64,000 nucleotides of DNA from Verrucomicrobiota bacterium (GTDB taxonomy: Bacteria; Verrucomicrobiota; Verrucomicrobiia; Opitutales; Opitutaceae): NCBI GenBank assembly GCA_016235555.1, contig JACRKC010000030.1:1-64000 (forward strand), in the 5' to 3' direction. This document shows, one piece after another, positions 1 to 64,000 of this stretch (position 1 is its first letter; each line of letters begins with the position of its first letter). The translations under genes and the position numbers were made by a program. Under the pieces are notes generated by a model, which did no database searches, was not told where the DNA came from, and saw only the letters and a list, made by a program, of their open reading frames with translations.

Positions 1-48
1 CTCCCGACCCGTGGGCTCGGAAATCACGGGTCGGGAGACCCGTGCCAC
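1..48. repeat. Palindromic repeat family A (cacgggtc...gacccgtg), copy 1
   Basis: The arms ccgacccgtg and cacgggtcgg form a hairpin around a short spacer. The same arms recur at 15275-15334 and 55814-55872. This copy lies in frame inside the TPR protein gene at the window edge. Confidence 0.75.
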
Positions 49-1879
49 GCCGAAGGTGGGCCGCCGCGTCGCGGCGGCGGCATGGATCGGCGCCGCGGCG
101 GCGGTCGCGATCGGAATCGCCGCGACGTATTTCGTGACGCGGAAGCCGGCAGCGGCGGTGCCGACGGCCCATGCGGGCGCAGGGACGCGCCCGCCCACCG
201 CGGAGAAGGTAGTTCCGGCGATTCCGGAAAAATCCGTGGCCGTGCTCCCGTTCGCCAATTTCAGCACAGAGAAGGACAACGAGGTTCTTGTCGAGGGCAT
301 GCATGACGATGTCATCACCAACCTGCAAAAAATCCGCGACCTGAAGGTGATTTCGCGGACTTCGGTGTTGGCCTATCGCGACGCCACCACCCGCAATCTC
401 GCCAAGATCGCCGATGATCTCGGTGTCGCGACGGTCGTGGAAGGCAGCGTGCGCAAGATCGGCACCAAGGTGAAAGTGAATGCGAAACTGCTCAACGCGC
501 GCACCGAGGCGAGCCTCTGGGCCGATACGCTCGACGGCGACGCGAGTGATCCTTTCGCGCTGCAGGCGGCGATTGCGCAGAGGATTGCCGGGGCCTTGAA
601 CGCCACGCTCTCCGGCAGTGAGCGTGCGCTGATCGATCGGCGTCCGACCAGGAATCAGGAGGCCTATCAACTCTACTCACGCGGACGGCTGGTTCATCAA
701 GGGATGGGGCAGTCGGTGAACCGGACGGACTACGAGAGGGTCATTGCCTTCTATGAGCAGGCAGTGGCGCTCGATCCGGATTTCGCGCTGGCTCATTGCG
801 AGTTGGCCCGCCTGCACGGCCAGATGTTCTGGTTTCCGACGGTCGATCCGGTGCCCGAGCGTCGGTCGAAGGCACTGGAAGCCTTGGCGATCGCGCGGAG
901 ACTTGCGCCGGATGCTCCGGAAACGCATGCCGTAACCGGAGCGCTGGCCTACACGTGTGACAACGACTGGCACAGGGCTTTGGCGGAGTTCCGACTCGCG
1001 GAACCTGGTCTGCCAAACGATGCCCAGCTTCAGCTCGAGGCAGGTCTCGCCCATCGTCGGCTGGGGCAATGGGCTGAGGCCGTGACGCGCATGGCGCGGG
1101 CTGTGTCGCTCAATCCTCATGTGGGCGCGATGAATGCCCTGTGTGGCACGCTGTTGGTTCTTCGGCGTTTTGCTGAGACCAAGGATGCCGCCACGCGTTT
1201 TTTCCGGTTCTTTCCGGACGACGGAGTGGTGCAGCGCTCCCTCGCTCAAGCGCGGTATGCGCTCGACGGCGACCGCGCAGCCTTCGTGCGGGCCTGGAGG
1301 TCGTCGACCCCTTCGAAGAATGACCAAGGTGGGCTTCGCCTGGTCTACCAAGCCGCGCTGGTTGATGGAGACTTAGCTGCTGCGAGCCGCGTGCTCGCTG
1401 ACACGAGGATTATGTCTCTTCCGGCCGCGGGTGGTGCGCTCCTTGAGCCGGTGCAACTGCGCCGGGCGATGATCGCATACCTCCAAGGCCACAAGTCGCT
1501 GGCAAGAGAATTTGCTGACGAAGCGGCGGCGGCGATTCGGCGTCAGACATGGATGCCGAGGCAGCAGCCAAGCGCAAAACTGGCGCTGGCGGAGGCGGCG
1601 GCGTATGCAGGCCGAGGTGAAGAAGCGGTCCGCGATGGACAGGCCGCGCTTGCTGAATATGGCCGGTTCGATGAATTCGACGCCAAGGAGAATGGAGCAG
1701 CCGCGCTTGGCCGGATCTACGTGGTGCTCGGGCGCAATGAGGATGCCCTGCAACTCCTGCGCAAAGCGATGAGCGAGCCTGGCCCTGCACCCTTCACGAT
1801 CCGGCACGATCCGGTTTGGTCATTGCTGAAGGACGACCCGCGGTTCGAGGAGATTTTGAAAGCGGCGAAGGCGTTGTGA
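2..1879 (+). CDS. TolB/FlgO-like domain TPR protein, 5' partial
   Basis: The frame is open to the left window edge, so the true start probably lies outside; the first in-window start is GTG at 11. Numbered from there, residues about 21-42 form one transmembrane helix, 74-198 a FlgO/TolB-like domain (COG5616 type; KSVAVLPFANFS, ATVVEGSVRK), and about 215-615 tetratricopeptide repeats. Members of this family usually carry an N-terminal TIR, kinase or DNA-binding domain before the helix, and two paralogues at 49-54 kb carry TIR. The codons before the helix come from a palindromic repeat (GRETRAT), which is odd for a linker. The role is probably a membrane-anchored signalling scaffold; the effector domain is unseen. 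Confidence 0.8.
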   Translation, partial: SRPVGSEITGRETRATPKVGRRVAAAAWIGAAAAVAIGIAATYFVTRKPAAAVPTAHAGAGTRPPTAEKVVPAIPEKSVAVLPFANFSTEKDNEVLVEGMHDDVITNLQKIRDLKVISRTSVLAYRDATTRNLAKIADDLGVATVVEGSVRKIGTKVKVNAKLLNARTEASLWADTLDGDASDPFALQAAIAQRIAGALNATLSGSERALIDRRPTRNQEAYQLYSRGRLVHQGMGQSVNRTDYERVIAFYEQAVALDPDFALAHCELARLHGQMFWFPTVDPVPERRSKALEALAIARRLAPDAPETHAVTGALAYTCDNDWHRALAEFRLAEPGLPNDAQLQLEAGLAHRRLGQWAEAVTRMARAVSLNPHVGAMNALCGTLLVLRRFAETKDAATRFFRFFPDDGVVQRSLAQARYALDGDRAAFVRAWRSSTPSKNDQGGLRLVYQAALVDGDLAAASRVLADTRIMSLPAAGGALLEPVQLRRAMIAYLQGHKSLAREFADEAAAAIRRQTWMPRQQPSAKLALAEAAAYAGRGEEAVRDGQAALAEYGRFDEFDAKENGAAALGRIYVVLGRNEDALQLLRKAMSEPGPAPFTIRHDPVWSLLKDDPRFEEILKAAKAL

Positions 1880-2010
1880 GCGGCGGCAAATTCGGCGGGA
1901 ATAGATTCAGCGGCGTGCGGCTCACTTCCGGGGAGCGCCTGCGTCTCGCGGCACCCGGGACGGGTGCGCTCCTCGAACCGGGGTGCGGTCCCTGAAGGAA
2001 CGCCGGGCGG

Positions 2011-3057
2011 CTAGGCTGGTTTCTGGGCGATCAGGAGGCTGCGGTCGCAGATGGTGGGCGTGAAAGTGACGCGGCGGAAACCGGCTTCGCGGAGCAGTTC
2101 CTCCATTTCGGCGACGGAGTAGCATTTCCCCTCGGTGACGCTCATGAGCAGCGCGGAATAGGCGGCGACGGGGAGCGGGCCGGATTTGTCGGCGTGAAGG
2201 TGGCAGTCGTGGATCGCGAGCAGGCCGCCGGGCGGGAGCGCGGCGAACGAGGCGGCGAGGAGCGGGCGGACCTTGGCGACGTCCCAGTCGTGGATGACGT
2301 TGGAGTAGAGGTGGAGATCGTGGCCCGCGGGCAGCGGATCGGTGAACATGTCGCCGACGGTGACGGTTACGCGGTCGGCGTAGCCGCGCTTGGCGATCAT
2401 GCGGCGGGCGATGGTGTCGACCGGGGCGCGCTCGAAGACGGTGGCGGCGAGGTGCGCGTGGTGGGCGACGATCGCGCAAGCGTAGATGCCGGAGCCGCCG
2501 GCGATGTCGAGGAGGCGCGTGCAGCCCGCAGCGGGGAGGGCCTTGGCGAGCGCGGGGCCGAGCGTGAAGCCGCGGCAATCCATCGCGGCGGTGAAGGTGG
2601 TGGCGAACTCGTCGGTGAGCATCGCCTCGGTCCAGGTCTTTTCGTGTTTGTAGCTGCCCCAGTTGGCGGGGCGGTCGGTGCGCAGGATGGCGACGAAGTC
2701 GCGCACGACGGGGCGCTCCTTCAGCGAGGCGTAGTAGGGACCGAGGAAAAATGGCGACGTGCTGACGAGGTGTTCGCGGGCGAGATCGGTGGCGTGAAAT
2801 GGAGTCGCCGGCGAGGGGTCGGCGCGGTGGATGAACCCCTGGGCCGTAAAGAGCGTGAGCATCACATCGGTCGGGCGGGCGGCGGTGCCGAAGTGGCGGC
2901 AAATGGTGGCGAGATCGGACGGGTGCGCGGCGAGCCACGTGAAGAAATCGAATTCGGTGATCGCGGCCGTGAGCAGATCGACGGCGTAGAGGCCGTCGCG
3001 GTAGCGGTAGACGGGAAGCGGGTCGGTGCGGGGCGTGAGAGTGAGGTCGAGCATCAT
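2011..3057 (-). CDS. SAM-dependent O-methyltransferase (acetylserotonin/hydroxyindole OMT type)
   Basis: A protein of 348 residues if translation starts at the first of two adjacent Met codons (3057 or 3054). The upstream in-frame extension is not protein-like and overlaps an intergenic repeat. The N-terminal 90 residues resemble the winged-helix dimerisation domain of the methyltransferase_2 family. Motif I for SAM binding is DIAGGSGIYA near residue 190, and HDWD near 265 is the position of the catalytic base in plant-type O-methyltransferases. Cytosolic; small-molecule hydroxyl methylation is inferred and the substrate is unknown. It stands alone, with repeat DNA on both sides. Confidence 0.85.
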   Translation of the reverse strand: MMLDLTLTPRTDPLPVYRYRDGLYAVDLLTAAITEFDFFTWLAAHPSDLATICRHFGTAARPTDVMLTLFTAQGFIHRADPSPATPFHATDLAREHLVSTSPFFLGPYYASLKERPVVRDFVAILRTDRPANWGSYKHEKTWTEAMLTDEFATTFTAAMDCRGFTLGPALAKALPAAGCTRLLDIAGGSGIYACAIVAHHAHLAATVFERAPVDTIARRMIAKRGYADRVTVTVGDMFTDPLPAGHDLHLYSNVIHDWDVAKVRPLLAASFAALPPGGLLAIHDCHLHADKSGPLPVAAYSALLMSVTEGKCYSVAEMEELLREAGFRRVTFTPTICDRSLLIAQKPA

Positions 3058-3069
3058 TTTACGGCAGCT

Positions 3070-3270
3070 GGCCCACGAAACACACAAAAGGCACGAAAAG
3101 GAAAACGATCTTCGCTGGCGAAACGGTCCTCGAAAGCATCGAAAAAGGGTGTTGGCGTGGGTAGCGGCGGGCTGGTGCAGGTGGGCACGCACCGTTGGCT
3201 GGCTTTTTCGACGTTTTAAGCAAGTCCAGCGCGGGACTGGTTTCGTGTGGTTCGTGTGTTTAGTGGGAGA
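3070..3270. repeat. Intergenic inverted repeat (cacgaaacacac / tttcgtgtgg...)
   Basis: The left part reads cacgaaacacacaaaaggc and the right part tttcgtgtggttcgtgtg, so the spacer can fold on itself. It lies between the methyltransferase start and the hydrolase stop and explains the spurious N-terminal extension of the former. Confidence 0.5.
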
Positions 3271-5214
3271 TCACTTCCACGCCTCGTCGAAGAAGCCGGC
3301 GTCGACGATTTTGCCGGGCCAGCGGGGGCCGGGCGGGGTGCGGAGATCGATGATCGCGTAGTCGGGGAGTTTCGGGAGCTGGAGGGAGTTGGAGCCGTAG
3401 GCGTGGTCGCGGAAATCGATGCCGCTGTTGAGCACGACGTAGCGAGCGGGGTTGAGCGGATTCGGGAAGATGAGGATCGGGGCGTGGTGGGCGGCGTCGT
3501 AGGTCTGGCCGCGGAACTCGATTTCCTTGGCGGTCCACTTGAGCGGGAGCTGCGGGAGGAGTTTCGCGAGCACGCGGTTCGACGCTGGGTCGCCCCAGAG
3601 GACGAGGTTCTGGTTGGCGATGTCGGTGTCGGTGAGCGCGGAGTCGTCCTTCACGGGAGCGTCGCCGCGGAAGATGTCGCGCCACATTTTCGTGGCGCGG
3701 GCGAGTTCGCCGGTTGTCCACGTGCCGAGTTTTTCGCTGAGCGGCTGGCCGGTCGGGCGGACGAAGACGAAGGGCTCCATGAAGGCATCGTCGATGGGGC
3801 CGGTGAGGCCGGGGCGTTTGCGGAGAGTGGCGGAAGGCTCGCCCGACCACCATCGGCCGGATTGGTGGTGAACCGTGAAACCGGCGGCGCCGTAGTTGGT
3901 GGGGACCGAGACGGGCTGCCCGTCGACGATGAGGGCGCGGAGGCGTGGCAGGGTGACGGTGACGGCGGTGACGTTTTTCGTGGTGATGGTGGCGGTGCCA
4001 TCGTCGGTGTAGCGGGCGGTGAGGTCGGCGCGGTCCCAGTGCCTGGCGAGGCCCGCGAACTGCACCCACGTGCGGCCCGGGTAGCGGAGCGAGTAGGTGG
4101 ACAGACGCACTTCACGCGGCACGGGGTCGCGGCCGGCGTCGGCGATTTTTTCGAGGCGGGAGACGAGTTCCTTTTTCGTCGCGGGCTCGTATTTGTGCTC
4201 GGTCTTGGGGCCGATGAGGCGCTCGAGTTTCAAACCTTCCGCGGCGCAGGCAGCCTCCATCAAGTCGGCGGAGGCTTTCTGCGGGTCGAGTTCGCCGCTG
4301 TAGGCGATGGTGGGGACGTTGAAGAGGTTTCCGGCGTAGCTGGTCGCGTTATACCAGCCCCAGAGTTTTTGCTCCCACCACGTCGGCGGCTCTTTGGCGA
4401 GATAGGCGCGCTGGTAACTGGCGACCTCGGCGAAACCGGCGCCGGGTGAGGCGGAGCACCAGAGGCCGGGATGATGCGTGGCGAGGTGCCACGTGCTGGC
4501 GCCGCCCATCGAGAAACCGGCGACGCTGAGGCGCGCGGGGTCGATGACGTTTTCGCGACGCACGGCGTCCATGGCTTCGAACACGTCGACTTCGCCGGCG
4601 AATTTCGTGGCGTTGCAGAAGCGACCGTAGGGGATGAGGAGGAGGGTGTTGGCGGGGGCGAGCTCGGGCATCCGCGACTCGCGCTCGGACATGAACGCGA
4701 GTTCGGTGCGTTTCTCGCCGCGACCGAGCAGCCAGACCTGAAGGCGGCCGGGCTCCTCGCGTTTCCAATGCGGTGGGATGAAGAGGCCGTAGGGCTGCAC
4801 GGAGCCGTCGAGCTTCGAGCGGTAGCCGCGGACGACGAAGCCGGTGGCTTCGAGCCACGGCGCGCGGCCCTTGCGGAGGCGGGCGACGCGTTCCTGGCCG
4901 ACGGCGAGGAGATGTTGCGCGGTGGAGATCTCCTTCAGGCTGAAAAACTCGTCGTAGCGCAGCGCCCAATCGACGGCCTTGTGGTAGATCTCGAGGTCGG
5001 GGAGCAACGCGGCGAGCGTGGGCGTGGAGGCGAGTTCGCGGGCGAGGGTGTCGATCTCGGCGCGGAGTTTCGCGGCGGCGGCGGTGAGATCGGCGCGGTC
5101 CTTGGCGGGGAGGGCGAGGCCGGCGGGCGGGAGGCGCTTGGCGGGGGGCGGGGGCGTTTGGGCGAAGGCGGCGGCGACCGCGAGCAATGCGAGGAGTGGG
5201 GCGAGGGGGCGCAT
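3271..5214 (-). CDS. Secreted alpha/beta hydrolase (PHB depolymerase/prolyl oligopeptidase-like), paralogue 1
   Basis: Starts at ATG 5214, giving a signal peptide (MRPLAPLLALLAVAAAFAQ). The nucleophile elbow GFSMGGAS lies in an alpha/beta-hydrolase core near residues 240-250, preceded by FCNATKFAGEVDVFEAM. The last 150 residues form a second domain ending in PGPRWPGKIVDAGFFDEAWK. About 647 residues. The second paralogue at 6566-8596 matches along the whole length, so the pair arose by tandem duplication around an NHL propeller gene. The reaction is probably ester or peptide hydrolysis in the periplasm; the substrate is unknown. The spacer upstream has an inverted repeat rich in ttcgtgtg. Confidence 0.8.
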   Translation of the reverse strand: MRPLAPLLALLAVAAAFAQTPPPPAKRLPPAGLALPAKDRADLTAAAAKLRAEIDTLARELASTPTLAALLPDLEIYHKAVDWALRYDEFFSLKEISTAQHLLAVGQERVARLRKGRAPWLEATGFVVRGYRSKLDGSVQPYGLFIPPHWKREEPGRLQVWLLGRGEKRTELAFMSERESRMPELAPANTLLLIPYGRFCNATKFAGEVDVFEAMDAVRRENVIDPARLSVAGFSMGGASTWHLATHHPGLWCSASPGAGFAEVASYQRAYLAKEPPTWWEQKLWGWYNATSYAGNLFNVPTIAYSGELDPQKASADLMEAACAAEGLKLERLIGPKTEHKYEPATKKELVSRLEKIADAGRDPVPREVRLSTYSLRYPGRTWVQFAGLARHWDRADLTARYTDDGTATITTKNVTAVTVTLPRLRALIVDGQPVSVPTNYGAAGFTVHHQSGRWWSGEPSATLRKRPGLTGPIDDAFMEPFVFVRPTGQPLSEKLGTWTTGELARATKMWRDIFRGDAPVKDDSALTDTDIANQNLVLWGDPASNRVLAKLLPQLPLKWTAKEIEFRGQTYDAAHHAPILIFPNPLNPARYVVLNSGIDFRDHAYGSNSLQLPKLPDYAIIDLRTPPGPRWPGKIVDAGFFDEAWK

Positions 5215-5368
5215 GTTTTTTCCAGAGGGGTTGGCCACAAAAAGGCGCAAAAAATCGGAGGGCGAACGAAGCTTCAAAGGCGCCTATGGGCGCGCGGGAG
5301 ATTTTCGTCGGCAGGACGGGGACATCTTGTGCGTTTTTGCGGCCAATTGGTTCGGTAAATCAGCGAGG

Positions 5369-6454
5369 TCACTTCACGGCGCGGATGCGGTGGTTTTCGG
5401 AGTCGCCGATGAAGACGGTGTGGTCGGGGTCGATCCAGATGCCGTGAGGGCGGGCGAGGGCGCATTGCGCGGCGGCGCCGTCGGGGCCATCGGCGGCGCG
5501 GCCGGTGCCGGTCAGCGTGGAGATGAGCTGCGATTTCGGATCGATGACGCGGATGGCGTGGTTCTCGGTGTCGACGAGGTAGACGCGGCCGTCGCGGCCG
5601 ATGGTGATGCCCTTGGGGCCGTTGAGCGTGGCGAGTTTCGCCGGGCCGCCGTCGCCGGTGAAACCCTTCGCGCCGGTGCCGGCGACGTGGTGGATTTTTC
5701 CGGCGGCGAGATCGAAGCGGAAAACCTGGTTGCCCTCGCGCGTGGCGAGCCAGAGATCGCCGCGGGTGTCGAAGTCGAGCGAGCGCGGGCCGCGCAGCGG
5801 CGTGCCGGCGATGGGCGCGCCGTCGGGCGTGGCGCCGGGTTTGCCGGTGCCGGCGAAGGTGGTGATGAGGCCGGTGCGCATCGCGACTTTGCGGATGACG
5901 TGGTTGCGGATGTCGCAGATGTAGAGATCGTCGGCGGGGTCGAACTGGATGCTGTGCGGCTGGTTGAGCTGCGCGGCGGTGGCGGGGCCGCCGTCGCCAG
6001 AGTAACCGGGCTGGCCGGTGCCGACGACGGTCGTGATGACCTTGGTCTTCGCGTCGATGCGGCGCACGGCGTGGTTCTGCATGTCGACGGCGTAGAGGTT
6101 GCCGGCGCGATCGAAGCGGATCTCGTGCGGGAGGTTGAACGTGGCGGCGAGGGCCGGGCCGCCGTCGCCCGAGTAGCCCGCGGCACCGGTGCCGGCGACG
6201 GTGCCGATCGTGCCGTCGGGGGCGATGCGGCGGATGCGCTGGCCACTGTATTCGCAGAACCAGAGCGCGCCGTCGGGGCCGCGCACGATGCCGAAAGGGT
6301 TGTTGAGTTGGGCGGCGGTGGCGGGGCCGCCGTCGCCGGAGAAGCCGCGCGTGCCGGTGCCGGCGAGGGTGCGGGAGGTCGGCGCCGCTTGGAGTGCAGC
6401 GGTGGCGGCGAGGAAGGCGGTGGCCGCGAGGAGAAGTGGGAATCGAGGGGGCAT
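5369..6454 (-). CDS. Secreted NHL-repeat beta-propeller protein
   Basis: 361 residues with a clear signal peptide (MPPRFPLLLAATAFLAATAA). The mature part is a propeller built from repeats carrying GTGxxGxSGDGGPAxxAxL followed by PxGIxxDxxGxLYxxDxxNHxIR; five or so copies are visible. NHL propellers bind ligands or other proteins, or are part of lyases. No catalytic residues stand out, so this is probably a binding or scaffold protein in the periplasm. It sits between two paralogous secreted hydrolases on the same strand, suggesting a shared cell-envelope role. Confidence 0.85.
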   Translation of the reverse strand: MPPRFPLLLAATAFLAATAALQAAPTSRTLAGTGTRGFSGDGGPATAAQLNNPFGIVRGPDGALWFCEYSGQRIRRIAPDGTIGTVAGTGAAGYSGDGGPALAATFNLPHEIRFDRAGNLYAVDMQNHAVRRIDAKTKVITTVVGTGQPGYSGDGGPATAAQLNQPHSIQFDPADDLYICDIRNHVIRKVAMRTGLITTFAGTGKPGATPDGAPIAGTPLRGPRSLDFDTRGDLWLATREGNQVFRFDLAAGKIHHVAGTGAKGFTGDGGPAKLATLNGPKGITIGRDGRVYLVDTENHAIRVIDPKSQLISTLTGTGRAADGPDGAAAQCALARPHGIWIDPDHTVFIGDSENHRIRAVK

Positions 6455-6465
6455 TGGGGAGGGGC

Positions 6466-6548
6466 GGCGAACGTTTAACGCTTAACGTTTAACGCTGAAC
6501 GCTCAAGTGGGGGAAACGTGAACTTGGGCGTTAAGAGTTGAGCGTTCC
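6466..6548. repeat. Repeat family F (cgtttaacgcttaacg), copy 1
   Basis: Short iterations of gtttaacgcttaacgtttaacgc, then the inverted form ggcgttaagagttgagcgtt after a spacer. A second copy is at 58525-58642, where it supplies the stop codon of the APC transporter gene. Confidence 0.7.
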
Positions 6549-6565
6549 GCGACGTCGCGCCGCGG

Positions 6566-8596
6566 TTACTTCCATTCCTCGTCGAAGAAGCCGGCGTCGA
6601 CGATTTTGCCGGGCCAGCGGGGGCCGGGGGCGGTGCGGAGATCGACGATGGCCCAGTCGGGGAGCTTGGGCGTTTGGTGGGCGTTGTTGCCGTAGCCGTC
6701 GGTGCGGAAGTCGATGCCGCTGTTGAGCACGACGTAGCGCGACGGATTGAGCGGGTTCGGGAAGATCAGGATCGGGGCGTGATTTGTGGCGGGGTGGGAT
6801 TTGCCACGAAACTCGATTTGCTGGGCGTTCCATTTCAAGGGCAGCTGGCCACCGGCGAGGAGTTTCTTGAGCACGGCGTTGGAGGAGGCGTCGCCCCAGA
6901 GGATGAGGTTTTTGTTTTTGAGGTCGGCGTCGGTCACGGCGGTGTCGGCGATGACGGGGGCGTCGCCGCGAAAGACATCGCGCCAGAGGCGGCAGGCGGT
7001 GGTGAGTTCACTTTCGACCCACGCGCCGACTTCGGGGTTGAGCGGGCGGCCGGAGGGGCGCACGAAGACGAACGGCTCCATGAACGCATCGTCGACGGGG
7101 CCGGTGAGGCCGGGGGATTTGCGCAGGCCGGGCGCGGCGCCGATCCACCACGTGTCGCCGGTGCGGTAGAGGCGCGGCTCGCGACCCGTGGTGTTCACCT
7201 CCTGTCCGTCGATGATGACGGTGGCGGGTGAGAGGCCGGGGAAGGAAAGTTCGCGGACGTTTTTGGTCTGCACCTCGAGGCGGTGGTTGTCGTGTTGCGA
7301 GGCCTTGACCTCGGCGAGTTCCCAGTGGCGCGCGAGGCGTTCGATGCGGACCCACGCGGACTGCGGGTAGCGGAGCGTGTAGGTCTGGAGCCACACCTCG
7401 CGCGGACTCGGATCGCGGCCGCGGGCGATGAGTTCGTCGAAACGCTGGACGAGTTTGCCCTTGGTTTCGGCGTGGTAGCTGTGGCCGGTTTTCGGGCCGA
7501 TGAAGTGTTCGAGCTTCAGGCCCTCCTTCGCCATCGCAGCCTGCATGAGATCGGCGGCCTCCTTCTGCCCATCGATCTCGCCAGAGTAGGCGATGGTGGG
7601 GACGTTGAAGAGATTGCCGGAGATGCCGGTGGCTTCGTAGTGGCGCCACAGCAATTGCTCCCACGGGGCGCGGGGTTCTTTGCCGGGTGCGCTGGCCTTG
7701 GTGAAGATGGGAGTCTCGGCGAAACCGGCGCCGGGGGCGGCGGCGCACCACAGGCCGGAGTAGTGCGTGGCGAGGTGCCACGTGCTGCCGCCGCCCATCG
7801 AGAAGCCGCCGACGGCGATGCGGAGCGGATCGATGGAGTATTGGGCGCGGGCGGCGGCGAGGGCTTCCATCACGTCGACTTCGCCGGCGAACTTGGTGGC
7901 GTTGCAGAAGCGCCCGTAAGGAACGATCGTGATGACGCCCTTGGGTGAAATCGGCGGCGGGGCGGACTCGCGGTCGGAAAGGAACGCGAGCTCGGTGCGT
8001 TTTTCGCCGCGGCCGAGCAACCAGACGAGGGCGGGAACGGGTTTCGCGAGGTCGAGATCGGCGGGGACGACGAGGCCGTAAGGTTGCACGGAGCCGTCGA
8101 GTTTGGAGCGATGGCCACGCACGATGAGACCCGCCTTCGCCGAGCCTTCGGCGGGCGAGCCGCGGGCGTCGAGCCACGGGGCTTTTTTCGATCGGAGTTG
8201 CGCGGCGCGTTCGCGGCCTTCGGCGAGCAGGTGCTTGGCGAAGGCGATTTCCTTCGGAGTGTAGAGCGTGTCGTCGGCGAGAGCCCAAGCGACGGCCTTG
8301 TGGAAAATTTCGACGTCGGGCAGCAGCGCGAGCAGGCGGGCGTCGGCGGGCGAGGCGAGGGCGCGGGCGACGGCGTCAATTTCCGCGCGCAGTGCGGCAG
8401 TGCCCGCGGTGAGCTCGGCGCGGTCGGCGGTGGTGAGCGTTAGGCCGGGGGCGGGGATTTTTTTCGGGGGCGGGGGCGCGGAGGGCGTTTGCGCGGAGGC
8501 GAGGGCGAGCGAGGCGAGGAGAACCGAGACGAAGAGACCCTGCTTCGCCAAGGCTACGCAGGGCACGCGGAGAGAAGGAGAGAGGGAGAGAGGCAT
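6566..8596 (-). CDS. Secreted alpha/beta hydrolase, paralogue 2
   Basis: 676 residues from ATG 8596; the frame stays open far upstream but only inside the neighbouring gene. The signal peptide ends near LASLALASAQ. The core carries FCNATKFAGEVDVMEAL, nucleophile elbow GGFSMGGGSTWHLATH and catalytic His candidate KTGHSYH. The C-terminal domain ends PGPRWPGKIVDAGFFDEEWK, nearly identical to the paralogue at 3271-5214. An upstream purine-rich run (agagagg) is a possible ribosome site. Function: secreted serine hydrolase of unknown substrate. Confidence 0.8.
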   Translation of the reverse strand: MPLSLSPSLRVPCVALAKQGLFVSVLLASLALASAQTPSAPPPPKKIPAPGLTLTTADRAELTAGTAALRAEIDAVARALASPADARLLALLPDVEIFHKAVAWALADDTLYTPKEIAFAKHLLAEGRERAAQLRSKKAPWLDARGSPAEGSAKAGLIVRGHRSKLDGSVQPYGLVVPADLDLAKPVPALVWLLGRGEKRTELAFLSDRESAPPPISPKGVITIVPYGRFCNATKFAGEVDVMEALAAARAQYSIDPLRIAVGGFSMGGGSTWHLATHYSGLWCAAAPGAGFAETPIFTKASAPGKEPRAPWEQLLWRHYEATGISGNLFNVPTIAYSGEIDGQKEAADLMQAAMAKEGLKLEHFIGPKTGHSYHAETKGKLVQRFDELIARGRDPSPREVWLQTYTLRYPQSAWVRIERLARHWELAEVKASQHDNHRLEVQTKNVRELSFPGLSPATVIIDGQEVNTTGREPRLYRTGDTWWIGAAPGLRKSPGLTGPVDDAFMEPFVFVRPSGRPLNPEVGAWVESELTTACRLWRDVFRGDAPVIADTAVTDADLKNKNLILWGDASSNAVLKKLLAGGQLPLKWNAQQIEFRGKSHPATNHAPILIFPNPLNPSRYVVLNSGIDFRTDGYGNNAHQTPKLPDWAIVDLRTAPGPRWPGKIVDAGFFDEEWK

Positions 8597-8599
8597 GGT

Positions 8600-8678
8600 T
8601 TGAGGTAGGAGCCTGCTGGCAGGTGATTCGGTGCGGAGAACTGGCCGGAGGCAATCGCCTGCAAGCAGGCTCCTACAC
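8600..8678. repeat. Palindromic repeat (taggagcctgc...gcaggctccta)
   Basis: taggagcctgctggcaggtg and the inverted form atcgcctgcaagcaggctcc flank a 40-base spacer. It fills the gap between the hydrolase start and the molybdenum hydroxylase stop and may act as a hairpin between the two genes. Confidence 0.65.
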
Positions 8679-10784
8679 CTTGAGTCCGTTCGGCACGAGC
8701 GGGAGCGAGCGGAGGCGGACGCCGGTGGCGTCGAAGATCGCGCTGCCGACGGCGGGGGCGATGCCGACGATGGGGCACTCGCCAGCGCCGGCGGAGGGCA
8801 GGTCTTGGCGGTCGAGGAGGACGAGGTCGATTTTCGGCGTGTCGGAGAAACGCGGCACACGGTAGGCGGAGAAACGCGGGTTGAGCAGGCGGCCGTGGTC
8901 GAAGCGCAGGGCTTCGAACAGCGCGCCGCCGAGGCCTTGCACGATGCAGCCCTCGTTCTGGTTGCGCAGGTGATCCGGGTTGATGATCGCGCCGCACTCG
9001 AAGGCCTGCGTGACGCGCACGACCCGCACGCGGCCGGTCGTGCGATCGACGGCGACCTCGGCGCAGGTGGCGACGTGGCCGCCCTTGTCGAAGCCATAGG
9101 CGAGGCCGATGCCGCGGTCGGGCGCGCGGGGGAAGTTCTGCCAGCCGAATTTCTCGGCGGCGGCTTCGAGCACGGCGCGGGCGCGCGGCTCGCGGAGGTT
9201 GCGCAGGCGCAGTTCCAGCGGGTCGAGTCGCAGCGAGCGGGCGACCTCGTCGAGGTGGGTCTCGCGCGCGAAGTGGTTGGCGGTGGCGGCGAGGCCGCGG
9301 TAGGAACCTTGGCGCAGCGGCGAGCGCGCTGGGTGAAAGTCGGCGCGCTGGCCGGGAAAATCGTAGGGCGCGCGGATCGCCGCGGGGCCGGAGTTGTAGT
9401 TGTCGTGCGCCCAATGGGTGATGCGGCCATCGGCGCCGGCCACGCTGGCGAGGTCGATCACGCCGGCGGGACGGGCGTAGGCCCAGGTGAACTCCTCCTC
9501 GCGGGTCCAGACGAGTTTGACGGGACGGCCGGCGCCGCGGGCGAGGCGCGCGGCTTCGACGGCGTATTCGCCGGTATGTTTGCCGCCGTAGCCGGAGCCC
9601 GTGTCGGGCACGATCACGCGGACTTTGCCCTCGGGCAGCGCGAACGCCTGCATGAGCTCGCTGCGCACGCCGAACGGGCGTTGCGTGCCCGTCCAGACGG
9701 TGAGCGCGCCGTCGGTCCACTCGGCGACGGCCGCGCGCGGTTCGAGCGGGGCGTGGGCGATGTAGGCGACGGTGTAGGTCTGGCGAAAGGCGTCGGGCGA
9801 CGGCGCGGGCGGTTGGGTGCGAGCGGTGGCACGCAGATGGGCGAAGAGTTCGCGGTCGGAAATCTGCGGCGAGGTTTTCCATTCGGCGTGGAGGGCGGCG
9901 ATGGCTTGGGCGGCCTGATGCTCGGTGGGCGCGACGACGCCGGCGAAATTACCGTCGCGGATGATTTTCACGCCCGGCATGGACTCGGCGGCGGAGACGT
10001 CGAGCGACGCGAGCGTGGCGTCAAACGCGGCGGGCCGCAGCACGCGGCCGTGGAGCAGGCCGGGGCGCGTGACATCGGAGGCGTAGCGGTGCGCGCCGGT
10101 GACGAAGTCGCGGCCGTTGATTTTTGCGACGGACGTGCCGGCGACCTTCCACGACGCCGCGGGCTTGAGCGGGGTGGCGTCGCTGATGTCGACGAGGAGT
10201 TTTTCTCCCTTGGTCAACTCGCCGTAGCCGATCGCGCGTCCGCTGGCGGCGTGGTGGATTTGGCCGCCGGCGGCGGTGAGCGTCGTCCGGTCGACGCTCC
10301 ATTCTTTCGCGGCGAGTTCGAGCAGGGCCTCGCGGGCGGTGGCGGCGACGCGGCGGAGCTGCGGCACCATGTTGGGCGTGGTCTGGCTGCCGAACGTGCC
10401 GGCGTCGTAGGGCGTGAGCGCGGTGTCGCCCATGACGAGCTTGATGGCGGCGAGCGGGGCGGGGAGCTCCTCGGCGACGACTTGCGTGAGGGAGGTGCGG
10501 GCGTTCTGGCCGCATTCCATCTTGCCCGTGAACACGGTGATCGCGCCATCGGCGGCGACGTGCAGCCACGCGGCAAGGGAGCGCGGACGGGCCTGGCCGC
10601 CGCCGCGGCGACCCCCGCCGCCGGATTCCTGCGCGGCGAGATCGTCGATGAAATAGAGGATGGCGAGACCGCCGCCGAAGGTTTTGAGGAAGTCGCGGCG
10701 GGAGAAACGGCGGTCACAGACCGCCGCTACAGCTGCCAACTTGCGGCCCGGCTCGTGCGAGCCGGGATTATCGGGAGAGTTCAT
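8673..10784 (-). CDS. Molybdenum hydroxylase large subunit (isoquinoline 1-oxidoreductase beta-like / xanthine dehydrogenase family)
   Basis: 703 residues from ATG 10784, with a gggag ribosome site 8 bases upstream. A Tat motif (SRRDFLKTFGGG) follows an unusual 26-residue leader. The rest carries the aldehyde oxidase/xanthine dehydrogenase molybdopterin-binding domains in two halves (GKMECGQNARTSL, GTQRPFGVRSELMQAF, DTGSGYGGKHTGEY, QGLGGALFEAL). Partner of the 2Fe-2S subunit just upstream, with ATGA stop-start overlap, so translationally coupled. Probably oxidises an N-heterocycle or aldehyde in the periplasm. Oddity: the leader (VAAVCDRRF) is the translation of a dispersed palindromic repeat. 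Confidence 0.87.
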   Translation of the reverse strand: MNSPDNPGSHEPGRKLAAVAAVCDRRFSRRDFLKTFGGGLAILYFIDDLAAQESGGGGRRGGGQARPRSLAAWLHVAADGAITVFTGKMECGQNARTSLTQVVAEELPAPLAAIKLVMGDTALTPYDAGTFGSQTTPNMVPQLRRVAATAREALLELAAKEWSVDRTTLTAAGGQIHHAASGRAIGYGELTKGEKLLVDISDATPLKPAASWKVAGTSVAKINGRDFVTGAHRYASDVTRPGLLHGRVLRPAAFDATLASLDVSAAESMPGVKIIRDGNFAGVVAPTEHQAAQAIAALHAEWKTSPQISDRELFAHLRATARTQPPAPSPDAFRQTYTVAYIAHAPLEPRAAVAEWTDGALTVWTGTQRPFGVRSELMQAFALPEGKVRVIVPDTGSGYGGKHTGEYAVEAARLARGAGRPVKLVWTREEEFTWAYARPAGVIDLASVAGADGRITHWAHDNYNSGPAAIRAPYDFPGQRADFHPARSPLRQGSYRGLAATANHFARETHLDEVARSLRLDPLELRLRNLREPRARAVLEAAAEKFGWQNFPRAPDRGIGLAYGFDKGGHVATCAEVAVDRTTGRVRVVRVTQAFECGAIINPDHLRNQNEGCIVQGLGGALFEALRFDHGRLLNPRFSAYRVPRFSDTPKIDLVLLDRQDLPSAGAGECPIVGIAPAVGSAIFDATGVRLRSLPLVPNGLKV
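10697..10765. repeat. Repeat family B core (agcggcggtctgtgaccgcc) plus hairpin inside coding sequence
   Basis: On the plus strand cggcggtcacagaccgccg matches the core of copies at 16354-16476, 33098-33211 and 54373-54475. Beside it cccggctcgtgcgagccggg is a 9-bp-stem hairpin. Both lie in the first 30 codons of the molybdenum hydroxylase gene. Confidence 0.7.
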
Positions 10785-11287
10785 GGCGTGTCTCCCGGTT
10801 TGGACGGTTGGGCCGATGGCAGAGCAGTCCTGCGGGCGGCCTGCTGGATCGCGGCGACGATGCGCGGGTAGGTGCCGCAGCGGCAGAGATTGCCGTCCAT
10901 GAAGCGCACGATTTCGTCGTCGGTCGGGTGCGGGTTTTTGGCGAGCAACGCGACGCCGCTCATCAGCATGCCGCTCGTGCAGTAGCCGCACTGGAGCGCG
11001 CCGAGGTCGAGAAACGCCTGCTGCAACGCGTGCAGTTTCCCGTCCTGCGCAAGCCCCTCGACCGTGGTGATTTTCTGCGGGCCGACCGTGCCGACGGGCG
11101 TGAGGCACGAGCGGACGGGCACGCCGTCGACGAGCACGGTGCAGGCGCCGCACTGGCCCTCGCCGCAGCCGTATTTGGTGCCGGTGAGCGCGAGATCGTC
11201 GCGCAACACGCTCAGCAGCGAGCGGGCGGCATCGGCGTCGCAGGGGCGGGCGACGCCGTTGACGGAGAGGGAGGTGACGTTGGACAT
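10781..11287 (-). CDS. 2Fe-2S subunit of molybdenum hydroxylase (isoquinoline 1-oxidoreductase alpha-like)
   Basis: 168 residues. The N-terminal plant-ferredoxin-type cluster motif is YGCGEGQCGACTVLVDG and the C-terminal cluster motif is CGYCTSGM...GNLCRCGTY, the two 2Fe-2S centres of the xanthine dehydrogenase small subunit. It passes electrons from the Mo cofactor of the next gene. Its TGA overlaps the ATG of the large subunit. No FAD subunit is nearby, as in isoquinoline 1-oxidoreductase-type enzymes that donate to a cytochrome. Confidence 0.92.
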   Translation of the reverse strand: MSNVTSLSVNGVARPCDADAARSLLSVLRDDLALTGTKYGCGEGQCGACTVLVDGVPVRSCLTPVGTVGPQKITTVEGLAQDGKLHALQQAFLDLGALQCGYCTSGMLMSGVALLAKNPHPTDDEIVRFMDGNLCRCGTYPRIVAAIQQAARRTALPSAQPSKPGDTP

Positions 11288-11296
11288 GGCGCCTTG

Positions 11297-11349
11297 CCCG
11301 TAGCGGAAGCCGTGAGGCTTTCGCGAAACGCTTACGCGTTCCGCTACAC
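11297..11349. repeat. Short palindromic repeat related to family C (gtagcggaa...ttccgctac)
   Basis: gtagcggaagccgtgaggct and gcttacgcgttccgctac form a hairpin in the gap between the 2Fe-2S subunit and the dienelactone hydrolase stop. The arms match those of the longer elements at 19285-19408 and 35996-36118. Confidence 0.65.
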
Positions 11350-11351
11350 AA

Positions 11352-12152
11352 TCAAAGCTTCGCGAGAATGGCCTTGATACGCACCCACGCGTCGGCGCGC
11401 GCCTGCTTGTTGTCGGGGCTGCCGGCGGGATCCTCGCCGGCCCGCATGAAGCCGTGGCCCGCGCCCTTGTAGGTGATCGGCTCGTAGAACTTGCCGGCGG
11501 CCTTCATGCCCTCGGTGGCGGCGGGGAGGCCGGCGTTGATGCGGGCGTCGTTCTCCGCGTAGAAGCCGTGGATGGGCGCCTTGATTTTGGGCATGTCCTC
11601 GGCCTTGGCAGGTGTGCCGTAGAAGGAGAGGCCGGCCTGAATGTTCGGGTTGTGCACGGCGTAGAGGAAGGTCTTGGCGCCGCCCCAGCAGAAGCCGCCG
11701 ACGACGACCTTGCCGTTGCACGCATCGAGTTTTTTCACGTAGGCGACCGCGGCGTCGAGGTCGGCGTCGATTTGCGTTTGAGCGAGGCCCTGGATTTTGG
11801 AGCGCACGCCGTCACCGCTGCCGAGAGACTCGGTGCCGCCGCCATTGGGGCCGGCGCCGGAGAGGAAGTCGGGGGCGATGGCGATGTAGCCGGCCTCGGC
11901 GAACTGATCGACCATGCCGCGCATCCAGTCGGAGAGACCGAAGATCTCGTGGATGAGGACGACGGCGGTGGCCTTGGTTTTCACCTCGGGGAAGCCGACG
12001 AAGCACTTCACGGTGCGATCGCCGTGCTTGACGGAGACGAATTCGAGGTGGCGGGGGGATTTTTCGAGGCGGGCCTTGGCCCAATCCTGGGCGGAGGCGG
12101 GGGCAGCGGCGACGACGGCCGCGAGGAGGGCGGGGAACAGGAGACGTTTCAT
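11352..12152 (-). CDS. Dienelactone hydrolase family protein, exported
   Basis: 266 residues from ATG 12152, with a signal peptide (MKRLLFPALLAAVVAAAPASA). The Cys nucleophile lies in GGFCWGGAK, the acid is likely in YAENDARI, and the His in GAGHGFMRAGED, the Cys-Asp-His triad of dienelactone hydrolases. IHEIFGL is a family signature. The export signal is unusual for classical DLH in aromatic degradation but common in bacterial homologues of unknown substrate. It follows the molybdenum hydroxylase genes on the same strand across a repeat, so a link is possible but weak. Confidence 0.88.
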   Translation of the reverse strand: MKRLLFPALLAAVVAAAPASAQDWAKARLEKSPRHLEFVSVKHGDRTVKCFVGFPEVKTKATAVVLIHEIFGLSDWMRGMVDQFAEAGYIAIAPDFLSGAGPNGGGTESLGSGDGVRSKIQGLAQTQIDADLDAAVAYVKKLDACNGKVVVGGFCWGGAKTFLYAVHNPNIQAGLSFYGTPAKAEDMPKIKAPIHGFYAENDARINAGLPAATEGMKAAGKFYEPITYKGAGHGFMRAGEDPAGSPDNKQARADAWVRIKAILAKL

Positions 12153-12297
12153 GGGAATGGGAAGTTTGCGGCCGGGAAATCTGACAGTGTGCCGGACGCA
12201 CGGCACGGACCTTGGATGCTTTTCAATCGGATGCAAAACCTACTTGGATCCAGCGCGGTCTTGACCGTGCCGGCCGGTGCCGCAGATTGCGGTAATC

Positions 12298-12468
12298 ATG
12301 CGCAAGTCGGCGACCATTGAGCGCGTCACGGTCTCCCACCCGCCCCCGGTCAAGACCGGAGCGGATGCGCTGGCGTTTTTCCGACGGAAGGAAAACTGGC
12401 TCGACGCCAAAAACATCGCCCGAATCGAGCATCTCCGTGCCGCCAAGAGGCGGTCCGCGCGGACGTGA
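12298..12468 (+). CDS. Putative antitoxin of a VapBC-type pair
   Basis: 56 residues from ATG 12298 (an upstream ATG at 12277 would add 7). Small and charged, with an internal segment GADALAFFRRKENWL. No family recognised with confidence. Its TGA overlaps the GTG start of the PIN-domain gene (GTGA), the typical antitoxin-toxin order and coupling. Confidence 0.6.
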   Translation: MRKSATIERVTVSHPPPVKTGADALAFFRRKENWLDAKNIARIEHLRAAKRRSART

Positions 12469-12848
12469 TCTACGACAGCACGTTTGTCATCGCGTTGGAA
12501 CGGAGACGATCACGGGCGGCTGCCGAGCGGCTGCTGGAACGCTATCAAGACCAGCCGGCGCGACTGCCCATCATTGCCTTCGGTGAACTGGCGGCCGGTT
12601 ATGCGACGCTGAACGAACTGCGGGCGAATCTCGAGCCAGCGTTTACAATCGAACCACTCACGGAGGCGATCGCGTGGCAGGCGTCGCGGGTGCAGCTGGC
12701 TTGCGCAGCGGCCGGAACGCCGATTGGCGAAAACGACACCTGGATCGCGGCGTTCGCGCTGGCGTTCAACGAGCCGTTGGTTTCACGCGACAAGGATTTC
12801 GACCGTGTCGTCACGACGGGCTTTTCGTTGCAGCTGATTCGATTCTGA
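12465..12848 (+). CDS. PIN-domain ribonuclease, VapC-type toxin
   Basis: 127 residues from GTG 12465. Acidic metal-binding residues of PIN nucleases are visible: D4 (MIYDSTF), E in AFGELAAG near residue 44, D in GENDTWIAAFAL near 92, and RDKDFDRV near 110. The length is normal. VapC toxins cleave tRNA or rRNA when released from the antitoxin; here that is inferred from family and arrangement only. Ends just before the convergent NamZ fusion gene. Confidence 0.85.
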   Translation: MIYDSTFVIALERRRSRAAAERLLERYQDQPARLPIIAFGELAAGYATLNELRANLEPAFTIEPLTEAIAWQASRVQLACAAAGTPIGENDTWIAAFALAFNEPLVSRDKDFDRVVTTGFSLQLIRF

Positions 12849-12852
12849 CGAC

Positions 12853-15252
12853 TCAATACAGCAGCGCCGCTTGACGGCGTTGCTCGTAGCGGGCGAGGCC
12901 GGCGGACCAGCGGGCTTTGATTTGTGCGAGCGATTCGCCGGCGGCGAGGGCCTTGATGGTTTCTTCGTCGCCGGTGAGGCGGGCCATGTCCTCGACTTTG
13001 AACTGCGTCGGGTAGAGTTTGCGCAGGACGACGGCGAGTTGGATGCCGAGGTCGACGACGTTGCACGTGTTGCGGTCGGTGAGGATGGCGCGGACGCCGC
13101 CGCACTCTTTGTCGCCGTGCTTCAACGACGCGGCGGGGCCGGGGTAGAGCGCAGGGAGCGGCGTGAATTTGACGGCCTCGAAGCGGACACCGGGGAGTTT
13201 GGCGGCGTTCATTTCGGCGGCGAGTTTCGCGCCATCGATGTAGGGCGCGCCGACCTGTTCGAAGGGCAGCATCGTGCCACGGCCCATCGAGACGGAGGTG
13301 CTTTCCAGCAGGCAGAGTCCGGGGTAAAGCGTGGCGGCATCGAGACTGCGCATCGAGGGCGAGGGATTCGTCCACGGCAGGCCGGCTTGGTCGAACCACG
13401 TGGTGCGCGACCAGTGTTCGCAGCGGATCACGGTGAGGTCGGCGCCGAGTTTTTTCTCGAGGTTCACGAGCGTGGCGAACTCACCCAGCGTGAGGCCGTG
13501 GCGCACGGGCACGGGGTGGAAACCGATGAAGCTCGCGGCGCGTGTCTGCACGGGGCCTTCGGGGTGCGTGGCGGTGATGGGATTCACCCGATCGAGCACG
13601 AAGATCTTTTTCTTGGCGGCGGCAGCGGCTTCGACGGCGGCGCCGAGCGTGGCGGAGTAGGTGTAGAAACGCGCGCCGATGTCCTGGATGTCGAAGACGA
13701 GCGCGTCGAGTTGGGCGAGATGTTCGGGTTTCGGAGCGCGGGCGCGGATGACCGCGAGATCGTAGTCGGCGGCGGACTGGCCGGGCTGTTTTTTCGGCGA
13801 ATCGCCGTAGAGGCTGTAGACCGGGAGCTTGGTCTTTTCGTCGACGGTGTCGCCGACGCGTTCGTCGGCGGTGCCGCGGATGCCGTGTTCGGGGGCGAAC
13901 AGGGCGACGAGCTTCACGTCGGGTGCGGTATGGAGGAGGTCGATCGTCTGGCGGTTCTGGCGGTCGCGACCGCTGTGATTGGTGATGAGGCCGACGCGGA
14001 GCCCGCGCAGCGGGGCAAAATTATCGCGCACCAGCACGTCGATACCGTTGAGGACGGCGGTTTGTTCGAGGCCGATCGATTCGGCGGCGGCGGCGGCGAT
14101 CGCGCGACGGAGCGGCGAGACGTCGCCCTTGCCGTCGGGATGGACGCGGTTGCTCAGGAAGATCACGAAGCTGCGCGAAGCCGGGTCGATCCAGATGCTG
14201 GTGCCGGTGAAGCCGGTGTGGCCGAAGGAGGTGCCGGCGGGGAACCACGGGCCGCGCGGACTGGAGTAGCTCGAGTCGATGTCCCAGCCGAGGCCGCGGC
14301 GGGCGGAGCCGTTGTTTTGCACGCGCGTCATCAGCGCGACCGTCTCCGGTTTGAGGATGCGCACGCCGTCGAGCTGGCCGCCGCCGAGGATCATGCGGGC
14401 GTAGCGGGCGAGGTCGGCGGCGGTGGTGAAGAGGCCCGCGTGGCCGGCGACGCCGCCCATCATGCGCGAGGACGGATCGTGCACGACGCCGCGGAGCATC
14501 GCGCCCTCGGTGAGCTCGGTGGGCGCGAGGCGGGGGAGCTTTTCCTTCGGCGGGAGAAAGCCGCTGTCGACCATCTTGAGCGGGCCGAAGACTTCCTGTG
14601 CGGCGTAAACGTGCAGCGGACGGCCGCTCGCGATGCGGACGAGTTCGCCGAGCACGATGAAGTTGATGTCGGAGTAAACGAAGACCGTGCCGGGCGCGCT
14701 GCGCGGCTTCTCGGCGCAGGCCATGCGGAGGGCGGTGTCGGTGCCGGACCACACAGGCTTGTAGTCGAGGTCGGGGCGCAGGCCGGACATGTGGATGAGC
14801 AGGTGACGGACGGTGATGTTGCTTTTGCCGTGCGACGCGAACTCCGGGACGTAGCGCACGACGGGCGCGTCGAGGTCGAGTTTGCCGCGCTCGACGAGCT
14901 GCATGACGCAGGTCGTGGTGGCGATGACCTTGGTGAGCGACGCGGCGTCGTAAATAGTATCTTCGCTGATCGGCTCCGGCGCCGGCGCGAGCGCGCGTTG
15001 GCCGTAGGCCTTGCGGTAAACCTCGCCGTCGCGTTCGAACCACAGGACGCCGCCGGGGGCCTTCTTCGCGGCGATAGCGTCGGCAACGGCGGCGTCGATC
15101 GCGGCGAGTTTCCCGGGTTTGAAGGTCGCGGTGCGCGCGGGCTTCGCGGCCGGTGAAGGCGGAGTGGTCGGGCTTTCGCAGCCGGCGAGAAGGAGCGCCG
15201 CCGCGAAGATCGTGGACGGCAGGGCGCGCGGGAGAGTGAAGGATGATTTCAA
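12853..15252 (-). CDS. Lipoprotein fusion: serine beta-lactamase-type hydrolase + NamZ-like exo-muramidase (DUF1343/GH171)
   Basis: About 799 residues from TTG 15252; this start gives a clean lipoprotein signal (FAAALLLAGCES), whereas the GTG at 15312 would begin inside a repeat. Residues about 40-390 are a class C beta-lactamase-type domain: SLTK supplies the SxxK serine and lysine, and HMSGLRPDL follows. Residues about 395-795 match DUF1343/NamZ (GLITNHSGRD, FAPEHGIRG, FDIQDIGARFYTY, FIGFHPVPVRHGLT, ESTSVSMGRGT). In Bacillus subtilis NamZ removes MurNAc from peptidoglycan fragments and its gene neighbours a beta-lactamase-fold amidase, so the fusion suggests cell-wall turnover at the outer envelope. 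Confidence 0.85.
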   Translation of the reverse strand: MKSSFTLPRALPSTIFAAALLLAGCESPTTPPSPAAKPARTATFKPGKLAAIDAAVADAIAAKKAPGGVLWFERDGEVYRKAYGQRALAPAPEPISEDTIYDAASLTKVIATTTCVMQLVERGKLDLDAPVVRYVPEFASHGKSNITVRHLLIHMSGLRPDLDYKPVWSGTDTALRMACAEKPRSAPGTVFVYSDINFIVLGELVRIASGRPLHVYAAQEVFGPLKMVDSGFLPPKEKLPRLAPTELTEGAMLRGVVHDPSSRMMGGVAGHAGLFTTAADLARYARMILGGGQLDGVRILKPETVALMTRVQNNGSARRGLGWDIDSSYSSPRGPWFPAGTSFGHTGFTGTSIWIDPASRSFVIFLSNRVHPDGKGDVSPLRRAIAAAAAESIGLEQTAVLNGIDVLVRDNFAPLRGLRVGLITNHSGRDRQNRQTIDLLHTAPDVKLVALFAPEHGIRGTADERVGDTVDEKTKLPVYSLYGDSPKKQPGQSAADYDLAVIRARAPKPEHLAQLDALVFDIQDIGARFYTYSATLGAAVEAAAAAKKKIFVLDRVNPITATHPEGPVQTRAASFIGFHPVPVRHGLTLGEFATLVNLEKKLGADLTVIRCEHWSRTTWFDQAGLPWTNPSPSMRSLDAATLYPGLCLLESTSVSMGRGTMLPFEQVGAPYIDGAKLAAEMNAAKLPGVRFEAVKFTPLPALYPGPAASLKHGDKECGGVRAILTDRNTCNVVDLGIQLAVVLRKLYPTQFKVEDMARLTGDEETIKALAAGESLAQIKARWSAGLARYEQRRQAALLY

Positions 15253-15274
15253 GCGGGGTGAGGGCGGATTGAAA

Positions 15275-15334
15275 GTGGCACGGGTCTCCTGACCCGTGAG
15301 TGATCGGAACACGGGTCGGGAGACCCGTGCTACA
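15275..15334. repeat. Palindromic repeat family A, copy 2
   Basis: gtggcacgggtctcctgacc followed by gtcgggagacccgtgctac; the same arms as copies at 1-48 and 55814-55872. Lies between the NamZ fusion start and the isomerase-like stop. Confidence 0.75.
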
Positions 15335-15337
15335 ACG

Positions 15338-16255
15338 TCAGACGCGGGCGAGCGCCTTTTCGAGGAAGACGCGATTGGCGCGGGCGTTTTCCATCGTCTC
15401 CTGCGGAGTCGCGCCGATCTTGCAGCACTCGACCATGAGCGGGCCGTTGAAGCCGGCGGATTTCATGGCCCGGAACATCGCGGTGAAGTCGACCTTGCCG
15501 GCGCCGAACTGGATCATGACGTCGGGCTTGCGCTTGCCGGCGGCATCGGTTTCGACGGAGCAGTCCTTGGCGCAGAAGCCGGTGACGTGCGGCGCGATCG
15601 GCTTGAACTCCTCCACGGGGTCCTTGCCGGTGTAATAGATGATGTTGCCGGCGTCATACCAGATTTTGAAATTGGCGTGGTTGACGGCCTTGATGGCGGT
15701 GAGGATTTCCGAGGAGGCGCCGCTGCCGCCGCCGTGGGGTTTCATGACGAGCTTGATGCCGCGCTCGTGAGCGAAGGCCGCGGCGTCGGCCATGATCTTG
15801 AAATACTTCTCGTAGCGCTCGGGTTTGTCCTCGCCGAAGGTGAGCGCGAACTCGATGCCGACGGTGTGGCCGTTGGCGATCTGCTTGCGCGTGCTCTCGA
15901 TGGCGACGGCGAGATCGAGATTTGTCGGCACGCGGAGGGCGGTCATGTTGCACTTCAGGCCGCGGGCGGCGATCTTCTGCTTGAGGCCCGCGAGGTATTC
16001 GGGTGTGGCGTCGGCGTTCGTGAACGGGTCGGCCTTCGTGGGCGTGAGCAGCCCGGTGTATTTGTAACCGGCGGCCTTGATGGCATCGACCGTCTCGTCG
16101 TAGCTCCACTTGGTCCACGGGCGGTTGAAACAGCCGATGGGCCACGCGGTGGGCTTCGATTTATCCGCGGCGCGGAGCGCGGCGGGGAGCAGCGCGACGG
16201 CGGTGCCGGCGGACGCGGTGGCGAGAAAATCACGACGGGAGAGCGAGGTGTGCAT
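15338..16255 (-). CDS. Tat-exported sugar phosphate isomerase/epimerase-like TIM barrel
   Basis: 305 residues with a Tat signal (SRRDFLATASAGTAVALLPAA). The xylose isomerase-like TIM barrel shows WYDAGNIIYY (metal-binding Asp) and MVECCK (Glu). The first metal position reads VMKPHGGG rather than the usual ENH, as in one subgroup of secreted homologues. Such proteins occur beside Gfo/Idh/MocA proteins in Planctomycetes and Verrucomicrobia, and one lies just upstream here (16559-17962). Likely acts on a periplasmic sugar or inositol-type compound; the reaction is unknown. Confidence 0.82.
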   Translation of the reverse strand: MHTSLSRRDFLATASAGTAVALLPAALRAADKSKPTAWPIGCFNRPWTKWSYDETVDAIKAAGYKYTGLLTPTKADPFTNADATPEYLAGLKQKIAARGLKCNMTALRVPTNLDLAVAIESTRKQIANGHTVGIEFALTFGEDKPERYEKYFKIMADAAAFAHERGIKLVMKPHGGGSGASSEILTAIKAVNHANFKIWYDAGNIIYYTGKDPVEEFKPIAPHVTGFCAKDCSVETDAAGKRKPDVMIQFGAGKVDFTAMFRAMKSAGFNGPLMVECCKIGATPQETMENARANRVFLEKALARV

Positions 16256-16353
16256 GAAAGCAGAGAGGGGTGGCGATGCGGAGCGGGCAGTTCACCGGAC
16301 CGGGGCCGAGGCCGCAATCCTGAAGGCGGATGCGGCGGTGCGGCGGGGATAAT

Positions 16354-16476
16354 TCAAACTGAGGTCCGATTCTGAATGCTTCGGTTGTAGCGGCGGTCTA
16401 TGACCGCCGGCGTTGCGCCAAGGGTGTTCGTTCGGCGGTCATAGACCGCCGCTACAAATCGCTAACCTCAGTTTGA
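16354..16476. repeat. MITE-like element, family B
   Basis: Terminal inverted repeat caaactgaggt / acctcagtttg encloses a palindromic core (gtagcggcggtctatgaccg ... cggtcatagaccgccgctac). About 123 bp with no coding capacity. Related cores at 10697-10740, 33098-33211 and 54373-54475. Confidence 0.8.
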
Positions 16477-16558
16477 GGTCACATCCGTGGCGGGGCTGCG
16501 AACGAACTGAGGCGGGACGCCTCAGCCACGACGACCAGACGGCCGCGTGCGCGCCGGA

Positions 16559-17962
16559 TCACAGCGGCGCGGCGGGCACGGCCCAGCCTGACCGGTAAGA
16601 CTTCGTGAGCAGCGCGGTGGCGGCGGGGCTTTCCGGAAAACGGAGGTTCGTCGAATCCCACGCGAGCGGCTTCTCCTTCTCCGGATCGAGCGCCCGCGAG
16701 CCGCGTTGGACGGGTGCGCGGTTGGCGACGCGCGTGGCGACGTTGCCCAGTTGCACGGTTTCGGCGAGCGGGCCGGCGTAGTCGAAGCCGCACGTGGTCT
16801 TCGTCCCGCCGAGGATCGCGTCGACCCAGCGGTGGTAGTGGCTGAGGCCCTTCAGATCCTTGGGGTAGGCGAAGTCCTTGAATTTTTCGACCGGGTAAAG
16901 ACGCGGGGCGGCGACGTGGCCGAGCACGAGGTTGCCGTTTTCGCCGAGGAAGAGGGAGCCGCTCTTCGGGAGGTCGAGTTCGGGCGGGAGTTGCGCGAGC
17001 TGGCGGTCGGGACGCAGACCGCCGTCGGACCAGACGACCGTGAGCTTCGGGCCGGCGGTGAGTTCGTTGCCGGGGAAAACGTAGCGGACGGTCTGGGCCG
17101 TGGGCCAGATGTGGCGGTTGATGCCGGTGTTGGACGCGACGACGGTGAGCGGCGCTTTCAACTTCAGCGCGCTGAAGACCGGATCGAGGATGTGGCAGCC
17201 GAAATCGCCGATGGCGCCGCCGCCGAAATCCTGCCAGTCGCGCCACGCGAAGGGATGATACACGCCGGGTGCGAAATCGCGCTGGGGCGCGCCGCCGAGC
17301 CAAAGGTTCCAATCGAGCGAGGCGGGCACCGGGCCGGGCGCGGGGGGCTCGAGGAGGCGCGTGCGCTCGTTGCCGGCGACGCTGACCCAGGAGCGGACCT
17401 CGCGGACCTTGCCGATCGCGCCGTCCTGGATGAGCCGCACCGCGAGGCGATACTCGATGTTGGAATGGATCTGCGTGCCCATCTGGGTGACGACGTTCTT
17501 GCGCTCGGCCCAGCGCGCCATCTGGCGGATTTCCCACACGGTGTGGGCCAGCGGCTTCTCGCAGTAGACGTGTTTGCCGCGGCGCATCGCCTCGATGCTG
17601 GCAAGGGCGTGCATGTGATCGGGGATGCCGACCGTGATGGCGTCGACGGTGTCGCCGAGTTGCTCGAGCATCGCGCGGAAATCGGCGAAGTGCGGCACGC
17701 CCGGAAACTCGGTGTCGGCGCGCTTGAAGTTGGCCGAGTCGACATCGCAGAAGCCGACGAAGCGCACCGCGGCGTGCGAGCCGACGTTGTGCAGATCGGA
17801 GAAGCCCTGGCCGGTGAGGCCAAGGGCGGCGACCTGGACTTTGCCGTTGGGATTGGCGGCGCGCAGCACGGCGGGGAAACCGAGGGCCGCGCCGGCGAGG
17901 GTGGTGCGCTGGAGAAACGTGCGGCGGGAGAGGCGCGCGGAGGGGGACGACGGGGTGGTCAC
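16559..17962 (-). CDS. Tat-exported Gfo/Idh/MocA family oxidoreductase
   Basis: 467 residues from GTG 17962. The Tat signal is LSRRTFLQRTTLAGAALGF. A Rossmann fold follows (KVQVAALGLTGQGFSDLH), with the catalytic-lysine motif CEKPLAHTVWEIRQM near residue 140 and a C-terminal GFO/IDH/MocA domain (GDFGCHILDPVFSALKL). Secreted members of this family are common in Planctomycetes and Verrucomicrobia and oxidise or epimerise sugars using a bound nicotinamide cofactor. Same strand as the TIM-barrel gene downstream. Confidence 0.88.
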   Translation of the reverse strand: MTTPSSPSARLSRRTFLQRTTLAGAALGFPAVLRAANPNGKVQVAALGLTGQGFSDLHNVGSHAAVRFVGFCDVDSANFKRADTEFPGVPHFADFRAMLEQLGDTVDAITVGIPDHMHALASIEAMRRGKHVYCEKPLAHTVWEIRQMARWAERKNVVTQMGTQIHSNIEYRLAVRLIQDGAIGKVREVRSWVSVAGNERTRLLEPPAPGPVPASLDWNLWLGGAPQRDFAPGVYHPFAWRDWQDFGGGAIGDFGCHILDPVFSALKLKAPLTVVASNTGINRHIWPTAQTVRYVFPGNELTAGPKLTVVWSDGGLRPDRQLAQLPPELDLPKSGSLFLGENGNLVLGHVAAPRLYPVEKFKDFAYPKDLKGLSHYHRWVDAILGGTKTTCGFDYAGPLAETVQLGNVATRVANRAPVQRGSRALDPEKEKPLAWDSTNLRFPESPAATALLTKSYRSGWAVPAAPL

Positions 17963-18108
17963 GACGGCGGGGGGGTGGGGCTGAGCAATGCCGGGCGGCG
18001 GGCCGGGTCAAGCCCGCCGGAGGTTGGAGGCCAATAATTCCGATTGCGCTCGGGAGGGGAATCCATGTGCTTTCGCGGTCCTTTTTGTTAACACCCTATA
18101 AACCAAAC

Positions 18109-18567
18109 ATGAAGATTCGTTGCCTCCTGCCCTCCCTCGCTCTCGCTCTGGCGTTCACGCTGGGGCTCTCCCCGCTGCGCGCCGCCGACGGCGGCAAAGA
18201 CCCCGAAACCGAACTCGGCAAAATCATGGAGAAGATGGGCGGCACGTTCCGCCGTCTGGGCCGCCAGATCAAGGATCCCTCCAAGAATGCGGACTCCCTG
18301 CAGGCGGTCGCCACCCTGCGCGATGCGGCGAAGTCCTCGCTCAAGCACGAGCCGATGTTGAAGGCCAAGCAGCCGGCCAGCGAGCAGGCCGCCTATGTCG
18401 AGCGCTTCAAGAAAAAGATGAACGATATGATCGCCCTCCTCGACCAGCTCGAGACCGCGCTCAAGGCCAACGACAACGAGAAGGCCGCCGCGATCTGCGC
18501 CAAGGTCAACGACACCCAGAAGGAAGGCCACAAGGAGTTCAAACCCGCGGGCAAGAAGAAGGGCTGA
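18109..18567 (+). CDS. Cytochrome b562-like periplasmic protein
   Basis: 152 residues from ATG 18109, with a signal peptide (MKIRCLLPSLALALAFTLG ending near LRAAD). The mature part is a four-helix bundle. A Met in GKIMEKMGGTFRR near the N-terminus and a His in KEGHKEFKP near the C-terminus sit where E. coli cytochrome b562 has its haem ligands. No CxxCH, as expected for non-covalent haem. Probably periplasmic electron transfer or haem binding. Monocistronic: a strong terminator follows. Confidence 0.72.
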   Translation: MKIRCLLPSLALALAFTLGLSPLRAADGGKDPETELGKIMEKMGGTFRRLGRQIKDPSKNADSLQAVATLRDAAKSSLKHEPMLKAKQPASEQAAYVERFKKKMNDMIALLDQLETALKANDNEKAAAICAKVNDTQKEGHKEFKPAGKKKG

Positions 18568-18592
18568 GGAACGGAAATATTTTCAGCGCGAA

Positions 18593-18624
18593 ACGCCACC
18601 GGGATGCCGGTGGCGTTTTTTTTG
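18593..18624 (+). terminator. Rho-independent terminator after cytochrome b562-like gene
   Basis: A perfect 10-bp GC-rich stem (acgccaccgg / ccggtggcgt), loop gatg, then eight T residues, 25 bases after the stop codon. Confidence 0.93.
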
Positions 18625-18704
18625 CTTAGGCCCCGAGCCGCGCGGTCGTGGGCGGAGGCGGCATCGCGGTGGACAATGCGGTGCCGCGACTCTACCCCTT
18701 GGAA

Positions 18705-19259
18705 ATGCCCCGCAAAATCCTCATCGTCACTGACGACGCCGGCGAGTCGTTCGAAATCCTTTACGCCCAGCACCGCTTCGCCGAAGCGGGCTTCACGCCG
18801 GTGATCGCCGCCACGCAAAAGAAACGCCTCAACGCCGTCATCCACGATTTCTACCCCGGCTGGAACACCTACATCGAGAAACCCGGCTACCTCATCGCGA
18901 GCGATGTGACGTTCGCGCAGGTGAAACCCGCCGACTACGCCGCGATCCTGCTGATCGGCGGACGCGCGCCGGAGTTTCTGCGGCACAACGCGAAACTGAT
19001 CCAGATCGTGCAGGCGTTTCACCGAGAGAAAAAACCGCTCCTGTCGATCTGCCACGGCATCCAGATCCTGCTCGCCGCCGGCATCGGCCGCGGGCTGAAG
19101 CTCACCTGCTACGAAAACGTGCGCTTCGAGGTCGAGGCGTGCGGCGGCACCTGGATCAACCGGCAGTGCGTGCGCGACGGGCACATCATCACCGCGCAGA
19201 CGTGGGAGAGTCATCCGGACTTTTATCGCGAGGCGATGGCGCTGCTGGGGAAACCGTGA
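18705..19259 (+). CDS. DJ-1/PfpI family protein
   Basis: 184 residues from ATG 18705. The nucleophile Cys lies in SICHGIQIL near residue 110, with the conserved Glu in DDAGESFE near 18; LLIGGRAPEFLR precedes the elbow. The family includes deglycases, chaperones and class I glutaminase-like amidotransferases; the substrate cannot be told. Cytosolic. Single gene between a terminator and a repeat. Confidence 0.88.
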   Translation: MPRKILIVTDDAGESFEILYAQHRFAEAGFTPVIAATQKKRLNAVIHDFYPGWNTYIEKPGYLIASDVTFAQVKPADYAAILLIGGRAPEFLRHNAKLIQIVQAFHREKKPLLSICHGIQILLAAGIGRGLKLTCYENVRFEVEACGGTWINRQCVRDGHIITAQTWESHPDFYREAMALLGKP

Positions 19260-19284
19260 CGCGGCCCGCCTCGTAACGGACAGT

Positions 19285-19408
19285 GTGAAAACGTGGCGGT
19301 GGTAGCGGAAAGCGTGAGCTTTTCGCTCAAACGCGGGCCAAATCCCACGAAAACCTCACGGTTTCCGCTACGCTTCGCGCGACTGAACATATGCCGCCGG
19401 GTTTTCAC
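19285..19408. repeat. MITE-like element, family C, copy 1
   Basis: Ends gtgaaaacgtggcgg and ccgccgggttttcac are inverted. The core carries agcggaaagcgtgagctttt and its inverted partner aacctcacggtttccgct. A second copy, inverted relative to this one and closely similar throughout, is at 35996-36118. Confidence 0.82.
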
Positions 19409-19471
19409 CCACTCGGGTGAGAGGCGGAAAAACCCGCGCAAGCCACGCCCGTCCTGCTCTCACGCGCAGAG

Positions 19472-20197
19472 CTACGAAGCGGTGCGTCGGCACCAGTTCA
19501 CCACCGCCTCCACCATCCGCGGAGTGAAACTTGGCTCCCACACGTGGTCGCAGCCCTCGAATTCGACGAGTTCCTTCGGCTCGCGCGCGTGCGCGAAGGC
19601 ATCGCGTGAATCCTGCAACGGCACGATCGTATCGGCGGTGCCATGCACGAGCAGCCACGGCACGGCGATTTTTCCGGCGAGCGTGGCCGTGCTGCCGATC
19701 GTGCGAAGATCGTCAACGTAAGCCGGCGAGAGCACGCAGCCCGGTTTGCCCCACATCAAGTCACGACCGGGGGTGAGCCCGCCGAAATGATGCTCCGCAA
19801 ACGCCCGCACGTGCACCATGCCGGCGAGCGAGACGAGGCGCCGGATGCGGGCATCGCCGCTCGCGCGCAGCACGCCCACCGCGCCGCCCATGCTGTGACC
19901 GGCGTAGGTCACGCGCCAGCCGTCGAACGCATCGAGCACCGCGCCAAGGTCGGCCACCTCCTTGGTAATCGTGCTGTCCGCGAAGCGTCCCTCCGACGCG
20001 CCGTTGCCCGACCACGACACGCGGAGTGCCGAAATGCCCGCGCGTGCAAGCCCGTCGGCGAGGGCGATGAGAAACGGCCGGTCCTTGTGCCCGGTGACGC
20101 CATGCCCGATCACGACGATGTCGCGCGCCTGCGAAGCGCCGGCGTGAAACGTGAAATCGAGGCGTTCGCCACGGGCGTTGCGGATGGGGCCGATCAT
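19472..20197 (-). CDS. Alpha/beta hydrolase, cytosolic
   Basis: 241 residues from ATG 20197; the open frame upstream of this Met is not protein-like. HGVTGHKDRP near residue 35 gives the oxyanion region, GHSMGGAVGV near 105 the Ser nucleophile, HGTADTIVPL the Asp and GCDHVWEP the His. Resembles small serine hydrolases and acyl esterases with unknown substrates. No signal peptide. Divergent from the DUF2442 gene. Confidence 0.82.
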   Translation of the reverse strand: MIGPIRNARGERLDFTFHAGASQARDIVVIGHGVTGHKDRPFLIALADGLARAGISALRVSWSGNGASEGRFADSTITKEVADLGAVLDAFDGWRVTYAGHSMGGAVGVLRASGDARIRRLVSLAGMVHVRAFAEHHFGGLTPGRDLMWGKPGCVLSPAYVDDLRTIGSTATLAGKIAVPWLLVHGTADTIVPLQDSRDAFAHAREPKELVEFEGCDHVWEPSFTPRMVEAVVNWCRRTAS

Positions 20198-20363
20198 TTC
20201 CAACACAGAGGTCGCAGAGAGCGCGAAGAGGTCAACTCTGTGGTCCGCCCTCACCCCGTCTCGCGCGCAGCCAACGACCGATTTGGCCCGGCGGAACTGA
20301 GCCGGACTCAACGCCTCGTAGAGGAACATTGCCAAGAGATGCCCGCGGCCCACCGTCGGTTTC

Positions 20364-20633
20364 ATGGACAGTAAGCCCCAAGCTACCGCGACCGCCGTCC
20401 GCTGCTGGATCGAAGGGCGCCGCGTCTGGTTGGAACTGTCCGACCAACGGATGGTGAGCTTTCCGGCCGTAAAGTATCCTTTGCTGGCCAACGCCTCGCC
20501 GGAAGAACTCGCGAAGGGCACACTCCGCATCCAAGGCCGCGCCCTGCGCTGGGAGTCGCTAGATGAGGATATCTGGGTGGATGATGCGGTCGCAGGGCGG
20601 TTCCCAAAGCCGCCTCATGCGACTGCGAATTAA
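20364..20633 (+). CDS. DUF2442 domain protein
   Basis: 89 residues. DUF2442-like signature: WLELSDQRMVSFPAVKYPLL, then ALRWESLDEDIWVDDAV. The family is small, widespread in accessory regions, and often beside DUF4160 or toxin-antitoxin genes; its function is unknown. It opens the AT-richer cassette that continues to 22812. Confidence 0.75.
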   Translation: MDSKPQATATAVRCWIEGRRVWLELSDQRMVSFPAVKYPLLANASPEELAKGTLRIQGRALRWESLDEDIWVDDAVAGRFPKPPHATAN

Positions 20634-20686
20634 CCTTTCCCGCGACCACAGGTCGTTGCTATCACCGATCATCGGTATCGGCGAAT

Positions 20687-21592
20687 ATGAACCCCACTCA
20701 CGCTCTTCCGGAGAAGTTCATTAGAGATCTGGAACGCGTCTGTGCGACGCTTGAGCGGATGCCGCAACTCGATGCCTTTATCCGAGATTTGGATCGCGTC
20801 CACTTCGCGAGCGAGTCCGAGCAGCGGCACGGCCGATCGATCTCCGATAGCGATCTCGCAGAATTGGAAAGCGTGCTGAAAGAAATCAAAGCGTGCGCAT
20901 TGGAAAGACTCCGTAGCGTCGGATGGCCAGATAAGCTGCCTGGCTATGATCCACTGCTCTCACCAATCAGCCTGTTCGGCACCTTGGATTTTGGGCGCCT
21001 TGAAACGGCTCACACCCGGACGCTCGCATGGTTGATGAATCCCAACGAAGAACATGGATTTGGTGACCGGCTGTTGCTCGCGTTTCTCCGGCGAGTATTC
21101 CGCCTAGCAAGCGGAACGCGGCTCGTCGGTGATATCCGGGTTGAAAGTGAGACCAGGGACGACGCGTGCGGAGATCGGCTCGACATTGATATTAGTGGCG
21201 AGTGGCGGCTTCCTAACGAAAAGGTCCAGCGCTGGCTCGTCATCATCGAAGCGAAGATCGACGCGGACGAGGGAGAGGACCAGTGCAGGCGATACGAAGA
21301 AAAGTGCCGCGGAAGGTCGGCGGACGAACGCAGGCTTGTTTTCCTGACGGTCGATGGCAGAGCGCCGAAGAGCGGGACGGAAGAGCTGTGGCAAGGAATG
21401 GCATTCGTCGAACTCATGGCGCTCTTCCGCCACCAGTTGCAATATCTCGTCGGAACGCCTGGCTTTCAGTTTCTCCGCCTTTACATGACTGGCGTGTTGA
21501 AGGATGTCTGCGGAATACGCTGTGGGCCCGCTAACGACAGCGGCAACATTTACATGATCGGCGACTATCTCGGTGCCAAAAGAGGAGACTAA
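20687..21592 (+). CDS. PD-(D/E)XK nuclease family protein (PDDEXK_4-like)
   Basis: 301 residues. ETAHTRTLAWLMNPNEEHGF near residue 105 is the entry signature of this family. The active site reads D in RLDIDIS and E-x-K in VIIEAKIDADEGEDQCRRY near residue 190, giving D-x(n)-EAK. The N-terminal 95 residues are helical. Probably a DNA-cleaving nuclease; homologues occur in defence islands and as lone nucleases. Stop is 4 bases before the start of the next gene, so they form an operon. Base composition is clearly more AT-rich than the surrounding chromosome. Confidence 0.82.
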   Translation: MNPTHALPEKFIRDLERVCATLERMPQLDAFIRDLDRVHFASESEQRHGRSISDSDLAELESVLKEIKACALERLRSVGWPDKLPGYDPLLSPISLFGTLDFGRLETAHTRTLAWLMNPNEEHGFGDRLLLAFLRRVFRLASGTRLVGDIRVESETRDDACGDRLDIDISGEWRLPNEKVQRWLVIIEAKIDADEGEDQCRRYEEKCRGRSADERRLVFLTVDGRAPKSGTEELWQGMAFVELMALFRHQLQYLVGTPGFQFLRLYMTGVLKDVCGIRCGPANDSGNIYMIGDYLGAKRGD

Positions 21593-21596
21593 GAAT

Positions 21597-22247
21597 ATGG
21601 CTCAATTCGGAAAAGCTCTGGTATTTTTCCTGAAATATTTCGCTGAAATGCAGCGCCTTTATGAGCGAGACGAAGATGGCCGGACGATCCCTGAAATTGA
21701 CTCGAAGCAGAATCGAAAAGAAGTGCTGGGAAAAGTGGATGCAGTCGGCGCTATCGCCAGTGATCAAATTGCCGCGCTCTTAGATTTGTGCACCCAAGAT
21801 TGGCTGAAAGACTTGAAAAGAAAGACGAACGGCGTGGCAGTCTTTGGGCCCGAAAGGACGGGCGCTTACGTAAGACGAAACTGGGAGTGGAGCATTTTTG
21901 TTAGGCGGCCAAGGCAGCGAACACGGGACAAGGCCCGCGAGATTGGGATCGGAATCTATGATTCGTCACCAACTGTTCTTACTCCGTGGGTGTGGGGTCT
22001 CGGCGGCGTCGCGGTGGAGCCATTGATGATCCAATGGTTGAAAGTCGCTGATCCTGCGGCGGAACTACGCCGCTCAAAAGAGCACGTCAATTGGAGTGGT
22101 GGTGCCGTGAGTTTCAGTCCGATTTCGATCCCCCTTGATGAGGCCGTCGACTTTGAACTCAACGTCGATGATTTCGTTGATCGGACTCGAAAGGCGCTTG
22201 GCATCATCACGCCACAATTCATCGAGAAATTCTTGGAGTTGGGTTAG
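21597..22247 (+). CDS. Hypothetical protein, partner of PD-(D/E)XK nuclease
   Basis: 216 residues from ATG 21597, with a gaggag ribosome site; a GTG at 21573 is possible but overlaps the nuclease gene. No family recognised. The N-terminal third is helical; the middle has WEWSIFVRRPRQRTRDKARE and PWVWGLGGVAVEP, which suggests a beta-rich core. No signal peptide or membrane helix. The 4-base gap from the nuclease gene argues for a joint function. Confidence 0.7.
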   Translation: MAQFGKALVFFLKYFAEMQRLYERDEDGRTIPEIDSKQNRKEVLGKVDAVGAIASDQIAALLDLCTQDWLKDLKRKTNGVAVFGPERTGAYVRRNWEWSIFVRRPRQRTRDKAREIGIGIYDSSPTVLTPWVWGLGGVAVEPLMIQWLKVADPAAELRRSKEHVNWSGGAVSFSPISIPLDEAVDFELNVDDFVDRTRKALGIITPQFIEKFLELG

Positions 22248-22272
22248 GGGCCTCGGGTATCGGAAATCGCCC

Positions 22273-22812
22273 ATGCACTTTCTCCTCTACGTTTGCCTGC
22301 CGCGCGAGGAAGCCTCCACCAGTCTGCGAGCTAGACGGAAAGTCTGCCAATACTTGAGTCAGCAAGGATTCGCGATGGGGCTGCGGTTTGCCGGGCGTTG
22401 CGATTACTTCTGTGTCGGCGGCCGATATTCTGGGCAACTCGCGTGGCTTCGGCTCCGCGCCGATCAACCGAATCGTGTGGCGCAATTCTGGAAGCGCTGC
22501 GCCCGGTTTCGGCGGAAGACGAAAGAAAGGAAATCAGCGGAGTTGTTTCGGCGGATGTTCCCGGAATACCACGGGCCGCCGCTCCTCGGTCGCGAACTTG
22601 ATTTCTACGGCGGAGCGGATGACGCCCAGATCCTGGACCAGCAGCTCTTTCGGCTGCTCAGAAATGGATTCAACCTGGAGGTTACCTTCGCGGGCGACGG
22701 CGAGACGCCCAACGTGATTTTCACGGCCCCGCACGAAGAGGACTATGAATGGCCGACCACGGTCGAAGAAGCCGCGAATTTCTGGGTGGTGGTCATCGAC
22801 TACCACGACTGA
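22273..22812 (+). CDS. Hypothetical protein, third gene of the AT-richer cassette
   Basis: 179 residues from ATG 22273, 25 bases after the previous stop. MHFLLYVCLPREE then a conserved-looking CDYFCVGGRYSGQL: a (V/I)GGR(W/Y)SG motif of this kind recurs in small uncharacterised bacterial and phage proteins. Cytosolic. Function unknown; co-directional with the nuclease pair. Confidence 0.65.
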   Translation: MHFLLYVCLPREEASTSLRARRKVCQYLSQQGFAMGLRFAGRCDYFCVGGRYSGQLAWLRLRADQPNRVAQFWKRCARFRRKTKERKSAELFRRMFPEYHGPPLLGRELDFYGGADDAQILDQQLFRLLRNGFNLEVTFAGDGETPNVIFTAPHEEDYEWPTTVEEAANFWVVVIDYHD

Positions 22813-22832
22813 CCGCCGCGACACGCGGCGTT

Positions 22833-24092
22833 TCACTGCAGGTTACCGTCTGCGCCGAATCCGATCGGCCTCAGTTCGCCGAGGGCGCCGATGTGCGGCT
22901 GGGCTTTCGCCTCGGGCAAGAGCGGTTCGGAAATTTCCATCGCGGCGACGCTGAGGGTGTCGGCGATGCGGACGATTTTGGCAGTGGTCGTGTCGGTGAG
23001 CGGGAGCGAGGCGAGGGCGCGGTCGATGCATTCGCGGTCGGTGTCGAAGTAGACCGGCAGCTTCGCGCTTTGCGGGGTGAGGGCGGTGAGGGAGTTGGTG
23101 AAGGTCTTGTGGGCGTCCATCGTGCGCGCGAGGCGCGTGGTGGTGAAGTCGGCGAGGCCGATGCCGATCGCGTTGCCGTGCGTTTCCGCGGTGAGGTCGC
23201 GCACGAAAATACGGCGGATGAACGGCGCGGGGCGGCCGGCGCGCAGGAGGTGGCTCGAGTAGCCGTCGATCGAGCGCATCACGACGTTCGGGTCCATGCC
23301 GGTGCCGCTGATGTTTTTTCCGATGCAGTCGATGATGAGCAGGTCGATTTCGTCGAAGGGGAGCAGGGGCAGGAGGGCACGGGATTCGACGAGCAGGGCG
23401 TCCTCGCCCTGTTCCATTTCGTCACGCGGGAGCACGACGATTTTCGCGGTTTCGTGATATTGGTTTTCGAGCAGAGCGAAACCGCCGAGGAGCGGGGTCT
23501 CGCGGAGGAGCACGCCGGCCATGGTGCGGATGGCGCGCTCGTGGCCGAGTTCGCTGGCGGCGAGGTGCATCGCGGCGGCGCCGGCGCGCTTGCCGAGGCC
23601 GACGACCGCCATCTTCAGGAGGCCGCTGCCGATGTCGCCGTAGAAATCGGTGTGCGGTTTCACGCGGTTGACGAGGATGATGCCATCGGCGGCGAGCGGC
23701 TCAAGCGCGCACCAGACCGGTTTGCCGTCGGCGGTGGTGCCGACCTGTTTCACGTCGAGCGAGGCTTTGATGGGCGTGCGCATCGTGGCCTCGGTGATGT
23801 CGTAGCTGGCGAGCACCTCACGCTGGCCTTCGGGCGTGGCGCCCCCGTGGCTGCCCATGGCGGGGAAGAGAAACGGCTCCGCGCCGGTGGAGCGGATCAG
23901 GGCGAGCACCTCGGTGAGGATGGTGCGGATGTGGGTGATGCCGCGGCTGCCGGTGCCGACGGCGATGCTCATGCCGGGGCGGAGGACCGGACGGAGTTTC
24001 TCGAACCCGGCGGCGAGCGTGGCGCGCAAGTCGAGCGGCGCGGGGCGCGGGAAATTCTGACGGACGCGGAGGAAGCGCGGCAGGGGGCTCAT
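22833..24092 (-). CDS. LarA-like (DUF2088, lactate racemase-domain) protein
   Basis: 419 residues. SIAVGTGSRGITHI near residue 40, then PAMGSHGGATPEGQREVL and GIILVNRVKPHTDFYGDIGS, which are the signatures of the LarA N-terminal domain group. True LarA carries a nickel-pincer nucleotide and racemises lactate; this subgroup lacks larB/larC/larE neighbours here, so the substrate and cofactor are unknown. Convergent with the AT-richer cassette. Confidence 0.75.
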   Translation of the reverse strand: MSPLPRFLRVRQNFPRPAPLDLRATLAAGFEKLRPVLRPGMSIAVGTGSRGITHIRTILTEVLALIRSTGAEPFLFPAMGSHGGATPEGQREVLASYDITEATMRTPIKASLDVKQVGTTADGKPVWCALEPLAADGIILVNRVKPHTDFYGDIGSGLLKMAVVGLGKRAGAAAMHLAASELGHERAIRTMAGVLLRETPLLGGFALLENQYHETAKIVVLPRDEMEQGEDALLVESRALLPLLPFDEIDLLIIDCIGKNISGTGMDPNVVMRSIDGYSSHLLRAGRPAPFIRRIFVRDLTAETHGNAIGIGLADFTTTRLARTMDAHKTFTNSLTALTPQSAKLPVYFDTDRECIDRALASLPLTDTTTAKIVRIADTLSVAAMEISEPLLPEAKAQPHIGALGELRPIGFGADGNLQ

Positions 24093-24342
24093 GGCCGGGC
24101 AGGGTAGGGCGGCGGATTCGGGCGATCAAGTTTCCGGCGCACCACACTCGGCACGAAGCCTGACCGAGGCGGAGGGAAACCACGGATGAACACGGGTGAA
24201 CCCAGCGCGGCACGACCGCAACCGAGCCATTGGAACAGGAAGGCCGGGAAGAGCGGAAAGAAGAAGGAATCGGATCCTTCCCGACCTTTCCGAACTTCCT
24301 GTTCAAGGATCTTGTTCAAGATGCGAGACCCTTCGACATTGG

Positions 24343-24416
24343 AAGTAGGGCAGGTCTGTGACCTGCCCTTTCGCGCGGTGAGTGTTCGCTGGGCAGGTCA
24401 CAGACCCTGCCCTACT
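24343..24416. repeat. Palindromic repeat (gtagggcaggtctgtgacctgccc)
   Basis: agtagggcaggtctgtgacc and its inverted partner ggtcacagaccctgccctac enclose about 25 bases. Each arm is itself palindromic, so the element can form a cruciform. Confidence 0.72.
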
Positions 24417-24461
24417 CCCGGCCGCCGTTCTGCGCAAAGTTCATGACGGAACGTGGCAGTC

Positions 24462-24580
24462 GAGGTGGAGCGCGTTGCCCTCAACGCGCTGGTATGAAGG
24501 TGGGAGCGGGTTTACCCCGCGACTCGTCGGGGCGTAAAGCCCCTCCCACAAAAAGCGCGTTGGGGGCAACGCGCTCCACC
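24462..24580. repeat. Composite palindromic element, family D with nested family G, copy 1
   Basis: Outer arms gaggtggagcgcgttgccct and gttgggggcaacgcgctcca; nested inside is gtgggagcgggtttaccccg with ggcgtaaagcccctcccaca. A copy with only a handful of differences lies at 59112-59231, inside the APC transporter gene. A shorter variant is in the helicase gene at 62701-62820. Confidence 0.88.
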
Positions 24581-24676
24581 GCTGCACGGCGCGGTTACGA
24601 ACATGCGCGAGTTCAACGGCACAATGCCGGCTAAGAAACCGCCCCGTGAATCGTCGTCAGGGCAAACCCCTTCCCC

Positions 24677-25114
24677 ATGAACCTCGCCCTCGACGTCACC
24701 CCGGCGCGCAAGGCGCGCATCGAGATCATCCCGCTCATCGACGTGATCTTTTTCCTGCTCGCGACGTTTGTGCTGTTCACGCTGTCGCTGGAAAAGATCG
24801 CGTCGATCGAGACCAAGTTTCCGCTGACGGGCGATCCGTCGATCGGCCCCGACTCGACGCTCTATCTCCAGGCTTCGGAAAACGGCACCTACTACTGGAA
24901 GATCGGCAAGGACGCGCCGGCCGAGGTGGTGATGCGCGACGAGTTGCGTGCGCGGCTCCAGCACTACGTCCGCAGCGTCAAGGAGCCGCGGGTGGTTGTG
25001 CGCGGCGACCGGCTGGCGCGGTTCAGCGGAGCGGTGTTTGCCCTCGACGAAATCCGCGCCGTGGGAATCAAGGAGATCGCCGTGGAGACGATGCCGAGTG
25101 CGACGGGGACGTGA
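24677..25114 (+). CDS. ExbD/TolR family protein
   Basis: 145 residues. One transmembrane helix near residues 19-42, with the essential proton-path Asp in IIPLIDVIFFLLATFVL (residue 23). The periplasmic part ends with the VRGDRLARFSGAVFALDEIR pattern of ExbD. ExbD proteins work with ExbB and TonB to power outer-membrane receptors such as the TonB-dependent receptor at 36-39 kb. No ExbB or TonB gene is adjacent, so partners must lie elsewhere. Confidence 0.87.
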   Translation: MNLALDVTPARKARIEIIPLIDVIFFLLATFVLFTLSLEKIASIETKFPLTGDPSIGPDSTLYLQASENGTYYWKIGKDAPAEVVMRDELRARLQHYVRSVKEPRVVVRGDRLARFSGAVFALDEIRAVGIKEIAVETMPSATGT

Positions 25115-25381
25115 GGCCGGCTCCGGCGGGCGAGCCGGCGGTTCGGCGGATCGCCGTGCACGTTCAAGTCGCCCGCGGACACGCCGATGAAGGAGGTGAA
25201 CCGCGAGATGACGGTGCAGCGACTGGTGGACGCGTGACCTTCCGGCATCCGACCTGCCGGCAAATCCCGCCGGCGCCGTCGAAACTGTGAGGACCGCGCC
25301 GACACCGGCCGGCCGGCATCGGGTGCGCTCGCTGCTTGCGGCGGTGCGTGGCGCGGCTCAATTTCCCGGTCGATCCCGATC

Positions 25382-26227
25382 ATGAGCCGCTATTTCAGTC
25401 CCGATGATGACAACACCCACCGTCCCGTGACGTGGTGGCGGGGTTACCCGATCTACGCGGCGCATCTGGTCGTGGTGGTCTATGTGGCGTCGATGCTGGC
25501 GACGACGGCGTTTCAGGCGTTCAAGGTCGGCTTTCCGTTTACCTGGCTGCCGTTTTCGAGCGACTTGGTGCTGCACGGGCAGATCTGGCGCGTGCTCACC
25601 TACGGGCTGGTGAATCCGCCGTCGCTGAATTTCGCGCTCGATATGCTGATGATCGTGTGGTTCGGGCGGGAGGTGGAGCGGGCGTTCGGGCTGCGGAAAT
25701 TTCTCGGGCTCTACGGAGTGATCTATCTGCTGCCGCCGCTGTTGTTCACGGTGCTGGGCGTGTGGATCAAGACCGGCCTGTCGGGCGAGACCGGGGCGCT
25801 CGGGTTGTTCATCGCGTTTGCGACGTGCCACCCGGAGGCGCCGGTGTTCTTCAGTCTGATCGCGAAATGGGTGGCGGGAATTCTCGTGGGCATCTTCAGC
25901 CTGATGGCGCTGGCGGCGCGGGATTGGGTCGGGCTTATCTCGCTGTGGGTGACGTGCGGCTACGCGTGGGCCTTCGTTCGACGGGAGAAGGGCCTGCTCG
26001 AACTGCCGTCGTTCCGGCTGCCGTCGCGAAAGCCAAAGCTGCGGGTGTTGCCCGACCTGAAAACGGAAAACCATCCGCGGGCCGAGCCAGCGGGGGAGGC
26101 GTCGATGGCGGAGATCGATGCCCTGCTCGACAAAATCGCCCAGTCCGGACTCGGCAGTTTGACGGCCAAGGAGCGGGCCAAGTTGGAAAAGGGAAGAGAG
26201 TCGCTGCTGCGCCGGGATCGGCGGTAG
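25382..26227 (+). CDS. Rhomboid-fold membrane protein, probable pseudoprotease
   Basis: 281 residues with six or so transmembrane helices from residue 25 to 200. The L1 region shows VLHGQIWRVLTYGLVNPPS and NFALDMLMIVWFGREVERAF, the rhomboid pattern. The active-site GxSG is replaced by GETGALG, so no catalytic Ser, and the TM6 His is absent (LISLWVTCGYAWAF). A short C-terminal helical hairpin (EIDALLDKIAQSGLGSLTAK) follows a linker, as in the DUF6576 tail of related rhomboids. Probably an inactive rhomboid that binds or sequesters membrane proteins. Confidence 0.75.
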   Translation: MSRYFSPDDDNTHRPVTWWRGYPIYAAHLVVVVYVASMLATTAFQAFKVGFPFTWLPFSSDLVLHGQIWRVLTYGLVNPPSLNFALDMLMIVWFGREVERAFGLRKFLGLYGVIYLLPPLLFTVLGVWIKTGLSGETGALGLFIAFATCHPEAPVFFSLIAKWVAGILVGIFSLMALAARDWVGLISLWVTCGYAWAFVRREKGLLELPSFRLPSRKPKLRVLPDLKTENHPRAEPAGEASMAEIDALLDKIAQSGLGSLTAKERAKLEKGRESLLRRDRR

Positions 26228-26371
26228 CCAGGCATGTTATATCCGTTACGTGGCGCTTCGGCCCTCTGGGTTTTGCAGGCCGCCCGGCGAGCGGGCCTAC
26301 AATGCCAAACCGCTAAGTAACTGGTATTAGGTGTTGATGGATAAGTGAAAGTAGCGGTTGGGCGAGTTATT

Positions 26372-26509
26372 ATACCAACGGCGGTTGAGATTTGGATCAT
26401 CGTAGGTCGAGCTTTACGCCCGACACTTGTCCGCCTACGGCGGATGTCGGGGATAAACCCCGACCTACCCACGGGACCCAATAGTCCATTCTTCAGCAGC
26501 CGTTGGTAT
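26372..26509. repeat. MITE-like element with 11-bp terminal inverted repeats
   Basis: Perfect terminal repeats ataccaacggc / gccgttggtat bound 138 bp. The core has its own inverted pair, cgtaggtcgagctttacgcc and gataaaccccgacctac. No clear target-site duplication seen. Confidence 0.8.
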
Positions 26510-26510
26510 T

Positions 26511-26555
26511 AAGTTATAGCTTGATATAGGTGAAACTGCTATCAAGTTATAACTT
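26511..26555. promoter_or_regulatory. Likely operator: 17-bp inverted repeat before the XRE gene
   Basis: Arms aagttatagcttgatat (26511-26527) and ctatcaagttataactt (26539-26555) match at 15 of 17 positions as an inverted repeat around an 11-base spacer, ending one base before the ATG of the XRE regulator. AT-rich against the local background. Probably the autoregulatory binding site and overlaps the promoter or leader. Confidence 0.65.
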
Positions 26556-26556
26556 T

Positions 26557-26955
26557 ATGCCAAAGCGAGTTGCCTTGAGCGATCCCCAACGCCCTCCGGG
26601 AGGCTGGCTTCGTTCGTGGCGGACCGAGAGGGAGATGAGCCTCCAAGCGGTGGCGGACCGGCTGGATGTCAGCCCCCAAGCGGTGCATCAGTTCGAGAAG
26701 TCCGAGGTCGCCGGCACGATCAGCCTGCGCCAACTCGGCTTGGTAGCTGGAGCGATGGGCTGCCGGGTTTCGTATCGGATCGAAGCAGAAGGGGCCGGAG
26801 AGAAGGGGGACGTCAGCGGGACGGTGCATGGTGCTTCGCCGGTTTCACCACCGGCCTCGGTCGCCGAGCCGAATAGGCCGCGAACGCCGGTTGCATCCGA
26901 GTCGATCGCGCGATCGCTCTTTCTCGATAACCAGGAGTCGGGCCGATTTGACTGA
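26557..26955 (+). CDS. XRE-family regulator (mobile mystery protein A-like)
   Basis: 132 residues from ATG 26557. HTH in residues about 30-75: MSLQAVADRLDVSPQAVHQF then SLRQLGLVAGAMGCRVSY. The PPGGWLRSWR lead-in and the GxISLxxL segment match the mobile mystery protein A group, normally paired with a Fic-domain partner (MmyB); none is present here. The C-terminal 50 residues look disordered. Likely represses itself through the adjacent inverted repeat. Confidence 0.75.
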   Translation: MPKRVALSDPQRPPGGWLRSWRTEREMSLQAVADRLDVSPQAVHQFEKSEVAGTISLRQLGLVAGAMGCRVSYRIEAEGAGEKGDVSGTVHGASPVSPPASVAEPNRPRTPVASESIARSLFLDNQESGRFD

Positions 26956-27033
26956 CGGGGTGCGAAAAAAGGCCTGCATTTGCGGCTGTTCCTGTGATTG
27001 CTCGTCCGGTTCCCCGCTCCTTTCCCCGACCCT

Positions 27034-28503
27034 ATGAAATTTCGTCCGCTGCTCGCTGGAATCGTGACTACGTTGCCGGCCGTTGTCGTTGCCGCGGCCG
27101 AGCCGGCTCGGCCGGTTGCACCGCGCTCCGCCGCGCAACTGCACGCGGAGATTTGCGCGGCGTGTCACGGCCAGCGGTGGGAGGGCGCCCGGGCTCCGTC
27201 ACTGCTTCGCCCCGTTGGCCCGGCGGCGGGCCGGGCGCGTGATCCGGCGGCCGTCGCAAAGGTGATTCGCGACGGTTCGCTCGCCAACGGGATGCCGGCG
27301 TTCGGTGCGATCCTGACGGAAGCCGAGATCGGATCGCTCGTCGTGCTCATCGGCGAGGCGCGCGAGCAGGCCCGGCGCACCGGCGTCGTTCCGCCCCGGT
27401 CGGTCGACGGCGTGCGGCTCACGAGCGAGTTGCACGCGTTCAAGTTCGAGCGCGTGGCCGGTGGACTCGTGACTCCCTGGGGCATCGCGTTTCTGCCCGA
27501 CGGTCGGCTCCTCGTGACCGAACGTCCCGGCCGTCTCCGTATCGTGGTGCCGGGGCGGGGGATCGTCGAAAACATCACCGGCCTGCCGCCGGTCTACGAC
27601 AACAACGATGGCGGGCTGCTCGATGTTGCGGTGCATCCGGACTACGCGCGCACGGGTTGGATCTATCTTTCGCTGGCGGAAAACGGTGGCCGCGAGCCCG
27701 GCGCTTCGAGCACGGTGATGATCCGCGGGCGGATTCGCGACGGGCGGTGGGTCGACCAGGAGACGATTTTCCGTCCGGCCCCGGAAAAATATTGGAATAA
27801 CAACACGCACTTCGGCTCCCGTTTCCTGTTTGATCGCGATGGCTGGCTCTACTTCACCATCGGCGATCGCGGGCACCGGCCCGAGGGTCAGGATCTGGGC
27901 AGTCCCTACGGCAAACTTCATCGCGTTGGTGACGATGGTTCGATTCCCCCGGACAATCCGTTCGTCGACCGGCCCGGCGCGATCCGCTCCATCTGGAGCT
28001 TCGGCCATCGCAACCAGCAGGGCCTCGCCCAGCATCCCGGCACCCGCGAGATCTGGTCCAGCGAACACGGTCCGCGCGGGGGCGACGAACTGAATGTGAT
28101 CGGCCGGGGACTGAATTTCGGCTGGCCCGTCATCTCCTATGGGCTGGGTGAAGACGGCTCGGTGTTCACCGAGCTCACCCGGAAGGACGGCATGGAACAA
28201 CCGGTCGTCTACTGGACGCCGTCCATCGCGATCGGCGCGCTGACCTTCTACACGGGCGACCGGTTTCCCCAGTGGAAGCACCAGCTCTTCGGTGCGGCGC
28301 TCGCCGGTCAGCGCTTGATCCGTTTCGTGATCGAGGGTCACGCGGTCACGCACCAGGAACTCGTGTTTACCAACCTCGGTCGGGTGCGCGCCGTCGTGAC
28401 GGGCCCCGACGGTTTGCTCTACGTCGCGCTCAACTCGGAGTTCGGCAACTCTCCCGGCGAGATCGTGCGCTTGGTCCCCGACACGCCGGCGGCGACGAAT
28501 TGA
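27034..28503 (+). CDS. Cytochrome c - PQQ-dependent sugar dehydrogenase fusion
   Basis: 489 residues from ATG 27034. Signal peptide to about residue 22. Class I cytochrome c domain with haem motif CAACH (41-45) and axial Met in NGMPAFG. From residue about 130 a six-bladed soluble glucose dehydrogenase (Gdh/Asd type) propeller: GGLVTPWGIAFLPDGRLLVT, WSFGHRNQQGLAQHPGTREI, SSEHGPRGGDELN with the catalytic His. The haem domain likely accepts electrons from PQQ. Periplasmic aldose oxidation is inferred. Confidence 0.87.
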   Translation: MKFRPLLAGIVTTLPAVVVAAAEPARPVAPRSAAQLHAEICAACHGQRWEGARAPSLLRPVGPAAGRARDPAAVAKVIRDGSLANGMPAFGAILTEAEIGSLVVLIGEAREQARRTGVVPPRSVDGVRLTSELHAFKFERVAGGLVTPWGIAFLPDGRLLVTERPGRLRIVVPGRGIVENITGLPPVYDNNDGGLLDVAVHPDYARTGWIYLSLAENGGREPGASSTVMIRGRIRDGRWVDQETIFRPAPEKYWNNNTHFGSRFLFDRDGWLYFTIGDRGHRPEGQDLGSPYGKLHRVGDDGSIPPDNPFVDRPGAIRSIWSFGHRNQQGLAQHPGTREIWSSEHGPRGGDELNVIGRGLNFGWPVISYGLGEDGSVFTELTRKDGMEQPVVYWTPSIAIGALTFYTGDRFPQWKHQLFGAALAGQRLIRFVIEGHAVTHQELVFTNLGRVRAVVTGPDGLLYVALNSEFGNSPGEIVRLVPDTPAATN

Positions 28504-28549
28504 ATCTCGTCGCACGGGCCGGCGGGCATAAGATGGCCGCCGACTTTCC

Positions 28550-29515
28550 ATGCGACAGCGGTTGCAGATTTACCGGCTGACTCCGCGGTGGCGTGCGGCG
28601 GCCTCGTGGTGGCGGGCCGCAGGCGCGCTGGGAGCGTGCCTGTTCGCGAGTGTGGCGGGCGCGGGTGAGACGGCCAAGCCGCGGGGAATGTGGTTCTGGT
28701 CGAAGCCCGCGAGCCCCGACGGTGCGGTCAATATCGTCGGCCGGCCCGAGCGCGAGGACGAGGCGCTGGCCACCTTTCAGCGCTGGCACATCCGCCGGCT
28801 CTACGGCAGCTACGCCACGCTGCCGGTCGAGGCGCCGGAAAGGTTCGCCGCGTGGCAGCGCCGGCTCCACGCCGCGGGCATCCGCTCATTCGCATTGTTC
28901 GCGGGCACGTCGGCCGTCACCCCGGGCGGGCGGGCGGATTTTTTGCGCGAAGTCGAAGAGCGGGTGCTGCGGTTCAACGCCAGCCGGACCGCGGCGGACG
29001 AGCGATTCGACGGCATCGCGCTCGATCTGGAGCCGCACATCCGCCCCGATTGGAAAACCGGCACGGCGGCGACGCGGCGGGCACTGCTCGACGAACTGCT
29101 TGCGACCTTCGTCGCACTCCGGGCCCACCTGGACGCGAATGGTGGCCGGTCACTCGTCGTGACCGCAGCGCTGCCGACGTGGTTCGACAAGGTGGGGCCG
29201 GAGGCGCGCATCGGCTGGGCGGACGCCGCGGATCGCGACGCGTGGTTTGCCCGCGTGGCGGCGGCGGTTTCCTCGATCAGCCTCATGGCCTACGAAACCG
29301 ACCGGCCCGCCTCGATCGCCAGCGCCTGCGCGTGGGAGCGCGAGCATTTCAAGGGCACCGTCGTCACCGCGTTGCGGGCGCGGCTCGGGGCGGAGTGGAA
29401 AACGCTCGCCGATCTCACGCGCGTGCTGCCCGAAATCGAAGCGCCGCTGGCGCTGGGCATCGACTTGGAAAACTACGAGCTGCTCCGGCTGGCCGAACGC
29501 GCCGCGGCGAAGTGA
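28550..29515 (+). CDS. Exported GH18-like TIM-barrel hypothetical protein
   Basis: 321 residues with an N-terminal signal or anchor (about 20-40). FDGIALDLEPHIRPDWK near residue 153 resembles the DxxDxE active-site strand of GH18-like hydrolases; SLMAYETDRP near 243 fits the later barrel strand of the same fold. No substrate-binding insertion or chitin-binding domain is seen, and the family is not one I can name. Follows the sugar dehydrogenase by 46 bases on the same strand. Confidence 0.6.
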   Translation: MRQRLQIYRLTPRWRAAASWWRAAGALGACLFASVAGAGETAKPRGMWFWSKPASPDGAVNIVGRPEREDEALATFQRWHIRRLYGSYATLPVEAPERFAAWQRRLHAAGIRSFALFAGTSAVTPGGRADFLREVEERVLRFNASRTAADERFDGIALDLEPHIRPDWKTGTAATRRALLDELLATFVALRAHLDANGGRSLVVTAALPTWFDKVGPEARIGWADAADRDAWFARVAAAVSSISLMAYETDRPASIASACAWEREHFKGTVVTALRARLGAEWKTLADLTRVLPEIEAPLALGIDLENYELLRLAERAAAK

Positions 29516-29560
29516 GCGGACTGCGCCCCGTTTTCCTTCGCCAGGCCCGGCCGATTGCGG

Positions 29561-30841
29561 CTACCGCGAAACGTCGCGCACGCGGCCGAGTTCGCCCACC
29601 AGCCGGCTCACCCCGACAAAGGCGGTCAGATGCACGAACGCGCACACGGCGAACACCGGCGTGAACGAGAAGCGCTGCACCGTCCAGCCGATCGCCAGCT
29701 GCGTCACCACGCCGACGGCGCCGCCGATGCAACCGCCGAAACCTGAGACCGTGCCGACGACGTGCGCCGGGAATTTCTCCGCGGGCAGCGTGATGTTGGC
29801 CCACAGCGTGTGGCAGAACATGGCGGCGCTCGCGAACACGAGCGCGAGCGCCGGGTCGGGCACTTGCACGATGAGCAGGCACCACAGGGGCATGCAGCAC
29901 GACGCGAGGAGCATGGTGGACTTGCGGGCCCGGTCGAGGGTCCAACCCCGCGTGGTCAGCCACGTGGGGAGCCCGCCGCCGGCGATGTTGCCGATGGCGC
30001 CGGCGACAAACGGGATCCAGCTATACTTCGCGATGTCGGCGAGCGTGAAGCCGCGTTCGGCCTGGAGGAACTTGGGCGTCCAGAAGAAGAAAAAATACGA
30101 AATCGGGTCCGTCATCGCCCGCGCGAGGATGCAGCCCCACGTCTCGCGCATCGCCAGCAGCCGCCTGATCGGCACCGGCGCGGGGCTCGTCTCGCCCGCC
30201 GGCCGGTCCGCCTCGATGAGCGCGAGTTCCTCCGCGCTCAATCGCGGGTGTTCGCGGGGGCGGCGGTAAACCAACGCCCAGACGGCCACCCACACGAGGC
30301 CCAGCGCGCCGCCCGCGACGAAGGCCCAGCGCCAGCCCCACGTCAGCGCGATGAATCCGACGAAGGGCGCCGCGAGCGCGGAGCCGAGCGTCGTGCCGGC
30401 GTTGAAGATGCCGACGGCGAGCGCGCGTTGCCGCATGGGAAACCACTCGCTGGCCGCCTTGACGCCCGCGGGGAAATTCGCCGGCTCCGTCGCGCCGAGG
30501 AGGAAGCGGAAAACCGTGAAGTGCGCCACCGTTTGCGCGAAGCCGTGCAGCATGTTGGCGACCGACCAGCCGCTGACGAAGATGAGGAATGACTTTCGCG
30601 TGCCGAGCAGGTCGACCACCCGGCCGCTGACGGCATACATGATCGTGTAGCTGAACAGAAACGCCGAGGTGATGTAGGAATACTGCTCGGTCGTGATCTT
30701 CAGCTCATCCTGGATCGTCTGCGCGAGCACCGAGAGCGTCTGCCGGTCGAGGTAGTTCAGCTCCGAGGCCAGGCACAGCATCGCCACCATATACCAACGC
30801 AGCCCGGGGATTTTCCTTGGGGCGGATTGGACGGCAGGCAT
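29561..30841 (-). CDS. MFS transporter, anion:cation symporter (hexuronate) type
   Basis: 426 residues, 12 transmembrane helices. ELNYLDRQTLSVLAQTIQDE, VVDLLGTRKSFLIF and the TEPANFPAGVKAASEWFPMR segment are typical of ACS-family sugar-acid permeases such as ExuT. It is last in an operon with NagB and a second ACS-type permease; gap of 21 bases from NagB. Likely imports a sugar acid or amino-sugar-derived compound. Confidence 0.87.
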   Translation of the reverse strand: MPAVQSAPRKIPGLRWYMVAMLCLASELNYLDRQTLSVLAQTIQDELKITTEQYSYITSAFLFSYTIMYAVSGRVVDLLGTRKSFLIFVSGWSVANMLHGFAQTVAHFTVFRFLLGATEPANFPAGVKAASEWFPMRQRALAVGIFNAGTTLGSALAAPFVGFIALTWGWRWAFVAGGALGLVWVAVWALVYRRPREHPRLSAEELALIEADRPAGETSPAPVPIRRLLAMRETWGCILARAMTDPISYFFFFWTPKFLQAERGFTLADIAKYSWIPFVAGAIGNIAGGGLPTWLTTRGWTLDRARKSTMLLASCCMPLWCLLIVQVPDPALALVFASAAMFCHTLWANITLPAEKFPAHVVGTVSGFGGCIGGAVGVVTQLAIGWTVQRFSFTPVFAVCAFVHLTAFVGVSRLVGELGRVRDVSR

Positions 30842-30862
30842 GGCGGTGAACCGGATCGCGAC

Positions 30863-31627
30863 TCAACGCATCGTGGTCTGATCGCGGCCGGCGGGCCGCG
30901 TCAGCCGGGACGACGACGCGCGATCCAGATACACGGTGGCGCGGGGATGCGTTTGCAGAATCGACGCGGGCGCGAGCGGTGAGACCGGCTCCTCAAGGCA
31001 GCGTCGCACGGCCTCGGCCTTCCGCGCGTCGGGCACGACGCACACGATCGCGGTGGCCTTGAGGAGCTGGCGGATCGAGAGCGAGATCGCCCGTTGCGGG
31101 ACATCGTCGAGCGTGGCGAACCACCCTTCGCCCACCTGCTGCCGGCGGCAGGCTTCGTCGAGTTGCACGATGAGGTAGGGCGCCTCCGTCGTGAAATCGG
31201 CGGGCGGATCGTTGAAGGCGAGGTGGCCGTTTTCGCCGATGCCGGCAAACGCCACGTCGATCGGTTCGGCCGCGAGCGCGGCACCCACCTCGCGGCAGGT
31301 GCGCTCCGGCTCGCGCTCGCCGTCGAGCAGGTGGTGGCGCGTGATCCCCGCGGGCCGGATCAGGCGTTCGAGCAGATATTTTCGGAACGAGGCCGGATGC
31401 GCGGCGGGCAGGCCGACGTATTCGTCGAGGTGAAACATCTCCACGCGGTCCCACGCGATCCCGGGCTGCGGCACGAGTGCGGCCAGAAACTCGAATTGCG
31501 AGGCGCCGGTGGCCGCGATGATGCGGGCGCGACCCCGGGCGGCGATTGCCTGCTGGATGAGGTCTGCCGCGTCGGCTGCGGCGGCCTGGCCGAGCGCGAC
31601 TTTGTCAGGGTGGCATTGGATCTTCAC
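30863..31627 (-). CDS. nagB: Glucosamine-6-phosphate deaminase (NagB-type)
   Basis: 254 residues from GTG 31627. Substrate and catalytic motifs of NagB are present: [18 protein letters not shown] (catalytic Asp), [17 protein letters not shown] (His/Glu) and a C-terminal [11 protein letters not shown] strand. Converts glucosamine-6-phosphate to fructose-6-phosphate and ammonia in the cytosol. It lies between two MFS permease genes with gaps of 17 and 21 bases, so the three form an operon. The weak GTG start with no clear ribosome site may rely on coupling. Confidence 0.88.
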
Positions 31628-31644
31628 GGGGCAGGACAGGCGGG

Positions 31645-33024
31645 TTACGCGTGAGTCTGGGCGCCTTCTTTCTCGAGCGGCGTCACCGGATCGATGAAGA
31701 GCCAGAAGAACGCGCCGAGAAAATAGATCGCGGCCGAGATCGCGAAGACGAGCTCCCAGTTTTTCGTCGTCACTTGCAGCACGTAGCCGACGACGAACGG
31801 GCCGGCCATGCCGCCGAAGTTGCCCATCATGTTCATGCTGCCGGAGACGGTGCCCGCGTATTTGCCGCCGATGTCCATGCAACTGGCCCAACTGCCCGGC
31901 ATGGTGAGGTCGTTGAAGAAACTCGCCATGCCCATCGCCAGCATCGCGAGCAGGGGATCCTTCAGGTAAAAGGACGTCATCAGCAGCGTCGAGGCGCCGG
32001 CAAAGCCGATGAACCCGAAGGTGCGCCGCACGACGACGACGCGCGCGCCGCCGCGGACGAGGCGGTTGGTGATCGCGCCGGCGGTGAGCGAGCCGAAGCC
32101 GCCGAAGAACAGCGGGATGCCGGCCAGTGCCGCGGCCAGCACCTTGATGGTGAGCTCGGGGCTGAGGGAGCCCTCGAGCAAACCGGCGAGCCAGTTCATG
32201 ATCGCGTTGGATTTGAGATCCGTGTTGCGCACGTCCTTCAGGTAGGTCGGCAGCCACGTGACGTAGAAATACCAGCCGTAACTCAGGCAGAAATACTGGC
32301 CCCACAGCAGCCACATCGTCGGACGCGTGACGAGGGTGAGCCACGGGACGTCGCCGTGTCCGCTCACGTTGTGCTCGTTTTCCTTGAGCAGCTCGAGTTC
32401 GGCGGCGTTGACGCCCCGATGGTCGCGCGGGTTGTCGCGGAACCACCACCAGAAGATGACGACCCACGCGACGCCCAGGGCCGCGAAGAGCTGAAACGCC
32501 ACGCGCCAGTTCACGAACGCCATCACGGCCACGACGAGCAGCGGCGTGAACGCGCCGCCCCAGCGTGCACCCATCCACATCAGGGCCTGCGCCCGCGTGC
32601 GCTCATGGCGCGGCAGCCAGGCGCTGAACGCCTTCGTCAGATTCGGAAAACAGCCCGCCTCGCCGGCGCCGAACAGGAAGCGCGTCCACCACATCGAGGC
32701 GTAGTTCCACGCCCAGCCCGTGGCCGCGGTGAAGAACGACCACCAGAGCACGACGCGCACGAGCACCTTGCGGGCGCCGATCTTGTCGCCGAGCCAGCCG
32801 GTGGGGATCTCGAACAGCGCGTAGGCCAGACCGAACGCCGCGAAGATCGCGCCCATCTGCACGTCGGAGAACCCCATGTCCTTCGCGACGTCGCCCTTGG
32901 CCTGCGAGATGGCGACGCGATCGATGTATTGGACCACCGCGAGCGTGATCGCGAAGACGACGACCCAGTAACGTGTGCGCGTGGCAGTGGGGCCGGAGCC
33001 CGCGGCGGAAGTGTGGGGTGACAC
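31645..33024 (-). CDS. MFS transporter, anion:cation symporter type
   Basis: 459 residues from GTG 33024, 12 helices. [40 protein letters not shown] and [20 protein letters not shown] are ACS-family (glucarate/galactonate) signatures. First gene of the MFS-NagB-MFS operon. Its pairing with a deaminase suggests uptake of an amino sugar acid or glucosamine derivative, but that is inference. Confidence 0.87.
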
Positions 33025-33557
33025 GCCGGGTGTGCGTGACGCTGCAAGGGCGGGGTGTCAACGCGACAAACCGCCGGCCGTGTGGCGCCGGGTCTAACAG
33101 GAAGTGAGGTCAGTAAACCGAGGCCTTGGTTGTAGCGGCGGTCTGCGACCGCCGAACGGGAACCCTTGGCGCATCGCCGGCGGTCGCAGACCAGGCTGAC
33201 CTCACTTCCTGATTTGCGCCCGTGTGGCGCCGAGGACAGCGGATGGATGTGGCCGCGGTGGGCGGGCGCGTCCGCGGGCCCGCATGGGGCCGCCGGGTTC
33301 CGGCTGAAGCCGGGGCTACGAACCCGGACGCGGGCGCATCTCACTTTCTTGCAGCAGGCCGAAAGGTGGGCCGGCCGCTCCGCGGGCGGCCAGGAACGAG
33401 CGGGCATCGCCACCCGCTGGCCGTGCGCGGAGCGCCCGGCCCACCCCTGCGGTGCGGACACATTGCAGAAAACTGAGATGCGCCCGACGCGCCCGACCAC
33501 CTCGGATTCGGCTGGATTTTGCGGGGCGCAACGGGTTCCTTGCGTTCACCCCGTCGC
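33025..33557. other. Gene-free repeat region
   Basis: Holds the family B MITE-like element (33098-33211) and a longer inverted repeat about 33345-33485, whose arms read catctcactttcttgcagca and its partner tgcagaaaactgagatg around gggccggccgctccgcgg / ccgcggagcgcccggccc-like palindromes. No gene. Confidence 0.7.
33098..33211. repeat. MITE-like element, family B, complete copy with 16-bp perfect ends
   Basis: Terminal repeats caggaagtgaggtcag and ctgacctcacttcctg are perfect inverses over 16 bases. Core: gtagcggcggtctgcgaccg and its inverse. 114 bp, no coding capacity. Confidence 0.88.
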
Positions 33558-34634
33558 ATGAAACGCCGCTCATTTCTCCAGGGTCTGGCTGTTGCCTCCA
33601 CCGTGTCCGCGGTCGCACCCCGTGCGCTGCTCGCCGCCGCGGCGAAACCGAAAATCAAACTGGGCATGGACAATTTCGCCGTGCGAGCGATGGGTTGGAA
33701 GGCACCGGCACTCATTGACTACGCAGCGTCGTTGAAGCTCGACACGCTGCTGATCTCCGACCTCGACGCCTACGAAAGCCTGGACGATGCGGCGCTGCGC
33801 GAGGTGCGCAAGCGGGCGGACGCAGCGGGCATCGCGCTCTACGCGGGCAGTTGGAGCATCTGCCCGACGTCGGTTTCGTTTAAGAAGAACTGGGGGACAG
33901 CGGAGGAGCACGTGCGGCTCGGACTGCGGGTGTCGAAGACGCTGGGGTCGCCGGTGTTCCGGGTGGTGCTCGGCAACATGGAGGATCGCAAGACCCCCGG
34001 CGGCATTCGCGCGCGCATGGCGGACACGCTGGCGGTGCTGAAGGCGTGTCGGCGCGAGTCGCTGGAGAGCGGCGTGAAGGTCGCGCTCGAAAACCACGCG
34101 GGCGACATGCACTCGTGGGAATTGCGGGAGCTCATCGACCAGGCGGGCACGGATTACGTGGGCGCCAACATCGATTCGGGCAACGCCGTGTGGACGCTCG
34201 AGGACCCGATGGATGTGCTGGAGAATCTCGGGCCGGTGACGCTGTGTTCGAGCCTGCGCGACGACATGGTGTGGGAGACGCCGGATGGGGCCTCGACGCA
34301 GTGGACCGCGGCGGGCGACGGGCTGATCGACTGGAAAGCCTACGCGGCGCGGTGGGCGCAGCTTTGCCCGAAGGTGCCGATCATGATCGAGACGATCTCC
34401 GGCGGGGCGCGGAACTTTCCCTACAAGAAGCCGGAATTCTGGCAAAACTACGACAAGCGGCCGGCGGCGCTGGCCAAATTCGAGGCGATGGCGAAACGCG
34501 GGCGCGCGTTGCCGGCGTTCAAGGCGCCGCCGGGGCCGGAGGGCAAGATCGCCACGCAGAATTTCCAGAAGGCAGAACTCGAGCGCTCGATCACGTATTT
34601 GCGGGAGAAGATCGGGCTCGGGGTGAGAAGCTGA
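33558..34634 (+). CDS. Exported sugar phosphate isomerase/epimerase-like TIM barrel
   Basis: 358 residues from ATG 33558. Signal MKRRSFLQGLAVASTVSA is Tat-like. AP endonuclease 2/xylose isomerase-like barrel with metal ligands visible in ALENHAGDMHSWEL (Glu), NIDSGNAVW (Asp) and MIETISGG (Glu). Likely isomerises or epimerises a sugar, or dehydrates a keto-sugar; not predictable further. Followed on the same strand by a paralogue after a repeat-bearing gap. Confidence 0.82.
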   Translation: MKRRSFLQGLAVASTVSAVAPRALLAAAAKPKIKLGMDNFAVRAMGWKAPALIDYAASLKLDTLLISDLDAYESLDDAALREVRKRADAAGIALYAGSWSICPTSVSFKKNWGTAEEHVRLGLRVSKTLGSPVFRVVLGNMEDRKTPGGIRARMADTLAVLKACRRESLESGVKVALENHAGDMHSWELRELIDQAGTDYVGANIDSGNAVWTLEDPMDVLENLGPVTLCSSLRDDMVWETPDGASTQWTAAGDGLIDWKAYAARWAQLCPKVPIMIETISGGARNFPYKKPEFWQNYDKRPAALAKFEAMAKRGRALPAFKAPPGPEGKIATQNFQKAELERSITYLREKIGLGVRS

Positions 34635-35022
34635 CTGCGCAAAAAAACGAGCCGCGGAAAACCGAGGGAACGCTGATCTCCGCTGATGGCCGGAAAGGAG
34701 GCGATTGGAGGTGTGACCGCTTCGCCTGCTGAAGTTCGCATCACTGAGTGACACGGGGTGGTCCGGGGAGCGCCCGCGTCCCGCGGGCAGTCCTCGGCGT
34801 CTCGCCGAAGACGGGAGAGGTGTCGGCGAGGCGCCGACACCAGCACCCGAGACGGGTGCGCTCCCCGAACCGCCGAGCTCTTTGTTACCCTATTTCGCGA
34901 GACTCAGTATTCGGCGAAGCGCGAAGGCCGGGGCGGGGATGGGGATTTTGATGGCCGAAGATTAGCGTTCCAAAAGCACGGTGAATGGACTGACGTTGAG
35001 CATTCAGACCCTGGATCTCCCC
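34635..35022. other. Gene-free region with family J repeat
   Basis: ggggagcgcccgcgtcccgc ... acgggtgcgctccccgaacc between 34758 and 34864; the related shorter form is at 1930-1982, downstream of the first gene. Otherwise nothing recognised. Confidence 0.6.
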
Positions 35023-35970
35023 ATGAAAAACGTAACGCGTCGCGACTTCCTGAAATATTCCGCGGCGGCCGGTGTGTCGGCTGCTGTTTTGCCCGCAGGC
35101 CTGGCCGCGGCGGATTCCGGCCCCTTCCAGCGCACGGGCAAGCCGAAGCTGCGGCTGAGCCTCGCGGCGTATTCGTTCCGCGAGAACTTCCCGACGATGC
35201 GCGGCAAGGCGCAGAAGGCGGCGGCGGGGCGGGAGACGGACATGTTCAAGTTCGCCGACTACTGCCGCGAGCACGGCTGCGAGGGCACGGAGCTCACGAG
35301 CTATTTTTTTGCCGCGGAGACGGACGAGTATCTGCTGAAGCTGAAGCGGCACTGTTTCGTGCGGGGCATCCCGATCAGCGGCACGGCGATCGGGAATAAT
35401 TTCTCGCTGCCGAAGGGGCCAAAGCTCGACGCCGAGATCGCAGCGACGAAGAAGTGGATCGACCGCGCGGCGCTGCTCGGCGCGCCGCACATCCGCGTGT
35501 TTGCGGGCAACATCCCGCGGGACGTGCCAAAGGAGTTCACGCGCGCGGTGGCCGACAAGGTGGTGATCGAGTCGCTGCAGGAATGCGGCGAATATGCGGC
35601 GAAGAAGGGAGTGTTCTTGGGGTTGGAGAACCACGACTCGATCGGCAGTGCGGCGACGCTGCTGCCGATGGTGAAGGCGGTGAACAATCCATGGGTGGGC
35701 GTGAACCTCGATTCGGGCAATTTCCGCACGGCGGATCCCTACAAGGATTTCGCGGAGTGCGTGCCCTATTCGGTGAACGTGCAGTTCAAGGTGGAAATCC
35801 AGCCGGCGGGCGCGAAGGAGAAGCAGATGGCGGATTTCAAGCGCCTCACGAAGGCACTGCGCGACGGTGGCTATCAGGGATGGGTCGCCCTCGAATACGA
35901 GGCCAAGGAAGATTCGGCCGTGGCAGTGCCGCGGTATCTCGCGCAGATGCGGGAGCTGTTTGCCGGGTGA
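35023..35970 (+). CDS. Tat-exported sugar phosphate isomerase/epimerase-like TIM barrel
   Basis: 315 residues from ATG 35023. Tat signal TRRDFLKYSAAAGVSAAVLP. Metal-site residues in GLENHDSIGSA (Glu), NLDSGNFRT (Asp), FKVEIQP and ALEYEAKED (Glu) are intact, so catalysis is likely. Third such secreted barrel in the window. Role in breakdown of exported sugars is inferred. Confidence 0.85.
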   Translation: MKNVTRRDFLKYSAAAGVSAAVLPAGLAAADSGPFQRTGKPKLRLSLAAYSFRENFPTMRGKAQKAAAGRETDMFKFADYCREHGCEGTELTSYFFAAETDEYLLKLKRHCFVRGIPISGTAIGNNFSLPKGPKLDAEIAATKKWIDRAALLGAPHIRVFAGNIPRDVPKEFTRAVADKVVIESLQECGEYAAKKGVFLGLENHDSIGSAATLLPMVKAVNNPWVGVNLDSGNFRTADPYKDFAECVPYSVNVQFKVEIQPAGAKEKQMADFKRLTKALRDGGYQGWVALEYEAKEDSAVAVPRYLAQMRELFAG

Positions 35971-35995
35971 AGTAGCCCTGCTCGCGAGAGACAGG

Positions 35996-36118
35996 GTGAA
36001 AACGTGGCGGTATTCGTTCAGTCGCGCGAAGTGTAGCGGAAACCGTGAGGTTTCGTGGGATTTGGCCCGCGTTTGGGCGAAAAGCTCACGCTTTCCGCTA
36101 CAAAAGCCACGTTTTCAC
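35996..36118. repeat. MITE-like element, family C, copy 2
   Basis: Terminal repeats gtgaaaacgtggc / gccacgttttcac are perfect over 13 bases. Core matches the copy at 19285-19408 in the opposite direction, including tgggatttggcccgcgtttg. Confidence 0.88.
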
Positions 36119-36189
36119 ACGGTCCGGTAAGAGCAGGGACGCACCGGGAAAGTGCGACTCACGGTCCCGCCTCGCACGAGGCGGGCTAC

Positions 36190-36218
36190 AAAAAAAGGCC
36201 GCGACGGAAGTCGCGGCC
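36190..36218 (-). terminator. Rho-independent terminator of the TonB-receptor gene
   Basis: Read on the minus strand: ggccgcgac, loop ttcc, gtcgcggcc, then seven T residues, 25 bases after the receptor stop codon. Confidence 0.93.
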
Positions 36219-36242
36219 ATTGGAGGTTGAGAGGGAGTTCGC

Positions 36243-39200
36243 TCAGAAGCGGCCTTCGAGGCCGAAAGTCATGGTGGTGCCTTGCATCAGGAATGTCTCC
36301 AGCTGATCGGGGATGCTGCGATAGTAGATTTGCGGGGCGTTGAACAAATTATATACGCCCATGCTGAGCGTTACGTTCCGCCAGGGCAGTTGGTAGCGGA
36401 CGCTCGCGTTCACGATTTCGCGCGACATCATATACCGGTTGCGGGAGGGCTGAGCGATGTTGAAGGCGCCCCGGATGCTCTCGGAGTTGTAGTTATAGCT
36501 GATATTGGTGCTGAACTTCCGATAATCCCACGAAAGGTTGGCGTTCACGGTGCGGGGAATGAACCCGTTCACCTGCTTGCCCGTCAGATAGACGCCGGCC
36601 GTGCCATAATCGCCATGAGCCCGGAGTTCCGTGAGGTTGGCTTGAAACCGGAGGGTCTTGAGGAGGCCGGGGAGGAAGCGGAACTGCTGCAGATAGCTGA
36701 TCTCCCAACCTTGGGTGATCGCCCGGCCCGCATTGCTGTTGGAAAGGATGGCGAAACCCGAGTAATCGCCGTTGAAATCGTTGTCGGGCCCGCTCGCGAC
36801 GACACCGACCTGCTGGCCACCGATGATGTAGTCATCGATCGTCTTGTGGAACCAGCCCACGGTAAGCGAGCTGGAGGGCTCGAAATAATATTCGAGCGAG
36901 AAGTCCCAGTTCCTCGCTTTCGTCGGCTTGAGCCCTGGGTTGCTGAAAGTGATCGTCTGGGCCGTTTCGTTGATCCCCAGCGCCGTCACCGCGTTGGTCA
37001 TCGCGGGGCGGCCGAACCCGGTGGTCCAGGAACCGCGCGCCTTGAGGTTGGGCGTGATGTCGTGCCACAGGTGGATACTCGGGAAGTTCTGGCCGTAGAT
37101 TCCCTCCCGGACGACCGGATTGTTGTAATCCCTGATACCTGAACCGGAGGGATCGGCCGCCTGCTGGGCCGCCGTGCTCAACACGCGCGAACGGACGCGG
37201 GAATAGCCCGTCGTGTCCGTCTTTTCGTGACGCAAGCCGCCGAGGAAGCCGGTGTGGCCGATGCGCCCCTGGGTCATCGCATAGTAACCGGTGATGAGCT
37301 CGTTGACGCGCCAGGAATTCGTGAGCCGGTTCTGCTCGTAGTAATACTTGTCCTCCTGCCAGAGCGAGGGATCGATGGGCTGGCCTTCCCGGATGAACAT
37401 CGTGGCCTCCCAGACCGGAATCCGGCGGCCGGTTTTCACAGTGTCCCACATCAACACCGTCGGGTCGACGGGGAGCGGGCCGGTCCCAATGTAGTTCCAG
37501 CGGCGGTTGGGGCGGTATTGCTCGACATTGTGATCACGGAGCGACGCCCCGGTCTTGAGATACGCCGTGAACGAGTCGACCGGCAGCTTGTATCTGAAAT
37601 TCGCGCGCAACTCGCGGATCAGGTCCACGTCGAGGGCGCCGGACGCCGTGTTCAGGCCGTCGGTGATGCGCGGGCGCCAGTTGGCGGGATTGGTCCAGTC
37701 GAGGCCGCCGTTTTGGATGAAGCGCGGATAAAGGTCGCTCTGGGTGCGGTCGAGAATCCAGCCCACACCCGTGACGCCACCCGGGCCGGTGATATTGTTG
37801 GTGAGGGATCCGGGACCGCCGTTGGGTCCGACGAAGGGGATTCTGCCGATGCTCATGTTGAGCTGGCCCTCGGAACCAAGGTAGCGATAGCGCGTGCGGC
37901 TGTGGAGCAAGGCCCAGTCGGCCTCGATCGGGCCCCAAGTATGCTCACCGGCGAGGTCCAGGTGCCGCAGACGTTGCTCGCGGTTGACGGCATCGATACT
38001 CTCATCGATCTGGGCCGGCACTCCGGTGGCTGAGGTCGGATTGGCTGCCGTTGCCGCGGAGGGGACGGCGCGGACAACCGTGATCCGATCGGTCCAGCCG
38101 GGGACAACACCGCTTGGCACCGCCTGACCAGCCACAAAAGTCGTATTCGTGAAGTTGTTCGGCACCGTGGTCGTGCCGCCCGCGAATGCCCGCATCAGCG
38201 GCCGCTTGCGCATCGGCTCGCCCTGGTCGTTGAAAACCAGGTTCAGCTTGAACAGATTGTTGCGGTTGAAGCGGTAGTCCCACTTGCTGCTGACGCTGAA
38301 CTGCTTCCGGTTGTTGTAATCATCGCGCGTGCGGTAGTCCCAGAGGTAGGCCGGCTGCGTGTTGGTCTGCTGGAAATCGCGGCTTGAATTGAAAAACCCG
38401 AAGGCGTTTTCGCTTTTGAAGGCGTTGACCGAGACGGCGAGATTCTCGCTGCCGGCCTCGGCGCCCAGGATCGCGAATTTTTCCTGGTAGAAGAAATTCA
38501 TCAGCTCGTGCGCGCGGCGGGCCTCGCGCATCGGCACCTGCTCGGTGAACCAAGGCGCCACGCGCCCGGTGAGACTGTAGGTGATGCGGCGCTTTTCCTT
38601 CATCGAAAGCGGCGAGCGCGTCTTGAAATTCACGCCACCGCCGAGCGAGTCGACGGCGCGATCGGGCGTCTGGCCCTTGGTGAGCTCGAGCGACTCGAAC
38701 ATGTTGCCCGTGAAGGAAGTCATGCGGGTGGTGCGGCCGGGCGCGGCAAATGAGGACATCCCGCCGCCGTCGATGGTGATCGACGTCATGTTGCCGCCCA
38801 TGCCGCGCACGCTGATCGTCTCCACGACTTCGTCGCCGGGATCGGCAAACGTCACGCCGGGGAGCCGGATCGCGAGTTCGGTCGCGTTCATGTTCGGCAG
38901 GTCGGCGAGGGCGTCCATCGACGCGATGTTGACGAGATTGTTGGCGTTGCGCTGCTGGGTCATCGCGGAGGAGAGACCCTCCTTCACGCTGGCGACCTTG
39001 AACGCATCGAGCATGTAAACGCTGCTGCTCATCTCGAAATTGCGGACGATGTTCTGGCCGCCGGTGACCGAGAGGGTGGCGTTTTGCGTGTCGAGTCCGG
39101 TGTAGGTCACCACCAGTTCGTGGGTGCCGGCGGGCACGTTGAGCAGATAGCGGCCGGTGTTGTCGACGAGGGCCGTGAGCCTGGCGGCGGGGATCTCGAT

Positions 39201-39362
39201 CTTGGCGCCGATGAGGCCGTTGCCGGTGGTCTTGTTGGTGACGATGCCGGAGATGGTGCCGGTGGCGTCGGCCGCCGTGGCCAGCCGGGCCGTGAGGGCT
39301 GACGCCGCCACGGCGATGAGCATCGCCTGGGCGATGCGACGAATCATGGTGTTAGGGGTCAT
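36243..39362 (-). CDS. TonB-dependent receptor (SusC/FecA-like) with N-terminal carboxypeptidase-regulatory domain
   Basis: About 1,039 residues. Two possible starts: ATG 39362 or 39347, neither with a good ribosome site; both give a signal peptide ending near ATAADATG. Residues 30-120 are a CarboxypepD_reg-like domain (GTISGIVTNKTTGNGLIGAK), then a plug (AIRLPGVTFADPGDEVVETI, VRGMGGNMTSITIDGGG) and a 22-strand barrel ending FGLEGRF with C-terminal Phe. The receptor imports a large ligand through the outer membrane, energised by TonB-ExbB-ExbD. Adjacent to a sialate O-acetylesterase, so an acetylated glycan is a plausible ligand. A terminator follows. Confidence 0.9.
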   Translation of the reverse strand: MTPNTMIRRIAQAMLIAVAASALTARLATAADATGTISGIVTNKTTGNGLIGAKIEIPAARLTALVDNTGRYLLNVPAGTHELVVTYTGLDTQNATLSVTGGQNIVRNFEMSSSVYMLDAFKVASVKEGLSSAMTQQRNANNLVNIASMDALADLPNMNATELAIRLPGVTFADPGDEVVETISVRGMGGNMTSITIDGGGMSSFAAPGRTTRMTSFTGNMFESLELTKGQTPDRAVDSLGGGVNFKTRSPLSMKEKRRITYSLTGRVAPWFTEQVPMREARRAHELMNFFYQEKFAILGAEAGSENLAVSVNAFKSENAFGFFNSSRDFQQTNTQPAYLWDYRTRDDYNNRKQFSVSSKWDYRFNRNNLFKLNLVFNDQGEPMRKRPLMRAFAGGTTTVPNNFTNTTFVAGQAVPSGVVPGWTDRITVVRAVPSAATAANPTSATGVPAQIDESIDAVNREQRLRHLDLAGEHTWGPIEADWALLHSRTRYRYLGSEGQLNMSIGRIPFVGPNGGPGSLTNNITGPGGVTGVGWILDRTQSDLYPRFIQNGGLDWTNPANWRPRITDGLNTASGALDVDLIRELRANFRYKLPVDSFTAYLKTGASLRDHNVEQYRPNRRWNYIGTGPLPVDPTVLMWDTVKTGRRIPVWEATMFIREGQPIDPSLWQEDKYYYEQNRLTNSWRVNELITGYYAMTQGRIGHTGFLGGLRHEKTDTTGYSRVRSRVLSTAAQQAADPSGSGIRDYNNPVVREGIYGQNFPSIHLWHDITPNLKARGSWTTGFGRPAMTNAVTALGINETAQTITFSNPGLKPTKARNWDFSLEYYFEPSSSLTVGWFHKTIDDYIIGGQQVGVVASGPDNDFNGDYSGFAILSNSNAGRAITQGWEISYLQQFRFLPGLLKTLRFQANLTELRAHGDYGTAGVYLTGKQVNGFIPRTVNANLSWDYRKFSTNISYNYNSESIRGAFNIAQPSRNRYMMSREIVNASVRYQLPWRNVTLSMGVYNLFNAPQIYYRSIPDQLETFLMQGTTMTFGLEGRF

Positions 39363-39563
39363 AGGTAGAAAAACAGTCCAAGGCACGTGACCGGGCCACG
39401 CCAAGTTGGCAGGGAGGCCGGGCCGATGGGAGGGGCAGGTAGTCAGAATCGAGGGCAGAATTGGGGCGTAAACAAATCGTCGTCGACAGAAATATTTTTG
39501 CCGCGGGTTCCGGGGGCGGGGCGTCGGCGCGACCGCCGACGCCGGTGGGGCACGGAATGGCGG

Positions 39564-41120
39564 TCAGTTCCTGGCCGCCGGTTTCGGTTTCGTCGTCAGG
39601 TCGAAGTCATCCGTGCGGAACGGTGTCACGGGCAGGCCCTCGGCGGAGTAGAGATTGCAGACCGGGTTGTCGGCCCAGGCGTAGCGCACGGCGACCGGTT
39701 CGGCGACGGCATCGCTGGACACCTCGACCTGATCCTTGCCGATGATGCGGGCGGTGGCCCAGCGCCACTTGCGGTCGGCGCCGCAGATGGCGAAACCGCG
39801 CGCCTCGGTGACATCGAACGCGCGCAGGGCGCTGCCGAAACAATCGATCGTGACGGTGGCCTTGTTGCCGGCGATGGCGACGGATTTGTATTCGGGGCTG
39901 CGGTGGGGGAACTTCAGGCCGTAGTCCTGCACGAGAGCCCAGCGGGCGAGGCGGGAGGCGACGTCGTATTTGTTGCGCGGGTGGATGTCGCGGCCCTCGC
40001 CGATGTCGATGATCACGGCTTGGCCGGTCTTGGGGAGGCGGAGGGTCTTGGTCTGCGATTCACGCAGCTCGGCCCACGCGCTCTCGCCGGGCTCGGGTTT
40101 CTCCGCCAGGTAGTCGGCGAGTTGCACCCAGTAGAACGAGAAGTCGCCCTGACCCTGCTCCTTGCGCCACTGCTCGATCATGAACGGAAAGAGGTCGGCG
40201 TATTCGTAGGCGCGGCCGGCGTTGGACTCGCCCTGATACCAGATGACGCCCTTGATGCCGTAACCGAGGGTGGGGTGGACGACGCCGGCGAAGATGTTGC
40301 CGGGGCGGGCATTGCCGCTGAGCCACGCGAGCGGATTGGGCGGAGCTTTTTGCTTCGCCGCCTTGGCCTTGTCGGCGGCTTCCTTCCACTTCGCCTCGGC
40401 GGCGGCCATCGTGTCGGGGGACAGCAAATCCGCTTCGCGTTTGCGGGTGGACTCCATGAGCGTGGCGAAACGCGGGTCGCGCTCGATGGTCTCGCGGCGC
40501 ACCCACGCCTCGGCGGCGGAGCCGCCCCAGGCGTTGTCGATGAGGCCGACGGGCACGTCGAGGATATCGTGCAGGTAGCGGCCATAGAGGTAGCCGATGG
40601 CGGAGAAGTCTTTGGCGACAGCGGGATCGGCGGGCTGCCACTGGCCCTTGAAATCGGTCTTCAGTTCCTGGGTGCCAACTTGGGGCACGGAGATCAGGCG
40701 GAGTGTGGGGCGGCGGGCGGCACCGGCGCCTTCGAGATCGCCGGTGTAAGTCTGGCCGAGCGACCACTGCATGTTGGACTGGCCGGAACACATCCAGACT
40801 TCGCCGACGAGCACGTCGGTGATTTCGCGCTTCGCGTCGCCGGCGGAGATCGTGAGCGCCTGGGGCGTCTTGTTGGCGGGGAGCGGGGTGAGTTTCACGA
40901 GCCACTTCCCATCGGCGCCGGCGGTGGCGGTGTGCGACTGGCCGGCGAAGGCCACGGTGACCTTGGTGCCGGGTGTGTCCCAGCCCCAGATCGGGTTGGT
41001 CTGCTGTTGTTGCAGCACCATGTGGTCGCCGATGACGGCGGGGAGTTTGAGTTCGGCATGGAGCGCGGCGGCGGACGCGAGCGCAACGAGGGAGGCGAGG
41101 GCGAGGCGGAGTTTCTTCAT
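39564..41120 (-). CDS. Sialate O-acetylesterase family protein, exported
   Basis: 518 residues from ATG 41120, signal peptide MKKLRLALASLVALASAAAL. SGNH/GDSL-type hydrolase with catalytic Ser in GEVWMCSGQSNMQW, the WYQGESNAG block and the Asp/His in EGRDIHPRNKYDVA. It removes O-acetyl groups from sialic acid or from pectin and xylan side chains in this family; the pectin context here (rhamnogalacturonan lyases at 42-49 kb) makes the latter plausible. Periplasmic. Confidence 0.9.
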   Translation of the reverse strand: MKKLRLALASLVALASAAALHAELKLPAVIGDHMVLQQQQTNPIWGWDTPGTKVTVAFAGQSHTATAGADGKWLVKLTPLPANKTPQALTISAGDAKREITDVLVGEVWMCSGQSNMQWSLGQTYTGDLEGAGAARRPTLRLISVPQVGTQELKTDFKGQWQPADPAVAKDFSAIGYLYGRYLHDILDVPVGLIDNAWGGSAAEAWVRRETIERDPRFATLMESTRKREADLLSPDTMAAAEAKWKEAADKAKAAKQKAPPNPLAWLSGNARPGNIFAGVVHPTLGYGIKGVIWYQGESNAGRAYEYADLFPFMIEQWRKEQGQGDFSFYWVQLADYLAEKPEPGESAWAELRESQTKTLRLPKTGQAVIIDIGEGRDIHPRNKYDVASRLARWALVQDYGLKFPHRSPEYKSVAIAGNKATVTIDCFGSALRAFDVTEARGFAICGADRKWRWATARIIGKDQVEVSSDAVAEPVAVRYAWADNPVCNLYSAEGLPVTPFRTDDFDLTTKPKPAARN

Positions 41121-41320
41121 GATGGGGTGGCCAAGAGGCGCGAAAACAAGGGAAGTGCTATTGGCGGTTTGGCCGCAGGGAGGCAATTCGCGAGTGTGTG
41201 GTCGCTTTTCCATGCCACGCGACTGACTCGCTGGCCGCCGGGCGATTTTCCGAACAAGCAGGAGTGAACTCGTCAAATGGTGATGGCGTGGGTAGCGGCG
41301 AGCGGGCGCGGGTGGGTGTG

Positions 41321-41716
41321 CTACCAGAACGTGTCCACTACGCCGGCATCGGTGATGTTGGCGTCGTTGGTGATCAGCGGCAGGCGGTGCTTCTTTGCGG
41401 TGGCGGCAATGATGCGGTCGAATTGGTCGCCGTGCGGCAGCGCGAGCGCGGGGGCAGCGAGTGCAATCTCCAAGGTGATGGGTAGCACCGTGACGTAGTG
41501 GAGCAGCGACCCGAGCACCGTCGCCGGCGAGCCGGTGAACGAGATGCGTCCGGCGTGAAGCAGCAGCCCGACCTCCTGGAGCGTGACATCGGAAATGGCG
41601 AGTTGCTCATACGGCGTGAGGGCGATCGCCCGGGCGGCCTTGAGGCTCAACCGGTCCTCATCGATCGCCGCCCAAAGGAAGGCGTGCGTGTCGAGCAGGT
41701 ATTTGAGCCGCGCCAT
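41321..41716 (-). CDS. PIN-domain ribonuclease, VapC-type toxin
   Basis: 131 residues. Metal-binding acids: D9 (LLDTHAFLW), E in TLQEVGLLL near 48, D in PHGDQFDRIIAATA near 96-99, D in ITNDANI near 117. Standard VapC size. Overlaps the preceding antitoxin gene by one base (TGATG). Confidence 0.9.
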   Translation of the reverse strand: MARLKYLLDTHAFLWAAIDEDRLSLKAARAIALTPYEQLAISDVTLQEVGLLLHAGRISFTGSPATVLGSLLHYVTVLPITLEIALAAPALALPHGDQFDRIIAATAKKHRLPLITNDANITDAGVVDTFW

Positions 41717-41937
41717 CAGAGGGACGGCTTCCAGGCGTCGCCGGGCAACGTCGGCTGCGTCAGGTCGCCGTGGCAGGTGATCCGGCCCCTGGCGGCGCCG
41801 AGGAGCGACCGGCGCGGGGCGGCGGCGGCAAACAAGAACTCTCCCTCCTTGTCCTGGACGCGCACGGTCTCGCCCTTCCGCGCCCGGGCTTTGAAGGTGG
41901 TGAATTCGCGGAGGAAGGTGCGGACGTTGGTGACCAT
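41716..41937 (-). CDS. Phd/YefM-like antitoxin
   Basis: 73 residues. MVTNVRTFLREF and a GETVRVQDKEGEFLF beta-hairpin segment are typical of the Phd/VapB DNA-binding N-terminus; the C-terminal tail (GDLTQPTLPGDAWKPSL) would bind the PIN toxin. Its stop overlaps the toxin start by one base. The pair probably autoregulates. Confidence 0.82.
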   Translation of the reverse strand: MVTNVRTFLREFTTFKARARKGETVRVQDKEGEFLFAAAAPRRSLLGAARGRITCHGDLTQPTLPGDAWKPSL

Positions 41938-42044
41938 GCCGGACCGGTGTCAGACAGAAGTGAGAGTGTCAAGCGGGCCACACGGCGCGGCGCGGGCTGC
42001 CCGGTGCAGCGCGATCGTAGCGATAGAGCGGGAGGGGGTGTGAT

Positions 42045-42175
42045 TCAGGGAGTGTTTTCAAACCTGGTGGGAGGGGCTTCATGCCCCGACGAGCTTCGGT
42101 GTGCGCCGGGCGTCGGGGCATAAAGCCCCTCCCACAATTCTTTTTCGCGCGATTTCATGAGTTTGAAAACACTCC
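42045..42175. repeat. Palindromic repeat family G
   Basis: gagtgttttcaaacc at one end and gtttgaaaacactcc at the other; inside, tgggaggggcttcatgcccc and ggggcataaagcccctccca. The inner part is the same family that is nested in the composite elements at 24462 and 59112. Confidence 0.82.
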
Positions 42176-44857
42176 CTAGTCTTTCGGTGGCGGGGTGGCC
42201 CACGTTGCCAGCCAGGGTTTCGCGAATTCGAGGGTCTCGATGGCGTTGAGCGCCCACTGCACGCTGGCGACGCCGTGGAGTTGCCAGCCGACGGACTCGC
42301 CGAGGAACGACGGATCGGTCACGGGCCGCAACACGCCCGGGCCGGAAAAACGCTTCGGCTGGTTGAGTGGCGGGAGCTGGCCGGGCGGGCCGAGCAGTTT
42401 CTCCCACGCGAGGCGGCCGAGTGCGGCGTCGTTCTTCTTCATCGCGGCGTAGGCGAGCAGGCGGGGGCCGGTCATCTGGCCGCCGTTGACCTGGCGGCCG
42501 ACGGACTCGCAGGTGTTGGCCCACGCCCGCCAGAACTCCGGCAGGTCATACATCGGCTCGAGTTCCCACATGTTTTCCGGACCGCCGAAGAGCATGTCGA
42601 ACGAGCGACCGCCGAAGCGGCCGTCGGAGTCGACGTTGGCGGCCATCGTTTTCATGTCGGCCTCGATGCGGGTGCGCCACGACTGGTCGCCGCCGCGTTC
42701 CCATTCGGTGGTCCAGTTGAGACCGTAGCACATCCACTCGATGCCGAGCTGGGTCCACGGTTTGCGGTCGGCGGCGGTCGGGCGCGGCTCGAAATTTTCC
42801 GGCCGCGGCGCGGGGATGGCGCGGGGTCCGTCGGGGAGCGGTTCGCCGCGCGGGCCGGGGACGTAGTGCGCGGCGTTGAATTTCTGGAGGTAGGTGTAGG
42901 CGAGATCGGCGTCGAGTTGCTCGCGCAAGAGATCGCCGGTGCGGCCGTCGCCGCCGGTGAGGAAGTAATACGTGCGCTTGAGGCCGGCGTGGCTGATGCG
43001 CGGTTGCTTCGCGCCGTCGCCCCAGTGGTTGACGTTGTGGCGGGAGCCGAGTGGTGCGAACGGCCCCACGTGATGCACGTCGACCTCGCTCGTATGGCGC
43101 GTCATGCGCTCCGCCATCCGGAAAAGATCGGCGCGCCCCGTGCGCAAAAAGGAATACCATAGCAGCAGGTCGGGCATGAGCTCGGTGTTCACCCACGCCC
43201 AGCCGCCGACGTCGTAGCGCCACTCGTGGCGGCCGAAATCGTAGTTGTGCATGATGTCGCCGAAATCCCAGAAGCCATACCACGAGCGCTCGTCGACCTG
43301 ATCGCGGTAGTAGTTCACGAACGTCTCCACCTGCGTCTCGATCCAGCGCGTGGCGGGCGTGGAGCGATCGGGCAGACTCCAGCGTCCGCCGGCCTGCTGC
43401 GCGTGATAATACTCCGGCGTGCAGACGAGCAGCGACGGCTCGGCGGCGGCGCGCGCCATCGCGAGCAGTTGTTCGTTGGACGGGATCTGGTCGAAGGCCC
43501 ACAGCGTGAGGTCGTGGGTGTTGGCGACACCGTGGGCGGCGCCCCAGCCGGGCTTCCAGTCCTCGTAATTGATCGAGAGGCCGTGCGGGATCTCGTCGTA
43601 GCGGCGGAGGTCCATCGCCGGCGCTTCGGGCGACCAGAACCAGACGCGCAACTCGCCGGTCGGTGTGGCACCGTGGAGGACCTCGAAGGACTTGGGCGCC
43701 TTCTGCCAAAAATCTTTCACGCCGACCGCGAGCCCGCCCGACACATCGGCGAGCGCAGCGAGGCCCTGCGCGCGGTGTCCATCGGTGACGCGCAACCACG
43801 AGGCCTCGGCGGTGGTGCGTTTCGCGATCGACCAGTTGTTCGGGCCGGCCTGCGTGAGTTTCGCGTCGGCCCAGAGCGGCACGGTGAGAATCGCGTCGCG
43901 CGTGCGGGCGTCGAGATCGGCGAGGTTGGGCACGCGCTGGCCGGCGAGGTGCGACGCGTAGAGGTCTGCGATGGTGCGGCCGGCGGAGGGACGATAACCG
44001 GGTAACATGCGCACGGGCTGCGTCCAGACGCCGCCGTCGGAGTCGCCGACGAAGCGGAGGTGGCGGTTGTGCAGCTCCTCCTTGAACGGAATCTGAAACG
44101 ACAGGCCGAGACCTCGGATGAAATCCTTGTTGCCGTCGCCGTCGAAGACGAACGAGTGCGTGAGCTGGATCGCGCCGCTGCCGGCGAAGAGGTGGAGGCG
44201 CACGGTGAAGGGCAGCCAGATGCGACCGCCCGGGCCGGCTTCGACGTGCCGGCCCTCGAGCTTCACGACGGCGCGCAGCGGGCCGTTCTGTTCGAGCGTC
44301 GCGCGCTCGATGCCGCCGCGCAGCGGACTCTCGCGCGGTGCGCCGGGCTCGCTGCGGTCCTCGCGGAGCGCGACGAGGCTGCCGTCCTGCGCGACGACGC
44401 GGTCGCCGACGGTGATGGACTGGATGAGGTGCGAGCGACGCTTGCCGATGCGCGCGGTGAAGACGCCGGTGTTGATGATGAAGGCGTCGTCGTCCTCGGC
44501 GTAGCGGATGGCGTTCGCCGGCGTGGGTTCCACGGCGGGGGCGAGGGTGAAGGGGCCGGCCAAACCCGGCCCGGCGGCGATGGCGTGGCCGGTCCACTTC
44601 ACGGAGCCGTCGGGCCAGAAGGCGACGGGCCACGTCTGCACCGGGATGGATTTTCCGTCGGCGGCGGCGAGGCGCAGCGGCGTGTCGCGCTGCACGGCGC
44701 CTTTGGGCCACGGGACGCCCCAGCTTACACCCGTCGGTGCGGCGGGCGCGGTGCCGCCGAGCCAGTTGAGTTGCACCCCTCGGCTGGGTTCGGGGCGGGC
44801 CGCGTCGGCGGCGTGGGCCGCGAGCGCTGCGAGCAGGAAGACAGGAAGCAGTTTCAT
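42176..44857 (-). CDS. Exo-rhamnogalacturonan lyase family protein (PL26/PcRGLX-like)
   Basis: 893 residues from ATG 44857, with a signal peptide (MKLLPVFLLAALAAHAADAA). The length and the segment order match the PcRGLX exolyase type: an N-terminal beta-sandwich (VQLNWLGGTAPAAPTGVSWG, RDTPLRLAAADG), then a large alpha/alpha-barrel part (ERSWYGFWDFGDIMHNYDFG, VGGWAWVNTELMPDLLLWY). It would cleave rhamnogalacturonan I from its reducing end by beta-elimination. Divergent from an amidohydrolase gene, and a PL11 lyase gene is 2 kb away, so a pectin-degradation locus is likely. Confidence 0.8.
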   Translation of the reverse strand: MKLLPVFLLAALAAHAADAARPEPSRGVQLNWLGGTAPAAPTGVSWGVPWPKGAVQRDTPLRLAAADGKSIPVQTWPVAFWPDGSVKWTGHAIAAGPGLAGPFTLAPAVEPTPANAIRYAEDDDAFIINTGVFTARIGKRRSHLIQSITVGDRVVAQDGSLVALREDRSEPGAPRESPLRGGIERATLEQNGPLRAVVKLEGRHVEAGPGGRIWLPFTVRLHLFAGSGAIQLTHSFVFDGDGNKDFIRGLGLSFQIPFKEELHNRHLRFVGDSDGGVWTQPVRMLPGYRPSAGRTIADLYASHLAGQRVPNLADLDARTRDAILTVPLWADAKLTQAGPNNWSIAKRTTAEASWLRVTDGHRAQGLAALADVSGGLAVGVKDFWQKAPKSFEVLHGATPTGELRVWFWSPEAPAMDLRRYDEIPHGLSINYEDWKPGWGAAHGVANTHDLTLWAFDQIPSNEQLLAMARAAAEPSLLVCTPEYYHAQQAGGRWSLPDRSTPATRWIETQVETFVNYYRDQVDERSWYGFWDFGDIMHNYDFGRHEWRYDVGGWAWVNTELMPDLLLWYSFLRTGRADLFRMAERMTRHTSEVDVHHVGPFAPLGSRHNVNHWGDGAKQPRISHAGLKRTYYFLTGGDGRTGDLLREQLDADLAYTYLQKFNAAHYVPGPRGEPLPDGPRAIPAPRPENFEPRPTAADRKPWTQLGIEWMCYGLNWTTEWERGGDQSWRTRIEADMKTMAANVDSDGRFGGRSFDMLFGGPENMWELEPMYDLPEFWRAWANTCESVGRQVNGGQMTGPRLLAYAAMKKNDAALGRLAWEKLLGPPGQLPPLNQPKRFSGPGVLRPVTDPSFLGESVGWQLHGVASVQWALNAIETLEFAKPWLATWATPPPKD

Positions 44858-45003
44858 GCGGAATGGGAGCCTGACGCTTGGGCGCGGGCGTGGTTTTGGT
44901 TGGGCGGAGGGGCGCTTTGTAAGCGCCCAAACCGGCGGTTGGAAACCGCCGCTTCGTGATTCCGATCTTTCCAATTCGCGGCGCACGCTCCATCTCAATT
45001 TCC
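44858..45003. other. Divergent promoter region with palindrome
   Basis: 146 bases between PL26 (minus strand) and the amidohydrolase (plus strand). Contains gaggggcgctttgtaagcgc and ccggcggttggaaaccgccg, two small hairpins, which could be dispersed-repeat remnants or binding sites. Confidence 0.45.
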
Positions 45004-45996
45004 ATGATCCCACCCCGATCGTTTTCCCGTCGCGAATTTCTGGTCAGCTCCGCAGCGGCGCTCGCCGCCGCGCCAATCGCCCGCGCCGCCGCCGCGCCCG
45101 TCGAGCCGATCATCGATATCCACCAGCACACCAACTACGGCGGCCCGCGCGATCCGAAGCAGGGCTGGAAACAGATCGGGCCCGCGCGCTCCGACGCGGA
45201 CATGATCGCGCATCAGCGGGCGATGGGGATCACGACGACGATCCTCCTGCCGGCAGGCACGCCGATGGTCCGCCCGTCGACGCTCAATGGTCAGGCGAAT
45301 GGACTCGATACCACGTGCTTCGGCAACGACTCGTGCCTCGAGATCGCGCGGGCGCATCCCGGCGAGTTTTTGTTCGCCGCCAACGAAGTCCCCGACGCCG
45401 ATGGCGCGGCGACCATCATCGAAAAATATCTGAAGCTCGGCGCCGTGATGATCGCGGAGCAGAAGTTCGGCGTGCAGTGCGACTCGTCGGAGATGCAGCG
45501 ACTCTTCGAACTCGCCGGTGCCTACCGCGTGCCGATCCTGATGCACTGGCAGGCCGGCAGCTACAACCTGGGCTACGATCGGTTTCACCGGATGCTGGCG
45601 AAATATCCGAAGACGAACTTCATCGGGCACGCGCAGACATTCTGGGCCAACATCGACAAGGCCAACGTCGACAACCCGAAGGCGCTCTACCCGAAGGGCA
45701 AGGTCTCCCCTGGCGGGCTGACGGATCGCTATCTCGCGGACTACCCGAATTTCTTCGGCGACCTCTCGGCGGGCTCGGGTGAAAACGCCTTCAAGCGCGA
45801 TCCGGAGCAGGCGCGGGCCTTTCTCACGCGGCATCAGGACAAGCTGCTCTACGGCAGCGACTGCAACGACCGGTTCGGCACGCCCGAAGTGTGCTCCGGC
45901 ATCCGGCAGCTCGCGCAAATCCGCGAGTGGGCGCCAAACAAGGCGGCCGCGCGGAAGATGCTCTACGAAAATTCGAAGAAGTTGTTCCGGCTGTGA
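45004..45996 (+). CDS. Exported amidohydrolase family 2 protein
   Basis: 330 residues from ATG 45004, with a Tat-like signal (SRREFLVSSAAALAAAPIA). Metal-site motifs DIHQHT (residue about 37), LMHWQAG, FIGHAQTFW and YGSDCNDRFG fit the amidohydrolase-2 TIM barrel (decarboxylase/lactonase-like). The substrate could be a lactone or acid released from pectic sugars. Divergent from PL26. Confidence 0.85.
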   Translation: MIPPRSFSRREFLVSSAAALAAAPIARAAAAPVEPIIDIHQHTNYGGPRDPKQGWKQIGPARSDADMIAHQRAMGITTTILLPAGTPMVRPSTLNGQANGLDTTCFGNDSCLEIARAHPGEFLFAANEVPDADGAATIIEKYLKLGAVMIAEQKFGVQCDSSEMQRLFELAGAYRVPILMHWQAGSYNLGYDRFHRMLAKYPKTNFIGHAQTFWANIDKANVDNPKALYPKGKVSPGGLTDRYLADYPNFFGDLSAGSGENAFKRDPEQARAFLTRHQDKLLYGSDCNDRFGTPEVCSGIRQLAQIREWAPNKAAARKMLYENSKKLFRL

Positions 45997-46104
45997 GAAG
46001 GCGGGGCCGGGCGCTCCGCGCGCGGCCTGGTTTGAAGGACGGGGAGCGGGATCGATTTGCGAAAGTGGCCTGGAACTCAGGCCCGCTCGGAGAGCGGGCC
46101 CTAC

Positions 46105-46620
46105 CTATTTTTTCTTTGAACTCGGTGACGGCACGGTGATCTCGAGGTTCGGATTCTCCCACGAGATCTGCTCCCAGCCCAACTGACGGCCTTCGGCATC
46201 GGTCGAATCGAGGATGCCGCCGTAGTCCGGGCCGAGCTTGCGGAGAAAGGCCGCGTGAATACGCAGGCGGCCTGGCGTCGGGCGGGGATAGTCGATTTTG
46301 AAGGTCACGTCGTTCTCCTCCGTGAGTTCGACCGTGACGTTGCGAGCGGCGAGCGGCTGGGTCGCGGAGGTGACCGTGAACATCTCGCGGCCCACCGCGG
46401 CGAGTCTTGGTCGGTGCTCGGGAAAATTTTCGCCCGTCAATCCCGCGATGCGCGACGGCGGATCGATCAACTTGAGCGCGGTGGCCTGCGCGATCGTGAG
46501 GGTGAGTTCGAGGGCGTCGGCGCGGACCGTGACGAGCGTGAAGCTCTCGTAAGGGTCGTGGGCGCGCGCGCGCGGCACGAAACCGAGGACGAAGGACCAG
46601 AGACCAAGGACCGTCATCAT
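46105..46620 (-). CDS. Small exported hypothetical protein
   Basis: 171 residues from ATG 46620 (46617 also possible). A signal peptide (MMTVLGLWSFVLGFVPRARA) is followed by HDPYESFTLVTVRADALELT. A beta-sandwich-like mature domain with no known family; resembles N-terminal regions found next to HupE/UreJ-like proteins in related bacteria. The start codon comes from the edge of a dispersed repeat (46617-46722). Convergent with the amidohydrolase. Confidence 0.6.
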   Translation of the reverse strand: MMTVLGLWSFVLGFVPRARAHDPYESFTLVTVRADALELTLTIAQATALKLIDPPSRIAGLTGENFPEHRPRLAAVGREMFTVTSATQPLAARNVTVELTEENDVTFKIDYPRPTPGRLRIHAAFLRKLGPDYGGILDSTDAEGRQLGWEQISWENPNLEITVPSPSSKKK

Positions 46621-46722
46621 CCTTGTCATGCTGAGCGGACCGAAGAATCCAGCAGGGCTCGCGCACCTCGCTCTCGTGGCGGGACTCCGATTGGATTCTT
46701 CGCTGCGCTCAGAATGACAAAC
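46617..46722. repeat. Dispersed repeat family E (cattctgagcg type), copy 1
   Basis: catgctgagcggaccgaaga and its inverse gattcttcgctgcgctcaga enclose about 60 bases. A second copy is at 55990-56084. When translated this repeat reads CHSERSEES, a well-known spurious peptide. Confidence 0.88.
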
Positions 46723-46736
46723 GGGGAACATGCACG

Positions 46737-48692
46737 CTATTTTCGCGAGTCGATCAGCACGATGTCCGGCTTCGGAAACGCCTTCGTCTCCGCGCCGAGG
46801 TAGAAGCCGGTGTGCGTGGGTTGGTTGTAGGCGCTGTTCTGCCACGCGACGCTCAGGCGGTAGACGGGGTCGTGCATGAGCGTGTAGCCGCGATGTTCCG
46901 TGGGAATCGGCGTGGTGAAAATGCGCAGCTCCTTGTTGTCGGCGGTGCGGAGGACGACTTCCTCACGCCAGTCGCCGAGGAGGTCGGCGCAGAGGCAGGG
47001 GGTGGATTTGGTGCCGTTGTTGGAGCGGCAATCCTCGGCGACGAGCAGCGGCTCCTCGGTGCTTTTCTCCCAGTTCCATTTCGTGATGCGGTTCGCGTCG
47101 AGGATCTCGCAGAGGAAATCTCCGTCCCACCAGATCTTGAAATTACACGAGCGCGGTTTGCTCGGCGAAATCGGCTCGCCTTTCACGTTCCAGAGTCCGC
47201 GCAGGCCTTCGCCTGACGCCCAGCATTCGTAACCGGGATGGCGCGGGTCGATGTCGGCGGCGAGGCCGCGGCCGACGTCGGGCGAGGGTTTGCTCCAGAG
47301 AATTTCGCCGGTGCGCGCGTCGCGGAGATCGGTGCCGTGCGGATGCGAGGGACGTTCGTGAATGGCGAAGACTTCGAGGCCGGGGCGGTTCGGATCGAGG
47401 TCGGAGACGTGCAGCGCATCGCCATGACCGAGGCCGGTCGAGTAGAGCCCCTTGCCGTTGGAGCCGATGGTGCAGGCGCCGTAGACGATGTCGTCGCGGC
47501 CGTCGCCATCGACGTCGGCGATCGAGAGGCCGTGGTTGCCCTGATGCTGGTATTTCTCGTTGCCGGGCGTGCCGTCGTCGCTGTCGAAGGTCCACCGGCG
47601 CGTGAGCTTCCCGTCGCGCCAGTCCCACGCGACGAGCACGGCGCGGGTGTAGTAGCCGCGGCAGAAGACGGCGCTCGGGCGCGTGCCGTCGAGGTAGGCG
47701 ACGGCGGCGTTCATGCGGTCGGAGCGGTTCGCGTAGGCGTCGCCCCAGTCGGCCACTTTGCCGCGCACGGGGAGGTAATCGGTGGTCGCGAGCGCGCGGC
47801 CGGTGCGGCCGTCGAACACGGTGAGAAACTCCGGTCCGCGCAGGATGCGGCCTTCGACGGAGGCGCCGCGTCCGCCGCCTTTCGTTTCAACGCTGCCGGT
47901 TTTGTCGCGCGAGGGCACGATGGTGCCGGCGGGCTCGCGCCAGTCGGCGGTCGCGTCGCCGATGACTTTGCCGGCGCCGTCGATCGTGCCGTCGGCGGTT
48001 TTGCACATGAGCTCGGCGCGGCCGTCGCCATCGAGATCGTAGACGAGGAATTGCGTGTAGTGGGCGCCGGCGCGGATGTTGCGGCCGAGGTCGATGCGCC
48101 AGAGGCGCGTGCCGTCGAGTTGGTAGGCGTCGAGGAAAACGTTGCCCGCGTAGCCGGCGAAGGCGTTGTCCTTCGAGTTGGTCGGGTCCCACTTGAGGAT
48201 GATTTCGTATTCGCCGTCGCCGTCGAGGTCGGCGGCGGAGCAGTCGTTGGCGGCGTAGCTGAACGAGCGGCCGTCGGGCGTGGGCGTGACCGGCGGCGGT
48301 TCGAGCGGGATCGAAAGGTAGTTCCGCGCCGGCGCGCCGGCGGCGATCGTGAAGCGTGCGCTCGGCTCCTGTTCGCGACCGGCGAGCACGGGGCGCACGA
48401 AGTAGGCGCTGGCCTTCGCGGGATCGGCGGTGGTGTCGGTGAAGTTGCTCACGAGAAGCGGCGCGGCGTTGAGCTTCACGGGCGCTTCGGCGCCGGCAGC
48501 GCGGTAGAGATTGAAGGCGAGCGCGTCGGGGTCGGTGCCGAGGATGCGCCAGGAGACGAAGGTCTTTTGGGCCTCGACGCGGAGCGCGACGACGCCGCGG
48601 CCGAGTTTTTCCATCTGCCGTTGCGCGAAGGAGGGCGCGGCCAGCGCGAGCAGCGCGGCCAGCAAGGCGAGCGGACGAGCGGGGTGCTTCAT
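46737..48692 (-). CDS. Rhamnogalacturonan lyase (PL11)
   Basis: 651 residues from ATG 48692, signal peptide LALLAALLALAAPSFAQ. PL11 propeller with repeated Ca-binding loops: DLDGDGEYEIILKWDPTNSK, DLDGDGRAELMCKTADGT, DVDGDGRDDIVYG. This enzyme family cleaves rhamnogalacturonan I backbones by beta-elimination (YesW/YesX). With PL26 nearby the organism probably uses the pectic backbone from both inside and the ends. Confidence 0.92.
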   Translation of the reverse strand: MKHPARPLALLAALLALAAPSFAQRQMEKLGRGVVALRVEAQKTFVSWRILGTDPDALAFNLYRAAGAEAPVKLNAAPLLVSNFTDTTADPAKASAYFVRPVLAGREQEPSARFTIAAGAPARNYLSIPLEPPPVTPTPDGRSFSYAANDCSAADLDGDGEYEIILKWDPTNSKDNAFAGYAGNVFLDAYQLDGTRLWRIDLGRNIRAGAHYTQFLVYDLDGDGRAELMCKTADGTIDGAGKVIGDATADWREPAGTIVPSRDKTGSVETKGGGRGASVEGRILRGPEFLTVFDGRTGRALATTDYLPVRGKVADWGDAYANRSDRMNAAVAYLDGTRPSAVFCRGYYTRAVLVAWDWRDGKLTRRWTFDSDDGTPGNEKYQHQGNHGLSIADVDGDGRDDIVYGACTIGSNGKGLYSTGLGHGDALHVSDLDPNRPGLEVFAIHERPSHPHGTDLRDARTGEILWSKPSPDVGRGLAADIDPRHPGYECWASGEGLRGLWNVKGEPISPSKPRSCNFKIWWDGDFLCEILDANRITKWNWEKSTEEPLLVAEDCRSNNGTKSTPCLCADLLGDWREEVVLRTADNKELRIFTTPIPTEHRGYTLMHDPVYRLSVAWQNSAYNQPTHTGFYLGAETKAFPKPDIVLIDSRK

Positions 48693-48764
48693 GACATCCG
48701 AGGCTAACGCCAAGGGCGGGGTTTGGTTGCGACGAGTTTGCTCGGACAGTTCGCGCCCCGGCGG

Positions 48765-49340
48765 TCACTCATTCACGCGCCGTCGGACGGCCTCAACGTC
48801 GAGGCTCTCGAGCAGTGGCACGAGGTTGGGGAACGCGGTTTCGTGAAACCCGTAGCCGCCGCGCCGGAGTTCGTCGATGGCGGCGGCGGGCGTCCAGTGT
48901 TGAAACACCATGCGGTAGGCGGCGACGAAGGCGCCGGTGCGATCGCTGCCGTGCCAGCAGTGCACGAGCACGGGTTTCGGCGCGGCGCGAAACTTCCGCA
49001 GTGCGGCGACGAGCTGGTCGGTCGAGACCTTGCCCGCCGCCATCTGTTCGGCGGCGAGCGTGAGGCCGGCCCGGGCGAAGTCGGCCGAATCGGTGTGATA
49101 TTGCCGCAGGTTGAGCAGCGTGCGGATGCCGAGCGCCTGGAGGTCGGCCGTGTCGCGTTTCGCCGGCTGCTCGCAGCGAAAGAGTTCGGGGCTGACGCGG
49201 TAACAATTGTCGAGCGTGGTCTCGATGACGGGCGCGGCCCATTCGGCCGGCCGCACGCGGGCTCGCGAGGGAGCGGGCGCCGGCTCGCTCGCGACGAGGG
49301 TGACGGAGGCGAGGGCGGTGGACAGCGCGAGGAGTTTCAT
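48765..49340 (-). CDS. Exported protein tyrosine/dual-specificity phosphatase-like protein
   Basis: 191 residues from ATG 49340, with a signal peptide (MKLLALSTALASVTLVASEP). The phosphatase loop reads VLVHCWHGSDRTGAF near residue 130, a complete C-x5-R motif. LGIRTLLNLRQYHTDSADF is the common preceding strand. Related to Siw14/tyrosine phosphatases; the exported location suggests a phosphoester substrate in the periplasm. Divergent from the first TIR-TPR gene, 108 bases away. Confidence 0.87.
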   Translation of the reverse strand: MKLLALSTALASVTLVASEPAPAPSRARVRPAEWAAPVIETTLDNCYRVSPELFRCEQPAKRDTADLQALGIRTLLNLRQYHTDSADFARAGLTLAAEQMAAGKVSTDQLVAALRKFRAAPKPVLVHCWHGSDRTGAFVAAYRMVFQHWTPAAAIDELRRGGYGFHETAFPNLVPLLESLDVEAVRRRVNE

Positions 49341-49448
49341 CGGTTCGCAGCCAAGCCGGAAAAATGCCGGGCGACGAGACGAGAACCGTCTTTGTCCTCG
49401 TGTCGGTGCCGGCGCGGGCCAAGTTGATGCGCGAGAACCGCCTTCCCT

Positions 49449-51593
49449 GTGTCCGCACCGTCCCTGCCACCCTTTGCCGCGGCGAGCGCTGTCTTCCTCA
49501 GCTACGCGCGGGAGGATGCGGAAGCGGCGCGCCGGCTCGCCGAGGCGTTGCGCGCCGCGGGCGTCGAGGTGTGGTTCGATCAAAGCGAACTCGTGGGCGG
49601 CGATGTGTGGGACGCGAAGATCCGCCGGCAGATCAAGGAATGCACGCTGTTCCTGCCGGTGATTTCGGCCAACACGCAGGCGCGCACCGAGGGTTATTTC
49701 CGCCTCGAGTGGCGGCTCGCCGAGCAGCGCACGCACCTGATGGCAAAAGGGCGGCCGTTCCTCCTGCCGGTGGTGTTTGACGACACGCGCGAGACCGGGG
49801 CCCACGTGCCCGACTCGTTTCTCGACGTGCAATGGACCCGGCTCGGCGCGGCGGCGGGCGACGACGCGCTGGCGGGGTTCTGCGGGCACGTGAAATCGCA
49901 ACTCGCCATCGCGGCCAGCGGCGGGACGCGACCTGGCTTCGCGGGCTCGGCGGCGCCGATGGCGGTGCCGCCGGGCGCCGGCGAGCCCACCGCCGCGACG
50001 GCGGCACCGGCCGCACGCGTGCCGCCGATGGTGTGGGCCGGGGTGGTGGCGGCGGCGGTGCTCCTCGCGGTGTTCGCGCTGCGCGAGCGGGGTCACGAGC
50101 CGGGCGGACCGGCGCCGGCCGCGAGCGTGCCGGCGGGGCCGGCGGCGGCACCGACCGCGGCGGCTGCCGGGAAAACGGCCCCGGCGGACAAGTCGGTCGC
50201 CGTGCTGCCGTTCGAGAATTTGAGCGGCGACAAGGAAAACGACTTCTTCGCCGACGGCGTGAGCGAGGAACTGATCAACGCGCTCGGTCGCGTGCCGGGA
50301 CTCACGGTGAAGGGCCGGGCATCCGCTTTTTATTTCAAGGGCCGGCAGGAGCGCCCGGCCGAGATCGCGCGGCAGCTCGGCGTGGCGTATCTGGTGCTCG
50401 GCAGCGTGCGGCGGGCGGGCGGCACGGTGCGCATCACGGCGCAATTGACCCGGGCCACGACCGACGAGGTGGTGTGGTCGGCGGAGCCGCTCAACCGCGA
50501 GGCGAAGGACGTGTTTGCGGTGCAGGAGGAAATCGCCGGGCTCATCGCGCGCAGCCTCTCGCTCACGATCGGGGCGGCGCCGGCGGCGCGGGCGGTGAAT
50601 CCCGAGGCGTTCGATCTGCACGTGCAGGCGCGCCAGGCGTGGAACCAGCGCACGGCCGCCGGCTACGACCGCGCGGAGGAGTTGCTGCACCGCGCGCTCG
50701 CGCTCGAACCGGGCTTCGCGCGGGCGCACGCGGCCCTGGCCGACGTGTGGTCCAACCGCGCGCAGGACGCGGGGCAGCTCGGCCGGTTCGACAGCCGCGG
50801 CTCGCCCGAGCAGGTGCGCATCGTCGCCAAGGTGCGCGAGGCGCTCGCGCTCGATCCGGACTCGGCGGAGGCGCTCGCCTCGCTCGGGGTCGCGCACTGG
50901 CTCGGGTGGGAACTGGCCGACGCCGCCCGCGAGCTGCGCCGGGCCGTCGCGCTCAACCCGAACTACGCCAGCGCGCACCAGTGGCTCGGCCGCGTGCTGC
51001 TGGCCGACGGCCGCGTGGAGGAGTCGCTCGCCGCCCTGCAACGCGCCGCCGACCTCGATCCGCTGTCCACACGCATCCTCGACAACTACGCGCTGGCCAA
51101 TTTCCTCGCCGGCCGTTTCACGCCGGCGCTCGCCCTCTACGATCGCGCGCTGGCGGTGCAGCCCGGCTCGGGCCAGGCGCTCGCGCAGAAAGCGTGGCTG
51201 CTCGCCGAACTCGGCCGGCGCGAGGAGGCCGCGGTGATCGCCCGCGCGCTGCCTTCCGGCCCGGCCTCGACGCCGGCGTATCGCGTGCTCGTGCTGGCCC
51301 GTGCCGGCGAGATCGTGGAGGCGGCCGGGTGGATCGCCGAGCTCATCCAGCGCCGCCACGACCGGGCGTGGACGCAGCTCGCGCTCGGGCAGCCCGCGGC
51401 GGCGCTGGAGCAACTCGACGCCGACGGGGTGCAGGCCACCACGATCGAGCAGTGGCTCTTCGCGCCGCTGGTCGACGGCGTGCGGGGCGATCCGCGCTTC
51501 GCGCAATTCCTGGCGACGCTCGGCCTGACGGAGGCCCACGCCCGCGCCCAGGCCTGGCGCGCCGCCCATCCGCCGCAGAAAACCGCGCGATGA
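49449..51593 (+). CDS. TIR - transmembrane - FlgO/TolB-like - TPR protein 1
   Basis: 714 residues from GTG 49449. TIR domain 13-145: AVFLSYAREDAEAARRLAEA, EVWFDQSELVGGDVWDAKI and ARTEGYFRLEWRLAEQR; E87 in FRLEW lies where TIR NADases have their catalytic Glu. Transmembrane helix about 194-214. FlgO/TolB-like domain about 246-368 (KSVAVLPFENLSGDKENDFF, YLVLGSVRRAGG). TPR repeats about 380-690. A cytosolic TIR is anchored to an external sensor-like part. Head-to-tail with the second copy, 87 bases apart. Confidence 0.87.
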   Translation: MSAPSLPPFAAASAVFLSYAREDAEAARRLAEALRAAGVEVWFDQSELVGGDVWDAKIRRQIKECTLFLPVISANTQARTEGYFRLEWRLAEQRTHLMAKGRPFLLPVVFDDTRETGAHVPDSFLDVQWTRLGAAAGDDALAGFCGHVKSQLAIAASGGTRPGFAGSAAPMAVPPGAGEPTAATAAPAARVPPMVWAGVVAAAVLLAVFALRERGHEPGGPAPAASVPAGPAAAPTAAAAGKTAPADKSVAVLPFENLSGDKENDFFADGVSEELINALGRVPGLTVKGRASAFYFKGRQERPAEIARQLGVAYLVLGSVRRAGGTVRITAQLTRATTDEVVWSAEPLNREAKDVFAVQEEIAGLIARSLSLTIGAAPAARAVNPEAFDLHVQARQAWNQRTAAGYDRAEELLHRALALEPGFARAHAALADVWSNRAQDAGQLGRFDSRGSPEQVRIVAKVREALALDPDSAEALASLGVAHWLGWELADAARELRRAVALNPNYASAHQWLGRVLLADGRVEESLAALQRAADLDPLSTRILDNYALANFLAGRFTPALALYDRALAVQPGSGQALAQKAWLLAELGRREEAAVIARALPSGPASTPAYRVLVLARAGEIVEAAGWIAELIQRRHDRAWTQLALGQPAAALEQLDADGVQATTIEQWLFAPLVDGVRGDPRFAQFLATLGLTEAHARAQAWRAAHPPQKTAR

Positions 51594-51680
51594 CGGAAAA
51601 ACCGCTCAACAACCGCCGCGGGGCGCCCAATGGTCGGCACCGTTCCATGACTTCAACGATCGATCCGCGGAGGCCCGGCC

Positions 51681-52262
51681 GTGAGCGCTGAGCGTGCGGC
51701 GACGCCTGGCGCCGTGTTCCTCAGCTATGCGCGCGAAGACAGCGCGGCGGTGCAGCGCATGGCCGAGGTGCTGCGCGCGGCGGGCGTGGAGGTGTGGTTC
51801 GACCAGAACGAACTCGTCGGCGGCGATGCGTGGGATGCGAAGATCCGCGGGCAGATCAGGACCTGCGCGCTGTTCGTGCCGGTGATCTCGGCGACGACGC
51901 AGGCGCGGCGGGAGGGTTATTTCCGGATCGAGTGGAAGCTCGCGGCGCAGCGCACGCACGCGATCGCGGAGGGCACGCCGTTCCTGCTGCCCGTGGTGAT
52001 CGACGCCGTGGGCGAGGGCGAGGCGCTGGTGCCGGCGGAGTTTCGCGACGTGCAGTGGACCCGGCTCGCGGGTGGAGAGGTGGGCGCGGCGTTTTGTGCG
52101 CGGGTGAGCAAATTGCTGGGCAACGAGCCGGCGGGGCGTGGGCCCTTGGCCGTGCCTTCGTCGGGTGGACGCGAGCTTGCGGGGGCGCCGGAAAATCGGC
52201 AGCGCCACGGCGTCATGTCCCGGCGGCAGCGTGGGGTGGGGCGGTCGTCGTTGCGGTGCTAA
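51681..52262 (+). CDS. TIR domain of TIR-FlgO-TPR protein 2 (N-terminal part of frameshifted gene)
   Basis: 193 residues from GTG 51681. TIR domain 10-140: AVFLSYAREDSAAVQRMAEV, FDQNELVGGDAWDAKIRGQI, REGYFRIEWKLAAQR with the candidate catalytic Glu retained. About 50 residues past the TIR, where paralogue 1 has its membrane helix, this frame ends; the helix continues in the -1 frame. Probably one gene of about 684 codons broken by loss of one base between 52120 and 52215. Confidence 0.8.
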   Translation: MSAERAATPGAVFLSYAREDSAAVQRMAEVLRAAGVEVWFDQNELVGGDAWDAKIRGQIRTCALFVPVISATTQARREGYFRIEWKLAAQRTHAIAEGTPFLLPVVIDAVGEGEALVPAEFRDVQWTRLAGGEVGAAFCARVSKLLGNEPAGRGPLAVPSSGGRELAGAPENRQRHGVMSRRQRGVGRSSLRC

Positions 52263-53734
52263 TCGCCGTGGGGGCGTTTCTCAAGTTCCGCGGCCCGCCA
52301 CCCACCAAATCGGTCGCCGTGCTCGCTTTCGACAATCTGAGCGACGACAAGAGCGCGGAATATTTTTCCGACGGCATCAGCGAGGAGTTGCTCAACGCGT
52401 TGTCGCGCGTGCCCGGCTTGAAGGTTCCCGCCCGCACGTCGGCGTTTCATTTCAAGGGCAAGAACACGCCGATTCCCGAAATCGCGAAACAGCTGGGCGT
52501 GGCCTACATCGTCGAAGGCAGTGTGCGCAAGCTGGGCGACCAGATTACCATCACGGCCAAGTTGATCAACGCCGCGGATGGATTCCAGGTGTGGTCCTCC
52601 GGGAACATCATCCGGGAGCTGAGGAACATCCTCAGCGTGCAGGAAGAGATCGCGGGCCTGATTGCCGCCAACCTCCAACTCAAGCTGGGCGAGTCGGCGC
52701 GGACCGCCCGAGCGGTTAATCCCGAAGCTTACCGCCGGGTGCTGGAAGGCCGGCACTTCGTGGCGCTGCGTTCGGACGAGAGTTTTGGCCGGGCGGAGAA
52801 ACGCTTCGCCGAGGCTGTGCAGATCGATCCGGAGTTTGCGCTCGCGCATGCCGGCGTGGCCGAGGTGGCCGTGCTGCGCGCTCTCTACCGATTGAATGAT
52901 GGACATGGTCCGGCCATGGAGGAGCGGACGCGCGCACGCGCCGCGGCCAAGCGGGCGATGGACCTCGACGGTTCCCTCGCCGAGCCGCACGCCTCGTTGG
53001 GATTATTGCATTTCATCGAGCGTCGGTGGCTCGAATCGGAGCGCCACTATCGCGAGGCCGTGCGCCTGAATCCCAACTACGCGACCGCGTATCACTGGCA
53101 TGGGTTGCTGCTGGCCGTCGCCGGAGAGTTCGACCGCGCCCTGGTGGGGCTCGAACGGGCAATCAGCCTCGATCCGCTCGCCCATTCGGCGCTCTACACC
53201 TACGGCTACTACCTATGGGCAGCCGGGCGCCCGCGGGATGCCCTGGCGTTTTTTGATCGGGCCCTCGCCGTGCAACCTGAACCGCTGTTCTATCACGGCC
53301 CGCGGGCGGTTCTCTTGCTGGAACTCGGACGCACCGAAGAGGCCCTGGCCACCGCCCGGCGGGTGCGCGAGAACCGCAGTGCCCCGCGCCGTTGGTGGGC
53401 CGATGGTGACGCGATCTATGTCCTCGCCCAGGCCGGCGGGCGCGCGGAAGCCGAAGCTTATCTGCTGGAGTTGCGCGGACGTTTTCCCGCTGACAGCCAC
53501 TTGCTGGGTTATGCGCTTTGTAGCTTGGGGAGCTTCAAAGAAGGTCTGCGGCTGTTGGAGACGGTCGAGCCGATGTGCCAGACCCGACTTTATACGATGC
53601 CGTGGGCCCGGCCGCTCCACGGCTCCGCCGAATTCGGGCGACTGATGGAAAAGCTCAATTCCACCGACGAATATCGAGTCGCGCGCGAAAAGCTTGGCCG
53701 CCTGAACAGGGAGGCCGCGGCCGGAAAAAAATGA
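52256..53734 (+). CDS. FlgO/TolB-like and TPR part of protein 2 (C-terminal part of frameshifted gene)
   Basis: The frame is continuous from about 52120 through 53734; GTG 52256 is the nearest start but lies in the membrane helix (AVVVAVLIAVGAFLKF), so it is unlikely to be natural. After the helix: KSVAVLAFDNLSDDKSAEYF, GISEELLNALSRVPGLKVPA, YIVEGSVRKLGDQI, then TPRs to residue about 490. Everything needed for the second half of the TIR protein is intact. Either a pseudogene, a sequencing error, or a frameshift-expressed product. Its TGA overlaps the ATG of a third TIR stub. Confidence 0.78.
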   Translation: MLIAVGAFLKFRGPPPTKSVAVLAFDNLSDDKSAEYFSDGISEELLNALSRVPGLKVPARTSAFHFKGKNTPIPEIAKQLGVAYIVEGSVRKLGDQITITAKLINAADGFQVWSSGNIIRELRNILSVQEEIAGLIAANLQLKLGESARTARAVNPEAYRRVLEGRHFVALRSDESFGRAEKRFAEAVQIDPEFALAHAGVAEVAVLRALYRLNDGHGPAMEERTRARAAAKRAMDLDGSLAEPHASLGLLHFIERRWLESERHYREAVRLNPNYATAYHWHGLLLAVAGEFDRALVGLERAISLDPLAHSALYTYGYYLWAAGRPRDALAFFDRALAVQPEPLFYHGPRAVLLLELGRTEEALATARRVRENRSAPRRWWADGDAIYVLAQAGGRAEAEAYLLELRGRFPADSHLLGYALCSLGSFKEGLRLLETVEPMCQTRLYTMPWARPLHGSAEFGRLMEKLNSTDEYRVAREKLGRLNREAAAGKK

Positions 53735-53776
53735 GTGGCGCGACCAAAGCCGTGTTTCTCGGTTATGCGCGCGAGG
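53731..53776 (+). pseudogene. Truncated third TIR gene stub
   Basis: ATG 53731 overlaps the previous stop (ATGA) and reads MSGATKAVFLGYARE, the first strand of the TIR domain seen in the two upstream genes, then shifts into unrelated sequence. Remnant of a third tandem copy. Confidence 0.65.
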
Positions 53777-53792
53777 GGTATTCGCGGAGCGG

Positions 53793-54050
53793 TCGGATTT
53801 TGCGTTCGAGACCACGCTGTCGAGCTTCGGCTATGTCGCGCTGCTGGAGGAGATGCGCGAAGCCGGCTACCGTATCCGGCTCGATTTTCTGTGGGTGCCG
53901 GAGCTGGAGATCGCGCGGCGGCGGGTGCGCTCGCGGGTGGCGAAAGGCGGGCACGACATCCCGGACGAGGTGCAGCAGCGGCGTTTCGGAAAAGGGATTC
54001 GGTTGCTGGCGGAGCACTACCGGCCGCTGATTCATTCGCGTTGGGTTTGA
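53793..54050 (+). pseudogene. Zeta-toxin-like kinase fragment
   Basis: In frame 3 the DNA reads FAFETTLSSFGYVALLEEMR, then GYRIRLDFLWVPELEIARRR and RVAKGGHDIPDEVQQRRF, the central and C-terminal signature of zeta-toxin-type UDP-sugar kinases. The N-terminal P-loop (Walker A) is missing, replaced by the TIR stub. Inactive; the fusion point lies near 53776-53800. No epsilon antitoxin seen. Confidence 0.72.
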
Positions 54051-54052
54051 TA

Positions 54053-54345
54053 CCCCGGAGCTTGCTCCGGCTTGGTTGGGTAGCGACGAGCGCCAGCGAG
54101 TCGAAGCGCGTCGGCTCGCTGGCGCTCGCCGCTACGAGGAGTGGTCGGAGGTTGCATGGTGGGCTTGGTCAAATGCCCCGGAGCTTGCTCCGGGGATGTT
54201 TACTCAGTGGCGGCAGGGCATCGGCGTGGTCGAGGTGCCGCCGGAGCAGCTCGAGCCGCTCGCGCGGCGCATCCTCGAAGTCAACGGCGAGCCGTTGCCG
54301 CCGGAAGAAGAGCGGGAGTTGCTCAAGCACCTGAAAGTGTAAGGG
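54053..54345. other. Decayed region: palindromes and an unassigned 30-residue tail
   Basis: ccccggagcttgctccgg occurs twice (54053 and 54178); between them gtagcgacgagcgccagcga and its inverse. The end of the segment could encode VVEVPPEQLEPLARRILEVN, possibly the tail of a lost gene. Not convincingly a gene. Confidence 0.5.
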
Positions 54346-54372
54346 CGGTAACGTCCGCCGAGGTGCGGGAGT

Positions 54373-54475
54373 AAGACAGGAAGTGAGCTCAGCCCACTGT
54401 AGCGGCGGTCTGTGACCGCCGTCGAACGTCCACATTCCGCCGTCGGCGGTCATAGACCGCCGCTACAACCAAGGC
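54373..54475. repeat. Family B element, partial copy
   Basis: Left end caggaagtgagctcag (one base off the 33098 copy) and the core gtagcggcggtctgtgaccg ... cggtcatagaccgccgctac; the right terminal repeat is missing. Confidence 0.8.
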
Positions 54476-54589
54476 ACCCGGTGGCTGGCCTTGGTTTGTG
54501 TTGTGTTCGGCACGCGGACGCCGGCGGGTGGCGCGCCTGCGCGAAGAATTCGCTCCCAATTGTCGGCGCGCGCCACTTAATTGTGGCGG

Positions 54590-55744
54590 ATGTCCCCACC
54601 CCCGATTCGCACGCCGGTGCGTCAGGTCGAAGTCGCGTGGTTTGCCGCGCTGTGCGCCGACGACTTCGAGTATCTCGGCGTGCCCGAGGGCCGGCTGCGG
54701 AGCAGCCACGAGCACTGTGGCGCGATCCTGCGGCGGGCCGACGCGCTCGGCTACCAGAACATCCTGCTGCCGTCCGGCTGGGTGCCGGGGCAGGACCCGA
54801 TCGCGTTTGCCTCGGCGATGGCGGGCCGGACGAACCAGATCAACCAACTCGTCGCGCTGCGCATGGGCGAAGTCTGGCCGCCGATGCTCGGTCGCGCGAT
54901 CGCGACGCTCGACCACCTCGCGCAGGGGCGGTTGGTGTTGAACATCATTTCCTCGGATCTGCCGGGGCTGAAGGAATCGAACGAAGACCGCTATGCGCGC
55001 AGCAGCGAGGTCATCCAGATTTTGCAGAAACTGTGGACGACCGACGGGCCGCTGGAGTGGAACGGGCGCTTCTATCGTTTTGCGCTGCCGAACTGCGAGG
55101 CCGCGAAGCCCTACCAGCAGAATGGCGGGCCGCTGCTTTACTTCGGGGGCATCTCGCCCCTCGCCCAGGAACTGTGCGCGAAACACTGCGATGTGTTTCT
55201 GATGTGGCCGGAAACGGAGGAACGGCTCGGTGCGACGATGCGCGGGATGAGCGAACGCGCGGCGCAGCACGGCCGGGTGATCGATTTCGGGCTGCGCATC
55301 CATGTGATCGTCCGCGACACCGAGGCCGAGGCGCGGGCCGCGGCGGAGCGGTTGATCTCGAAGCTCGACCGGGAGAAGGGCCGCGAGATCAAGGCGCGCT
55401 CGATGGATGCGCAGAGCGCCGGCGTGCTCCGGCAGGACGAACTGCGGGCGAAAGCGGGGCCCGATCTTTACATCGAGCCGCACGTGTGGTCCGGCATCGG
55501 GCTCGCGCGGAGCGGTTGCGGCAGCGCGATCGTGGGCGATCCGGATCAGGTGCTCGCGAAGCTGAATCGCTACATGGACCTCGGCATCCGGGCGTTCATC
55601 CTGAGCGGTTATCCGCACCTGGAGGAGTGTGAGCGGTTCGCGCGGCACGTGCTGCCGCGCCTGCCGCACTGCAAACTCAACGAAGTGCAGGGCCGGCGTG
55701 TGCCGAATCCCGTCACGCCGCTCACGACGGCGCCGAGAAAGTAA
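54590..55744 (+). CDS. LLM-class flavin-dependent monooxygenase (alkanesulfonate monooxygenase-like)
   Basis: 384 residues from ATG 54590 (TTG 54581 is a weaker option). Bacterial luciferase-like barrel: [60 protein letters not shown], and [18 protein letters not shown] are SsuD-type. Uses reduced FMN and oxygen to cleave C-S or similar bonds. No ssuE, ssuA-C or tauD neighbour, so a separate role is possible. Confidence 0.88.
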
Positions 55745-55813
55745 ACATCCTCGGGGCAAGCCCCGGGGCATCTGACCAAACCTCCATGTTCCGCTCCCAA
55801 CCTCGCCGGTCTT

Positions 55814-55872
55814 GTGGCACGGGTCGCCTGACCCGTGATCCACTTCGCCACGGGTCAGGAGACCCGTGCCAC
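55814..55872. repeat. Palindromic repeat family A, copy 3
   Basis: gtggcacgggtcgcctgacc and cgggtcaggagacccgtgcc; matches copies at 1-48 and 15275-15334. Confidence 0.82.
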
Positions 55873-55989
55873 CTCCCAACACAAGGCGAAGCAAGTTTAC
55901 CCGCCTTTGGCGGCGCCGCAGGCGACCAGGGCTTTGCGGTATCGGACCCACAGCGAATGAAAAAATACATCAGCCAACCGACCTTGTTG

Positions 55990-56084
55990 GTCATTCTGAA
56001 CGTCGTGGAGGATCCAATTGGACTTTCGCATCCGCTATTGGCTTCGCCTCTCCTGCTGGATTCTTCGCTACGCTCAGAATGACA
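55990..56084. repeat. Dispersed repeat family E, copy 2
   Basis: gtcattctgaacgtcgtgga and gattcttcgctacgctcaga; related to 46617-46722. Confidence 0.82.
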
Positions 56085-56117
56085 GATCCGGCGATCGTTG
56101 CCGCTTTGCTTTCGACC

Positions 56118-57173
56118 ATGTCCCCTCCACCCATTCGTTTCGGCCTCGTTGGTTTTGGCGCCTGGGGGCAGTTCCACGCGCAGGCGATCGCGGGGAATCC
56201 CGCGGCGCAACTGACGGCGATCGTCGCGCCCTCGGCGGCATCGCGGGCCGCGGCGGCGCGGGCGCATCCGGCGGCGAGGGTGTTTGCGGATCACCGGCAG
56301 ATGCTGGCGGAGGTGAAGCTCGACCTCGTGGACATCGTGACGCCGAGCCACACGCACCGGGCGATCGCGATGGACGCGCTCCACGCGGGCTGCGATTTGC
56401 TCCTCGAAAAACCGATCGCGACGACGTTGGAGGATGGCCGCGCGATCGTGGCGCAGGCGGCGCGGAGCGGGCGGCGGATCGCGGTGGGGCATGAACTGCG
56501 GCTCTCGTCGCAGTGGGGCGGGATCAAACGCGTCATCGAGCGGGGCACGATCGGCGAGCCGCACTACGTGCTGGTGGAGCTGTCGCGGCGACCTTACCGG
56601 CTCGGGGCGGATGGCTGGCGCTACGACGCGGCCCGGGTGGGGAGCTGGGTGCTGGAGGAGCCGATCCATTTCTTCGATCTCGCGCGGTGGTATCTGGCGG
56701 ACGCGGGGGAGCCGGTGGAACTGTATGCGCGCGGGAAAGCGCGCGAGGCGTCGCGGCCGGGGCTGTTCGACAATTTCAGCGCGATGTTCAGCTACGCGAA
56801 CGGCGCGTATGCGGTGGTGTCGCAGACGCTCGCCGCGTTCGAGCATCACCAGACGGTGAAAGTGGCGGGCTCGCGCGGGGCGTTGTGGGCGGGCTGGAGC
56901 GGAGCGATGGACCGGACGTTGGAGCCGACGTGTTTCCTGCGGGTCTTCGATGGCGAGCGGATCGAGGAGGTGCCGCTGGCGAACCACAGCAGCGGCGAAG
57001 TGTTCGAGCTGCGCGAGGAAATCGCGCGGTGCGTGCAGATGGTGCGCGGCGAGGCGGCGCCGGTGGCGAGCGGACGCGACGGATTGTGGTCGGCGGGATT
57101 GTGCCTGCTGGCGGAGCAGTCGATTCGCGAGGGCCGGCCGGTGAGGATCGTCGAGAAGGAGTTTGTCGCGTGA
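56118..57173 (+). CDS. Gfo/Idh/MocA family oxidoreductase, cytosolic
   Basis: 351 residues from ATG 56118. The Rossmann start is RFGLVGFGAWGQFHAQAIAG, with the catalytic-Lys motif LLLEKPIATTLEDGRAI near residue 100 and the C-terminal domain ending VEKEFVA. NAD(P)-dependent oxidation of a sugar or inositol. Its TGA overlaps the GTG start of the MFS gene (GTGA), so the transporter may bring in the substrate. Confidence 0.9.
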   Translation: MSPPPIRFGLVGFGAWGQFHAQAIAGNPAAQLTAIVAPSAASRAAAARAHPAARVFADHRQMLAEVKLDLVDIVTPSHTHRAIAMDALHAGCDLLLEKPIATTLEDGRAIVAQAARSGRRIAVGHELRLSSQWGGIKRVIERGTIGEPHYVLVELSRRPYRLGADGWRYDAARVGSWVLEEPIHFFDLARWYLADAGEPVELYARGKAREASRPGLFDNFSAMFSYANGAYAVVSQTLAAFEHHQTVKVAGSRGALWAGWSGAMDRTLEPTCFLRVFDGERIEEVPLANHSSGEVFELREEIARCVQMVRGEAAPVASGRDGLWSAGLCLLAEQSIREGRPVRIVEKEFVA

Positions 57174-58519
57174 GTGGCGACGCCCACGAAGCGGGGAAGG
57201 CGACGAGGCGGGACGCCTCGTCCACGACGGTGCGGCGGTGGCATGAGGGCGTGACGAGCTACCAGTGGCTGGTGCTGGCGGTCGCGTCGCTCGGGTGGGT
57301 GTTCGATGCGTTCGAGGGGCAGCTCTACAACCTGACGCGCGGCGACATGCTGCCCGACCTGATCGCGCGGGCGCAGCCGGGGATCGAGCCGGCGGCGTTG
57401 CAGAAACTCACCGTGGCGTGGGGCGAGCGGTTTCTCGGCGTGTTCCTGATCGGCGGGACGATCGGCGGCTGGTTGTTCAGCACGCTGGCGGACCGGTGGG
57501 GGCGCAAGCCGGTGATGGCGGTGACGATCCTGTTTTACAGCGTGTTTTCCGGCCTGACAGCGGTGGCGACGGAGTTGTGGCACGTGGGGGCGCTGCGGTT
57601 CTTTGTGGCGATGGGCGTGGGCGGGGAGTGGGCGGTGGGCGCGGCGCTCGTGGCCGAGGTGTTTCCGAAACATGCGCGCGAGCGGGCCGGCGGAATTTTC
57701 CACGCATCGAGTGTCGCGGGCATCTGGCTCGCGGCGGCGGTCGGGCTCGCCGTCGGCTCCAGCTGGCGGGCGGCCTATCTGATCGGCATCGTGCCGGCGG
57801 CGCTGGTGCTGTGGGTGCGCGTGAGCGTGAAGGAATCGGACGCGTGGCGCGAAGCGAAGCGCGAGAAACGCGAGCGGCTGGGGAGCTTCGGCGAATTGCT
57901 GGGCGACGGGCGCTGGCGCGCACGGGCGGTCGCGGGGGCGTTGCTGGCGATGGTGGGGCTGGCGACGTTTTGGGGCGTGGCGGTGGCGGGCCAGAATCTC
58001 GCGGAGGATTTGTTGCGCCGGCTGGGCGCGCCGCCGGAGACGATCGCGAGCCGGGCGAAGGTGGCGTTCGGGTTCGTGCAGGGCGCGGGCGTCGCGGCGG
58101 GGATGCTCGCGATGGGGCCGCTGTGCGCGCGATTCGGGCGGCGGCGGACCTTTGCGTGGATGCATGTCGCGGCATTTGTTGTGACGCTGGTGGTGTGCTG
58201 GGTGCCGGGTTGGTGCGGCAGCTATGCGGTGCTGCTCGCGTTGCTGCCGGTGTTCGGGTTTTTCGCGCAGGGCATCCACGCGGGCTATGCGGTGTATTTT
58301 CCGGAGCTGTTTCCCACGCACCTGCGGGCGACGGGCGCGGGTTTCTGTTTCAACACGGGCCGCATCCTCGCGGCCCCGGTGCTGATCTGGCTCTCGGCGT
58401 GGATGAAGGCGACGCTGCCGCTGCCGGTGGCGATCTCGGCGCTCGGCGGGCTGTTCCTGCTCGGGCTCGTCGTGCTCTGGTTCCTGCCGGAGACGAAGGG
58501 GACGGAATTGCCGGAGTAG
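57170..58519 (+). CDS. MFS transporter (sugar/aromatic acid porter type)
   Basis: 449 residues from GTG 57170, with ribosome site gaaggag 8 bases upstream. 12 transmembrane helices; DRWGRKPVMAVTILFYSVF and FFVAMGVGGEWAVGAALVAE are MFS/AAHS-type signatures, ending FLPETKGTELPE. The N-terminal residues 10-19 (KATRRDASST) are the translation of a dispersed palindrome (gaggcgggacgcctcg). Translationally coupled to the oxidoreductase gene. Confidence 0.88.
   Translation: MSGDAHEAGKATRRDASSTTVRRWHEGVTSYQWLVLAVASLGWVFDAFEGQLYNLTRGDMLPDLIARAQPGIEPAALQKLTVAWGERFLGVFLIGGTIGGWLFSTLADRWGRKPVMAVTILFYSVFSGLTAVATELWHVGALRFFVAMGVGGEWAVGAALVAEVFPKHARERAGGIFHASSVAGIWLAAAVGLAVGSSWRAAYLIGIVPAALVLWVRVSVKESDAWREAKREKRERLGSFGELLGDGRWRARAVAGALLAMVGLATFWGVAVAGQNLAEDLLRRLGAPPETIASRAKVAFGFVQGAGVAAGMLAMGPLCARFGRRRTFAWMHVAAFVVTLVVCWVPGWCGSYAVLLALLPVFGFFAQGIHAGYAVYFPELFPTHLRATGAGFCFNTGRILAAPVLIWLSAWMKATLPLPVAISALGGLFLLGLVVLWFLPETKGTELPE
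57197..57226. repeat. Short palindromic repeat in MFS gene start
   Basis: gaggcgggacgcctcgtcca; a related form ctgaggcgggacgcctcagc is at 16506-16525, outside genes. Confidence 0.6.
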
Positions 58520-58524
58520 GGCGG

Positions 58525-58642
58525 GGAGAAACGCTCAACATTTAACTCTTAACGTTTAACGCTCAAGGGTCGGACCTCGTGCTCGGTGGCTGCTTCTGAA
58601 CCGTGAGGGTTGGGAGTTAAACGTTAAGCGTTGGGCGTTCAA
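58525..58642. repeat. Repeat family F, copy 2, overlapping APC gene end
   Basis: aacgctcaacatttaactct... and the inverse gggagttaaacgttaagcgt. It supplies the last codons (VERPTLNV) and stop of the APC transporter gene on the minus strand. Confidence 0.75.
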
Positions 58643-60677
58643 CCGTGTCGCCCACGCGGATCGGCAGCACCACGAACGGGAGGTTGGCGGCGAAGAAGCG
58701 GCGTTGCAGCGCGAGCGCGGTGTAGTTGTGGAGGAGGCGGGTGAGGCGCGTCTCGCGTGTAAACGCCAGTTGGCCGGCGAAGAAGACGCTGTGCGGAAAG
58801 CGGTCGCGCGCCTCGGCGGCGAGTCGCATGACTTCGCTCATGACATCGTGGCCCAGCGCGACGAAGGTCGCGGCGCCGTAGCCGTGGGCGCGAGCCCACG
58901 CGGCGTAGCGCTCGGCGGCGGCGGTCGTGTGCGCGCGGAGCGCGGCCAGATCCGCGGCGCCCTTGAAATTGCCGGCGTCGACGGTGCCGACCGAAATGAA
59001 CGCATAGTTTTTGAACGTGTCGCCGAACAGGCGCGGGACGTGCAAGGCCGTGTGCAGGCCGAGGCCGTTGTAGCCGTTGACGAGGATGACGGCGGTGCGG
59101 GCTGACGGGTCGAGGTGGAGCGCGTTGACCTCAACGCGCTGGTTTGAAGGTGGGAGCGGGTTTACCCCGCGACTCGTCGGGGCGTAAAACCCCTCCCACA
59201 AAAGCGCGTTGGGGGCAACGCGCTCCACCTCGGAGACGAGCAATTCGTCGAGGCGTTTGAGTTGCGCCGCAACGTTGCGGTAGTGTCGTTTGATCGCAAA
59301 GGCCGCGGCGACGACGAGGCCGGTCACGAGCAAGGTCGCCCAGCCGCCCTCGTGGAATTTCACGATCGTGAGCGAGACGAGGATGAAGGTCGTGAGCGCG
59401 AGGCCGAAGCCGTTGATCGCGAGTTTGCGCAGCCAGCGGGGCTCCGTGGGTCGCGCGCGCCACCAGTGCACGACCATCCCGAGCTGCGACAGCGAAAACG
59501 TGATGAAGACGTTGATGGAGTAGAGCACGATCAGCAGGCCGACGGATCCGCGCGTGAGCCCGAGGACGAGGAGCGCGGCGCCGCCCATGAGCAGGATGCC
59601 GTTCTGCGTGACAAACCGGTCGGAGAGATTGGCGAAACGAGTCGGGAACCAGCGGTCGAGCGCCATGTTGGCGAGCACGCGTGGGCCGTCGAGGAACCCG
59701 GCCTGGGCGGCGATGAAGAGCAGGGCCGTGGCCGACACGAGCGCAGTGAACACAAAGGTGTCGCCCCCGCGCGGCCACGCGGCGGTGAGTTTGCCGAGGA
59801 GGACGGCGTTGAGCGTTTTGCCCTCCACCGGTGCGACCCGAAACAGGAGATAGGCGACCAGCAGTCCCGCGGCGGTCACGGCCAGCGAGATGCCCATGAA
59901 GAGCATCGTGCGGCGGCCGGTCTGCACGCGCGGCTCGCGGAGGATCGGGAGGCCGTTGCTCACCGCTTCGATGCCGGTGTAAGTGCCGGCGCCCATGCTG
60001 TAGGCCTTGAGCAGGAGTGCGAACAGGCCGAGCCAGCCGATCCCGGTGGAGACCGTGTGGACCTCGCGGGCCGTCGCGGCGGCCACCTGGCCGAGTTCGC
60101 CGGCGTGGGTGGCGATGGCGTAGGCGATCGCGAATGTATGCGTGCCGACGAACACAAAAAACACCGGCACCCAGAGCAGCACGGACTCGCGCACGCCACG
60201 GAGATTGAGCAGCGTCAGGCCGGCGATGCCGAGGCCGGCAAACGCGAGTTTCCATTCGAGCCACGCCGCGGGCACGAGGGAGAACAGCGCGTCCGCGCCG
60301 CTGGCGACCGAGATGGTGATCGTCAGCACGTAATCGACGAGCAGCGCGCTGCCGGAGACGACGCCGGCGGCGGGCGAGAGCAGTTTGCTGGCGACGAGAT
60401 AGCCGCCGCCGCCCGCCGGGAAAAGTTCGATGATCTGCGAATAGCTCGCGCAGATCGCGACGATGGTGACGACCGAGGCGAGGGCGACGAAGAGGGACAG
60501 GTGGACGTGGGCGCCGAGGGTCTTGAAGGTCTCCTCGGGGCCGTAGCACGAGGAGGAAAGGCCGTCGGCGCCCAGGCCGACCCAGGCGAACACGGCGACG
60601 AGCGAAAGTTTGTGGAACAGGCCGGGCTCATGGAGCGAGCGCGCCCGGCCCACGAAGAAGGTGCGGAGCGCGTTCAT
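58617..60677 (-). CDS. APC-family amino acid permease with C-terminal cytosolic domain
   Basis: 686 residues from ATG 60677. Twelve transmembrane helices in residues 20-470; GLGADGLSSSCYGPEETFK is the APC/KUP-like entry signature, then GYLVASKLLSPAAGVVSGSA. The C-terminal 160 residues are soluble (TAVILVNGYNGLGLHTALHV, GHDVMSEVMRLAAEARDRF). Residues about 482-522 ([18 protein letters not shown]...) are encoded by a copy of a dispersed repeat, and the last 8 residues by another. Start overlaps the stop of a small membrane protein gene (ATGA). Confidence 0.85.
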   Translation of the reverse strand: MNALRTFFVGRARSLHEPGLFHKLSLVAVFAWVGLGADGLSSSCYGPEETFKTLGAHVHLSLFVALASVVTIVAICASYSQIIELFPAGGGGYLVASKLLSPAAGVVSGSALLVDYVLTITISVASGADALFSLVPAAWLEWKLAFAGLGIAGLTLLNLRGVRESVLLWVPVFFVFVGTHTFAIAYAIATHAGELGQVAAATAREVHTVSTGIGWLGLFALLLKAYSMGAGTYTGIEAVSNGLPILREPRVQTGRRTMLFMGISLAVTAAGLLVAYLLFRVAPVEGKTLNAVLLGKLTAAWPRGGDTFVFTALVSATALLFIAAQAGFLDGPRVLANMALDRWFPTRFANLSDRFVTQNGILLMGGAALLVLGLTRGSVGLLIVLYSINVFITFSLSQLGMVVHWWRARPTEPRWLRKLAINGFGLALTTFILVSLTIVKFHEGGWATLLVTGLVVAAAFAIKRHYRNVAAQLKRLDELLVSEVERVAPNALLWEGFYAPTSRGVNPLPPSNQRVEVNALHLDPSARTAVILVNGYNGLGLHTALHVPRLFGDTFKNYAFISVGTVDAGNFKGAADLAALRAHTTAAAERYAAWARAHGYGAATFVALGHDVMSEVMRLAAEARDRFPHSVFFAGQLAFTRETRLTRLLHNYTALALQRRFFAANLPFVVLPIRVGDTVERPTLNV
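59112..59231. repeat. Composite palindromic element (families D+G) inside APC gene
   Basis: Nearly identical to the intergenic element at 24462-24580: gaggtggagcgcgttgacct ... gttgggggcaacgcgctcca, with the nested gtgggagcgggtttaccccg. Open in frame on the minus strand. Confidence 0.9.
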
Positions 60678-60871
60678 GGCTGGGCGAGCCAGGCGTGCAA
60701 CAGGGGCACCGCGACGAGCGGCGCGGCCGTGAATGGCGCCGCGGAGGCGGCCGTGGTGGCCCGCGAGCCGGCGCGGGCGCGCGGGGCGGCGTGCAGGGCG
60801 AGCGCAAGCAATGCCGACGCGAGGGCGGCGACGGCCAGGGCGCACAGACGCAGACTGGGAGTTGAGTTCAC
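60674..60871 (-). CDS. Small membrane protein coupled to APC transporter
   Basis: 65 residues from GTG 60871, with a ggag ribosome site 8 bases upstream. One hydrophobic helix near residues 8-30 (LCALAVAALASALLALALHA) and a second hydrophobic stretch at the C-terminus (TAAPLVAVPLLHAWLAQP). Its TGA overlaps the transporter ATG. Could be a small regulatory subunit of the transporter. Too short for standard gene finding; could be non-coding leader. Confidence 0.5.
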   Translation of the reverse strand: MNSTPSLRLCALAVAALASALLALALHAAPRARAGSRATTAASAAPFTAAPLVAVPLLHAWLAQP

Positions 60872-61314
60872 GGGCGGACTCCGAAAAATGCGCGGCGCCG
60901 CGCGCGGCGGTTCGTCGCGCGCGGGCACCGGGCGGTGGTGTTGTGTGTGGAGCGACCGTGTCGCGTGCGCCCGAGCGCACGTGCAGTGGATCACCCTTCC
61001 CATGGCCGACGAGGTTAGCTGACGGGCTCGGTCCTAGGAAGTGACCTTGGCGGCGGTTACCCGCGGCCGTGCGCCCCGTCCGCCACGCGTTGACCGCGCT
61101 GCGGAATCTGGTTCCCCCGTGCTGTCCACCGAGGAAGCGGTGGCAGCTTAGGCGTGCGAATCCAAAGAACGCGGCGGAGCATGAAAACCGCGGGCGGGCG
61201 ATCAAGCACCGCGACTACGCAGGTTGCGCAAGTGTCGATTTGAGGAGCGGATGGCCGGATAATTACGGGCGAATGCAGACTCGCCGTGGACCCGACCGGG
61301 CGCCAACGTGGCCC
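60872..61314. other. Upstream region of DEAD-box helicase gene
   Basis: No gene or strong repeat seen. Likely carries the divergent promoters of the small membrane protein/APC genes and the helicase. Confidence 0.5.
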
Positions 61315-63111
61315 ATGGAAAAACGCCCGTTCTCCGAACTCGGTCTCTCGCCTGAACTGCTCAAGGCCGTCGACAAGCTGGGATTCGAGGAGGCGTCGCC
61401 GATCCAGACGGCGGTGATCCCCGTCGCGCTCACGGGCAAGGATGTCGTCGGCCAGTCCTCCACGGGCTCGGGCAAGACCGCGGCGTTTGCGATTCCGGCG
61501 ATCGAGCGGGTGGATCCGAAGCTGCGGGCCGTGCAGGTGCTCGTGCTGTGCCCGACGCGCGAACTCGCGGTGCAGGTGGCGGAGGAGGTGGGCAAGCTGG
61601 CGTTCTTCAAGCGCGGGGTGCGCGAGGTGCCGATCTACGGCGGGCAGAGCTACGAGCGGCAGTTCCGGGCGCTCGACGCCGGCGCGCAGGTGGTGATCGG
61701 CACGCCCGGTCGGGTGATGGATCACATGGACCGCGGCACGCTGCGGCTCGACGCGCTCCAAGTCGTCGTGCTCGACGAGGCGGACCGGATGCTCGACATG
61801 GGCTTCCGCGACGACATCGAAAAGATTCTCTCCGCCGTGCCGGAATCGCGGCAGCTGTTGTTCTTCTCGGCGACGATGCCGCGGGAGATCCAGGACCTCA
61901 TCAAGCGCTACAGCCGCGACCCGGCGTGGATCAAGATCGAGGCGCTCGCGCAGAACCGACCGCAGGTCGAGCAGGTGTGGTTTGAAGTCGACCGCCGCTC
62001 AAAGATCGAGGCGCTCACGCGCCTGATCGACGTGAACGATTTCCGCTACGGCATCATTTTCTGCAGCACCAAAATCATGGTCGACGACCTGGATGAGCAC
62101 CTGCACTCGCGCGGCTACGCGACGGACCGGTTGCACGGTGACATTTCGCAGGCGCAACGCGACCGGGTGATGCAGAAGTTCCGCGAGCGGAAGTTCGAGT
62201 TCCTCGTGGCGACGGATGTCGCGGCGCGCGGTCTCGATGTCGACGACCTCGAGGTGGTGTTCAACTACGATCTGCCCAACGATGCCGAGGACTACACGCA
62301 TCGCATCGGCCGCACGGGCCGCGCGGGCCGGAAAGGGCGGGCCTTCACGTTCGTCTCGGGTCAGGAGCTCTACAAACTGCAGGGCATGGTGCGCTGGGCG
62401 AAGCTCGATGTGCGACGCGGCCGCATCCCCTCCCTCGACGAGGTGGAGGAGGCGAAGACCAATGTGTTTTTCGAGCGCATCCGGGCGACCCTCGATGCGA
62501 AGCAATTCAAGCCCCACGACCGCATGATCGACCGGCTGCTCGACCAGGGTTACGCCAGCACGGACATCTGTTCGGCGCTCATCCACTTGTTGCACGGGGG
62601 CGAATCCGGCAGTGCCGCGCCGGCCCCCGCCGTGGCTCCGAAGACCCCCGAAGGGGCCCCGGCGTGGGTGAAGAAGGCGATGTCGCCCAAGCCCGGGCCT
62701 GAAGTGGAGCGCGTTGCCCCCAACGCGCTTCCGTCGCCGGCAGGGAAGCCACCGACTGAATCTCCCGTTGACGAAGACGAGGATCGCGAAAGCGCGTTGG
62801 AGGCAACGCGCTCCACCTCCAAGTCGAAATACGAGCGCCCCGCGCGCACGGGCCGCGAGCCGGGATTCACGACGGTTTTCCTGAACGTCGGGCGCAAGCA
62901 GCTCATCACCCCCGCCGACGTGGTGGGCAAAATCGCCGGCGTGACGCGCCTCCCGGCGAATGTGGTCGGCGCGATCGACATCCACCAACGCCACACGCTG
63001 GTCGACGTGGCCGAGGGGCACGCGCTCGCCGTGATTCAGAAGCTCGGCGGCATCAAGATGAAGGGGGTCGCCCTCGCGCCGACGCTCGCCCAGCCCGGCA
63101 CAGCATCGTAA
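61315..63111 (+). CDS. DEAD-box RNA helicase with DbpA-type RNA-binding domain
   Basis: 598 residues from ATG 61315. Q motif [11 protein letters not shown], Walker A STGSGKT (K54), PTREL, GGQSYER, TPGR, DEAD (154-157), [21 protein letters not shown] and [10 protein letters not shown] are all intact. C-terminal DbpA/CsdA RNA-binding domain about 515-580 ([20 protein letters not shown]). Acts in ribosome assembly or RNA decay. The linker between the core and this domain (about 463-501) is encoded by repeat family D ([20 protein letters not shown]). Confidence 0.93.
62701..62820. repeat. Repeat family D element inside helicase gene
   Basis: gaagtggagcgcgttgcccc and gcgttggaggcaacgcgctc as inverted arms; in frame in the linker of the DEAD-box protein. 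Confidence 0.85.
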
Positions 63112-63171
63112 CTCCGCGGCTGGCCGCGCCCTTGACACTCGCGGCGCGCGGCCATTATCACCTCGGCCCCG

Positions 63172-63789
63172 ATGGAAGCCGCGCTCGACCAACCGGTGCT
63201 CGTGCTCAACCGCCTCTGGCAGGCGGTCAATGTCATCGGCGCCCGCCGCGCCTTCGGGTTGCTCGCCCGGGGGCACGCGCACGTCGTCCATCACCACGAG
63301 GACGATTTCCGCACGTTCTCGATGTTGGATTGGATCAATTTCTCGACGCACAATCCGCCGCTGACCGCGCTCGAGGCGGTGCACACGCCCACGCGCACGA
63401 TCCGGCTCCCGCGCGTGATCCTGCTGACGTTTTTCGACAAGCTGCCGTGCAAGGAGCTGAAGCTCACCCGCAACAACGTCTTCGAGCGCGACAAGACGAC
63501 CTGCCAGTATTGCGCGCGCGTGCTGCCCCGCGAGCAGCTCAACCTCGACCACGTGATCCCGCGCGACTACGGCGGGAAGACGACGTGGGAGAACATCGTG
63601 TGCTCGTGCATCAAGTGCAATACGCGCAAGGCGAACCGCCTCCCGCACGAGGCCGGGATGCGCCTGATCCGCAAGCCGGTCCGTCCGAAGTGGCGGCCCG
63701 TGATCTCGCTCGTGCTCGGCAACCAGCACCGGGAGATGTGGAAAGACTTCCTCGACCTGGCCTACTGGAACGTGGAACTGGAGGAGTGA
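63172..63789 (+). CDS. HNH endonuclease
   Basis: 205 residues. An HNH domain at 110-150: two zinc-binding CxxC pairs, TCQYCARVL and [12 protein letters not shown], around [20 protein letters not shown] (the HNH core His/Asp/Asn). The N-terminal 90 residues are the usual extension in this stand-alone family ([20 protein letters not shown]). Common in bacteria; the biological role is unsettled. Confidence 0.92.
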
Positions 63790-63811
63790 GGTTTTTGCTG
63801 CGCAAAAACCT
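63789..63811. other. Perfect hairpin between HNH and sulfatase genes
   Basis: aggtttttgc / gcaaaaacct, 10-bp stem and 3-base loop, starting at the last base of the HNH stop codon. No T tract, so not a typical terminator. Confidence 0.5.
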
Positions 63812-63839
63812 GAAGGCGGCAGCGCGGCCGGACTTGCCC

Positions 63840-64000
63840 ATGAAAAAATCCCTCTTGCCTGCGGCGCTCGCGCTCGCGGCGTTCGCCGCCGCGGCGCCAC
63901 CGAACATCGTGTTCATCCTGTCCGACGATGTCGGCTACGGTGACCTCGTCTGCTACGGTGCGACCAAGGTCAAGACGCCCAACCTCGACCGGCTCGCACG
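63840..64000 (+). CDS. Sulfatase, 3' partial
   Basis: 54 residues visible. ATG 63840 leads to a signal peptide ([20 protein letters not shown]), then [20 protein letters not shown] with the two metal-binding Asp of the sulfatase family and TPNLDRLA. The catalytic Cys/Ser motif lies past the window. Likely desulfates a polysaccharide. Confidence 0.9.

Follow-up and report, generated by a model that had tools for sequence, protein, structure and literature searches.

A composite REPIN lies in frame in the variable linker of a KimA-like transporter gene in a probable Opitutaceae genome

The window analysed here (the whole stretch of DNA, 64,000 nucleotides in length) carries an APC-superfamily transporter gene on the minus strand and a DEAD-box RNA helicase gene on the plus strand, and in both genes repeated palindromic sequences lie in frame (Table 1). 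The nearest solved relative of the transporter is the potassium transporter KimA, with which residues 4-478 could be aligned by phmmer (6s3k_B, E 3e-63), the alignment ending just before the insert. Among related genes, the highest identities are to those of MAGs named Opitutaceae and Opitutae (79 and 78% at best), and the genome most likely belongs to the Opitutaceae. Two further stretches at lower coordinates in the window were noted: an inverted repeat of the CTCAACATTTAACTCTTAACGTTTAACGC type was seen by eye at 58534-58643, between the ends of the MFS and APC genes, and the mechanical ORFs at about 55975-56095 read HSERSEES...FRMTNKVG on one strand, which we take to resemble a widespread repeat-derived spurious peptide.

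Table 1. Positions of the genes and repeat elements discussed in the text (window coordinates unless a genome and contig are given).
Feature	Position	Strand	Description
APC-superfamily transporter gene	58620..60677	-	686 codons; PF13520 (AA_permease_2) E 3e-17
Composite REPIN, in-frame insert	59111..59232		122-nt palindrome; arms, inner palindrome, copy at 24462-24580
Outer arms	59111-59140 / 59203-59232		30 nt each, 93% complementary, 62 nt between
Inner palindrome	59150-59173 / 59176-59199		two 24-nt arms
REP-A unit	59114..59142	+	0 mismatches to GGTGGAGCGCGTTGNNNNCAACGCGCTGG
REP-A unit, inverted partner	59201..59229	-	2 mismatches
Nested REP-B dimer (GTGGGAG...GTCGGGGCGTAAAACCCCTCCCAC)	59150..59199		inside the REP-A pair; same REP flanks RAYT gene L105
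Intergenic copy of composite REPIN	24462..24580		96.6% identity; frame model: no coding signal on either side
REP-B dimer alone, without REP-A arms	42067..42137		
DEAD-box RNA helicase gene	61345..63108	+	DEAD, Helicase_C, DeaD_dimer, DbpA (Pfam on 61201-63108)
REP-A pair in frame in helicase linker (...SALEATRST)	62703..62817		spacer 57 nt, not REP-B
GTAGYCGGGSTC-type REP within mnmA	G023:C7:46856-46902		
GTAGYCGGGSTC-type REP within mnmA	G020:C1:50681-50703		
CGGGTCTCCCGACCCG within mnmA	G026:C89:12082-12097		

The element in the transporter gene is a composite REPIN, in which two inverted REP-A units enclose a REP-B dimer. The initial annotation had described the sequence from 59112 as nearly the same as the intergenic element at 24462-24580, nested inner palindrome included, and as open on the coding strand of the transporter. 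In a within-window comparison the two copies showed 96.6% identity over 119 nt (E 2e-52), both palindromes were located, and a minus-strand open frame of 865 codons was found to run through the whole element, confirming the description on each of these points. The extent is best given as 59111-59232, so that about 40 codons lie in the element. When the window copy was folded as a single strand, z was -11.9 for DNA and -12.2 for RNA, and none of 200 dinucleotide shuffles was as stable. The REP-A unit has the form GGTGGAGCGCGTTG-N4-CAACGCGCT(GG), with the tetranucleotide tag GTGG at its 5' end; REP-B likewise has a GTGG tag. Adjoining the intergenic copy, a GTAG-tagged inverted pair, GTAGGGCAGGTCTGTGACCTGCCC ... 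GGGCAGGTCACAGACCCTGCCCTAC, was noticed by eye at 24345-24417; going by its letters, it is apparently a further REP family.

In the genome assembly (8.03 Mb in 140 contigs), the REP-A core gave 198+179 matches at up to one mismatch, compared to 0+0 for the reversed control, and 380+386 at up to three mismatches, compared to 6+4 for the control. At least 40 places in the genome match the composite element with an identity of 92% or higher, a count for which 40 of the 340 candidates were scored. Of 57 genomes (own genome included), 16 contained the core, and these all belong to a single family; the 20 genomes taken from the order's other families lacked it. We collected 130 distinct REP-A copies, comprising 35 single units and 95 inverted pairs; 51 of the pairs were nested (115-120 nt, with REP-B in the spacer), 40 were simple and 4 fell into neither class. 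This collection leans to nested copies, some of the searches having used a nested copy as query, and a sample drawn without regard to coding had 18 nested pairs out of 60. Simple pairs measured up to 83 nt and had variable spacers, while the spacer sequence of nested pairs was nearly constant, indicating that the composite has multiplied as a unit. With 95 of the 130 copies paired and the window copy folding at a z of about -12, the arrangement is that of an inverted doublet able to form one hairpin. In at least nine contigs (C14, C16, C23, C33, C35, C36, C38, C39 and C48), a REP-A core stands about 120 nt or less from an end; REP-A is thus probably a limit on the assembly, and its copies may be more numerous than counted.

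Eleven Y1_Tnp loci (L100-L110) were found in this genome, 10 of them above the Pfam cut-off. One of these, L105, is a RAYT (REP-associated tyrosine transposase) gene according to NCBIfam NF047646 (96 bits, cut-off 80), and REP-B flanks it on both sides. None of the 11 loci, at least one of which lies at a contig end, has REP-A immediately beside a RAYT gene; a REP-A copy lies about 1 kb from L107, but a different repeat adjoins that gene. In relatives, REP-A-like repeats (5 mismatches) stand on both sides of the RAYT genes L271 and L283 (2 of 30 loci). Repeats beside at least five Y1_Tnp loci were of the GTAGGTCGGGC type at L104 and L109, GTGGGAGGGGC at L105, GTGGCACGGGTC at L108 and GGACGGCTCGG at L107, and from their sequences several RAYT/REP pairs seem to coexist in the genome.

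The transporter was compared with 51 related loci, of which 48 could be aligned and 46 covered the insert site. A scan for REP-A with up to 5 mismatches found none in the linker of 45 of these 46 homologues. Measured from the D of RLD to the T of RTA, both conserved, the linker is 50 residues long in the window protein and 22-40 in the 46 homologues; the commonest length is 25 residues (18/46), and the nearest homologue, L185, has 31. Alignment with APC homologues that lack the insertion had been put forward as the check on the initial reading, with a 40-residue segment of the same sequence kept in genomes without the repeat as the outcome that would overturn it; the linkers of 22-40 residues, all shorter than that of the window protein, and the 45 of 46 homologues without REP-A speak for an insertion on both counts. 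On the same evidence, we rejected the possibility that the 40 residues are an old part of the transporter. As to the 40 residues that the insertion was said to add, the element does hold about 40 codons, yet the linker exceeds those of the homologues by a smaller amount, 10-28 residues. A plain insertion is therefore insufficient to account for the length, and an additional loss or replacement of linker has to be assumed: some of the original linker is missing and may have given way to the element. The exception among the homologues, L226 (Oleiharenicola sp., Opitutaceae), has a degenerate REP-A-like sequence, GTGGAGCGCACTGAGGTCAGCGCGATCCACC, in the same linker, with 4 mismatches to the core, and no REP-A match with 4 or fewer mismatches occurred on either strand of 3.8 Mb of first-order simulated sequence. 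Since the L226 linker, with 26 residues, is of a common length, the REP there is argued by sequence and not by length.

Identity to seven close relatives was 76-85% before the insert and 72-81% after it, so that the part behind the insert looks constrained. In an AlphaFold model built with 28 sequences (mean pLDDT 82), pLDDT fell below 50 at residues 489-510 and 512-519, with order on both sides, and the insert is predicted to be disordered. Given the open frame and the conserved downstream domain, the simplest reading would be that the insert is read through and translated.

The frequency of REP-A in frame in genes was determined with a 5th-order frame model of our own making, for which 464 kb of this genome served as training data and which took the place of a standard gene finder. 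The sample drawn without regard to coding combined the window with contig C82, 80 kb of C49 and the REP-A places listed for C1 to C50, leaving out three places at the ends of C33, C35 and C36. It held 85 copies, 74 of them classifiable, and 12 of the 74 lay in frame in genes (nested pairs 1/17, other pairs 9/40, singles 2/17). In the whole collection, where the choice of some loci had favoured long open frames, 13 of 115 classifiable copies were in frame, and the transporter copy was the only one among 49 classifiable nested pairs. Another 17 of the 74 sampled copies had one-strand coding signal on both sides and no shared open frame, and these are maybe gene ends or broken genes. The extragenic share is 45 to 62 of 74; REP-A is mostly extragenic, as expected of REPs and REPINs. 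The palindrome had been introduced as a dispersed element, with a count of its copies in the genome and of the share in frame in genes suggested as a check; the count gave a high-copy family (198+179 matches) with 12 of 74 sampled copies in frame. A special coding adaptation of the nested element was also considered and was unsupported, as nested copies had a mean of 2.1 open frames out of 6 compared to 3.6 for simple dimers, and a single in-frame case in 49.

The genes hit, 13 in total, encode the transporter, the DEAD helicase, MnmA, a protein kinase, a methyltransferase, an SBD_N protein, a chromate transporter, an NAD(P)H-hydrate dehydratase, a FecR protein, a TPR membrane protein (L044) and a similar, unscanned protein (L161), with weaker calls for L143 (Pfam below cut-off) and L149 (no Pfam match). 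In four of the ten scanned proteins, the Pfam match crosses the insert and is longer than the stretch of profile that it covers (Pkinase, 250 residues on 216 profile positions; Methyltransf_32, 156 on 142; tRNA_Me_trans, 211 on 200; SBD_N, 213 on 207). Seven inserts use the VERVAPNAL frame, six the WSALP frame and none the third, where a TGA stop stands when the loop starts with A. The REP-A pair in the protein kinase (L042:1498-1566) lies in the catalytic domain, between the HRDLKPSN and DFG motifs. In the two similar membrane proteins, the in-frame REP-A occupies a matching position (L044:1498-1526 and L161:2018-2098), which suggests either insertion before duplication or a repeated hit.

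Relatives of the DEAD-box helicase were found at E <= 1e-60 in 55 of 57 genomes (own genome included, paralogues counted). The helicase linker of G031 carries a stem-compensated REP-A-like hairpin (AEHVVPNVLG) with 3 mismatches, and that of G021 a weaker one with 5 mismatches. A net gain in length was not demonstrable for the helicase, since the linker length is too variable among the 30 aligned loci.

A similar comparison was made for mnmA, which was found in 55 of 57 genomes (own genome included) and examined at 30 loci. The segment from ATGHYA to the residues before NKDQSYF has 14-20 residues in 15 loci and 25-45 in the other 15. The mnmA loop of the window's genome contains a REP-A pair, and a REP-A pair with nearly the same spacer occupies the loop of G015 (genus g16; mnmA locus L249). 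In the L249 hairpin, a paired change from C-G to G-C at one stem position turns Ala to Pro. Template switching can produce paired changes at quasi-palindromes in the absence of selection, and the L249 stem change could be such a template-switch correction. The variant core of G015 has one exact occurrence in that genome, in mnmA itself, and was therefore probably changed in place. Several genomes closer by mnmA identity than G015 do not have the REP-A pair, so that vertical descent of the G015 pair is not straightforward.

Other genomes have other repeats in this loop. The loops of G023 and G020 contain GTAGYCGGGSTC-type REPs, with 21 and 60 copies in the respective genomes (control 0), and the loop of G026 contains CGGGTCTCCCGACCCG, with 18 genome copies at up to one mismatch (control 0); in the window's genome, the CGGGTCTCCCGACCCG core is part of the repeats around the RAYT locus L108. 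In samples of 100-200 kb, the mnmA hairpins of G030 and G026 had no copy outside mnmA and that of G017 had one; the family count given here takes in G026, which was confirmed genome-wide, and leaves out G030 and G017. The folding control for the mnmA loops was unclean, with at most two same-length gene windows folding as well in 10 of the 15 long and 5 of the 15 short loops, and the claim for several families rests on genome-wide repetition and not on folding. By their sequences, at least three genome-repeated REP families seem to occupy one mnmA loop in different genera. The long mnmA loops of G022 and G001 also look partly palindromic by eye. Whether REPs are a recurrent source of protein linkers in Opitutaceae, with certain loops hit repeatedly (that of mnmA and, with REP-A-like stretches in other genera in L226 and G031, the KimA-like and helicase linkers), is in our judgement an evenly balanced question; such loops would be either preferred RAYT targets or among the few places where insertions survive selection.

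Overall, we are highly confident that a composite REPIN landed in the variable linker of the KimA-like transporter with the frame kept, and that it is probably translated and most likely without a dedicated function. As a mechanism, a RAYT (TnpA-REP) HuH transposase would mobilise single-stranded REP hairpins, in keeping with the processing of single-stranded hairpins described for TnpA-REP (PMC8266576), and one composite copy would enter the linker that joins the membrane domain to the cytosolic C-terminal domain. The gene would have stayed open because the length and open frame of the element fitted and the linker tolerates change, and the element would be translated into some 40 disordered residues in place of part of the old linker. 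Selection would remove copies that break genes, and the survivors, presumably neutral, would be left between genes or in frame in permissive loops. The transporter insert is most likely tolerated baggage in a disordered linker.

Three other explanations were weighed against this one. If the insertion had inactivated or split the gene, the transporter domain would stand alone and the downstream domain would be lost or restarted; the strong predicted RNA hairpin (-87 kcal/mol) could hinder transcription or translation, and a very recent insertion could look alike. However, the reading frame is unbroken, and the domain behind the insert is nearly as similar to the seven relatives as the part before it, and we regard inactivation as unlikely. 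An assembly artefact, in which two separate places were joined across the repeat during short-read assembly, appears more improbable still: it is favoured by the fragmentation into 140 contigs and by the REP-A cores close to contig ends, but both flanks encode one protein that is collinear with homologues of the same order, and the order of the APC and helicase genes is kept in the relatives G024 and G021.

It is also conceivable that selection has put the mRNA hairpin or the peptide linker to a regulatory or structural use. The REP-A pair in mnmA of G015, with its nearly identical spacer and its paired change across a stem position, is what such domestication might leave behind, but the paired stem changes are open to template switching without selection, the inserts lie in unrelated genes and the one that was modelled is predicted to be disordered. 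We give domestication a small chance, comparable to that of inactivation, and retain the tolerated in-frame insertion as the preferred reading.

An in-frame REP in an Opitutaceae gene is of a kind already published for Opitutus terrae, in which intragenic REPs of the GTAG superfamily have been described (Di Nocera et al. 2013, PMC3733652). According to that source, the O. terrae inserts are mostly dimers or groups that add 20-30 residues, RNA helicase genes are among the targets, and the tag of the GTAG-20 family is mostly GTGG. The elements described here share with them, most likely, the family Opitutaceae, and also the in-frame position in genes, the helicase target and the GTGG tag, the likeness of REP-A to GTAG-20 being one of tag. 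The main-text parts of PMC3733652 consulted contain neither nested REP dimers nor mnmA as a target, its supplementary list of target genes lying outside this scope, and nothing on nested REPINs or on mnmA as a REP site was found among the papers listed in searches of the open-licence literature. The present results carry the published intragenic Opitutus REPs over to another genome, where comparison with homologues supplies the proof at one site.

REPINs have been described as inverted REP doublets with a spacer, which are predicted to form a hairpin, occur in high copy number and are linked to RAYTs (Bertels and Rainey 2011, PMC3116915). The elements here are alike in their inverted doublets, hairpin and high copy number, with the RAYT link seen for REP-B. 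In P. fluorescens SBW25, the REPINs are reported to be almost purely extragenic, with 14 of 1,067 sixteen-mers overlapping genes (PMC3116915), in contrast to the 12 of 74 sampled copies in frame in genes here, where in addition 18 of 60 sampled doublets enclose a second REP doublet. The composite indicates that one REP doublet can lie nested within another and multiply along with it, the inner REP being RAYT-linked.

The initial annotation had drawn a parallel to the Rickettsia palindromic elements, which insert in frame at high frequency into unrelated genes and add a stretch to the protein (PMC10969869). The parallel applies to the behaviour, that of a palindromic mobile element in frame in unrelated genes, but not to the anatomy, which is that of a RAYT-type REPIN with a nested doublet: RPE-4 and RPE-6 are assigned to a CGTC-tagged class (PMC3733652), whereas the element here has a GTGG outer tag and a RAYT-linked inner repeat, and comes from a different phylum.

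The closest counterpart to the mnmA loop is recB of Xanthomonas campestris and X. oryzae, which is reported to carry different REPs at about the same site (PMC3733652). The two cases are alike in that different REPs occupy about the same site in orthologues; in mnmA, at least three families are involved, in different genera, and it is this convergence of in-frame REPs of several families on one loop that is apparently new. The MnmA loop with its varied REP families offers a countable system in which to examine a possible supply of protein linkers by mobile hairpins, and targeted as opposed to tolerated insertion.
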